A stretch of 36,238 nucleotides of DNA from Lachnospiraceae bacterium (GTDB taxonomy: Bacteria > Bacillota > Clostridia > Lachnospirales > Lachnospiraceae): the NCBI GenBank assembly GCA_017440045.1, contig JAFSIA010000024.1, forward strand, positions 1-36,238, given 5' to 3'. Shown here one piece after another: positions 1 through 36,238 of the stretch; the first letter of the stretch is position 1, and each line of letters opens with the position of its first letter. The notes beneath the pieces were generated by a model. It did no database searches, had not been told where the DNA came from, and saw only the letters and a list, made by a program, of their open reading frames with translations. A program made the position numbers and the translations under genes.

Positions 1-2160
1 ACAGAAAACTATGCTATTAAAAATAAAATTCATCCAAAGATTGTAACAAAAAACAATGTAGAGCGTTTCAAGGATCAGCTTCATTCTCTTGGTTACTCAT
101 TTGATTGGGATAGGGAAGTGAACACTACAGACCCTGATTATTACAAGTGGACACAGTGGATTTTCTTGAAGCTTTTCAAGGCAGGTCTTGCATATAAGAA
201 GGAGATGCCAATTAACTGGTGTACAGAGTGTAAGGTAGGTCTTGCTAATGAGGAAGTTGTAAACGGCGTTTGTGAGCGTTGTGGAGCAGCTGTTGTTCGT
301 AAGGTTAAGTCTGAGTGGATGCTTAAGATTACAGAGTACGCTGATAAGCTTATTGATGACCTTGATGGTGTTGATTATATTGAGAAAGTAAAAGTTTCAC
401 AGAAAAACTGGATTGGACGTTCAGAAGGCGGAGAGGTTGATTTCTCAATTAAAGATAAAGAGGATAAGCTTCGTGTTTACACAACAAGACCAGATACATT
501 GTTTGGTGCAACATATATGGTAGTTTCGCCAGAACATCCAATTATTGATAAATATAAGGACGAGATTAAAAATTTCGATGCTCTTATGGAATACAGAGAG
601 ATGGCTGCAAGAAAGTCGGACTTCGAGCGTACAGAGCTTGCTAAGGATAAGACAGGTGTATGTATTGACGGACTTTCAGCAATCAATCCTGTAAATGGTA
701 AAGAGATTCCAATCTGGATTTCTGATTATGTACTTATGAGTTATGGTACAGGTGCTATTATGGCAGTTCCTGCTCATGATGATAGAGACTGGGAATTTGC
801 AAAGAAGTTTGGTCTTCCTATGATTCAGGTTGTTGCAGGAAAGGACGGAGAGGTAGACATTAATGAGGCTGCATTTACTGATGTTGCTACAGGTGTACTT
901 ATTAATTCTGACTTCTTAAACGGACTTGAAGTAAAGGATGCAAAGGTTAAAATGGTTCAGTACCTTGAGGAAAAGGGAATCGGCCAGAAGAAGATTAACT
1001 TTAAGCTTCGTGACTGGGTATTCTCGAGACAGAGATACTGGGGTGAGCCTATTCCAATTATTGAGTGTGAGAAGTGCGGTTTTGTGCCAGTTGATGAAAG
1101 TGAATTGCCACTTGAACTTCCAGAGGTAGAGAGCTATATGCCAACTGACAGTGGTGAGTCTCCACTTGCAGCTATGACTGACTGGGTAAATGTAAAGTGT
1201 CCATGTTGTGGCGGCGCGGCTAAGAGAGAGACAGATACTATGCCACAGTGGGCAGGTTCTTCTTGGTATTTCTTAAGATATACAGACCCTAAGAATACAG
1301 AGGCACTTGCAAGTAAGGAAGCCCTCAGCTACTGGTTGCCAGTAGACTGGTATAACGGTGGTATGGAACATACAACACTTCATTTACTTTACTCAAGATT
1401 CTGGCATAAGTTCCTTTATGATAATGGTGTTGTTCCTACAAAGGAACCATATCAGAAGAGAACATCTCACGGTATGATTTTAGGTGAGAATGGCGAGAAG
1501 ATGTCAAAGAGCCGTGGAAACGTTGTAAATCCAGATGATATTGTTCGCGAGTACGGTGCAGATACACTTCGTACTTATGAAATGTTCATTGGTGCCTTTG
1601 ATTTAAGTGCATCATGGTCTGAGGATGGCGTTAAGGGTTGTCGCCGTTTCCTTGAGAGAGTGTGGAAACTTCAGGATATCATGTCTGATGATATGAATTA
1701 CTCTAAGGATATGGAGACAAAGATGCATCAGACAATAAAGAAGGTTTCAAACGATTTCGAGAGCCTTAAGTATAACACTGCTATAGCAGCGATGATGGCA
1801 CTTATCAATGACTTCTACAAGAAGAATTCTGTGACAAAGGGCGAATTTAAGACTCTTATCACACTTCTTAACCCAGTCGCACCTCATATTACAGAGGAAC
1901 TCTGGAAGATAATGGACTTTGGCGGAAGAATTTATCAGACAACATGGCCTGAGTATGATGAGGCAAAGACTGTAGAAAGCACAGTTGAAATTGCTGTTCA
2001 GATTAACGGAAAGACAAAGGCTACAGTTATGATAGAAAAGGATGCAGACAAGGACTCTGTAATAGCTAAGGCTAAGGAAGAGATAGCGGATAAGCTTACA
2101 GGTAATGTAGTTAAGGAAATCTATGTTCCAGGTCGTATAGTTAACATCGTAATGAAATAG
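1..2160 (+). CDS. leuS: leucyl-tRNA synthetase, 5' end outside the window
   Basis: This is the C-terminal 719 residues of cytosolic leucine-tRNA ligase, which charges tRNA-Leu. The reading frame is open from base 1, so the start and the HIGH motif lie upstream; bacterial LeuRS is about 800-860 residues, so roughly 85 or more are missing. Visible parts, in fragment numbering, are a zinc-type pair CxxC at 74-77 and 91-94, the editing (CP1) region with [14 protein letters not shown] near 160, a second Cys cluster (356-359, 400-403), the class I signature KMSKS at 500-504, the helical anticodon-binding domain, and a C-terminal domain ending in IVNIVMK. A hairpin terminator follows directly, so it ends its transcription unit. 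The assignment is secure from motifs and domain order. Confidence 0.98.
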
Positions 2161-2171
2161 CTAATGATATC

Positions 2172-2206
2172 AAACCGAGTACTATGTATGCATAAGTACT
2201 CGGTTT
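2172..2206 (+). terminator. terminator after leuS
   Basis: A 12-bp perfect stem (AAACCGAGTACT pairing with AGTACTCGGTTT, 10-base loop) starts 12 bases after the leuS stop and is followed by a short T run. The T tract is weak but the stem is strong. Confidence 0.75.
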
Positions 2207-2224
2207 TACACATTAAAATAAGTA

Positions 2225-2254
2225 TTGCAAGCTGATAGTATAAAGTGTTATAAT
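2225..2254 (+). promoter_or_regulatory. sigma-A type promoter upstream of the FliD-C-like gene
   Basis: TTGCAA at 2225-2230 and TATAAT at 2249-2254 are separated by 18 bp, about 60 bp before the start codon. It lies between the leuS terminator and the next gene, where a new promoter is expected. Confidence 0.6.
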
Positions 2255-2313
2255 ATAGTTAGGAAAGCATAGTTTTTTGCACGGAAGCAAACACATTCAA
2301 AGGAGTGATTGTT

Positions 2314-3090
2314 ATGAGTATTATACAGAGACAGGATGTTTCATATTTATTCTCAGGTTTAGGAAGCAGATCTAATACTAGTAATTTATTTGACTATAGC
2401 TTATTGTCTGATTATGCAAGTATAAAAAGTGGAAGTTACTCAAAGCTTGTGAAGGCTTATTATAGCAAGATGGGTAATGAGGATAAAACAACAAAGACTG
2501 ATGATAATGAAAAGAAATCTACATCGCTTGCGTCAGATACATCTAAGAAGCTTACAGAGATTAAGAGTTCAGCAGATGACTTAAAAGAGTCGGGTCTTAA
2601 GCTTATGGAAACTGGTAAGGAGTCATTGTTTGTAGAAAAGAATGTTACTACTAAGAATGAAGATGGCACAGAGACAACAACAAAGAGTTATGACACAGAC
2701 GCCATTTATAAGGCTGTTTCTGATTTCGTAAAGGATTATAATGCTCTTGTTGAAAGTGTCGAGGAGTCTGATGCATCTACTGTTAAGAGTGCAGCTGACA
2801 ATATGACTAATATTGTTAATATGTATGAGAATACTCTTGGAAAGATTGGTATTACGATAGGTGATGACAATAAGCTTTCTATAGATGAGAAGGCATTTAA
2901 GGCGGCAGATATGGATGATGTAAAGGATACCTTTAATGGCTCACGTTCATTTGCAGCTACAGTATCATCTCAGGCAGAGTTTGTTAATTCTGCAGCTACA
3001 AGAGAAGCAACAAAAGCCAACACATACACGGGAAACGGAACCTACAGCAACAATTTCTCTTCGGGAGATTTGTTCAATTCGTTATTTTAA
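2314..3090 (+). CDS. FliD C-terminal-domain-like protein, function unknown
   Basis: A 258-residue acidic, Ser/Thr/Lys-rich protein. The ATG at 2314 is preferred over an upstream in-frame GTG (2305) because AAAGGAG at 2299-2305 sits 8 bases before it. Residues about 130-230 follow the pattern of the flagellar cap protein FliD C-terminal domain: a DFVKDYNALVE helix, a long second helix, then LGKIGITIGDDNKLSIDEKAF, and a late SSQAEFV segment. It lacks the D2/D3 body and length (over 400 residues) of a true FliD, and no signal peptide or membrane segment is seen. It has its own promoter and terminator, so it is a single-gene unit. It may be a FliD-derived secreted or structural protein; the flagellar link is inference from pattern only. 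Confidence 0.75.
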   Translation: MSIIQRQDVSYLFSGLGSRSNTSNLFDYSLLSDYASIKSGSYSKLVKAYYSKMGNEDKTTKTDDNEKKSTSLASDTSKKLTEIKSSADDLKESGLKLMETGKESLFVEKNVTTKNEDGTETTTKSYDTDAIYKAVSDFVKDYNALVESVEESDASTVKSAADNMTNIVNMYENTLGKIGITIGDDNKLSIDEKAFKAADMDDVKDTFNGSRSFAATVSSQAEFVNSAATREATKANTYTGNGTYSNNFSSGDLFNSLF

Positions 3091-3107
3091 TATTAGACTA
3101 TAATGTA

Positions 3108-3139
3108 AATGGAGGTCGAAAATTCGACCTCCATTTTTT
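3108..3139 (+). terminator. strong Rho-independent terminator
   Basis: A 13-bp perfect stem AATGGAGGTCGAA / TTCGACCTCCATT with a 2-base gap is followed by a run of T. It ends the single-gene unit upstream. Confidence 0.92.
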
Positions 3140-3166
3140 GTTCTGTAAAAAAATAAAAAAAACATA

Positions 3167-3198
3167 TTGACATATAATATTATACGCCATATAATATT
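3167..3198 (+). promoter_or_regulatory. padR operon promoter with overlapping direct repeat (possible operator)
   Basis: Perfect TTGACA (3167-3172), 17-bp spacer and perfect TATAAT (3190-3195). The decamer ATATAATATT occurs twice, at 3172-3181 and 3189-3198, exactly 17 bp apart and overlapping both core elements; ATAATATTAT at 3174-3183 is also a perfect palindrome. PadR regulators commonly repress their own operon, so this is a good autoregulation site; binding is inferred. Confidence 0.75.
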
Positions 3199-3249
3199 GT
3201 TAAATCAATTATATTATAATTGCAATAAGATAAGGAGAGGAGATAGCAT

Positions 3250-3606
3250 ATGGTATTTCAGTTAGGCTCAGCCCTGCTAGATTCCTGTGTTCTATCAGTT
3301 CTTAATAAGGGTGATACGTATGGATATGTATTGACTCAGAATGTAAAAGAGGTTATAGAGATTTCTGAGTCAACATTGTATCCGGTTCTTAGAAGACTTC
3401 AGAAAGATGGATTTCTAAGTACTTATGATCAACCCTTCCAAGGCAGGAATAGAAGGTATTACAGGATAACTGATGCAGGCAAAATACGTTTGAATTATTA
3501 CATGGAAGAATGGAATAATTACAGAGACAAGATAGAAAACATTTTTAATAATAAGATAAGTATAATATCTGATGGAGATAATGAAGGAGGAAAAAGTGAT
3601 GAATAG
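3250..3606 (+). CDS. PadR family transcriptional regulator
   Basis: A 118-residue winged-helix regulator. The PadR core is visible: an N-terminal helix with LLDSCVLSVLNKGDTYGYVL, the recognition segment ISESTLYPVLRRLQKDGFL, and a wing ending in RNRRYYRITDAGKIRL, then a helix for dimerisation. Length is typical of short (subfamily 2) PadR proteins. GGAGAGGAG lies upstream of the ATG. Its end overlaps the next gene by 8 bases, giving translational coupling. The order PadR, HAAS/DUF1700, DUF4097 is a recurrent Firmicutes module, probably for envelope-stress response, though its signal is not known. The promoter carries a direct repeat that may be its own operator. Confidence 0.93.
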   Translation: MVFQLGSALLDSCVLSVLNKGDTYGYVLTQNVKEVIEISESTLYPVLRRLQKDGFLSTYDQPFQGRNRRYYRITDAGKIRLNYYMEEWNNYRDKIENIFNNKISIISDGDNEGGKSDE

Positions 3607-4207
3607 ACATGAATACTTAAGAATACTTTCAGAGAGACTTGGCAGTCTTCCTCATGATGAGTATGCAAATATAATGGAATATTACACAGAGTATTTTGAG
3701 GATGCCGGGGAAGAAAATGAGATAAGAGTTATGGAAGAATTGGGAACACCGGAAGCATTGGCAGATAGAATTATAAATGAAAATATGGGAAAAGCCATTC
3801 CATTTGCCCCAGGTCAGCCATCTTTTGGCACACAGGGGATGAATCAACCATATAATCCTATGTATCAGCCACAGCCTCAGCCAAAGCAGGGACTTTCAAC
3901 AGGCTGGAAGGTTGCTATCGCAATTATTACATTCCCTATATGGATAGGAATTGTTGGAGCAGTAGTCGGAATTATAGGAGGATTTAGCATAGCAGCCTTT
4001 GCATGTATAGCATCAGGTGTGGCAACATTTGTTGCCGGAGCGGCAGTTATTGGTTCTGGTGCAGGAACAGCTGTCTTATTTATGGGTGGAGGCCTTATAG
4101 TATTTGCAGTAGGAGTTGGTTTTGTTATAGCAGTAGGTGGAATAATCCATTTAATTGTTAAGCTTTATAAGAGTGTATTTGCAAAAAAGCAAGCATATGC
4201 CATGTAG
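3599..4207 (+). CDS. HAAS (DUF1700) domain membrane protein
   Basis: A 202-residue protein. The start at ATG 3599 is chosen because AAGGAGG at 3584-3590 is 8 bases upstream and the resulting N-terminus, MNRHEYLRILSERLGSLP, is the usual start of the HAAS/DUF1700 domain. Residues 1-60 form that helical domain (EYYTEYFEDAGEE and GTPEALADRII). A Pro/Gln-rich linker (about 70-95) leads to three or so glycine/alanine-rich hydrophobic segments (about 105-190) and a basic tail. It overlaps padR by 8 bases and is followed 15 bases later by the DUF4097 gene. The HAAS domain is thought to work with PadR partners in membrane-linked signalling; the exact role here is inferred from context. Confidence 0.9.
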   Translation: MNRHEYLRILSERLGSLPHDEYANIMEYYTEYFEDAGEENEIRVMEELGTPEALADRIINENMGKAIPFAPGQPSFGTQGMNQPYNPMYQPQPQPKQGLSTGWKVAIAIITFPIWIGIVGAVVGIIGGFSIAAFACIASGVATFVAGAAVIGSGAGTAVLFMGGGLIVFAVGVGFVIAVGGIIHLIVKLYKSVFAKKQAYAM

Positions 4208-4222
4208 GAAGAGGTGAGTTAG

Positions 4223-5089
4223 ATGAGTAAATTTTATAAAATTGCAGGTATTATAGCTGGAGTGGCAGCTGGTATAGGTCTTGTTTTGTGCATTATAGGT
4301 GTTGCGCTTGGAGCAAAGGGCTACATTGCGTTTACAAGAAATAATGGTTTTGAGATTATAGAAGGTCGCGACCAGTGGGAGTATTCAAATATGGATATGG
4401 AGGAATTTAGCTCTATTCACATAGAATCTAATGTTGCAAAAGTTAATATTGTTCCATCTAATGATGGGAAATATGGTGCAAAGTGTGTGCTTGCTGGTGA
4501 TGAGAGTAGCATTCGTTTTGAAGTGAAGGACGGAAAGCTTAGTATTGTAGATTCTGGCGACATGATAAGATTTTCATTAGATATCTTCTCGTGGTTCGAT
4601 TCGGTTGATAATAGTATAACAATATATGTGCCAAAGTCAGTTACACTTGATGGTATCTACATTAGCAGTGATGTGGGAGAAGTATGTGTCGAGGATATCA
4701 CTGGAGCAAAGAATTTTGAGATAGGTACAGATGTAGGAGATTTGGAAATTACAGGAGGAAGCTATGATTATGTAAACATTGCTGCATCAGTTGGTGATGT
4801 TAATATTGACAATATAACTGTAAATAACACATTTAGTTTGTATTCAGATGTTGGTGATGTAGAAGTAGAGGGCTCTTTTGATTGTCAGGTTGGTATTGAG
4901 ACAAACGTCGGAGATATTGATGTGGATACTACACAGTCAGAAGGAAGTTATGCATACAGTGTATCGACTCAGGCTGGGGATATAGATTTCTATGGCAGAG
5001 AGATAGATGGCACCGGTACATTGACAGGTGGAACTGGTGAAAAATCTATGATAATAAAAACAAAACTTGGAGATATTGAAGTAAAATAG
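4223..5089 (+). CDS. DUF4097 family beta-repeat membrane-anchored protein
   Basis: A 288-residue protein with one N-terminal membrane segment (about residues 7-32, Gly/Ala/Ile-rich), then an extracytoplasmic domain of repeated short beta-strand units. A recurring (S/T)DVGDVxV / TNVGDIDV motif appears about six times between residues 150 and 288, as expected for the right-handed beta-solenoid of DUF4097 (putative adhesin-like family). AGAGGTGAG precedes the ATG. It is the third gene of the PadR-HAAS module and probably the envelope component that the regulator controls. The biochemical role of DUF4097 proteins is unknown. Confidence 0.88.
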   Translation: MSKFYKIAGIIAGVAAGIGLVLCIIGVALGAKGYIAFTRNNGFEIIEGRDQWEYSNMDMEEFSSIHIESNVAKVNIVPSNDGKYGAKCVLAGDESSIRFEVKDGKLSIVDSGDMIRFSLDIFSWFDSVDNSITIYVPKSVTLDGIYISSDVGEVCVEDITGAKNFEIGTDVGDLEITGGSYDYVNIAASVGDVNIDNITVNNTFSLYSDVGDVEVEGSFDCQVGIETNVGDIDVDTTQSEGSYAYSVSTQAGDIDFYGREIDGTGTLTGGTGEKSMIIKTKLGDIEVK

Positions 5090-5109
5090 ATATATTTTAA
5101 AAAAATTTA

Positions 5110-5137
5110 TTGATTTGTTGCGCTGATTTGTTATAAT
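5110..5137 (+). promoter_or_regulatory. promoter for the repeat-rich basic protein gene
   Basis: TTGATT at 5110-5115 and TATAAT at 5132-5137, 16-bp spacer, about 40 bp before the start. It indicates transcription separate from the DUF4097 operon, although no clear terminator is seen between them. Confidence 0.55.
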
Positions 5138-5179
5138 ATCAAGGAAAACAGATATGTGTACAAACAGGAGGAAATTTTT

Positions 5180-5770
5180 GTGGTTACTACAAACGCTGGA
5201 AACGGCAATGACAGCAGACCTAGAAACAATAAGAGCGTAGAGGGTGAAAAGAGAGAAAAGAGAATTTTCACTACAGACAATCGTAATAGTGATAAGTCTA
5301 AAGGGGATTTTAGACGTTCTAACGTGGAAGGTAGAGGTAATGGTGAGTATAAGCCAAGAACAAATAATGGTGAATATAAGCCAAGGACAAATAGTGGCGA
5401 ATTCAAGCCAAAGGCAAATAATGGTGAATTCAAGCCAAGAACTAACAATGGCGAATATAAGCCAAGAATGAATAACAATAACGCGTTTAATAACAGAGGT
5501 TATGATAAGGATAAAGACGAAGAAACTCCTGTTAGAAGATCAAAACCTAAGGTTGATAATAAGCCTAAGGAGCAACAGTCAGATAAGACACAGATTATCA
5601 ATAGAATCGAAAAAGAAAAAAAGGCGATGAAGAAAAAGCATACAGAGTCAAGAGGTGACTCAAGACCTGCTAAACATACAGCTAGACCAAAGAGAAGTGG
5701 AAATATTGACTGGACTAGAGAGTATGAGAACGATTCATATGATGATGATGATTTAGATATGTATTTATAA
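5180..5770 (+). CDS. basic, low-complexity protein with five 9-residue repeats, unknown function
   Basis: A 196-residue protein not recognised as a named family. GTG 5180 is preferred to an in-frame GTG at 5156 because AGGAGG at 5166-5171 sits 8 bases upstream. The sequence is hydrophilic and probably disordered: an Asn/Arg-rich N-terminus, five tandem copies of NGEYKPRTN-like units at nucleotides 5339-5473 (variants GEFKPKAN, GEYKPRMN), a Lys/Arg-rich region with IEKEKKAMKKKHTES, and a very acidic tail ending DDDDLDMYL. No signal peptide or membrane helix is present. Basic repeats with an acidic tail would suit RNA or ribosome binding, but that is inference. It has its own promoter and terminator. 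Confidence 0.8.
   Translation: MVTTNAGNGNDSRPRNNKSVEGEKREKRIFTTDNRNSDKSKGDFRRSNVEGRGNGEYKPRTNNGEYKPRTNSGEFKPKANNGEFKPRTNNGEYKPRMNNNNAFNNRGYDKDKDEETPVRRSKPKVDNKPKEQQSDKTQIINRIEKEKKAMKKKHTESRGDSRPAKHTARPKRSGNIDWTREYENDSYDDDDLDMYL
5339..5473 (+). repeat. five 27-bp tandem repeats inside a gene
   Basis: Five in-frame 27-bp units encode NGEYKPRTN variants. Copies differ mainly by single substitutions (E-Y/E-F, R/K, T/A/M), and all keep frame. Confidence 0.9.
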
Positions 5771-5794
5771 AGATGGATATGAAATGTATCTCGT

Positions 5795-5835
5795 AAAGCA
5801 GAGGGACTTACCATAAAGGTAGGTCCTTTTTGCTT
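5795..5835 (+). terminator. terminator after the repeat-rich basic gene
   Basis: AAAGCAGAGGGACTTACC pairs, with wobble, with GGTAGGTCCTTTTTGCTT around a 5-base loop, with a T5 run inside the descending arm. It lies 25 bases after the stop codon. Confidence 0.75.
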
Positions 5836-5978
5836 ATATGCCAGGTTGTCGAGATTTGTATGACAGATTTTCTTGAAGGCATATATTGATTGATTTATAA
5901 TTTTAACGATTTAAGTAAATAATGGGGGGAATTATAATAAAAAACTGTAAAAATATTGTCGAAAAATAGTGTAAATGC

Positions 5979-6007
5979 TTGAAATATGGGGCTTTGTGTG
6001 ATATTAT
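5979..6007 (+). promoter_or_regulatory. promoter for the L,D-transpeptidase gene
   Basis: TTGAAA at 5979-5984, 17-bp spacer, TATTAT at 6002-6007, 37 bp before the start codon. The rest of the interval 5836-5978 shows no gene. Confidence 0.6.
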
Positions 6008-6043
6008 ACATTCGAATATGTCTATTTATTGCATGGAGGTCAT

Positions 6044-7243
6044 ATGAATAGAGTAGAGTTTCTTAAGAAATTCGTCGCCTTTAACAAGAGACATAAGGTG
6101 CCAAATGTGCTTATAAAAGCCCAGTTGTACGTTATTTTAGTAGTGTGTTTTATACATTATGCAATAGTTAAAGGTATAAGAGCGGTTAAAAATGCTATAT
6201 GTTATCCGTTCGTTAAGATGAGAAATTATATTAAACAGAATATTAGAGATATATTACAGCTTCAGTGTCTTGTTGCAACAATAGGAATATGTGTGCTTAT
6301 TGTTGGTCAGTATGGAAGCTTGCCGGTAGAACAGGAGCCATCAGGAGCACTTGCAGGTGAAACATATGTTGATGGCGAGTTTATGGGTGCAGATAGCAAT
6401 AAGGATGAGCTTATTGATGCACCTGTTAACGAGATGGCGACAGGCAGTGTTATTAACGGAGATGTGGAAGATAATACACAAAGTGAGACACAGGGAACAG
6501 ATGCAGTCAACAAGAATAATCCATATCCATATAAGGTTATGATAAACAGACTTGCAAACTGTGTAACTATCTACACTCTTGATGAGAATGGACAGTATAC
6601 GGTGCCATTTAAAGCTATGATTTGTTCAACAGGAGGAGATAATACTCCGCTTGGAACATTTAAGATTGGTACAAAATATGATTTCAAGACATTGTTCTAT
6701 AAATCATACGGACAGTATTGTTCAAGAATATATGGATCAATACTTTTACACTCATCGGGTAATAATAGTTTAAACAAGAATGATTTAAATGCTACAGATT
6801 TTAACAATCTTGGACTTAGTGTATCTCACGGTTGTATTAGACTTACAGTTGCTGATGCAAAATGGATATATGACAATTGTCCTTCGGGAACAGAGGTTGT
6901 AGTTTATGACAGTGAAAATCCGGGACCACTTGGAAAGCCGGAAAGCATAAAGGTTCCAGCAGGAACGAACTGGGATCCTACAGACCCTGATCCTGCAAAT
7001 CCATGGCATGAGAAACAGCCAAGTATAGAGACAGAGAGCTATAAGGTTCTCTATGAAAGTGATACTGTAGATTATTTTGCAGGTGTTAAGGCATATGATA
7101 CATGTGGAAATGATATTACAGAGGATGTTGTAGTAGAGGGTTATATAGATATAACTGTTCCGGGAGATTATGTTGTAAAGTATTCAGTTACAGACTTGCT
7201 TGGTAGAAAAGCTGAAGCAACCGTTATTTACACAGTAAAATAA
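6044..7243 (+). CDS. membrane-anchored L,D-transpeptidase (YkuD domain) with C-terminal Ig-like domain
   Basis: A 399-residue protein starting at ATG 6044 (GGAGGT at 6035-6040; the upstream TTG at 6029 has no such site). A basic cytoplasmic N-terminus with a hydrophobic stretch near 27-45 precedes a second membrane segment at about 75-95, then a Gly/Asp/Thr-rich linker. The YkuD catalytic domain runs from about 165 to 290 and carries the diagnostic SHGCIRL with catalytic Cys264 and His262, and an upstream HSSGNN segment. A C-terminal beta domain (about 325-399, ending GDYVVKYSVTD...AEATVIYTVK) resembles DUF5011-type Ig-like folds. L,D-transpeptidases form 3-3 crosslinks in, or attach proteins to, peptidoglycan; the topology puts the catalytic domain outside the membrane. 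Confidence 0.92.
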   Translation: MNRVEFLKKFVAFNKRHKVPNVLIKAQLYVILVVCFIHYAIVKGIRAVKNAICYPFVKMRNYIKQNIRDILQLQCLVATIGICVLIVGQYGSLPVEQEPSGALAGETYVDGEFMGADSNKDELIDAPVNEMATGSVINGDVEDNTQSETQGTDAVNKNNPYPYKVMINRLANCVTIYTLDENGQYTVPFKAMICSTGGDNTPLGTFKIGTKYDFKTLFYKSYGQYCSRIYGSILLHSSGNNSLNKNDLNATDFNNLGLSVSHGCIRLTVADAKWIYDNCPSGTEVVVYDSENPGPLGKPESIKVPAGTNWDPTDPDPANPWHEKQPSIETESYKVLYESDTVDYFAGVKAYDTCGNDITEDVVVEGYIDITVPGDYVVKYSVTDLLGRKAEATVIYTVK

Positions 7244-7278
7244 GTTAATTGATTAGTTTGAGCTTAAAAGGAGACTAC

Positions 7279-8658
7279 ATGGAACGAGAATTAGCTTGGA
7301 AAAAATACAAAAATAAGCACTTAAAAGAAATGGAGAGCTTATGTAAAGGATACAAGGAGTATCTTGATAACGGAAAGACAGAGAGAGAATGTATTGTAGA
7401 AACTGTCAAAATGATTAAAGAGGCAGGCTACAAGGATATTAAGGATATTATTGCAAAAAATAAGAAAATAAAGCCAGGCGATAAGGTTTATGCAGTATGC
7501 ATGGGTAAATCAATCGCAATGTTTAACATTGGAAGGAAATCTATGGAGGAAGGTATGAACATCTTAGGTGCTCATGTGGATTCACCTAGAATAGATGTTA
7601 AGCAGAATCCGTTGTATGAAGATGCAAACTTTGCTTATCTTGATACTCACTATTATGGAGGTATTAAGAAGTATCAGTGGGTTGCACTTCCATTAGCTAT
7701 TCATGGTGTTGTGGCTAAAAAGGATGGTACGGTTATCAATGTTGTTATTGGCGAAGATAAAGATGACCCGGTTGTAAGTGTTACAGACCTTCTTATTCAT
7801 TTGGCAGGAGACCAGATGTCAAAGACTGCATCTAAGGTTATAGAGGGCGAGCAGCTTGATATATTAATTGGAAGTAAGCCACTTGCCGGGGAAGAGAAGG
7901 ATGCTGTGAAAAAGCAGATTCTTAGGCTTATAAAAGATAAGTACGGCATGGAAGAAGAGGATTTCCTCTCAGCAGAGCTTGAGGTGGTACCTGCAGGTCC
8001 TGCGAGAGATACAGGTCTTGATTCTAGTATGATTATGGCATATGGACAGGATGATAGAGTATGTGCATATACATCTCTTGTGGCAATGCTTGAGGTGGAG
8101 GAGCCAGAGAAGACATCATGCTGCCTACTTGTTGATAAAGAGGAGATTGGTAGCGTCGGTGCTACTGGAATGCAGTCGAAGTTCTTTGAAAATACAGTTG
8201 CAGAGCTTCTTGACAGAATGGGCAAGTTTACAGAGTTGTCCCTTAGAAGATGTCTTGCTAATTCAAGAATGTTATCATCAGATGTCAGCGCAGCATTTGA
8301 CCCGGCGTTCGCATCAGCTTTCGAGAAAAAGAATGCGGCATTTTTTGGCAAGGGAATGGTATTTAACAAATTTACAGGCCGTGGTGGTAAATCAGGCTCT
8401 AATGATGCCAATGCTGAATATATGGCTGCCATTAGAAAGATTATGGATGACGAGAAAATAACATATCAGACAGCAGAGCTTGGAAAGGTTGATGTAGGTG
8501 GAGGCGGTACTATTGCCTATATCCTTTCACTTTATGGTATGGAGGTTATTGATTGTGGAGTTGCAGTTCTAAATATGCACGCTCCATGGGAGATTACAAG
8601 CAAAGCAGATATCTATGAAACAAAGAATGGATATGCAGCATTTTTAAAGAATGCTTAA
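7279..8658 (+). CDS. M18 family aminopeptidase
   Basis: A 459-residue zinc metallopeptidase of family M18 (yeast Lap4/aminopeptidase I type), removing N-terminal residues from peptides in the cytoplasm. ATG 7279 is chosen for AAAAGGAG 5 bases upstream; an earlier in-frame codon at 7249 has none. Metal and active-site segments are visible: GAHVDSPRID (His99, Asp101), the DKEEIGSVGATGM block near residue 290 with the Glu-Glu pair, AYGQDDR, and the C-terminal MHAPWEITSKAD with the last metal His. Length is normal for the family. It follows the transpeptidase gene by 35 bases with no terminator between, so the two may be co-transcribed. Confidence 0.95.
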   Translation: MERELAWKKYKNKHLKEMESLCKGYKEYLDNGKTERECIVETVKMIKEAGYKDIKDIIAKNKKIKPGDKVYAVCMGKSIAMFNIGRKSMEEGMNILGAHVDSPRIDVKQNPLYEDANFAYLDTHYYGGIKKYQWVALPLAIHGVVAKKDGTVINVVIGEDKDDPVVSVTDLLIHLAGDQMSKTASKVIEGEQLDILIGSKPLAGEEKDAVKKQILRLIKDKYGMEEEDFLSAELEVVPAGPARDTGLDSSMIMAYGQDDRVCAYTSLVAMLEVEEPEKTSCCLLVDKEEIGSVGATGMQSKFFENTVAELLDRMGKFTELSLRRCLANSRMLSSDVSAAFDPAFASAFEKKNAAFFGKGMVFNKFTGRGGKSGSNDANAEYMAAIRKIMDDEKITYQTAELGKVDVGGGGTIAYILSLYGMEVIDCGVAVLNMHAPWEITSKADIYETKNGYAAFLKNA

Positions 8659-8702
8659 ATATCTGAAATGTAGCTATAGAAATGACAGATAGGAGAAATG
8701 AT

Positions 8703-9929
8703 ATGAATTACAATGAAGCTTTAGAAAAGTTATCAAAGTGTGGACAGGAACATGCCCTTAAATATTATGATGAGCTCAGTGATAGTGAGAAGCTTGAGCT
8801 GTTAGCACAGATAGAAGCCACAGACTTTAGCGTGACTCTCACATGTCAGAATGGTAAGGAAGAGTCAAAGAAGGGAGAGATAAGCCCTCTTGCAGCTATG
8901 CAGCTTGATGAGATAGAGTCAAGACGCGATGAGTTTAAGACAGCAGGTGTTGAAGCTATTAAAGCAGGTAAGGTGGGAGCAGTTCTTCTTGCCGGAGGTA
9001 TGGGTACAAGACTTGGTTCAGATAATCCAAAGGGTATGTATAATATCGGAATCACAAAGGATGTATATATATTTGAGAGAATTATAAGTAATCTTTTAGA
9101 TGTCGTAAGAGAGACTTCTACATGGATTCATCTTTTTATTATGACAAGTGATAAGAATCACGAGGCTACAACAAAATTCTTTGATGAGAAGAATTATTTT
9201 GGCTATAACAAGGAATACATTACTTTCTTTATGCAGGAGATGGCTCCGGCTACTGATTATAATGGTAAGGTATACATGGAGGAGAAGGGAAAGATTGCCA
9301 CATCTCCAAATGGAAATGGCGGATGGTTTATATCTATGGCCAAGTGGGGCGTATTAGATATAATAAAGAAGGCAGGCATTGAGTGGTTAAATATTTTTGC
9401 TGTTGATAATGTGCTTCAGAGAATAGCAGACCCAGTGTTTGTAGGAGCAACTATTATAAATAACGCAGCTGTAGGTTCGAAGGTTGTCAGAAAAGCAGCA
9501 AGAGACGAGAAGGTTGGAGTAATGTGTCTTGAGGATGGAAGACCATCTATCGTTGAATACTACGAATTAACAGATGAGTTGATGGATGCAAAGGATGCCA
9601 ATGGCGATCCTGCATATAACTTTGGTGTAATTTTAAATTATCTTTTCAGAGTGGCAGACCTTGAGGAGATTATGAACAAGAATATGCCTCTTCATATTGT
9701 GGAAAAGAAGATTCCATATATTGACGAGAATGCAAATCTTGTTAAGCCAGAGTCGCCAAACGGATACAAATTTGAAACATTAGTTTTAGATATGATTCAT
9801 CTTCTTGACAGCTGTCTCCCATTTGAGGTTGTAAGAAACAGAGAATTTGCACCTATTAAAAATAAAACAGGCGTAGATTCAGTTGAAACAGCAAGGGAAT
9901 TGCTTAAGGAAAATGGAGTAGAATTATGA
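8703..9929 (+). CDS. UDPGP-family (UAP-type) nucleotidyltransferase, UDP-sugar pyrophosphorylase
   Basis: A 408-residue enzyme of the UTP:hexose-1-phosphate uridylyltransferase family, making a UDP-sugar from a sugar-1-phosphate. ATG 8703 is preferred over ATG 8682 because AGGAGA at 8691-8696 precedes it by 6 bases. The nucleotide-binding loop LLAGGMGTRLGS is followed by NPKGMYNIG, whose PKGMY form is nearer to eukaryotic-type UDP-N-acetylhexosamine pyrophosphorylase (UAP) than to GalU. Other family segments are GNGGWF (uracil or sugar site) and IFAVDNVLQ (metal-binding Asp). The gene overlaps argS by 4 bases (ATGA), so translation is coupled. The exact sugar (GlcNAc, GalNAc or glucose) cannot be read from sequence. 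Confidence 0.9.
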   Translation: MNYNEALEKLSKCGQEHALKYYDELSDSEKLELLAQIEATDFSVTLTCQNGKEESKKGEISPLAAMQLDEIESRRDEFKTAGVEAIKAGKVGAVLLAGGMGTRLGSDNPKGMYNIGITKDVYIFERIISNLLDVVRETSTWIHLFIMTSDKNHEATTKFFDEKNYFGYNKEYITFFMQEMAPATDYNGKVYMEEKGKIATSPNGNGGWFISMAKWGVLDIIKKAGIEWLNIFAVDNVLQRIADPVFVGATIINNAAVGSKVVRKAARDEKVGVMCLEDGRPSIVEYYELTDELMDAKDANGDPAYNFGVILNYLFRVADLEEIMNKNMPLHIVEKKIPYIDENANLVKPESPNGYKFETLVLDMIHLLDSCLPFEVVRNREFAPIKNKTGVDSVETARELLKENGVEL

Positions 9930-11698
9930 TTAAGTTATTAGATAAATTGACAGAACAGTTTGAGAAGGTTATGGCAGAATGTGGCTATGATACAAAGTTT
10001 GCAAAGGTAACAGTCTCAAATCGTCCAGATTTATGTGAGTATCAGTGTAATGGTGCAATGGCCCTTGCAAAGGCACATAAGAAGGCACCAATTATGATTG
10101 CCAATGAGCTTGTAGAAAAGCTTTCTGGGAATGAGATTTTTTCAGAGATAGTTGCAGTAAATCCTGGTTTTATTAATATGAAGATAAGTGATAGCTTTTT
10201 GGCTTCATACATTGATGAGATGGCATCTGATGATAATACAGGTTGTGAGAAGAATGTAAAGCCAAAGACAGTAGTTATTGATTACGGTGGACCTAATGTG
10301 GCTAAGCCACTTCATGTTGGACATTTACGTTCAGCTATCATTGGAGAAACACTAAAAAGACTCTATCGTTTTAAGGGTGATAATGTTATCGGTGATGTAC
10401 ATTTAGGTGACTGGGGACTTCAGATGGGTCTCATAATTGAGCAGCTTAAGATAGAGCAGCCAGAGCTTGTATATTTTGATGATACATATACTGGTGAATA
10501 TCCAGCTGAGCCACCATTTACATTGGCTGAACTTGAGAAGATTTACCCTGCAGCTAGTGCACGCTCTAAGGTTGATGAAGAGTTTAAGGATAAGGCGCAG
10601 ACTGCTACACTTGAATTACAAAAGGGTAAGCCTGCATATACAGCTTTATGGAAGCACATTATGACAGTGTCTGTTGCTGATTTAAAGAATAATTATAAAA
10701 ATCTTAACGTGGATTTCGACCTTTGGAAGGGTGAAAGTGATGCAAAGCCATATATTGATGCAATGGTTGATGATATGATAGACAGAGGCCTTGCACATGA
10801 AAGTCAGGGCGCTATGGTTGTAGATGTTGCAGAGGAAACAGACTCAAAGGAGATACCACCATGTATCATCCGTAAGTCAGATGGAGCAGCATTATATGCC
10901 ACATCTGATTTGGCAACAATTATTCAGCGTGTACAGGATTTTATGCCTGATGAAATAATTTATCTGGCTGATAAGCGTCAGGAGATGCATTTTACACAGG
11001 TATTTAGAACTGCTAAAAAGGCTGGAATCGTAGATGACAGTATAAAGCTTATATATCAGGGCTTTGGTACAATGAATGGAAAGGATAACAAGCCATTTAA
11101 GACACGAGATGGCGGTGTTATGAGACTTGAGACATTACTTAATGATGTAAATAATGCTGTTTACGATAAGATAATGGAAAACAGAGAAGAATCAGAAGAA
11201 AATGCAAGAGCTACAGCTAAAATTGTAGGACTTGCTGCAGTAAAGTATGGCGATTTATCAAATCAGACATCAAAGGATTATATTTTTGATACAGAGCGCT
11301 TTGCTTCTTTTGAGGGAAATACAGGTCCGTATATTCTTTACACAATTGTGCGTATCAAGTCTATTTTAGAGAAATATGCAGAGGCATTTGGAGACTATAA
11401 TCAGATTACTACAGGTGTAAATAAGAAAATGACACCATCAGAAAAGAATCTGATGATGGAACTTTCAAAGTTTAATGCTGTTATTGACAGTGCATATGAG
11501 GAGCTTGCTCCATATAAAATTTGTGGTTATATTTATGATTTGTCAAATGCATTTAACAGCTTCTACCATGATAATAAAATTATGGCTGAAGAGGATAAGG
11601 ATAAGCAGAAGGGCTTTATTAAGCTTCTTATGGTTACAAAGACAGCCCTTGAGAAATCAATAGATATATTAGGCTTTACAGCTCCAGACAGAATGTAG
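9926..11698 (+). CDS. argS: arginyl-tRNA synthetase
   Basis: A 590-residue class I enzyme attaching arginine to tRNA-Arg. The order is an N-terminal Arg-S additional domain (Add1, residues 1-90), the HIGH-type motif HVGH at 130-133 inside GGPNVAKPLHVGHLRS, a catalytic domain with DLATIIQRV and ADKRQEMHF, a GTMNGKDNKPFKTRDGG segment at the position of the KMSK loop, and an all-helical DALR anticodon-binding domain ending APDRM. Bacterial ArgRS often lacks a canonical KMSK, as here. It starts on the last four bases of the upstream nucleotidyltransferase gene, with GGAGTAG serving as ribosome binding site. No T-box leader is possible at this junction. Confidence 0.97.
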   Translation: MIKLLDKLTEQFEKVMAECGYDTKFAKVTVSNRPDLCEYQCNGAMALAKAHKKAPIMIANELVEKLSGNEIFSEIVAVNPGFINMKISDSFLASYIDEMASDDNTGCEKNVKPKTVVIDYGGPNVAKPLHVGHLRSAIIGETLKRLYRFKGDNVIGDVHLGDWGLQMGLIIEQLKIEQPELVYFDDTYTGEYPAEPPFTLAELEKIYPAASARSKVDEEFKDKAQTATLELQKGKPAYTALWKHIMTVSVADLKNNYKNLNVDFDLWKGESDAKPYIDAMVDDMIDRGLAHESQGAMVVDVAEETDSKEIPPCIIRKSDGAALYATSDLATIIQRVQDFMPDEIIYLADKRQEMHFTQVFRTAKKAGIVDDSIKLIYQGFGTMNGKDNKPFKTRDGGVMRLETLLNDVNNAVYDKIMENREESEENARATAKIVGLAAVKYGDLSNQTSKDYIFDTERFASFEGNTGPYILYTIVRIKSILEKYAEAFGDYNQITTGVNKKMTPSEKNLMMELSKFNAVIDSAYEELAPYKICGYIYDLSNAFNSFYHDNKIMAEEDKDKQKGFIKLLMVTKTALEKSIDILGFTAPDRM

Positions 11699-11704
11699 TA
11701 TAAT
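11675..11704 (+). promoter_or_regulatory. promoter inside the 3' end of argS
   Basis: TTTACA at 11675-11680 and TATAAT at 11699-11704 with an 18-bp spacer, about 55 bp before the next start. It could transcribe the ETTT-repeat membrane protein on its own. Confidence 0.5.
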
Positions 11705-11759
11705 CGTGTTTGTGTAGCTAAAAGCTTATACACGAAGATAAAAAGAGAGGTATTATAAA

Positions 11760-12197
11760 ATGAGTCAGGAAAAAGTTGATAAATATAAGCAGGAAAAGGC
11801 AAATCGTAAAAAAGAGATTGCAAAGGCAAAGGCAAAGAAGAAGTTATACGTTATTTCAGGCGTAGTAGTAGTTCTTTTATTTGTAGGCTGGCTTGTGTAT
11901 TCTGTATTTGCAGAGATACAGCAGGCTGAGGATGAAAGCAGACAGCAGTCTGAGTATGAGTCTATACTTCAGCAGATGCTTGAGGAGAGAGCAACAGCTA
12001 CAACAGGTAGTGGCGAGACAACAACAGCAGGCGATGGCGAGACAACAACAGCAGGCGATGGCGAGACAACAACAGCAGGCGGCGAGACAACAACAGCAGG
12101 CGGCGAGACAACAACAGCAGGCGGAGATGAGACAACATCAGCTAGTGATAAGCCATCTTCAAGCGAGGAAGAGACAACTTCAGCAGCGACAAAATAA
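11760..12197 (+). CDS. single-pass membrane protein with ETTT-rich C-terminal repeats
   Basis: A 145-residue protein of unknown family. A strongly basic, Lys/Ala-rich N-terminus (1-37) precedes one membrane helix at about 38-60, a charged Gln/Glu-rich stalk (64-90), and a low-complexity tail of GETTTAGD-type repeats to the end. The positive-inside rule puts the repeat tail outside the cell. GAGAGG at 11745-11750 lies 9 bases before the ATG. The Thr-rich tract resembles mucin-like spacers of surface proteins, and a related ETTTP tract is in the secreted protein at the right end of this window. There is no sortase motif or enzymatic domain. It could be a small envelope-associated protein; function is unknown. 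Confidence 0.8.
   Translation: MSQEKVDKYKQEKANRKKEIAKAKAKKKLYVISGVVVVLLFVGWLVYSVFAEIQQAEDESRQQSEYESILQQMLEERATATTGSGETTTAGDGETTTAGDGETTTAGGETTTAGGETTTAGGDETTSASDKPSSSEEETTSAATK
12012..12130 (+). repeat. tandem 24/21-bp repeats encoding GETTTAG(D)
   Basis: Two 24-bp units followed by three 21-bp units of GGCGAGACAACAACAGCAGG, all in frame. Both unit lengths are multiples of 3, so length change would preserve the frame. Confidence 0.9.
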
Positions 12198-12227
12198 AAC
12201 ATTTGACGCATAAGATAAGAGTTAGTG

Positions 12228-12262
12228 ATGAGAGGCTGTTTGTACAGCCTCATATTACTTTT
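12228..12262 (+). terminator. stem-loop terminator after the ETTT-repeat gene
   Basis: GAGGCTG (12232-12238) pairs with CAGCCTC (12245-12251), extended imperfectly by flanking bases, with a T-rich stretch after it. The tail is imperfect, so leakage into the next gene is possible. Confidence 0.55.
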
Positions 12263-12276
12263 ATGGTGGAGAAAAA

Positions 12277-13302
12277 ATGACAAAAGGTGATATTTATTTA
12301 AAAGATACAGTAGTACATATATTGGATTCATCAGTAGGGATGCCAGTGCTTTCAGATTCACTTCTTCAGTATGGTTCAGATTTTGCTGATTTCTTAAAGG
12401 AGCATATTTATAGAGTAATGACAAGCGATGATATAAAGAAATGTCAGTTTGTAAAGGAAGAATCTGAGGTTTATGAACAGCTTACAAAGGCCCTTTCTGG
12501 TGAAATGGATTTTCTTACATTTAGCAGATTAGTTGCGGAAAAGCTCTATGGTATTTTAAATTCAAATATAGATATACCGGCAGCAGATTTAGTTATGGCA
12601 TGTTTTGAGATAAATCAGATTCCACATATGGCACTTCTAAAGATGAACTATAAGGAATCATATATGCATCAGACAATGCCCGATGATGGTGGCAATGTAA
12701 ATAGCATTATAAAGTATCGTTCAATACTGCCAAGTGAAACACAAAAGTTATCAGAGGCGGCATTAATAAGATTAGATGATTATTCAATCAAGCTTATTGA
12801 AAAGAAATATGATATTAATGGTAAAAAAGAAAATTACTTTTCACAGATGTTTTTAAACTGTTCTACAAAGCTTTCTCAGAAGGCTAAGCTTGCCATAGTG
12901 GAAAAAGCGGTAGAATCAGTTCAGAAGGAGTTCTTTAATGAGTCGGAGCAGTTTGAGGAGAAGATGAAGGCAAAAAGCATCATCCATAAGGAAATGGAGG
13001 AGCAGGGTGAAATAAATATTACCGAGGTTGCCTCAAAGGTCTTTGAAAACAAGGTGGACTTAAAAGAGAAATTCAAGGAAAAGATTGAGAAGTATAACAT
13101 AAAAGAAGATGAGCCAATTAAGCCTGTAAATGAGGCGACTACAAGAAAGTTTGGCAAACAGCAGCTTATGACAGATACAGGTATTGAGATAAAGATTCCT
13201 ATGGAGCAATATAACAGTACAGATAGTATTGAATTTATTACTAACCAGGATGGAACAATATCTGTTCTGATTAAGAATATAGGTAAAATCACTAGTAAAT
13301 AG
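12277..13302 (+). CDS. nucleoid-associated protein-like (NA37/YejK family)
   Basis: A 341-residue cytoplasmic protein. The N-terminal half fits the 37-kDa nucleoid-associated protein family (YejK/NdpA, PF04245): VVHILDSSVGMPVLSD at the start, a helical part, and the conserved beta stretch HMALLKMNYKESYMHQ near residues 116-131, followed by ALIRLDDYSIKLIEKKYDINGKK. The C-terminal third is charged and helical, ending in a beta pair (SIEFITNQDGTISVLIKNIG). TGGAG precedes the ATG by 6 bases. It lies 18 bases upstream of an ABC exporter and is probably in the same transcript, an unusual partner for a DNA-binding protein. The family match is by pattern; a DNA-binding role is inferred. Confidence 0.72.
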   Translation: MTKGDIYLKDTVVHILDSSVGMPVLSDSLLQYGSDFADFLKEHIYRVMTSDDIKKCQFVKEESEVYEQLTKALSGEMDFLTFSRLVAEKLYGILNSNIDIPAADLVMACFEINQIPHMALLKMNYKESYMHQTMPDDGGNVNSIIKYRSILPSETQKLSEAALIRLDDYSIKLIEKKYDINGKKENYFSQMFLNCSTKLSQKAKLAIVEKAVESVQKEFFNESEQFEEKMKAKSIIHKEMEEQGEINITEVASKVFENKVDLKEKFKEKIEKYNIKEDEPIKPVNEATTRKFGKQQLMTDTGIEIKIPMEQYNSTDSIEFITNQDGTISVLIKNIGKITSK

Positions 13303-13320
13303 TAGTGAGGAAAGGGAAAA

Positions 13321-14268
13321 ATGGACGGTTTAAAAAACAATGAAATAGTTCTCGAGGTAAGAGGATTATACAAAAAGTATGGCAACAATCTTGTTGTTAA
13401 CAATGCGTCCTTCCAGTTAGAAAGAGGAAAAATCTATGGATTCATAGGTCAAAATGGTGCTGGAAAGACGACAATTATTCGTATGCTTGCAGGATATGCA
13501 AGACCAAATGCAGGCGAGATTTCAATCTTTGGTGATTCTACTGTAAAAGGATTATCAGATGGTAGAAAGAGAATGGGACTTATAGTTGAAAATCCTTCTC
13601 TTTACACTAAGATGAGTGCCTATGATAATATTGAGATTCAAAAGATGCTTTATGGTATCAAGAATGATGGATTGGCAGAAGAATTATTAACATTAGTAGG
13701 CTTGGCGGGTGTAGGTAAGCGACCTGTAAAGAATTTTTCATTAGGTATGAGACAGAGACTTGGTATAGCGATGGCTCTTGTAAACAATCCTGAAATTCTT
13801 GTTTTGGATGAGCCTATCAATGGTCTTGATCCAATGGGTATTGTGGAAGTGAGAGAGCTTTTGTTAAAGCTTAATAGAGAAAGAAATCTTACAATACTTA
13901 TATCAAGTCATATTTTATCAGAGCTTTATCAGTTAGCATCTGATTATATAATTATAAATCAGGGTCAAATTGTTGAAAAGATGACCCTTGAGGAATTAGA
14001 CAGCAAATGTTCTAATTACATAATTATGCAGCCGGAGGATATGCCGGCAGCGTTATCTCTTCTTAATAGAATGGGAATAACTGAAATTGAAAATGGTGGA
14101 AACGGTTTTATCAGATTTAGAAATAATGATAATAACAATGTAAGAGCTATAGCTCAGGCATGTTTGAACGAAAAGATTTTACTTACTCATTTCTCAGTTC
14201 AGGCAGAAAGTCTCGAAAACTACTTTGTTAAATTGGTAGGAGGTGCAAACAATGGGCAAGCTTTTTAA
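13321..14268 (+). CDS. ABC transporter ATP-binding protein
   Basis: A 315-residue ATPase of the drug/bacteriocin-export (BcrA/CcmA-like) type. Walker A is GQNGAGKTT at residues 43-51, the signature is SLGMRQ at 140-145, and Walker B is LVLDEP with Asp163/Glu164, followed by the D-loop GLDP and the switch His in ISSHILSEL. Residues past about 225 form the C-terminal accessory part common to this type. It overlaps the permease gene by 17 bases. The pair would form a homodimer-based exporter in the membrane; the substrate cannot be read, though self-resistance to a peptide is a common role. Confidence 0.96.
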   Translation: MDGLKNNEIVLEVRGLYKKYGNNLVVNNASFQLERGKIYGFIGQNGAGKTTIIRMLAGYARPNAGEISIFGDSTVKGLSDGRKRMGLIVENPSLYTKMSAYDNIEIQKMLYGIKNDGLAEELLTLVGLAGVGKRPVKNFSLGMRQRLGIAMALVNNPEILVLDEPINGLDPMGIVEVRELLLKLNRERNLTILISSHILSELYQLASDYIIINQGQIVEKMTLEELDSKCSNYIIMQPEDMPAALSLLNRMGITEIENGGNGFIRFRNNDNNNVRAIAQACLNEKILLTHFSVQAESLENYFVKLVGGANNGQAF

Positions 14269-15022
14269 GATTGAAATGAAGAAGTTGTATAAGTCTACAG
14301 CTATGAGGATTATGCTCATAATCGTAGTAGTGTTAAGTCTTATTTCAGTGGCATCTTATGCATTTATTGATAGTATGGGTAATGAACTTGTTGCATTGAC
14401 TTTTAAAATCACAGGACACGATATTTATATTGCGCTGCTTCAAGATAACTCAGACACAATTCTTTTGATAACAATACTTATGGCTATTTTAATTGGAAGT
14501 GATTTCTCTGCGAGAACTTTACAGATGCAGTTGTCGGCAGGTTATAGCAGAATGCAGATTGTTGTCAGCAGATTTTTGTCATCTATAGTTGCATTTCTCA
14601 TATTATTTGCATTGTACATGTTATGTATGGCTGGCGGAATTACGGCCATTTTCGGATTTGGTCCGGAGGTGACTGGCGATATTATTGGAAATCTTGTACT
14701 TAAGACGGTAATGTGTGTGTTTATGTCATTTTCTATGATAGCACTTTATATGCTTATATGCTTCCTTCTTAAGTCGACAGGCTCAAGTATTGGTGTGTGC
14801 TTACCATTTATGCTTATTGGAACATCAATTTTACAGGCTTTAGCTATGGCATTTAAAACATGTAAATTTATTATTGAGTTAACACCATTCGGTCAGATAA
14901 TGCTTATAGGTGAAGACTTGAATAATCTTGAGATAGTTAAGTTCTTTGCAGTTGGAGCAGTATGGATAATTGGTATGATTCTCATAAATCATGCTACATT
15001 TAAGAATGCAGAGCTTAAATAG
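14252..15022 (+). CDS. ABC-2 type transporter permease
   Basis: A 256-residue integral membrane protein with about six hydrophobic segments (near residues 20-42, 68-86, 110-135, 145-172, 180-205 and 228-248). ATG 14252 is chosen for AGGAGG at 14238-14243, 8 bases upstream. The N-terminal KLFKIEMKKLYKSTAMRI is the usual amphipathic start of ABC-2 permeases. It overlaps the ATPase gene by 17 bases, which shows the two form one transporter. Confidence 0.93.
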   Translation: MGKLFKIEMKKLYKSTAMRIMLIIVVVLSLISVASYAFIDSMGNELVALTFKITGHDIYIALLQDNSDTILLITILMAILIGSDFSARTLQMQLSAGYSRMQIVVSRFLSSIVAFLILFALYMLCMAGGITAIFGFGPEVTGDIIGNLVLKTVMCVFMSFSMIALYMLICFLLKSTGSSIGVCLPFMLIGTSILQALAMAFKTCKFIIELTPFGQIMLIGEDLNNLEIVKFFAVGAVWIIGMILINHATFKNAELK

Positions 15023-15069
15023 TAATTATTTTACTGAAATATAATAAAAATATTAAAAAAGGAGGACCT

Positions 15070-15942
15070 ATGAACTACGCAATGGAAAATAAAATCTGGA
15101 GAGTGGGAGGTCCTCTCTTTGCATATTTTGGCATAAGAATATTGGTGGAAACATTATTCTATGTAGTGATTATGTTCACACAGGTGAAAAATTTAGATGT
15201 TTCAGCGGCTTTTAGTGGACTTGATTTCATCGACAGATACGCCCATCTTGTGATGGAGTATACGACATTAATGTCTTTAGTTACAATGGTTATATCTATT
15301 CCTGTTTTTTATAAGCTTATGAAAAAGGATTATGATTATCCTGTGACTTTGAGGAAAAGAGAACATGTTTTTATGTTGGATAAATACTTTAAGTCAATAA
15401 ACTATAAGGAGCTTATATTGCCGCTGGCTCTCGGTATAGTGGCCACGGTTGGCGTGTCTAGAATAATACTTATGTTGCCGTTTGATAATATTATAGGTAG
15501 CTATAGTCAGATAAAAGAGGGATACCAGGTAGGGTCTATATGGATGCAATTTTTAACATTGGGAATATTGGCACCTGTCACAGAAGAATTGTTATTTAGA
15601 GGGCTCGTATACAAAAGATTGAAAACGTATTACGATTGGATAACTGCTGCTTACATTAGTGGTATAATATTTGGTGTTGCCCATTTAAATCTGGTTCAGG
15701 GTATTTATGGATTTATTATGGGAATCGTTTTTTCATTTATTTATGAAAAATATAAAAATATTGTTGCACCTATTATAATGCATATGGCAGCTAATATTGT
15801 TGTGGTTTTATCAATTGTAAACCCTATATCACAGATAATAGATGAAAGATGGTATTTGAGAATACCTGTAGGTATTGGTTTTTCTGTACTATTTGCTATT
15901 ATTCTTATTAAGATATACAAAACAAAAAAAGCTTATGAATAA
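15070..15942 (+). CDS. CPBP family intramembrane glutamic endopeptidase
   Basis: A 290-residue polytopic membrane protein of the CAAX protease/bacteriocin-processing (Rce1/Abi, CPBP) family. Family motifs are present: Glu172-Glu173-x3-Arg177 in TEELLFRGLVYKRL, His205 in GVAHLNLVQG, and a later His238 in MHMAANI. These residues form the intramembrane active site. AAAAAAGGAGG precedes the ATG. It follows an ABC exporter; such pairs are often linked to peptide processing, export or immunity, but no precursor peptide is seen here, so the role is open. Confidence 0.93.
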   Translation: MNYAMENKIWRVGGPLFAYFGIRILVETLFYVVIMFTQVKNLDVSAAFSGLDFIDRYAHLVMEYTTLMSLVTMVISIPVFYKLMKKDYDYPVTLRKREHVFMLDKYFKSINYKELILPLALGIVATVGVSRIILMLPFDNIIGSYSQIKEGYQVGSIWMQFLTLGILAPVTEELLFRGLVYKRLKTYYDWITAAYISGIIFGVAHLNLVQGIYGFIMGIVFSFIYEKYKNIVAPIIMHMAANIVVVLSIVNPISQIIDERWYLRIPVGIGFSVLFAIILIKIYKTKKAYE

Positions 15943-16014
15943 AAATAAATATCTTTCATTATGAAAGTATTCGTGTTATATTAAACATAATTATAAAAAT
16001 AAGGAGATATGATA

Positions 16015-17034
16015 ATGAAATTACTTAGTGTTGCGATACCATGCTACAATTCGGCAGCGTATATGGAAAATTGTGTAAACAGCCTGCTTAAGGGTGGCGA
16101 AGATATAGAAATTATCATTGTAAATGATGGTTCTACAAAAGATAATACAGCTGAAATTGCAGATAGATTAGCAGCAGAGAATCCAACTATTGTTAAGGCT
16201 GTACATCAGGAGAATGGCGGACATGGAGAGGCTGTAAACACAGGACTTAAGAATGCTACAGGCTTGTATTATAAGGTTGTAGACAGTGATGACTGGGTTG
16301 ATGAAAAGGCTTTAGAGGCTGTATTAAAGACACTTAAGTATATGGTTGATAATAATAAAGAGCTTGATATGCTTTTATCAAACTTTGTATATGAAAAGCA
16401 GGGCGTTAAGAAGAAGGCTGTTATGCAGTATAGAAATGCCATTAAGCCAAAGCATATTACATCATGGGATGGGAATATTAAGATTGGTATTACACAGTAT
16501 ATCCTTATGCATTCTGTAATATATCGCACACAGCTTTTAAAGGATTGTGGTCTTGAACTTCCAAAGCACACATTTTATGTAGATAATTTGTTTGTATTCC
16601 AGCCACTTCCATATGTAAAGAAGATTTGCTATATTGACGTGGATTTCTATCGTTACTTTATCGGTCGTGAGGATCAGTCAGTTAACGAAAAGGTTATGAT
16701 TGGACGTATTGACCAGCATATTAGAGTTGCAAAGATTATGACAGAGGAATTCTTAAAGACAAATATAGAAAGCAAGAGACTTTATAAGTATATGCTTCAA
16801 TATTTAAGTATGATGTACTGTATAGCATCTATTATGCTCATTCGTGCAAAGGATCCTGAAAAACTCAAGGTGAAAGACGAGCTTTGGCAGTGGTTAAAGG
16901 ATCAGGATGCGACTCTCTATAAGAAGATTAGAAGATCACCTCTCTGTATTTGGAACAGCCTCCCAGGCAAGGTTGGAAGAGGTATATATGTATTTGGCTA
17001 TAAGGTGGCTCAGAAAGTTTTCGGATTTAATTAG
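16015..17034 (+). CDS. family 2 glycosyltransferase
   Basis: A 339-residue GT-A fold glycosyltransferase. ATG 16015 is taken over ATG 16009 because AAGGAG at 16001-16006 is then 8 bases away rather than 2. The N-terminus has LLSVAIPCYNSAAYMENCV, then IIIVNDGSTKDNT and the metal-binding DxD equivalent VVDSDDWV near residue 90, with a basic C-terminal helical region and no clear membrane span. It would transfer a sugar from a nucleotide-sugar to a cell-surface or lipid acceptor; donor and acceptor are unknown. A 9-bp inverted repeat (15951-15970) and a weak TTCATT/TATATT pair lie upstream, so it probably has its own promoter. Confidence 0.9.
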   Translation: MKLLSVAIPCYNSAAYMENCVNSLLKGGEDIEIIIVNDGSTKDNTAEIADRLAAENPTIVKAVHQENGGHGEAVNTGLKNATGLYYKVVDSDDWVDEKALEAVLKTLKYMVDNNKELDMLLSNFVYEKQGVKKKAVMQYRNAIKPKHITSWDGNIKIGITQYILMHSVIYRTQLLKDCGLELPKHTFYVDNLFVFQPLPYVKKICYIDVDFYRYFIGREDQSVNEKVMIGRIDQHIRVAKIMTEEFLKTNIESKRLYKYMLQYLSMMYCIASIMLIRAKDPEKLKVKDELWQWLKDQDATLYKKIRRSPLCIWNSLPGKVGRGIYVFGYKVAQKVFGFN

Positions 17035-17052
17035 AAAATTTAAAAAATTTGC

Positions 17053-17081
17053 TTGACAGAAAAAGGGTCACATAATATAAT
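17053..17081 (+). promoter_or_regulatory. strong promoter for the tRNA pair
   Basis: Perfect TTGACA (17053-17058), 17-bp spacer, perfect TATAAT (17076-17081), 24 bp before the first tRNA. A full-consensus core is typical of stable RNA genes. Confidence 0.88.
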
Positions 17082-17105
17082 AGCAAGGCAGGTTTGAAAA
17101 GCGAT

Positions 17106-17178
17106 GGGATCTTAGCTCAGCTGGGAGAGCATCTGCCTTACAAGCAGAGGGTCACAGGTTCGAGCCCTGTAGGTCCCA
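17106..17178 (+). tRNA. tRNA-Val (anticodon TAC)
   Basis: A 73-base cloverleaf. The acceptor GGGATCT pairs with AGGTCCC (one G-T), the D stem is GCTC/GAGC, the anticodon stem TCTGC/GCAGA encloses loop CTTACAA, and the T arm is ACAGG-TTCGAGC-CCTGT with discriminator A. Anticodon TAC reads GUN valine codons. CCA is not encoded. It shares a promoter and terminator with the following tRNA. Confidence 0.97.
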
Positions 17179-17205
17179 CTCATTTTTAAAACTGTTTATA
17201 TGGAC

Positions 17206-17279
17206 GGCTAAGTAGCTCAGTTGGCTAGAGCACACGGTTCATACCCGTGGTGTCAGGGGTTCGAATCCCTTCTTAGCCA
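17206..17279 (+). tRNA. tRNA-Met (anticodon CAT)
   Basis: A 74-base cloverleaf with fully paired acceptor GGCTAAG/CTTAGCC, anticodon stem CACGG/CCGTG around TTCATAC, and T arm AGGGG-TTCGAAT-CCCTT. The paired first acceptor base excludes an initiator. A CAT anticodon could also be a lysidine-modified Ile tRNA, but the body looks like elongator Met. Confidence 0.93.
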
Positions 17280-17285
17280 TATAAA

Positions 17286-17312
17286 AACTCTGGTTTTTAC
17301 CAGAGTTTTTTT
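17286..17312 (+). terminator. terminator of the tRNA operon
   Basis: Perfect 9-bp stem AACTCTGGT / ACCAGAGTT, 4-base loop, followed by T6. A textbook Rho-independent terminator 6 bases after the Met tRNA. Confidence 0.95.
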
Positions 17313-17325
17313 CGTTATAATCATC

Positions 17326-17354
17326 TTGAAAGTGGCAGGCTTTTGTGCTATTCT
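17326..17354 (+). promoter_or_regulatory. promoter upstream of the PAP2-like gene
   Basis: TTGAAA at 17326-17331 and TATTCT at 17349-17354 with a 17-bp spacer, directly after the tRNA terminator and 54 bp before the next start. Confidence 0.5.
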
Positions 17355-17408
17355 GTAGTTTGGATGTTTATTGACTTGTGCATCCACTGTTAAATTGAAG
17401 GAGTAAGT

Positions 17409-18110
17409 ATGTTAGGAAAGATTAAAGCTTTTTTTATTAAATATCATCACGCTTGGACCTTATTGTATTTTCCTGTGTATATGATGTGGTTTACATGGCT
17501 TGAGAGAACTGTTACAACAGATACATCTTATACAAATATACATGTTTATTTTGATGATTTGATTCCGTTTTGTGAATGGTTTGTTATACCATATGTTTTG
17601 TGGTTTGTTTATATTGTAGTGGTTATGGCATTTGTTTTATTTACTTCCAGAAAGGAATTTTATAAGGCAAGTATTTATATGTTTGCAGGTATGTCTATGT
17701 GCCTTCTTATTTGTACTTTATGGCCAAATGGACAGGATTTGAGAGTTGATGAGTTTGCAAAGGACAATATTCTCACATCTCTTATGGGCTTTATATATAG
17801 TGCAGATACAAATACAAATGTATTTCCAAGCATTCATGTATATAATTCAGTAGGAGCAGTTATTCTTATAAGCAAGAATTATATTTTGAGAAAATACAAT
17901 TGGCTAAAGATATCAGCCACAATATTAAGTATACTTATTATATTATCCACTATGTTCTTAAAACAGCATTCAGTTATAGATGTGCTGGGAGGACTTGCAT
18001 TGGCAACCCTTATGTATATACCGGTTTATGCTGTGAATTGGCCAAGGGTGGCAGCAAGGGTTAGAGAAAAAAGACGCGCAAAGGTTTTAGTAACTGATAA
18101 TAAAAACTAG
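17409..18110 (+). CDS. PAP2 superfamily membrane phosphatase
   Basis: A 233-residue protein with about six membrane segments (near 16-35, 58-80, 87-107, 137-155, 165-183, 195-212). The phosphatase motifs are the SIHV segment at about 139-142 in FPSIHVYNSVG and HSVIDVLGG near 185, matching the conserved Ser-x-His and His-x3-Asp of the PAP2/acid phosphatase fold. The first motif (Lys-x6-Arg-Pro) is not obvious, as in the inositol-phosphotransferase-like branch of this superfamily. GAAGGAG precedes the ATG. It starts a unit that leads 21 bases later into ispF. Likely substrates are lipid phosphates at the membrane, possibly undecaprenyl pyrophosphate, which would suit its isoprenoid-gene neighbour. 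Confidence 0.85.
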   Translation: MLGKIKAFFIKYHHAWTLLYFPVYMMWFTWLERTVTTDTSYTNIHVYFDDLIPFCEWFVIPYVLWFVYIVVVMAFVLFTSRKEFYKASIYMFAGMSMCLLICTLWPNGQDLRVDEFAKDNILTSLMGFIYSADTNTNVFPSIHVYNSVGAVILISKNYILRKYNWLKISATILSILIILSTMFLKQHSVIDVLGGLALATLMYIPVYAVNWPRVAARVREKRRAKVLVTDNKN

Positions 18111-18131
18111 AATAATATAAAGGAGAGAGCT

Positions 18132-18683
18132 ATGAGAATAGGAATGGGTTATGATGTCCACAGACTGGTAGAAGATAGAAAGCTTATTATTGGCGGTGTT
18201 GAAATTCCATATGAGAAGGGCCTGCTCGGTCATTCTGATGCAGATGTGCTCCTTCATGCTATAATGGATGCTCTCTTAGGAGCAGCGGCATTAGGTGATA
18301 TAGGAAAGCATTTTCCGGATACAGATGAAAAATATAAAGGAATTTCAAGTATAAAGCTTTTAGAACATGTGGGAGAGCTTCTTACAAAAGAAGGCTTTAT
18401 TATAGGAAATATTGATTCGACAATAATAGCTCAAAGACCAAAGATGGCACCATATAGAGAACAGATGAGAGAGAATATTGCAAAGGCTCTTGGAATTTCC
18501 ATAAATCAAATTGGTGTGAAAGCTACAACAGAGGAAGGTCTTGGATTTACTGGTTCAGGTGAAGGCATATCATCACAGGCAATTGCACTGCTTGAGACAG
18601 TAGAAAACCATGTATATGATCCAATGATGATGGCAGATGCCACAAAATGCGGCGGATGTAGCGGCTGTCAGAAGCAACAGTAG
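18132..18683 (+). CDS. ispF: 2-C-methyl-D-erythritol 2,4-cyclodiphosphate synthase with a Cys-rich C-terminal tail
   Basis: A 183-residue enzyme of the non-mevalonate isoprenoid pathway, converting CDP-ME 2-phosphate to the cyclodiphosphate with release of CMP. It begins GMGYDVHRL, with zinc ligands Asp8 and His10; the third ligand His is in [12 protein letters not shown]. The conserved [16 protein letters not shown] and [12 protein letters not shown] segments are all present. The usual length is 155-160 residues. Here a 20-25 residue extension ends in [12 protein letters not shown], giving Cys173, Cys176 and Cys179 in a CxxCxxC pattern that the catalytic fold does not need. AAAGGAGAGAG precedes the ATG. 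It lies directly upstream of cysE and cysS. Confidence 0.95.
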
Positions 18684-18715
18684 CTAATTTAGATTGTAAA
18701 TCATTTGGAGGTAAT

Positions 18716-19342
18716 ATGGGCTTTATTAAATATTTTAAGGAAGAAGCAGCTATTATAAAAGAGAGAGACCCGGCTATAAAGAGTAAATGGGAAGTTTTAT
18801 TGTATCCTAGCTTTTGGGCTGTATGGAAGTATAGAAAGGCTCACAAACACTATTTAAAAGGACATTATTTTAGAGCCAGATACATTTCTCAGAAGGCAGC
18901 AAGAAAAACAGGTATAGAGATTCACCCAGGTGCGCAGATTGGAAAAGGTTTTTTCATTGACCATGGACATGGAGTAATAATTGGAGAGACCACTATTATT
19001 GGTGATAATGTAACCTTGTATCAGGGAGTAACTCTTGGCGGAACAGGAAAAGAAAGCGGAAAGAGACATCCTACCATTGAGGACAATGTTATGATATCAG
19101 CAGGTGCAAAGATTCTTGGTTCGTTTACCATTGGAGAGAATAGTAAAATAGGTGCCGGAAGTGTTGTTTTAAATGAGGTACCACCTAACTCGACAGTAGT
19201 AGGTGTTCCCGGAAGAGTTGTTAAGCAGGATAATGTTAAGATTCCAAGAAATGATTTGGATCAGGTACATCTTCCAGACCCTGTAAAGAATGAATTTGAA
19301 GATATCAGGAGAGAAATTGAAGAGCTTAAAAATAAGCTGTAA
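18716..19342 (+). CDS. cysE: serine O-acetyltransferase
   Basis: A 208-residue enzyme of cysteine synthesis, acetylating serine with acetyl-CoA. Residues 1-60 are the helical N-terminal part (short form), and residues 65-175 the left-handed beta-helix of hexapeptide repeats: [55 protein letters not shown] and VVGVPGRVV. The catalytic His in FIDHGHG is present. The C-terminus is a short helix without the long tail that binds CysK in some enzymes. GGAGGT precedes the ATG. It is followed 11 bases later by cysS, coupling cysteine supply to tRNA-Cys charging. Confidence 0.96.
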
Positions 19343-19353
19343 GGAGTAACGTA

Positions 19354-20793
19354 ATGGAGAATAGAGTAAAGATATTTAATACATTAACAAGAAAGGTGGA
19401 AACTGTAATTCCTAATGAAGATGGCAAGATTGCTATGTACACATGTGGTCCTACAGTTTACCATTTTGCACATATTGGTAACCTTAGAAGTTACATTATG
19501 GAGGACGTTCTTGAGAAAACTTTAAGATACGCAGGATATGATGTTAAGCGTGTTATGAATATTACAGATGTTGGTCATCTTTCAAGTGATGCAGATACAG
19601 GCGAAGACAAAATGCTTAAGGGTGCAAAGCGTGAGAACAAAACGGTTATGGAGATAGCTAAGTTCTATACAGATGCATTCTTTAGTGATTGTTCTAAGCT
19701 AAATATTAAGACTCCGGATGTGGTTGAGCCGGCTACAAATTGTATTGGTGAGTTCATCCATATGGTAGAGACATTACTTGAGAAGGGCTATGCTTATATA
19801 GCAGGCGAAAATGTATATTTTGATACATCTAAGCTTAAGGACTACTATGTATTCTCATCTCAGAGCGAGAAGGAGCTTATGGTAGGCGTTCGTGATGACG
19901 TTGAGGAAGATGAAAATAAGAAGAATAAGAGCGATTTCGTTCTATGGTTTACTAAATCTAAATTTGACAATCAGGAGCTTAAGTGGGATAGTCCATGGGG
20001 TGTTGGTTACCCGGGCTGGCATATAGAGTGCTCAGGTATATCTATTAAGCACCTTGGTGAATATATGGACATTCACTGTGGTGGTGTTGATAATATCTTC
20101 CCTCACCATACAAATGAGATTGCTCAGAGTGAGGCGTATCTTGGACATAAGTGGTGTAATTATTGGTTCCATGTACATCATTTAAATGATAAGTCTGGAA
20201 AGATGAGTAAGTCAAAGGGTGAGTTTTTGACAGTATCACTACTTGAGGAAAAAGGTTACAACCCTCTTGTATACAGAATGTTCTGTCTCCAGTCACATTA
20301 TCGTAAGCCATTGGAATTCTCTTATGATGTTATGGATAATGTTGCGGCTGCATATGGAAAGCTTGTTAAGAGAATTTCATCACTTAAGGATGATGGACAG
20401 GTGGATGAGGCAGCATTTAAGGTATGGAGAGATAAATTTGAGGATGCAGTTATAAATGATATGAATACGTCTATGGGTATCACAATTGTTTATGACATGC
20501 TTAAGTCAGATTTGAATGATAAGACAAAGCGTGCTCTTGTCGAGAGCTATGATTATGTACTTTCTCTTGATTTGCTTAAGGCAGCAGCGCAGTGTACAGA
20601 TGGTGCAGAGAGTAATGAGAATAGCGGAGTTGACAAAGAGTTTGAGCAGTATATTCTTTCGATGATAGAAGAGAGAAAGGCTGCTAAAAAGGAGAAAAAT
20701 TTTGCTAGAGCTGATGAAATCAGAAACGAGCTTTTAGAGAAGGGTGTTGCCCTTGAAGATACACGTGAGGGTGTAAAATGGAAAATAGTATAG
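19354..20793 (+). CDS. cysS: cysteinyl-tRNA synthetase
   Basis: A 479-residue class I synthetase for tRNA-Cys. The zinc-site start YTCGPTVYHF is followed by HIGN at 40-43; other zinc ligands are in WHIECSGIS and the HHTNE segment. KMSKS is at 283-287, followed by a helical DALR region and a C-terminal FARADEIRNELLEKGV segment with GVKWK at the end. Residues 190-200 (EEDENKKNK) form a charged insertion within the usual range. AAGGAGT precedes the ATG, and the end overlaps mrnC by 16 bases. The order cysE-cysS-mrnC-rlmB is conserved in Firmicutes. Confidence 0.97.
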   Translation: MENRVKIFNTLTRKVETVIPNEDGKIAMYTCGPTVYHFAHIGNLRSYIMEDVLEKTLRYAGYDVKRVMNITDVGHLSSDADTGEDKMLKGAKRENKTVMEIAKFYTDAFFSDCSKLNIKTPDVVEPATNCIGEFIHMVETLLEKGYAYIAGENVYFDTSKLKDYYVFSSQSEKELMVGVRDDVEEDENKKNKSDFVLWFTKSKFDNQELKWDSPWGVGYPGWHIECSGISIKHLGEYMDIHCGGVDNIFPHHTNEIAQSEAYLGHKWCNYWFHVHHLNDKSGKMSKSKGEFLTVSLLEEKGYNPLVYRMFCLQSHYRKPLEFSYDVMDNVAAAYGKLVKRISSLKDDGQVDEAAFKVWRDKFEDAVINDMNTSMGITIVYDMLKSDLNDKTKRALVESYDYVLSLDLLKAAAQCTDGAESNENSGVDKEFEQYILSMIEERKAAKKEKNFARADEIRNELLEKGVALEDTREGVKWKIV

Positions 20794-21236
20794 AATTATA
20801 CAATTTTATATTAAAAGAATTGTCAGCAGGTGGAAGAGAGTGTGAAAAGCAGGATATTTGCTCATACTCTCCGCTTACCTTGGCATATATTGGTGATGGT
20901 GTATATGAACTGGTGATTCGCTCTATGATTGTAACAGAGGGAAATGCACCGGTGAATAAGCTTCACAAAAAGAGTAGTACCCTTGTAAAGGCAGAAACAC
21001 AGTCTAAGATGGTAATGTATCTTATGGATGCAGGAATTTTGTCTGAGGAAGAAACAAGGATACTAAAGAGAGGTAGAAATGCTCAGTCATACACAAAGGC
21101 TAAGAATGCATCGGTTACTGATTACAGATGGGCTACAGGCTTTGAAGCACTTATGGGATATTTGTACTTATCCGGTGAAAGCAGGAGAATGATGGAGCTT
21201 ATATGTATGGGATTAAAGGCTATTGACTTAGATTAG
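20778..21236 (+). CDS. mrnC: Mini-ribonuclease 3
   Basis: A 152-residue homodimeric RNase III catalytic domain without a double-stranded RNA-binding domain; in Bacillus it matures 23S rRNA ends. The signature is SPLTLAYIGDGVYELVIR, with the metal-binding Asp, followed by NKLHKKSSTLVKAETQ and the second catalytic segment TGFEALMGYLYLSGE. Length is normal for MrnC. It begins 16 bases before the cysS stop, so it is translationally coupled, and is followed 24 bases later by rlmB, another 23S rRNA factor. Confidence 0.95.
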   Translation: MENSIELYNFILKELSAGGRECEKQDICSYSPLTLAYIGDGVYELVIRSMIVTEGNAPVNKLHKKSSTLVKAETQSKMVMYLMDAGILSEEETRILKRGRNAQSYTKAKNASVTDYRWATGFEALMGYLYLSGESRRMMELICMGLKAIDLD

Positions 21237-21260
21237 TTTGAGTAGATGTAAGGAGAGAAC

Positions 21261-22001
21261 ATGAGATACGAAGAATTTACAATTGAAGGTAGAAATGCAG
21301 TGTTAGAGGCATTTCGTTCAGGTAAAACAATAGACAAGCTGTTTGTTCTTGACGGATGTCATGATGGTCCGGTAAATACCATTACAAGAGAAGCAAGAAA
21401 AGGTGATACAATCATTAATTATGTATCAAAGGAGCGACTTGATTCTATGTCAAAAACAGGCAAGCATCAAGGCGTTATAGCATATGCTGCAGCTTACTCT
21501 TATGCTGAGGTAAGTGATATATTAGATGCAGCTAAGGCAAAGGACGAGCCACCATTTATATTTATTTTGGACAATATCGAAGACCCGCATAATCTTGGAG
21601 CTATTATTAGAACTGCAAATCTTGCAGGAGCTCATGGGGTTATAATACCAAAGAGACACGCAGTGGGGCTGACAGCCACAGTTGCCAGAACATCAGCAGG
21701 TGCTCTTAACTACACTCCGGTGGCAAAGGTAACTAATATTTCAGCGGCTATTGAAGAATTGAAGAAGGAAGGCTTATGGTTTGTCTGCGCAGATATGGGC
21801 GGAGAGACAATGTATAACCTTGATTTAAAGGGGCCAATAGGATTAGTTATAGGAAATGAGGGTGATGGTGTAAGTCGCCTTGTAAAGGAAAAGTGCGATT
21901 TTGTAGCATCTATACCTATGAAGGGAGATATTGATTCCCTTAATGCATCTGTGGCGGCAGGTGTTCTCGCCTATGAAATTGTGAGACAGAGAATGATGTA
22001 A
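21261..22001 (+). CDS. rlmB: 23S rRNA (guanosine-2'-O-)-methyltransferase RlmB
   Basis: A 246-residue SpoU/TrmH-family methyltransferase acting on G2251 of 23S rRNA. An N-terminal L30e-like substrate-binding domain (1-85, starting EFTIEGRNAVLEAF) precedes the knotted SPOUT domain. Its three motifs are ILDNIEDPHNLGAIIRTA, GLVIGNEGDGVS and IPMKGDIDSLNASVAAGVLA, with the catalytic Arg in the first and the SAM-binding knot in the others. TAAGGAGAG precedes the ATG. It is the end of the cysE-cysS-mrnC-rlmB group, though no terminator separates it from the DUF1846 gene. Confidence 0.96.
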   Translation: MRYEEFTIEGRNAVLEAFRSGKTIDKLFVLDGCHDGPVNTITREARKGDTIINYVSKERLDSMSKTGKHQGVIAYAAAYSYAEVSDILDAAKAKDEPPFIFILDNIEDPHNLGAIIRTANLAGAHGVIIPKRHAVGLTATVARTSAGALNYTPVAKVTNISAAIEELKKEGLWFVCADMGGETMYNLDLKGPIGLVIGNEGDGVSRLVKEKCDFVASIPMKGDIDSLNASVAAGVLAYEIVRQRMM

Positions 22002-22065
22002 TAGTTTAAAGTATTTATAAAGAAGCATAGAAAGGAAAGCATAAAGCTTAGGGATGGTAAGTGAT

Positions 22066-23535
22066 ATGAAGATAGGTTTTGATAACGACAAATACTTAAA
22101 GATGCAATCAGAATACATAAGGGAAAGAATTGGAAAGTTTGGAGATAAATTATATTTGGAATTTGGAGGCAAGCTTTTTGACGATTTTCATGCGTCCAGA
22201 GTATTGCCGGGTTTTCAGCCGGACAGTAAGCTTAAGATGCTTCTTCAGTTGGCAGATCAGGCTGAAGTAATAATAGTAATAGGAGCAGATGCTATTGATA
22301 AAAATAAAAAGCGTGATGATTTGGGTATAACATATGATAAAGATGTTCTTCGTCTCATTGAGGAATATAGAAGTGTTGGCCTTTACGTTGGAAGTGTTGT
22401 AGTTACAAAATATGCAGGACAGTCGTCAGCAGATGCTTTTAAAGAGAAGCTGGAAAAAAAGAATATAAAAGTGTACAAGCACAATGTTATACAAGGATAT
22501 CCGACTAATGTAGCTCATATTATCAGTGATGAGGGATTCGGAAAAAATGAGTATATTGATACTTCAAGACCACTTGTTGTGGTTACGGCACCTGGTCCGG
22601 GTAGTGGAAAGATGGCAACATGCCTTTCACAGTTATACCACGACCATAAGAGAGGTGTGAAAGCAGGCTACGCTAAGTTCGAGACATTCCCTATTTGGAA
22701 TCTTCCGCTTAAGCATCCTGTAAACCTTGCATACGAGGCGGCTACAGCTGACCTTAATGATGTAAATATGATTGACCCATTCCATCTGGAGGCATATGGT
22801 GAGACTACAGTAAATTATAATAGAGATATAGAGATATTCCCTGTTTTAAATGCTGTATTTGATCAGATATATGGTGAGAATATATACAAGTCACCAACAG
22901 ATATGGGTGTAAATATGGTTGGCAACTGTATCTTTGATGATGAAGCTGTAAGTGAAGCATCAAAAATGGAGATAATCAGAAGATACTACAAATCTCTTGT
23001 ACAGATGGCACAGGGTGATAATGTAGAAAATGAGGTCTACAAGATTGAGCTTATAATGAAGCAGGCAAAGATAACTACAGATGATAGAAGGGTTACAGTA
23101 GCAGCTAAGGAGAGAGCAGAGAAAATCGGTGTGCCTACTGCGGCTATAGAGCTATCAAATGGAGAGATTATTACATCGAAAACTACAGATTTGCTTGGTG
23201 CTTCAGCAGCGCTTATATTGAATGCCCTCAAGCATCTTGGTGGCATAGAGCATGATGTACATCTCATATCTCCAAAGGCATTTGAGCCAATTCAAAGCTT
23301 AAAGACAGACTATCTTGGAAGTAAGAATCCTAGACTTCATTCAGATGAGGTGCTTATTGCATTGGCATTGTCAGCACTCGATGATGAAAATGCTAGAAAA
23401 GCTATGGAACAGCTTCCGAAGCTGGAAGGATGTCAGGTTCATACATCAGATATGCTTTCAGAGGTAGATATAAAAACATTTAAGAAGCTTAAGGTTGACC
23501 TTACAAGTGAGCCGGTTAAAAGTAACTTAAGATAA
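22066..23535 (+). CDS. DUF1846 domain-containing protein
   Basis: A 489-residue protein of the DUF1846 family, conserved in Firmicutes and of unsettled function. ATG 22066 gives the family's typical start MKIGFDNDKYLKMQSEYI; an ATG 12 bases earlier (22054) is also possible and neither has a strong ribosome site. Visible features are a P-loop-like VVTAPGPGSGKMATCLSQL near residue 175, KAGYAKFETFPIWNLPLKHP, and a C-terminal alpha/beta region with ELSNGEIITSKTTDLLGA. The P-loop-like segment suggests nucleotide or phosphate binding, which is inference. It sits 17 bases upstream of lepA. Confidence 0.93.
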   Translation: MKIGFDNDKYLKMQSEYIRERIGKFGDKLYLEFGGKLFDDFHASRVLPGFQPDSKLKMLLQLADQAEVIIVIGADAIDKNKKRDDLGITYDKDVLRLIEEYRSVGLYVGSVVVTKYAGQSSADAFKEKLEKKNIKVYKHNVIQGYPTNVAHIISDEGFGKNEYIDTSRPLVVVTAPGPGSGKMATCLSQLYHDHKRGVKAGYAKFETFPIWNLPLKHPVNLAYEAATADLNDVNMIDPFHLEAYGETTVNYNRDIEIFPVLNAVFDQIYGENIYKSPTDMGVNMVGNCIFDDEAVSEASKMEIIRRYYKSLVQMAQGDNVENEVYKIELIMKQAKITTDDRRVTVAAKERAEKIGVPTAAIELSNGEIITSKTTDLLGASAALILNALKHLGGIEHDVHLISPKAFEPIQSLKTDYLGSKNPRLHSDEVLIALALSALDDENARKAMEQLPKLEGCQVHTSDMLSEVDIKTFKKLKVDLTSEPVKSNLR

Positions 23536-23552
23536 GATGGAAGGATTAGACT

Positions 23553-25370
23553 ATGTCAGAAATGAATCAAAAAAATATAAGAAATTTTTGTATAGTTGCC
23601 CATATTGATCACGGTAAGTCAACGTTGGCTGACAGAATTATTGAGATGACAGGCCTGCTTACAAGCAGAGAGATGCAGACGCAGGTTCTTGACAATATGG
23701 ATCTGGAGCGTGAGCGTGGTATAACGATTAAATCCCAGGCAGTTCGTACAGTGTACAAGGCAAAGAATGGTGAGGAATATATCTTTAACCTTATCGATAC
23801 TCCGGGTCACGTAGACTTTAATTATGAGGTTTCAAGAAGTCTTGCTGCCTGTGACGGAGCGATTCTTGTAGTGGATGCTGCCCAAGGTGTGGAGGCACAG
23901 ACACTTGCCAATGTTTTTTTGGCTTTGGACCACGATTTGGATGTAGTACCTGTTATAAATAAGGTGGACCTCCCAAGTGCAGACCCGGATAGAGTGAGAG
24001 ATGAGATTGAGGATGTCATCGGCATTGAGGCTCATGATGCTCCACGTATTTCAGCAAAGACAGGATTAAATGTCGAAGATGTTTTAGAGGCTATAGTAGA
24101 AAAGATTCCGGCACCTACAGGAGACAGTTCGGCTCCGCTTCAGGCGCTTATATTTGATAGCTTATATGACCCATACAAGGGTGTTATTGTATTTTGTCGT
24201 GTGAAGAATGGTACAGTGAAGGTTGGTACTCAGATTCGTATGTGTGCCACAGGTGCCGTTGCCAATGTAGTAGAAGTTGGTTATTTTGGTGCAGGTCAGT
24301 TTATCCCTTGCGATGAACTTAGTGCAGGTATGGTTGGATATATTACAGCAAGTATCAAGAACCTTAAGGATACATCTGTAGGTGATACTATTACTGATAA
24401 TAATCGTCCTTGTGATGAACCATTACCAGGCTATAAGAAGGTAAATCCTATGGTTTACTGTGGAGTTTATCCTGCAAATACAGCAAAATATCCAGACCTT
24501 AGAGATGCCTTAGAGAAACTGCAGTTAAATGATGCAGCTCTTTTCTATGAGCCAGAAACTTCATTGGCGTTAGGTTTTGGATTTAGATGTGGTTTCCTTG
24601 GACTTCTCCACTTGGAGATTATACAGGAAAGACTAGAGAGAGAATACAATCTTGATTTAGTTACGACGGCACCGAGTGTTATCTACAAGGTGTACAAGAC
24701 AGATGGTGAAGTTATAGAGCTTACAAATCCATCAAATCTTCCGGACCCTTCCCTTATTGAGCATATGGAGGAGCCTATCGTATCAGCGGAGATTATGGTT
24801 ACAAGCGAATATATTGGCTCTATAATGGAGCTTTGTCAGGAGCGTAGAGGACGCTATCTTGGAATGGAATATATAGAGGGAACAAGAGCTCTTATAAAGT
24901 ATGAGCTTCCATTAAATGAAATTATTTATGATTTCTTTGATGCGTTAAAATCCCGTTCAAGAGGTTATGCTTCATTTGATTATGAGCTCAAAGGCTATGA
25001 GACATCATCACTTGTTAAGCTGGATATTCTTATTAACAAAGAGGAAGTTGACGCGTTGTCATTTATTGTTCACTCAGAGACAGCTTATGAGCGCGGAAGA
25101 AGAATGTGTGAGAAGCTTAAGGACGAAATTCCTAGACATTTATTCGAGATTCCAATTCAGGCTGCTATCGGAAGCAAAATCATTGCCAGAGAAACAGTTA
25201 AGGCTATGCGAAAGGATGTATTGGCTAAGTGTTATGGTGGTGATATCACACGTAAGAAGAAACTTCTAGAAAAACAGAAGGAAGGAAAGAAGCGTATGCG
25301 TCAGGTTGGTAATGTAGAGATACCACAGCAGGCATTTATGAGTGTATTAAAACTGGATGAAGATAAGTAG
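23553..25370 (+). CDS. lepA: elongation factor 4 (LepA), back-translocating ribosomal GTPase
   Basis: A 605-residue translational GTPase of normal length. G1 is AHIDHGKST at 16-24, followed by the switch I segment [14 protein letters not shown]3 DTPGHVDF, G4 NKVDLP and G5 SAKTG, then domain II, the EF-G-like domains III and V, and the LepA-specific C-terminal domain ([20 protein letters not shown]) that reaches toward the A-site tRNA. A weak AAGGA precedes the ATG. An 83-bp block of its 3' part (25221-25303) is present again at 32746-32828. A terminator follows at once; beyond it the gene-dense core order is lost. Confidence 0.98.
25221..25303 (+). repeat. lepA block duplicated downstream (copy 1, inside intact lepA)
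   Basis: This 83-bp part of the LepA C-terminal domain matches 32746-32828 with only two differences (25268 A/T and 25301 T/C). Both fall at third codon positions and are synonymous (Leu, Arg). The copies are direct repeats 7525 bp apart. Confidence 0.95.
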
Positions 25371-25376
25371 TATGAG

Positions 25377-25408
25377 GAGACGACATGGATAGATGTCGTC
25401 TCTTTTAT
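25377..25408 (+). terminator. strong terminator after lepA
   Basis: Perfect 10-bp stem GAGACGACAT / ATGTCGTCTC, 6-base loop, then TTTTATT. It lies 6 bases after the lepA stop. Confidence 0.92.
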
Positions 25409-25448
25409 TATGGGTCGTTAAACTGGATGAAATTTTACGTTTATAATA

Positions 25449-25487
25449 TGCAAAAATGTCCCCTTAAATGTCGAAAATGGCACATTG
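25449..25487 (+). repeat. dispersed promoter-proximal repeat, copy 1 (possible LytTR-type regulator site)
   Basis: A perfect 28-bp core (25460-25487, beginning CCCCTTAAATGTCG and ending GGCACATTG) recurs at 34334-34361; with TGCAAAAA upstream the shared block is about 39 bp. It contains the imperfect dyad TGTCGAAAATGGCACA. A GTGAAA/TATAAG pair follows at 25491-25517, so the repeat sits just upstream of a putative promoter, as activator sites do. A truncated AgrA/LytR-type regulator lies 300 bp downstream, hence the LytTR guess. Confidence 0.6.
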
Positions 25488-25553
25488 TAGTGAAAATGTT
25501 TGAAAGAATGGTATAAGTTTTTCCTGTAATAATAATTGAGGAGAAAAAATCAT

Positions 25554-25718
25554 ATGGCAAAAAAAGTGAAAATGATTTCATATTTACATATTATAGTTTT
25601 GATATTGTGTATACTTCTTCAAAATAGAAAGGGGATAATTATAATTGAGTATGTGTATATGGTACAGACCATAATGCTTGCTATAGAAAGAATAAATAAA
25701 AATATTTTAAAGTATTGA
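25554..25718 (+). CDS. small hydrophobic protein, possible AgrB remnant
   Basis: A 54-residue ORF starting at ATG 25554 with TGAGGAG at 25537-25543. It has a basic N-terminus (MAKKVKM), one clear membrane helix (ISYLHIIVLILCILLQ), and a second hydrophobic segment (GIIIIEYVYMVQTIMLAI) ending in a basic tail. Position, between a repeat resembling a LytTR site and a truncated AgrA-like regulator, makes it a candidate C-terminal remnant of an AgrB-type peptide protease or a small membrane peptide. It lacks AgrB catalytic His and Cys residues. No family is recognised; the gene is modestly supported by its ribosome site. Confidence 0.4.
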   Translation: MAKKVKMISYLHIIVLILCILLQNRKGIIIIEYVYMVQTIMLAIERINKNILKY

Positions 25719-25744
25719 AAGAATGTGTAGAAAAATGTTATAAT
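25715..25744 (+). promoter_or_regulatory. promoter before the truncated response regulator
   Basis: TTGAAA at 25715-25720, 18-bp spacer, TATAAT at 25739-25744. The unit now reads through a 29-codon regulator stub into the intact ORF at 25881. Confidence 0.6.
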
Positions 25745-25778
25745 TATTCTTTAACTTTATAGAAAAGGGGGAAGCCCT

Positions 25779-25868
25779 ATGATACATATAGCTATATGTG
25801 ATGATGATAAGAAATATATATCGTTAGCAAAAAGTGTGTATGATTATTTAATAAATTTGTTTAAGTAG
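25779..25868 (+). pseudogene. truncated response regulator (receiver N-terminus, AgrA/LytR type)
   Basis: A 29-codon ORF with a good ribosome site (AGGGGGA) and promoter encodes MIHIAICDDDKKYISLAKSV and stops at TAG after NLFK. The start is that of a receiver domain, with the acidic DDD cluster at residues 8-10 that coordinates metal near the phospho-acceptor. A full AgrA-type protein is about 240 residues and adds the rest of the receiver and a LytTR DNA-binding domain, none of which follow in any frame. It is a deletion remnant rather than a point nonsense mutation, because the downstream sequence is an unrelated gene 12 bases later. Confidence 0.7.
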
Positions 25869-25880
25869 AAATGGAGAAAT

Positions 25881-26324
25881 ATGAAAATAAGAATATATGA
25901 TTGCAAAGAGGTATATAGAGGAATAGATAGAAATTTTCCTAAGTGGGGTAGAGCACCAAGGGATGTTATGGACAAATATTTGAAGTATAATGAATTGATG
26001 GACTTATCAGAAGATGATACTGAAAATTTGAATGAATTTGTTGAAATTTATAAATACTTTTCAAAGATTTGTGTAAATATCGAAATGGTTATTATAAGTG
26101 AACAATATATTGAAAATGATAAATATTGTTATTTGGGAATAGACATTGGTAGTGACTATGATGAATCGGTGTTTTCAGGAACGCAATATCAAAGATACAA
26201 TATTTTAAATGATATGAAACTTATTCAAGATGAAGTTACGGCAAATGCCTTCATAGTCAATGAAAAGTGTAATGAATTGGGTGAAAAGTTACAAAAATAT
26301 TATGTTTATAAATATATCATATAA
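25881..26324 (+). CDS. uncharacterised 147-residue protein, possible immunity protein
   Basis: A soluble, acidic, Tyr/Asp/Glu-rich protein with no signal peptide or membrane helix. ATGGAG ends 5 bases before ATG 25881. N-terminal MKIRIYDCKEVYRGIDRNF is followed by a helix-rich acidic body (LSEDDTENLNEFVEIYKYF), a YLGIDIGSDYDESVF strand region and a C-terminal helix. It is not a family I can name. Size, acidity and an adjacent toxin-like C-terminal fragment fit an immunity protein of a polymorphic toxin system, but that is inference from context. It depends on the promoter of the truncated regulator, and a perfect hairpin follows it. Confidence 0.6.
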   Translation: MKIRIYDCKEVYRGIDRNFPKWGRAPRDVMDKYLKYNELMDLSEDDTENLNEFVEIYKYFSKICVNIEMVIISEQYIENDKYCYLGIDIGSDYDESVFSGTQYQRYNILNDMKLIQDEVTANAFIVNEKCNELGEKLQKYYVYKYII

Positions 26325-26370
26325 GTATTGTTAAAGGTAAATAATTTATTAATCTATGTAACAAACAAGA

Positions 26371-26398
26371 TAGGCGAGTAGATTGTACTACTCGCCTA
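26371..26398 (+). terminator. perfect 11-bp inverted repeat after the 25881 gene
   Basis: TAGGCGAGTAG (26371-26381) and CTACTCGCCTA (26388-26398) pair perfectly around ATTGTA. GC content is far above the surroundings. No T run follows (TAATTTATG), so termination is likely but not certain; it could also be a mobile-element end. Confidence 0.6.
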
Positions 26399-26757
26399 TA
26401 ATTTATGAAAGAGCGTTGAGTTTTAGTGATATTTGGTTGGCTAACCAATTGGGATTGACTGGTTGGAAGAAAACAGTATTTATCGTTTCTTTGACTGCGT
26501 TAGTAACTGCCACTGCATCAGCAATAGGATATTTTATACGACCATATGTAGCAAAGGCGTGGGCAGTCTAGTCTGCTAAGTTGGCAGGCTTAATGAAAGG
26601 TGCATATAGTAGTATTGCCAAGATTACTTCGCAAAAAATGAGTCATATAAATGTAGCTAAACATTTATGGGGTAAAGTTATGGGCAAAGTTACTTCTACA
26701 AATATTGAAACAGTAATTTATCAAGGAATAAGAAAAGGAACATGGGATGTTATTTGA
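26383..26757 (+). pseudogene. C-terminal fragment of a toxin-like protein, interrupted by an amber codon
   Basis: One frame reads through 26383-26757 with a single TAG at 26569-26571. The first part has SFSDIWLANQLGLTGWKK and a hydrophobic stretch (VFIVSLTALVTATASAIGYF). After the stop the same frame continues SAKLAGLMKGAYSS and then HINVAKHLWGKVMGK, ending at TGA. The H-x5-H-x-W pattern near the end resembles C-terminal domains of polymorphic toxins. There is no start codon with a ribosome site, and the frame opens inside a hairpin, so the N-terminal delivery part is gone. Unused sequence keeping one frame on both sides of the stop argues for recent decay. Toxin identity is inferred. Confidence 0.45.
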
Positions 26758-27863
26758 ACAAGATAGTATAATAGATTATGTATTAAAAAACCTGTTAGAA
26801 AAGAAGCAAAAAATAAAAATAGAAAAAAGCAAATTGAATAAGTATGCAGCAAAAATATATAGTAGGAAAAATAAGACGCATATATTAGATTTGGCATCAT
26901 ATGTGGTAATGTTTTTTAAAATTTGATATGTAAAGCACTGGAAACTCGTCCTGGTGAATTGGCAAAATATATGTGTGGATTAGCTAATAGTAACGGAGGA
27001 TACATAATCGTCGGTGTAGAAAAGGATAATGGTGTACTGAATGTTGTAGGGTTTCAAACTGAATTTAATATTCATACCGTTATGAGTTCTGCAATAAAAA
27101 AATAGAGGGTGTTGTCTGTTATGAATATGGCTATGTTAACATTGGAGAAAAAACTGTTTTTGCTGTAAAAGTTGAGAAATCACAACAGAAAGTATTGATA
27201 GACAATATATATTATTGTTATAAGAACAATGGTGTAGATGTTAAGGTGGATAAGGAAGAGAAAGGGATTTCAACGCTATTTATTTCGTATACAGAGTGTG
27301 ATGCTCCAATAGTGGACATTATTGAAGAAAAAATCAGTGAAAAATTGAAAGATAAGGTTAGAATATCTCGTTATACAGAATTGAAGTATAAAGATAGTTT
27401 TAAAGCTTTTATGGATACAATCCAAGATCATGATTTTGTATTAACTGTTGTAAGCGATACCTATCTTAAGAGCCAAGCTTGTATGTACGAGGTGGGTGAA
27501 ACTCTTAAGGACCATCATTATAAAGATAAACTTCTCTTTGTAGTATTGAGTGATAATGAAAGAAAATATTATGGAGAAGATGCACCAAAAAAAATCGGTG
27601 CAGATATTTATGGTGGTGCAGAAAATAGGCTTAAATATATTGAGTTTTGGAAAGAAAAGTATGATAAGCTAAATGAAATAATGATTAATATAGCCGATTA
27701 TGAAGCTACTAGTGAGGCTGCAAAAGACCTTAAAATTATTGGTCAAATTTACAGAAAGGATATGGGAGAATTCTTACAGTTTTTGTCTGATGAAAATGGA
27801 AAAAGTTTTCAAAAGTTGTATGAAAACGATTTTGCAGAAATAATTGAGTGGATAGAACCATAG
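26747..27863 (+). pseudogene. AlbA_2 (Schlafen-like)-TIR protein gene, broken by two frameshifts
   Basis: Three overlapping frames read as one protein of about 370 residues. Frame 2 (26747-26926) starts at ATG with AAAGGA 8 bases upstream and ends ASYVVMFFKI. Frame 1 (26923-27105) continues with the AlbA_2 signature GELAKYMCGLANSNGGYIIV GVEK. Frame 3 (27102-27863) carries the rest of the linker and a TIR domain. The breaks fall at a T6-A4 tract (26912-26921) and an A7 tract (27096-27102). The A7 lies in exact A_AAA_AAA phase with TAG next, so a -1 slip would join AlbA_2 to TIR. The start also overlaps the toxin fragment's stop, so the first 59 codons could instead be an immunity ORF. AlbA_2 and TIR proteins are both known in phage defence. 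Confidence 0.6.
27195..27863 (+). CDS. TIR domain protein (C-terminal part of the AlbA_2-TIR gene)
   Basis: The longest intact piece of the broken gene: 222 residues from a TTG without a ribosome site, so it is probably not translated alone. The TIR fold is visible: first strand STLFISYTECDAPIVDII, central DSFKAFMDTIQDHDFVLTVV, and the segment SDTYLKSQACMYEVGETL, whose Glu (codon 27489-27491) sits where TIR NADases have their catalytic Glu. A C-terminal helical extension of about 100 residues follows. TIR domains in bacteria degrade NAD or make cyclic ADP-ribose signals during phage defence; the catalytic Glu is retained here. Confidence 0.7.
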   Translation: MIDNIYYCYKNNGVDVKVDKEEKGISTLFISYTECDAPIVDIIEEKISEKLKDKVRISRYTELKYKDSFKAFMDTIQDHDFVLTVVSDTYLKSQACMYEVGETLKDHHYKDKLLFVVLSDNERKYYGEDAPKKIGADIYGGAENRLKYIEFWKEKYDKLNEIMINIADYEATSEAAKDLKIIGQIYRKDMGEFLQFLSDENGKSFQKLYENDFAEIIEWIEP

Positions 27864-27913
27864 TATGTGTTAGCTAAGAAAGTGAAAAAGTAAGGAAAAT
27901 AGTAGATATTAAG

Positions 27914-27942
27914 TGGAAATTCGAGAAGTTATAAGGTATAAT
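27914..27942 (+). promoter_or_regulatory. promoter just outside the left inverted-repeat site
   Basis: TGGAAA at 27914-27919, 17-bp spacer, TATAAT at 27937-27942. The predicted start near 27949 lies directly before the 17-bp inverted-repeat site (27951) and reads toward the GNAT-2TM gene at 28053. Confidence 0.55.
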
Positions 27943-27950
27943 AAATGCAA

Positions 27951-27967
27951 GATAATCTGATATTATC
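27951..27967 (+). repeat. left 17-bp inverted-repeat site of the GNAT/methyltransferase cassette
   Basis: GATAATCTGATATTATC. Arms GATAAT and ATTATC flank the asymmetric centre CTGAT; on this copy the dyad extends to 10-bp arms (GCAAGATAAT / ATTATCCTGC, one mismatch). The exact reverse complement occurs at 29854-29870. Confidence 0.9.
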
Positions 27968-28052
27968 CTGCACATAAAAGGAAAAGAAAAAATGTCAGCC
28001 ATAGAGTAAATGGAGTTATTTGAAAATATTATTCGCTTTTTAGGAGAAGTAT

Positions 28053-29051
28053 ATGGAAACAACATACAGAATAAAACTTGTTACAAGTATAAAAGATAAG
28101 GATTTAACAGAAGCACTCGATATATATTTGCATACAGTAGATGAAAACTCCGAAACGTCTACTTCTCAGATTAGAGATTATATACAAAATAAATATGATG
28201 ATAATAGAAAAATGTTTTTTTATATATTGTATGTAAATGACATCGTAGTTGGTTTTGCGGAGTACGGCTACCTTCCGCAAAGTGAAGTTTTACTCATTGA
28301 TTATATATGTACTAACCCAAGAAATCATACATATTTTTATAATTTCTACCATATGTTATTTGAAGATATTAGTACAATTTTAAAGAAGAAAAATCACTTT
28401 ATAAAATATATTATTACAGAATTATCACTCAAAAAAGATAATGAAAATAAATATATTGATGTTGATAGCAATTACTTTAGACAATTGTTAACAATGGAAG
28501 ATTTTAAAATATTAAAAACACCATACTATCAACCATATTTCAATATTAAGCACGAGCTATCTATAATGGAATTTAATATTGCAATTAAACCTTTGTTGAA
28601 TGGGCTTTTCCCAAAAACAATAGTTGATGAAAACTTTTATTATGAAGTAATGACCGATATATATATGAATCACTATGCTTCTTGGTATGAAAAATATATG
28701 AATCCCGAACAAGTTAATAGTTTTTTTACTAACTTGCTAAAAAGAATGAAAAAAGAATTCACAGGAAAAATACAAATTGATAACATAACTTTAGTAAACT
28801 GTGTTTTGTTTCAAAATGGAATGTGCCAACAGATTTCAACCGAAAATATAACTTTAAAAAAGAAGAGAAGATACTGTATCAAACAATGGGGGATTCGTAT
28901 TCTTTGTCTTCTCTTCTCCGTTTTAACAGCTGTATTTTGTTATTTAGAAATCTTTAATCATGTAGTAACATTCATATGTTCACTGTTTACTATTCTTTCA
29001 TCAGTAATAGCACTTGTAGACTTTGTTAAAGAACGCATTTTTTCAAAATAA
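28053..29051 (+). CDS. GNAT-like N-terminal domain with two C-terminal membrane helices, uncharacterised
   Basis: A 332-residue protein with TAGGAGAAG before ATG 28053. Residues about 1-165 have the strand-helix order of a GNAT acetyltransferase: FYILYVNDIVVGFAEYGYL (central strands), then VLLIDYICTNPRNHTYFYNF (strand 4 and the region before the acetyl-CoA loop), though the R/QxxGxG/A loop is degenerate. A helical middle (165-270) follows, then two hydrophobic segments at about 281-301 and 304-322 separated by a short turn and a basic tail. Such a membrane-tethered layout is unusual for GNATs. The gene is convergent with, and overlaps by 26 bp, the methyltransferase gene, and both lie between two inverted 17-bp sites. 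Function is unknown. Confidence 0.7.
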   Translation: METTYRIKLVTSIKDKDLTEALDIYLHTVDENSETSTSQIRDYIQNKYDDNRKMFFYILYVNDIVVGFAEYGYLPQSEVLLIDYICTNPRNHTYFYNFYHMLFEDISTILKKKNHFIKYIITELSLKKDNENKYIDVDSNYFRQLLTMEDFKILKTPYYQPYFNIKHELSIMEFNIAIKPLLNGLFPKTIVDENFYYEVMTDIYMNHYASWYEKYMNPEQVNSFFTNLLKRMKKEFTGKIQIDNITLVNCVLFQNGMCQQISTENITLKKKRRYCIKQWGIRILCLLFSVLTAVFCYLEIFNHVVTFICSLFTILSSVIALVDFVKERIFSK

Positions 29052-29757
29052 GAATTTCATTGTGTGCTATAGAATATGAAAAAGGTTGCAGAAATTTATC
29101 AAATCTTGAATATTTTGCAGCCTTTTTTTCTGGTATACCAAGTCTAAATAATAATGACGACATACAATGAAATCGATATTTGTCTTCACAAACAAATTTG
29201 TAATATTCCGCTAGTTGAAGTACAAATTTTTCATTATACATCCATAAATAGTGTGTTTGATTATTATACTGATATGTTTGCATAAACAAGGTTTTTGAAT
29301 GTTTTTTGGTACAAAGAAATTCTGCACTATTTGCTCGCTCATATTCTAATACTAAAATACCATCTGGCTTTAAAATACGACTAAATTCGTTTAGTGATTT
29401 TTGAATATCTGCGTAATTAATTACACTTCCAACACATATAATGCAGTCAACAGAATTTTCAGATAATGGTATAGCTTCAACAGATGCAACCAAATAATTA
29501 TCAAATAAATCAACATATTCTTTTATTATGTCCATATATACAATAGTAGCATCTGTTTTATAAGTTGTTTTTCCGCATCCTGCATTTAATACAACTTGAG
29601 TATTTTTTAGTTTTAAGCTATCTAAATAATTCTGAACTTTGTTTTGCAAAATTTTATATGAAAAGGTATGCCATATATCATCGTTTGGCCAAGGTTCAGA
29701 AGTTTCATAATTTTCTTTGGCTGTATTTATTACTTTCTGTATATCATCTGTCTTCAT
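29026..29757 (-). CDS. class I SAM-dependent methyltransferase
   Basis: A 243-residue enzyme on the minus strand, with TTAGGAGA upstream of ATG 29757. SAM-binding motif I is VVLNAGCGKT (about residues 56-65), followed by the acidic end of strand 2 (YMDII), motif III region SVEAIPLSENSVDCIICVG and the post-motif FSRILKPDGILVLEYERA. The C-terminal third, Tyr/Phe-rich, would form the substrate cap. It resembles Methyltransf_11/25-type small-molecule or lipid methyltransferases; the substrate cannot be read. It is tail to tail with the GNAT-2TM gene (26-bp overlap), inside the inverted-repeat cassette and next to a tyrosine recombinase gene. Confidence 0.85.
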   Translation of the reverse strand: MKTDDIQKVINTAKENYETSEPWPNDDIWHTFSYKILQNKVQNYLDSLKLKNTQVVLNAGCGKTTYKTDATIVYMDIIKEYVDLFDNYLVASVEAIPLSENSVDCIICVGSVINYADIQKSLNEFSRILKPDGILVLEYERANSAEFLCTKKHSKTLFMQTYQYNNQTHYLWMYNEKFVLQLAEYYKFVCEDKYRFHCMSSLLFRLGIPEKKAAKYSRFDKFLQPFSYSIAHNEILILKKCVL

Positions 29758-29853
29758 ATGCTGGTCTCCTAAAATAAATCGTACTTTTTCTAAATATTAA
29801 GAAATTCATTATGTCATTAGTAATACTTTCAATTTATAGTTGTAATGTTTATA

Positions 29854-29870
29854 GATAATATCAGATTATC
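29854..29870 (-). repeat. right 17-bp inverted-repeat site of the GNAT/methyltransferase cassette
   Basis: On the plus strand GATAATATCAGATTATC, the exact reverse complement of 27951-27967. It lies about 97 bp upstream of the methyltransferase start and 90 bp from the recombinase stop. Only the 5-bp centre (ATCAG here, CTGAT at left) sets orientation. Confidence 0.9.
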
Positions 29871-29910
29871 CTTGGAGTTTTGTAAGGTTGCGCTTGTTTA
29901 AAACATTAAG

Positions 29911-29954
29911 AAAAAGTAGTAGCAGATACCCTGGATTAAGAAGAATCTGCTACT
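29911..29954 (-). terminator. terminator of the tyrosine recombinase gene
   Basis: Perfect 10-bp stem AGTAGCAGAT / ATCTGCTACT with a 17-base loop; on the minus strand it is followed by an ACTTTTTCTT tail. A T-rich stretch on the other side could make it bidirectional. Confidence 0.7.
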
Positions 29955-29960
29955 TTATCT

Positions 29961-30884
29961 TTATTTTATTGTTATATTCTTCCTTGGATGTTTAGTGGTT
30001 AATATATCCTTTTGTTTAGCCATATTTACATGTGTATATATCTGTGTAACACTTATGGAGCTGTGACCAAGCATTTCTTGTATATATCTGATATCAACAT
30101 CCTCTTCAAGTAAAAATGTAGCAAATGAGTGTCTGAACATATGAGGAGTGATATGTAGAGAGATATTTGCAAACCTGCAATATTTCTCTATTGTTTTGCG
30201 TACTGATTGTTCGGATAAAGGATTGCCATAGTTATTGATAAACAGGTGGTTGCACTTATGGATTTCCTGCTCATATTCTGAGTAATAACCTATTAGTAAG
30301 CTAAAAACTTCATCATTTCCAATTTGTATTTTTCTCTCCTTTGAGCCTTTGCCGTGTATTAGTATTTCTCTATCGTGTGAATTGAAATTGTTAGGCGATA
30401 AATGGCATAATTCTGAAATCCTTATTCCGGTTGCAAAAAGTATCTCGATGACTGCTATATCACGAAGAATGTGTCTTTTTTGAATGGTTGTTTTAGCGTT
30501 GGAATAGTGTTGGTACATTGTCGTTAGCAGGGTTTCAATAGTATGTAAAGGTATTGTTTTAGGCAAAAGTATGGGTTCTCGGAATTTTATCTGTATTTTG
30601 TCAAATGGATTAATATCAATTATTTCCTTGTACATCATATAGTGAAGCAAAGCCTTCAATGAGGCAATCTTTCTTTTAACAGTTTTTGGTTTATATGTTT
30701 CGTGTAAGTTAATGATAAATTCTTCCAGTATGTAAGTTGAAATATCGCAAACCACTATATTTGAATACTTGGCGGCAAATTGGCTCAAGTCTATTTGATA
30801 GGCTTTTAATGTTTTGTGGTCTAAACGCTTTTGATTTTTGCAGAATATAAGATATTCGTTGATTGTGTTTTGTAATGTTTTCAT
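29961..30884 (-). CDS. tyrosine recombinase, XerC/D-like
   Basis: A 307-residue complete tyrosine recombinase on the minus strand, with AAAGGAG 9 bases before ATG 30884. An N-terminal SAM-like core-binding domain (1-100) is followed by the catalytic domain with all active residues: Arg155 (TGIRISEL), Lys179 (HGKGSKERK), His248-x2-Arg251 (HMFRHSFATF), His274 (LGHSSI) and nucleophile Tyr283 (QIYTHV). Its compact size, without an arm-binding N-domain, is that of Xer-type resolvases and DNA invertases rather than large ICE or phage integrases. It lies beside a pair of inverted 17-bp sites and points away from them. It may invert that cassette, or be the mobility gene of the island. Confidence 0.93.
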   Translation of the reverse strand: MKTLQNTINEYLIFCKNQKRLDHKTLKAYQIDLSQFAAKYSNIVVCDISTYILEEFIINLHETYKPKTVKRKIASLKALLHYMMYKEIIDINPFDKIQIKFREPILLPKTIPLHTIETLLTTMYQHYSNAKTTIQKRHILRDIAVIEILFATGIRISELCHLSPNNFNSHDREILIHGKGSKERKIQIGNDEVFSLLIGYYSEYEQEIHKCNHLFINNYGNPLSEQSVRKTIEKYCRFANISLHITPHMFRHSFATFLLEEDVDIRYIQEMLGHSSISVTQIYTHVNMAKQKDILTTKHPRKNITIK

Positions 30885-31229
30885 TGTAGAAAATCTCCTT
30901 TGAATTTTTTGTATAGTTTATCAAATATTTATATCATTAGATAATGTTATGTATAAATTCATAGGTATTGTAGTAAAATCACATTGGATGATAGTAGATG
31001 TGATGTTTTTTAAGTTGCTGCAAGAAGATATTTGTATAAAGCAATGGTAGTAATAAATGGCGTTTTTATATAAAAATGGAAATAACTATTGGTTAGAATG
31101 AAAAAATGAGATATAATATATGATAATATTTAGATTTTGCAGAAATTACGGACGATGTTAAGAAACAATATGCTTTATTAAAGCTCTGTAAAGAAATATT
31201 GCATAGAATTAGTAGATAGGAGAATTTTT
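30885..31229. other. 345-bp intergenic region between recombinase and AlbA_2 genes
   Basis: It holds the divergent control regions of the two genes. A promoter for the rightward gene is at 31089-31117. Bases 31125-31219 keep an open frame reading FAEITDDVKKQYALLKLCKE with no start codon, probably a small coding remnant. Nothing else is recognisable. Confidence 0.5.
31089..31117 (+). promoter_or_regulatory. promoter for the AlbA_2 regulator gene
   Basis: TTGGTT at 31089-31094, 17-bp spacer, perfect TATAAT at 31112-31117, about 110 bp before the start codon. Confidence 0.6.
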
Positions 31230-32651
31230 TTGAATAGAGTAGATGAATTGTTATTAGCTGAAGCCACATTAGTGGATTATAAGGAAGAGTTGGAAGAAAA
31301 GAAACCCAAAAGTTGGTTAAAGAGTATAAGTGCATTCGCAAATGGTATTGGTGGTTCTCTTTTGTATGGAGTGGTTGATAAGACAAAAGAAGTTAAGGGT
31401 ATATCAAATGTACAAGAATTCGGAGAAAAGATAAGCAGACTTATTGAAAAACATTTGATACCATTGCCTTCATTTGAATTAATACCACATATTTATAAAG
31501 GGAAGGAATTACTGGAAGTAAAAGTGAAATCTGGTGCAGATACACCATATTATGTTGAATTTGGTGGTGTAAAAGAAGCGTTTATTCGTAATGGAAATGA
31601 TAGTTTACCAGCACCGGACCATATGTTGCATGAATTGATACTTAAGGGAACACATCAATCTTATGATGCGATTGTATCAAAGGAACAAAAGAGAGATTAT
31701 AGTTTCACACTTTTTGAAGCAACTTATTTGGAAAGAACAGGAAGACATATAGAACCATCAGACTATGTGTCCTTCGGCTTGGCTACATCAGATGGATATT
31801 TGACAAATGCGGGAAAGTTGCTTGCGGATCAGCATCTTGTATATAATTCAAGGATTTTTTGTACAAGATGGAGTGGTAGTGAGAAAGGTTCGATATTTGA
31901 AGATGCAAAGGATGATAAAGAGTTTGAAGGAAATCTTATATATTTGAAAAAGAGTGCGGCGGATTTTGTAAAGGCAAACTCAAAGGTAAGATTTAAAAAA
32001 GATGCAGAATATCGTATTGATAAACCTGATTATGCAGAAAGAGCTGTAACCGAAGCGATCGTTAATGCCTTAATTCATCGTTCATATTTGTTACCGGGTT
32101 CGGAAATTCATATTGATATGTATGATGATAGATTAGAAATAGTATCACCTGGAGGTATGGTAGATGGTGGTATGATTCAAAGTAAAGACATTTTTAATAT
32201 AGAATCACAGAGACGCAATCCTGTGATTGCTGATTTGTTTCACCGTATGAGGTTTATGGAACGAAGGGGAAGTGGATTGCGAGATATTGTTGGAGAGACT
32301 GCAAAATTACCGGGATATTCGGAAGGGATGAAACCGGAATTTATATCAACTAATAGTAGTTTTAGGGTTATTATAAAAAATGTAAATTATAATTCTATAA
32401 TCAATGATGAACCAATAAATGAACCAATAAATGAACCAATAAAAGAACCAATAAAATTGAACGATAGAGAATTGTTTGTATTGCAAATGATGAAAAATAA
32501 TGCGGAAATTACTCGAAGGGAAATGGTAATAGAAATGCAATGTTCTGAAAGCACAGTAAAAAGAGCTATTGATGGATTAATTGAAAAGAATGTGATTCAG
32601 AGAATTGGCTCGAAAAAAAAGGGCAGTTGGCAAATCTTGAAAGATGTGTAG
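31230..32651 (+). CDS. AlbA_2 domain ATP-binding / winged-helix protein (divergent AAA-4 family)
   Basis: A 473-residue protein starting at TTG 31230, 8 bases after AGGAG. The N-terminal AlbA_2 (Schlafen-like) domain has SAFANGIGGSLLYGVVDK near 30-50. The middle is an HATPase_c_4-type region with AERAVTEAIVNALIHRSY (N box), then DDRLEIVSPGG and RRGSGLRDIV. The C-terminus is a winged helix (ITRREMVIEMQCSESTVKRA). A linker of four 12-bp repeats encodes EPINEPINEPIKEPIK. Proteins of this layout are common in mobile and accessory DNA and are presumed regulators or defence factors. It is a second AlbA_2 gene in the region, unrelated in overall layout to the broken AlbA_2-TIR gene. Confidence 0.88.
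   Translation: MNRVDELLLAEATLVDYKEELEEKKPKSWLKSISAFANGIGGSLLYGVVDKTKEVKGISNVQEFGEKISRLIEKHLIPLPSFELIPHIYKGKELLEVKVKSGADTPYYVEFGGVKEAFIRNGNDSLPAPDHMLHELILKGTHQSYDAIVSKEQKRDYSFTLFEATYLERTGRHIEPSDYVSFGLATSDGYLTNAGKLLADQHLVYNSRIFCTRWSGSEKGSIFEDAKDDKEFEGNLIYLKKSAADFVKANSKVRFKKDAEYRIDKPDYAERAVTEAIVNALIHRSYLLPGSEIHIDMYDDRLEIVSPGGMVDGGMIQSKDIFNIESQRRNPVIADLFHRMRFMERRGSGLRDIVGETAKLPGYSEGMKPEFISTNSSFRVIIKNVNYNSIINDEPINEPINEPIKEPIKLNDRELFVLQMMKNNAEITRREMVIEMQCSESTVKRAIDGLIEKNVIQRIGSKKKGSWQILKDV
32409..32456 (+). repeat. four 12-bp in-frame repeats (GAACCAATAAAT-type)
   Basis: Four copies encode EPIN/EPIK in the linker between the ATPase-like and winged-helix domains. Copy-number change would keep frame and alter linker length. 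Confidence 0.9.
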
Positions 32652-32745
32652 TGATATTGCAGGCAAAGGATGATTAGGGCGCCAGATTTGAAAGTGATAT
32701 TAGTGATGTTAAACAAAAAGGAAAAAAAGACTGATATGAATATTT

Positions 32746-32828
32746 TTGGCTAAGTGTTATGGTGGTGATATCACACGTAAGAAGAAACTTCTTGAAAAAC
32801 AGAAGGAAGGAAAGAAGCGTATGCGCCA
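32746..32828 (+). pseudogene. 83-bp fragment of a lepA gene (copy 2)
   Basis: It matches 25221-25303 in intact lepA with two synonymous third-position differences. It would encode [16 protein letters not shown] and on to KKRMRQ (part of the LepA C-terminal domain) but has no start and no remaining gene. Its right edge abuts a group II intron fragment; its left edge follows 90 bp of unassigned DNA. It is in direct orientation relative to lepA. Confidence 0.95.
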
Positions 32829-32956
32829 ATATGCGAAATGGAAACTGGTATTGTAGTGGATATTTTGTACTTCAAACAGCCTTTAATAATAAGAAACTCC
32901 GTGAACTAGGATACCCTACATTCACAGAGTTATATCTGAAAATATGTGAAAACTAA
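32829..32956 (+). pseudogene. C-terminal fragment of a group II intron-encoded protein
   Basis: About 42 codons reading [20 protein letters not shown] and then KKLRELGYPTFTEL, ending ICEN. This is the characteristic terminal segment of group II intron reverse transcriptase/maturases (a GYW-like aromatic motif, then L-x2-LGYP). The rest of the roughly 400-600 residue protein is absent; the lepA fragment is directly upstream. The ribozyme 3' end follows 3 bases after its stop, the normal position. Confidence 0.75.
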
Positions 32957-33035
32957 GGAACCGCCGTATACCGAACGGTACGTACGGTGGTGTGGGAGGT
33001 CGGTAGATAAAATAATTATCTACCACCTACCCGAT
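32957..33035 (+). mobile_element. 3' end of a group II intron (domains V and VI)
   Basis: Domain V at about 32958-32992: outer stem ACCGCCGTA/TACGGTGGT with one wobble pair, inner stem TACC/GGTA with GAAC loop, a two-base CG bulge, and the catalytic triad read as CGC. Domain VI follows with GGTAGATAA/TTATCTACC and the expected unpaired A near CCACCTACCC. The intron should end at CCGAT, about 33035 (AY end). Domains I-IV are missing, so the intron is dead. Confidence 0.8.
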
Positions 33036-33462
33036 TCTCAAAGATACTTATATTCAAAGAATATAAGTGCGGGTCTCGAAAGGCGCTTGAGAAGATAGAG
33101 CAGTCAGGAGATAATTGAGTACTAAGTGATGACTGCTGTGGCTGATATGAAGCAATGCTGCGTGCGTAGAGTGATTTTGATAGAAATGCAAGCAACAAAA
33201 ACCAACAAAAAGCAACAAAAACCAACAAAAACCAACAAAAAGCAACGAAAACCAACGACAAAAACCAATATAAATAAAGGAATAAAAGTGATATAATGAG
33301 GATGTCTAACAATGAATTTCTAATATATTCTTAATATCTGTCGATGAATAAAATAATAAGGGCATTTGGGATTAACGCATTTATGTATAACAAAGTGTTT
33401 TCTATCTTTTTATGAAGTAAAGAGTGGTTGCATTAAGTGCATTTTAAACTGTGTGTCTTTGA
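33036..33462. other. 427-bp region without a supported gene, containing 10-bp tandem repeats
   Basis: After the intron end the DNA has the short inverted pair CTTATATTC / GAATATAAG (33049-33068), the tandem repeat at 33191-33260, and a GTGATATAATG stretch near 33288 resembling a -10 element. Short ORFs here lack ribosome sites or are shadows of the repeat. Confidence 0.4.
33191..33260 (+). repeat. seven phased 10-bp tandem repeats, consensus ASCAACAAAA
   Basis: Seven consecutive 10-bp units alternate AGCAACAAAA and ACCAACAAAA; the last two carry substitutions (AACGAAA, AACGACA), and a partial unit follows. The strand is nearly free of T. The period equals one helical turn, so A4-5 tracts are in phase, as in bent DNA or iteron arrays. 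Confidence 0.9.
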
Positions 33463-33645
33463 AAATCTGGTACATGGACATATAAAGGTGGTAGAACTGG
33501 AAGAATATTTGAGATTTCATCATCATATACTCCAAATTCTGCTACATGGGATATGGCAGATTGGGATACTACTAACAAGCGTTGGTATATATATTTTCCG
33601 AAAGCATATACAAGTCCCATAAAGTATTTTGTCTTAACTTATTAG
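33463..33645 (+). pseudogene. C-terminal remnant of a secreted toxin or surface protein
   Basis: A 60-codon open stretch without a start: SGTWTYKGGRTGRIFEISSS, then TWDMADWDTTNKRWYIYFPK, ending FVLTY. It is aromatic, beta-rich and compact, like the terminal domain of an exported effector, and differs from the other reading frames in having protein-like composition. It ends 20 bp before a lipoprotein gene with a strong ribosome site, the usual toxin-then-immunity spacing. Not a family I can name. Confidence 0.35.
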
Positions 33646-33665
33646 TAATTAGGGAGGTATTACGA

Positions 33666-34274
33666 ATGACAAAAAAGGCTTTAATGATAATAATTTGTAT
33701 TGTGGTAGCGTCGTTTGTTGGATGTACTACAAAAGAAAAAGACGAAGATATGAATAAAGAGATTTCTTCTGAGGTTTTGATAAATGGTAATTATTATAGT
33801 GAAAAAGACAATTCTTTTATAATGATAGATGGGTACCATAATGATATTATATTTGCAACGGAAGAAAGAATAAGAGAGGGAATATCAGGAGAGGTATTTG
33901 AATATAAGATAGATGAAGATACCTTGATTGTGTCAAATGGAACTTTAAAAGATACTGTTATTGAAATTGTTGATAATCATACCTTGAAACTAGAGGATGA
34001 ATTATTTGTTTTTCAAAGGGTAGAATCAGATGTTGAGATTGTAAATTTGGGAACATATCATTCAAAAACTACAAGTGCATATTTTTGGATCGTGGATAAT
34101 CAAACTATGAAATATGTTGAAGAAATGGCTTCAGCTTCAATAAAATATAGTTATGTAATTGATGGTGATAGATTAATAGCAGTAGGCCCGGGTAAAACGA
34201 AAAAATTTGAAATAGTTGATGAAAGCAGTTTAAAACTTGATGAAGATATTTTCTATTTAAATACTGAGGAATAA
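33666..34274 (+). CDS. small lipoprotein, possible immunity lipoprotein
   Basis: A 202-residue lipoprotein precursor. AGGGAGGT at 33651-33658 precedes ATG 33666 by 7 bases. The signal peptide has MTKKALMIIICIVVASFVGC with lipobox SFVGC and modified Cys20. The mature protein is acidic and made of two similar beta-rich halves, each with a D-x-x-T/S-LKL-(D/E)-(D/E) segment (NHTLKLEDELFVF and ESSLKLDEDIFYL), suggesting an internal duplication. It would be tethered outside the membrane. The preceding toxin-like remnant suggests an immunity role against an exported toxin; this is inference. A strong terminator follows. Confidence 0.78.
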   Translation: MTKKALMIIICIVVASFVGCTTKEKDEDMNKEISSEVLINGNYYSEKDNSFIMIDGYHNDIIFATEERIREGISGEVFEYKIDEDTLIVSNGTLKDTVIEIVDNHTLKLEDELFVFQRVESDVEIVNLGTYHSKTTSAYFWIVDNQTMKYVEEMASASIKYSYVIDGDRLIAVGPGKTKKFEIVDESSLKLDEDIFYLNTEE

Positions 34275-34277
34275 AAT

Positions 34278-34324
34278 AATAACTCATAAATTAGATGATG
34301 ATTTTGATTTATGAGTTATTTTTG
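34278..34324 (+). terminator. terminator after the lipoprotein gene
   Basis: Perfect 13-bp stem AATAACTCATAAA / TTTATGAGTTATT with a 17-base loop, then TTT. It starts 4 bases after the stop codon. Confidence 0.85.
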
Positions 34325-34361
34325 CAAAAAACGCCCCTTAAATGTCGAAAATGGCACATTG
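34323..34361 (+). repeat. dispersed promoter-proximal repeat, copy 2
   Basis: The 28-bp core at 34334-34361 is identical to 25460-25487, and the upstream TGCAAAAA is also shared with a 3-base difference between them. It follows a terminator directly and precedes a small membrane protein gene, so again it is in a promoter position. Confidence 0.9.
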
Positions 34362-34541
34362 CTCCTCAAATAAAGGAAAATAATGTAGTATTTACTGTGG
34401 AGGGATTACTTCTTTTATGAACAGGTCTTTCAATAAATTCTATATTAAAATTTGTAAATAGTTATATATGGGGAGAAAAAGCGGACGTATATTATGAAAA
34501 AGCAAAAGTTGAGGCCGTTTAAAAATAGTGTTTGGAGATTT

Positions 34542-34742
34542 AATATGACTAAATTTAAGAAATTATTAACAGTAGCGATTGGTGGATATATATTTATTAT
34601 TATGTGTATGATGTTGATGTTTATGAGAGGGAGTTCAAATACTCTTCGAATCGTCCTATTTACAGCACACATCGTAATGTTAATCTATGATGTTTTTTTA
34701 CTTTATTACTTTTTGGTACATGTGAAAAATGGTAAAAAATAG
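34542..34742 (+). CDS. small two-helix membrane protein
   Basis: A 66-residue protein starting at ATG 34542 with TTGGAG 8 bases upstream; an in-frame ATG at 34494 would add 16 residues but its nearest GGGGAG is about 20 bases away. Two hydrophobic segments (about 8-26 and 34-58) are separated by a short RGSSNT loop, with basic ends. Family unknown. It lies behind copy 2 of the dispersed repeat, as another small membrane ORF lies behind copy 1, so both may answer to the same regulator. Candidates are a bacteriocin-immunity or holin-like peptide; none is proven. Confidence 0.55.
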   Translation, partial: NMTKFKKLLTVAIGGYIFIIMCMMLMFMRGSSNTLRIVLFTAHIVMLIYDVFLLYYFLVHVKNGKK

Positions 34743-34830
34743 TGTGACAAGAAAGGTAGCAATAATTGTGTGCACATCAGAAAAAACGGACATTTCTAGG
34801 CAAAAGGATATGCGAGATTTGTAAAAGTAT

Positions 34831-34865
34831 GAGGAGGGGATAAAAATATCCCCCCCTCTATTTAT
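34831..34865 (+). terminator. GC-rich stem-loop before the surface protein gene
   Basis: GAGGAGGGGATA pairs, with one offset, with TATCCCCCCCTC and is followed by TATTTATGTTTT. A second short hairpin CCCCCTCAAGGGGG lies at 34879-34892, giving a double barrier upstream of the next promoter. Confidence 0.65.
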
Positions 34866-34897
34866 GTTTTACAAAATCCCCCCTCAAGGGGGTAATA

Positions 34898-34926
34898 TTG
34901 ATTTTTTGTTGTGATATTATTATAGT
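34898..34926 (+). promoter_or_regulatory. promoter of the choice-of-anchor A surface protein gene
   Basis: TTGATT at 34898-34903, 17-bp spacer, TATAGT at 34921-34926, 66 bp before the start codon. The GC hairpin at 34879-34892 is immediately upstream. Confidence 0.55.
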
Positions 34927-34991
34927 GCGCAAAGGGATAAGGCGCAGCACAGAAGATGATAAAAGGGATTAATGGTTATTGGAGAATTGAT

Positions 34992-36238
34992 ATGAGAAGA
35001 AATGGTAGAAGAACAATTACAGACAGAGTAATCGCTTTCGCAGCAACACTTGGTATTGCATTTAGTTCATGCAATATGCTTGGATATGCAGAAGAGAAAA
35101 TGGATGCTAAAGATAGCTATCAGGGATATGTGGTACAGCAGCAGCTTAACAAGTGGCTGGGAGATGTGAAGGATTATGGAATCGTTGCTAAAGAAGTAGC
35201 ATTATATGGAGATGTAGAATCTAATGTGGCAACAGATATGCTTTATCCAAATGGCCAGACAATGGGAGCATCATTTGCAAGCGGATATGTAAATGCAGGA
35301 TGTGACAATTACATACTTGATTTCGAGGGAGAGTTAAAGATTTCAAGAAGAGGAGATGCTTCATATGTGGAGTTCGGAATCTTTACAGGTCTTACAATAG
35401 ATGAGAGAACAGAGCAGAGAATTTATTTCGTTGGAAAAGATAGAAATCAGACATTTATTAATACAGATGATTATAAGGCAGTAAATATTTACAAGGCATC
35501 AAACTCACGTCAGCAGGTTGTACTTGATGTAGAAACAAGCTTAAACAGAATTAATAATTATTTTTCATCATATAAGCAGACTGGCAAAGAGACAGAGGGC
35601 GTTGTAAAGAATTACAAGGATATGAATAATTATATCGTTGATGTAACAGGCGTAGATGAGCAGGTATGCTTTGTAAATGTTAAGTTAAGCGAAATAATGG
35701 GTCAGCAGGGTGCCCTTAAGATTTATAAAGAAGACAATCAGATGATTGTTTTCAATGTGGAAGTAGATTCATTAGATTGGGAAGGATATGCACCAATTTA
35801 TAGAATGAATGTAAATGATAAGCAGGCTACAATCGATGATGCAGGAATTACAGATCAGATTATATGGAACCTTGCAGATTTTGAAGGTAAGGTTAGATTA
35901 AATGAAGCATCAGGTGTTGTAATAGCGCCAAAGGCAGATGTAATAATATCAGCTACAAGCAGAGGTAGAGTTATAAGCAAGAGTTTCTGTAATCCAAGTG
36001 GTGAGCTTCATTTCATATCACAGTTCATAGGATATGAGGAGGAAACAACAACTCCAGAGGAGACAACAACACCAGTAGAAACAACAACACCGGAAGAGAC
36101 AACAACACCAGTAGAAACAACAACACCGGAAGAAAGAACAACACCAGTGGAGACAACAACACCGGTGGAGACAACAACACCGGAAGAGACAACAACACCG
36201 GAAGAGACAACAACACCGGAAGAGACAACAACACCAGT
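34992..36238 (+). CDS. choice-of-anchor A family surface protein, 3' end outside the window
   Basis: At least 415 residues, open to the window end. GGAGA at 34981-34985 precedes ATG 34992 by 6 bases. The signal peptide is RRNGRRTITDRVIAF plus a hydrophobic core AATLGIAFSSC; the Cys in SSC could mark a lipobox, but the family is usually wall-anchored. Residues about 40-345 match the choice-of-anchor A domain: YGIVAKEVALYGDVESNVAT at the start, then IIWNLADFEGKVRL, GVVIAPKADVIISA and GELHFISQFIGYE at its end. From residue 351 on there are ETTTPE/V repeats to the edge, a typical wall-spanning Thr/Pro spacer. The anchor (sortase motif or helix) lies beyond the window. Likely role: cell-surface adhesion, inferred from family. 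Confidence 0.88.
   Translation, partial: MRRNGRRTITDRVIAFAATLGIAFSSCNMLGYAEEKMDAKDSYQGYVVQQQLNKWLGDVKDYGIVAKEVALYGDVESNVATDMLYPNGQTMGASFASGYVNAGCDNYILDFEGELKISRRGDASYVEFGIFTGLTIDERTEQRIYFVGKDRNQTFINTDDYKAVNIYKASNSRQQVVLDVETSLNRINNYFSSYKQTGKETEGVVKNYKDMNNYIVDVTGVDEQVCFVNVKLSEIMGQQGALKIYKEDNQMIVFNVEVDSLDWEGYAPIYRMNVNDKQATIDDAGITDQIIWNLADFEGKVRLNEASGVVIAPKADVIISATSRGRVISKSFCNPSGELHFISQFIGYEEETTTPEETTTPVETTTPEETTTPVETTTPEERTTPVETTTPVETTTPEETTTPEETTTPEETTTP
36042..36238 (+). repeat. 18-bp tandem repeats encoding ETTTP(E/V)
   Basis: About eleven 18-bp units (variants GAAGAGACAACAACACCG and GTAGAAACAACAACACCA) run to the window edge, so the count is a minimum. One unit carries ERTTP. All preserve frame. 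Confidence 0.95.

What the first reader, a model, noticed from the sequence alone, without database searches (positions are those of the whole stretch)
27951..29870. Possible invertible two-gene cassette bounded by inverted 17-bp recombination-like sites next to a tyrosine recombinase
Seen: GATAATCTGATATTATC at 27951-27967 and its exact reverse complement at 29854-29870 are the only two such sites I found in the window. Each is a 6-5-6 dyad, with arms like those bound by tyrosine recombinases, and the asymmetric 5-bp centre makes the two copies inverted. They enclose exactly two complete genes, a GNAT-2TM protein and a methyltransferase, arranged tail to tail. A promoter (27914-27942) lies just outside the left site and an intact recombinase gene just outside the right. 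Inference: inversion would put either gene behind the same outside promoter, an either/or switch between two effector genes. Known promoter or gene inversions by Xer-like recombinases in gut Firmicutes and Bacteroidota make this plausible, but I know of no description of this gene pair.
Basis: partly seen in the sequence, partly recalled or inferred. Interest (0 to 1): 0.82.

Follow-up and report, generated by a model that had tools for sequence, protein, structure and literature searches.

The report
Flippable two-gene switch in bacteria
Two genes that point at each other lie between two mirror-image DNA sites beside a recombinase gene that likely flips them, so that one outside promoter would drive one gene or the other; relatives carry the same kind of cassette with other gene pairs, several with immune-like genes facing enzyme-like genes, and three of those cassettes are found in both orientations.

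Summary
GATAAT-CTGAT-ATTATC (27951-27967) and its exact reverse complement (29854-29870) are the only exact copies in this 1.9-Mb genome. They enclose a GNAT-2TM gene and a methyltransferase gene that overlap tail to tail, beside an intact Xer-like recombinase gene. In two relatives (L025, L026) the same pair sits the other way round relative to the recombinase and to the outside promoter-like match. The recombinase family recurs with other tail-to-tail pairs between such sites: arms conserved, 5-bp centre different from locus to locus but matched, inverted, within a locus (26 inverted pairs, 0 direct). Three related cassettes are present in both orientations within one assembly: two in Eubacterium plexicaudatum ASF492, one holding Thoeris thsA/thsB. 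Some payloads are a STAND/TIR-type gene facing a biosynthetic-type enzyme. Flipping is thus shown for relatives and inferred for this locus. Exclusive expression from one outside promoter is the best reading but untested, and the Thoeris pair argues against strict exclusivity everywhere. Verdict: a new variant of gene-selecting DNA inversion, with a tyrosine recombinase and exchangeable payloads.

The parts
27914..27942 (+). promoter-like sequence (TGGAAA-17-TATAAT) just outside the left site, reading into the cassette
   Evidence: consensus match only
27951..27967 (+). left inverted site GATAAT-CTGAT-ATTATC (6-5-6 dyad)
28053..29051 (+). GNAT-fold protein with two C-terminal hydrophobic helices (332 aa); in this assembly it faces the outside promoter-like sequence
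29026..29757 (-). SAM-dependent methyltransferase (Methyltransf_11; 243 aa), overlapping the GNAT gene tail to tail by 26 bp
29854..29870 (-). right inverted site, exact reverse complement of the left one
29918..29954 (.). hairpin (10-bp stem) with T-rich tails on both strands between right site and recombinase gene; likely a terminator that insulates the recombinase gene from the cassette
   Evidence: (z -2.7 and -2.8 on the two strands); the pattern scan did not list it (its loop is longer than that scan allows)
29961..30884 (-). Xer-like tyrosine recombinase (307 aa), predicted to flip the cassette

Best explanation
The window holds two convergent genes between inverted 17-bp sites, and the Xer-like recombinase encoded next door is predicted to flip them, which would place either the GNAT-2TM gene or the methyltransferase gene behind one outside promoter. 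Shown by sequence: site pair, gene layout, open recombinase frame, opposite orientation in relatives, and coexisting orientations for three related cassettes. Inferred: that this recombinase acts on these sites (arms bound by recombinase, strand exchange across the 5-bp centre, which must match between partners); that this locus flips; that only the gene next to the outside promoter is strongly expressed. The lack of a promoter-like match in either leader, the tail-to-tail overlap and the hairpin before the recombinase fit mutually exclusive expression. On this reading the assembled orientation would be the GNAT-on state.
For: (1) Flipped relatives: in L025 and L026 the GNAT start lies next to the recombinase, in the window the MT start does; the best outside promoter-like match also faces the other gene there. 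(2) Matched centres: 26 inverted same-centre pairs and 0 direct ones in 62 loci; three permuted-arm controls gave 0 pairs, but they had only 0, 3 and 4 sites. (3) Both orientations in one assembly: E. plexicaudatum ASF492, 3.2-kb segment inverted with 0 substitutions and colinear flanks, and a 6.5-kb segment likewise (2 substitutions); in G516 the recombinase flank is joined to both thsB and thsA starts and the far flank to the thsB start. (4) In a search blind to sites, 5 of 61 genomes have a close recombinase; 4 of these 5 have an inverted pair within 3 kb of it. (5) 11 of 101 distinct sites lie within 150 bp of a contig start; about 0.5 expected if there are 100 contigs per 2.9 Mb. (6) Among the 120 best homologues each, the longest contig is 1730-1960 bp for 45 (GNAT) and 36 (MT) but 4 (recombinase, outside the segment). 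(7) In five cassettes both start codons lie 21-45 bp from the site, too close for a promoter of their own.
Against: No flipped junction was seen for this locus; its genome is 74% complete and no reads could be mapped. No assay links this recombinase to these sites. L024 has sites but no recombinase within 5 kb, and the flipping 6.5-kb segment of G332 has none in 18.5 kb. Recombinase loci without a site pair: L047, L048, L104/L157, L108 (one site), L114 (one site), L154 (contig ends 73 bp past the gene). In L156 the two genes are thsA and thsB of Thoeris, which act together (recalled), so strict either/or would disable the system. In L025, L115, L156, L098 and L140 the site abuts or overlaps the recombinase stop codon, so read-through into the near gene is possible. 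The promoter-like match is not always on the side away from the recombinase (L049, L086, L089), and 3 of 15 rows show none. At order level, single sites are barely more common than the reversed control, so single sites prove nothing.
Confidence: 0.8

Rival explanations
1. Promoter exchange rather than on/off: inversion swaps which gene is driven by the strong outside promoter and which is read from the recombinase transcript, setting the ratio of two co-working proteins.
For: In L025, L115, L156, L098 and L140 the site abuts or overlaps the recombinase stop codon; thsA and thsB, partners in one pathway (recalled), occupy opposite sides of one cassette.
Against: In the window, L026, L087, L090, L094 and L155 a hairpin lies between recombinase stop and site; several pairs join an immune-type gene and an unrelated enzyme.
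Confidence: 0.25
2. The cassette is a degenerate or locked relic here: relatives flip, but this locus no longer does because its inverted repeat is down to 17 bp.
For: Several related repeats are longer (39-143 bp) and no flipped junction was found for this genome.
Against: Exact repeats of 19-25 bp are found in other cassettes with an open recombinase frame (L086, L089, L090, L094, L115); both dyads are perfect, the recombinase frame is open, and the longest contig of a 94%-identical GNAT is 1929 bp against 1920 bp here.
Confidence: 0.15
3. The two sites are operators for a dimeric regulator of the two genes, not recombination sites.
For: Palindromic arms, and positions in the 5' leaders.
Against: Asymmetric centres matched within but not between loci, never direct; inversion exactly between the repeats in relatives.
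Confidence: 0.03
4. A small mobile element whose inverted ends were left by insertion; orientation differences reflect separate insertions.
For: The GNAT-MT pair is rare and scattered: 4 genome loci; in 299 family genomes only the own genome and a distant 26% match in G253; surroundings differ.
Against: The recombinase lies outside the segment; colinear flanks with only the segment inverted. Horizontal spread of the whole recombinase-cassette unit is compatible with the best explanation.
Confidence: 0.07

Closest known systems
Phage Mu G segment / P1 C segment (Gin, Cin)
   Same: Inversion of a segment with alternative genes in opposite directions, linking alternatives to one outside transcript (details recalled; passages read in PMC8987985 and PMC12529663)
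   Different: Serine recombinases and tail-fibre variants; here a tyrosine recombinase and two unrelated whole genes, with payload pairs that differ between loci
Invertons of gut bacteria, e.g. hCom2 survey PMC11892184 (passages read)
   Same: Inverted repeats with a nearby tyrosine-type recombinase, also in Clostridia (its inverton group 139 with invertase group 35)
   Different: The five examples whose coordinates I saw span about 255-670 bp, and the passages speak of embedded promoters; here 1.9-6.5 kb segments carry genes and the promoter-like sequence lies outside
hsdS inversion by PsrA/CreX and R64 shufflon by Rci
   Same: Tyrosine recombinase inverting coding segments (PMC7096588 and PMC11852207: search listings with the start of the abstract only; the rest recalled)
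   Different: Those exchange parts of a gene and make chimeric proteins; here the sites lie in leaders and genes stay whole
XerC/XerD
   Same: Recombinase is similar over its full length (TIGR02224 1.2e-67, TIGR02225 8.8e-67)
   Different: Scores 228.4 and 225.5 bits, below the curated cut-offs 335.15 and 329.6; 6-5-6 dyads unlike dif (recalled)

Membership tests
Gene-selecting DNA inversion (Mu G segment type) | Segment bounded by inverted recombination sites holding alternative genes in opposite directions | tested here: met
Gene-selecting DNA inversion (Mu G segment type) | Both orientations occur | tested here: met
   in relatives only; L025/L026 against window; not shown for the window's own locus
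Gene-selecting DNA inversion (Mu G segment type) | One outside promoter feeds whichever gene faces it | tested here: inconclusive
   promoter-like match with p <= 0.12 (cut-off chosen afterwards) on one side in 12 of 15 rows; no expression data
Gene-selecting DNA inversion (Mu G segment type) | Serine recombinase (Gin/Hin family) | tested here: not met
   recombinase is PF00589 tyrosine type, so it works like, but is not a member of, the Gin/Hin group
Inverton (invertible promoter) | Promoter lies inside the inverting segment and drives outside genes | tested here: not met
   segment is filled by two inward-pointing genes; none of the 17 promoter-like matches lies in a leader in the sense direction. 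A promoter of another type would have been missed
hsdS / shufflon type | Sites lie within coding sequence so inversion makes chimeric proteins | tested here: not met
   sites are 85 and 96 bp upstream of the start codons
XerC or XerD (chromosome dimer resolution) | Score above the curated cut-off | tested here: not met
   228.4 of 335.15 and 225.5 of 329.6 bits
Integrative element with direct att sites | Direct repeats flank the unit | tested here: not met
   0 direct same-centre pairs of this site within 0.6-9 kb
GNAT acetyltransferase fold (28053-29051) | GNAT fold | tested here: met
Thoeris (relative L156 only) | ThsA (SIR2-STALD) with ThsB (TIR) | tested here: met
   PADLOC ThsA 2e-84; TIR gene best PDC-S66 1.9e-14, ThsB 4.3e-6; Pfam STALD, SIR2_2, TIR_2

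The most novel reading that the evidence does not exclude
A general inversion platform of Lachnospiraceae and related families: a dedicated Xer-like recombinase and 6-5-6 sites with private 5-bp centres let one promoter choose between an intracellular immune gene (STAND/NLR-like, TIR, SIR2, Mrr) and an enzyme that remodels the surface or a metabolite, so that cells of one clone bet on different, mutually exclusive ways to meet phages; the GNAT-2TM/methyltransferase pair is one of many exchangeable payloads.
Probability: 0.4. Interest if true: 0.92.

Novelty: new variant of a known kind. Interest (0 to 1): 0.83.

Why it matters
It shows whole, unrelated genes, among them immune-type genes and even the two halves of a Thoeris system, held in tail-to-tail cassettes that flip and whose content differs from locus to locus. 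If expression follows orientation, clones would carry ready-made mixtures of cell states, and defence-gene annotation from one assembly would miss half of them. Private matched centres could let several cassettes in one genome flip without cross-recombining, which is directly testable.

Tried and rejected
Operator reading: rejected. Phage origin: no relative of recombinase or GNAT in viral contigs by peptide patterns; the phage, plasmid and E. coli record collections were not searched. PADLOC gave only weak matches for the window genes, and nothing for 7 of the 9 payload proteins (L087, L091, L086, L094, L115, L050, L054), which speaks against calling them known defence proteins. Promoter always on the side away from the recombinase: rejected (L049, L086, L089). 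L086/L089 against L090 first looked flipped relative to the recombinase, but relative to the promoter-like match they are in the same state, so I do not count them as flips. G253 C21/C39 fits one orientation and is not counted. G318 (two contig starts share 127 bp) and G371 (58 bp) may show both orientations, but a natural long repeat is not excluded because no third contig with that end was found; G285 C23 (42 bp of the same outer flank at both ends) is supportive only. The contig-length pile-up could also come from repeats longer than the assembler's word. Single sites: in 299 family genomes the pattern gave 130 rows in 78 genomes against 22 control matches in 16 genomes (control counted by me from the table); in 295 order genomes 19 sites in 16 genomes against 12 control sites in 11 genomes, so most single sites there may be chance. 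L023 first seemed to lack a repeat and a recombinase; one search shows its partner site, the 5' end of the methyltransferase gene and a 45%-identical recombinase about 60 kb away on the same contig. Three of the 21 distinct cassettes (L092 with an IS66 copy, L133/L134, L135) do not show the clean two-gene layout. The ten literature searches listed no paper that I recognised as describing such cassettes; I read listings, and passages of five papers only. Milman et al. 2023 (NAR, gene-altering programmed inversions) is not held (seen only in a reference list) and may contain some of them.

Full report
1. Observation. The two 17-mers are exact reverse complements at 27951-27967 and 29854-29870; 0 of 100 dinucleotide shuffles reached the 4 matches seen at up to 3 mismatches. 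They are the only exact copies in the window's 1.9-Mb, 74%-complete genome, and none of the 60 other genomes in that search has one. The arms GATAAT/ATTATC are a perfect dyad; the centre CTGAT is asymmetric, so the copies are inverted. Between them lie 28053-29051 (+) and 29026-29757 (-), overlapping by 26 bp. To the right an open recombinase frame (29961-30884, -) has its 3' end towards the site.

3. Same pair elsewhere. A scan of 84,980 species genomes gave four loci with the pair, tail to tail in each; the frames are broken in L026 and the methyltransferase is cut at its 5' end in L023. In L025 and L026 a recombinase of 56% and 59% identity lies beside the pair with its 3' end facing the GNAT start; in the window it faces the methyltransferase start. 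The inverted repeats are 67 bp (L025), 127 bp (L026) and 39 bp (L024). L024 has no recombinase within 5 kb; its genome has one elsewhere, without a site pair (L047). In the genome of L023 (G329) a recombinase, a site with centre ACATA and the 5' end of the methyltransferase gene lie near 39-40.4 kb of contig C1, while the rest of the pair and the inverted partner site (51 identical bases) lie at 100.9-102.7 kb; a roughly 60-kb insertion into the methyltransferase gene is the simplest reading. The best outside promoter-like match faces GNAT in the window (p 0.04) and the methyltransferase in L026 (p 0.01) and L025 (p 0.10); p is against 100 single-base shuffles of the flank.

4. General system. 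Recombinases of 45-83% identity lie near other site pairs. Over the 62 loci that I analysed together (737 kb; many of them chosen because they hold a site), there are 100 sites at up to one mismatch, 26 inverted same-centre pairs 0.6-9 kb apart, 25 pairs with different centres, and 0 direct same-centre pairs; three permuted-arm controls gave 0 pairs but had only 0, 3 and 4 sites. The 26 pairs stand for 21 distinct cassettes: L026, L050 and L155 have two nested pairs each, and L049/L054 and L133/L134 are the same loci twice. Eighteen of the 21 show genes pointing inward from both ends (L026 and L055 with broken frames); L092, L133/L134 and L135 do not show it cleanly. Where measured, 13 of 16 gene pairs overlap at their 3' ends by 4-33 bp. 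A search blind to the sites found a close recombinase (E <= 1e-50) in 5 of 61 genomes; four (G000, G003, G020, G035) have an inverted pair within 3 kb of it, and in the fifth (G052, L154) the contig ends 73 bp past the gene. Other recombinase loci without a pair are L047, L048, L104/L157, L108 (one site) and L114 (one site). The pattern GGATAATNNNNNATTATC gave 130 rows (101 distinct sites) in 78 of 299 family genomes, against 22 matches in 16 genomes for the pattern read backwards. In 295 genomes of the order a stricter pattern gave 19 sites in 16 genomes against 12 control sites in 11, so single sites there are mostly uninformative; one pair (G516, another family) was checked and is a recombinase-linked cassette.

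5. Flipping observed. In the E. plexicaudatum ASF492 assembly (G332; its contig C1 is named), contigs C1 and C3 share colinear flanks (3100 aligned bp with 0 mismatches and 5 gaps; 7825 with 2 mismatches and 34 gaps), while the 3.2-kb segment between the repeats is inverted (0 mismatches, 6 gaps). Contigs C1 and C2 do the same for a 6.5-kb segment (2 mismatches, 56 gaps) whose two sites share the centre ATCTG; no recombinase of this family was found in that 18.5-kb stretch, so it may be flipped in trans. In G516, contig C9 joins the recombinase 3' flank to the thsB start at one end and to the thsA start at the other, and contig C15 joins the far flank to the thsB start. These three are direct. 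G285 C23, G318 and G371 are weaker. In one search, 11 of 101 distinct sites lie within 150 bp of a contig start; about 0.5 would be expected with an assumed 100 contigs per 2.9 Mb. Among the 120 best listed database hits each (of 171, 202 and 7999), the longest contig is 1730-1960 bp long for 45 GNAT and 36 methyltransferase entries but only 4 recombinase entries, close to the 1920-bp segment; long repeats alone could also cause this.

6. Expression logic (inferred). In L086, L088, L090, L091 and L094 both start codons lie 21-45 bp from the site, too close for a promoter of their own. In the window the leaders are 85 and 96 bp, and none of the 17 promoter-like matches lies in a leader in the sense direction. 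An outside promoter-like match with p <= 0.12 (a cut-off chosen after seeing the values) occurs on one side only in 12 of 15 rows, L049 and L054 being one locus and L091 having only one flank long enough; seven of the 12 are on the side away from the recombinase, four on its side. Hairpins lie between recombinase stop and site in the window (stem 29918-29927/29945-29954) and in L026, L087, L090, L094 and L155 (energies without shuffles). In L025, L115, L156, L098 and L140 the site abuts or overlaps the recombinase stop, so read-through could serve the near gene.

7. Payloads. Immune-type side: TIR plus a TPR protein with a weak NTPase match (L155), NB-ARC (L139), AAA with a weak Mrr match (L087, L091), weak TIR (L088), weak nSTAND6 (L115), weak ATPase_2 (L054). 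Facing enzyme side: D-Ala-D-Ala-ligase-like ATP-grasp (L155; weaker in L050, L086), SHMT-like (L139, L094, L049/L054), IspD plus carbamoyltransferase (L087), GT2 (L091), GT2 plus pyruvyl transferase (L088), ADH plus GNAT-SHMT fusion (L115). The partners of the enzymes in L050 and L094 had no Pfam match, that in L086 only a weak TPR, and PADLOC matched 2 of 9 payload proteins, both weakly. L156 holds ThsA (PADLOC 2e-84) facing a TIR gene, the clearest case against strict exclusivity. Whether immune genes are enriched over chance was not tested.

8. Comparison. PMC8987985 (passages read) states that inversions either link alternative genes to one promoter or flip a promoter; this case is of the first kind but with a tyrosine recombinase. 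The hCom2 survey PMC11892184 (passages read) reports a Clostridia inverton group tied to a tyrosine-type recombinase; the two examples of that group whose coordinates I saw span about 255 bp. PMC12529663 (passages read) reports a serine recombinase whose inversion blocks phage T2, a precedent for inversion in defence. The ten searches listed no paper that I recognised as describing this gene pair or such exchangeable cassettes; Milman et al. 2023 could not be read.

9. Verdict. Invertible cassette: strong for the family, inferred for this locus. Either/or expression: likely, untested.

Noticed in passing
27195-27863: TIR-domain gene (PF13676, 7.5e-10) just outside the left site.
   Followed up: no
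27945-27973: The left site with its flanks forms a 12-pair terminator-like hairpin with a T-rich tail on the minus strand, so it may also stop transcripts leaving the cassette leftwards.
   Followed up: no
31230-32651: SLFN/AlbA_2 plus HATPase_c_4 gene behind the recombinase.
   Followed up: no
L023 and L051 (G329:C1 40222 and 102659): A GNAT-MT cassette apparently interrupted by a roughly 60-kb insertion inside the methyltransferase gene; the two sites with centre ACATA remain inverted, 62 kb apart.
   Followed up: partly
L092 (G253:C38): A 4.8-kb contig bounded by the same kind of sites carries distant GNAT and methyltransferase relatives plus an IS66 transposase: a diverged, interrupted version of this cassette.
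   Followed up: partly
L156 7106-10698: Thoeris thsA and thsB genes face each other in an invertible cassette with junctions of both orientations assembled.
   Followed up: yes
L133/L134 (G332 C1 and C2): A 6.5-kb segment inverted between two contigs has the sites but no recombinase of this family nearby; it may be flipped in trans.
   Followed up: partly
L135 (G332:C4) 5094-7119: Site pair around repeat-rich surface-protein-like pieces, with one site inside an ORF; may make chimeric surface proteins.
   Followed up: no
L026, L050 and L155: Two nested site pairs with different centres at each end of one cassette.
   Followed up: no
36025-36234 and 33016-33312: Low-complexity repeats (PVLLSLPVLL-like and FVAFCWFLLV-like in minus-strand frames).
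   Followed up: no
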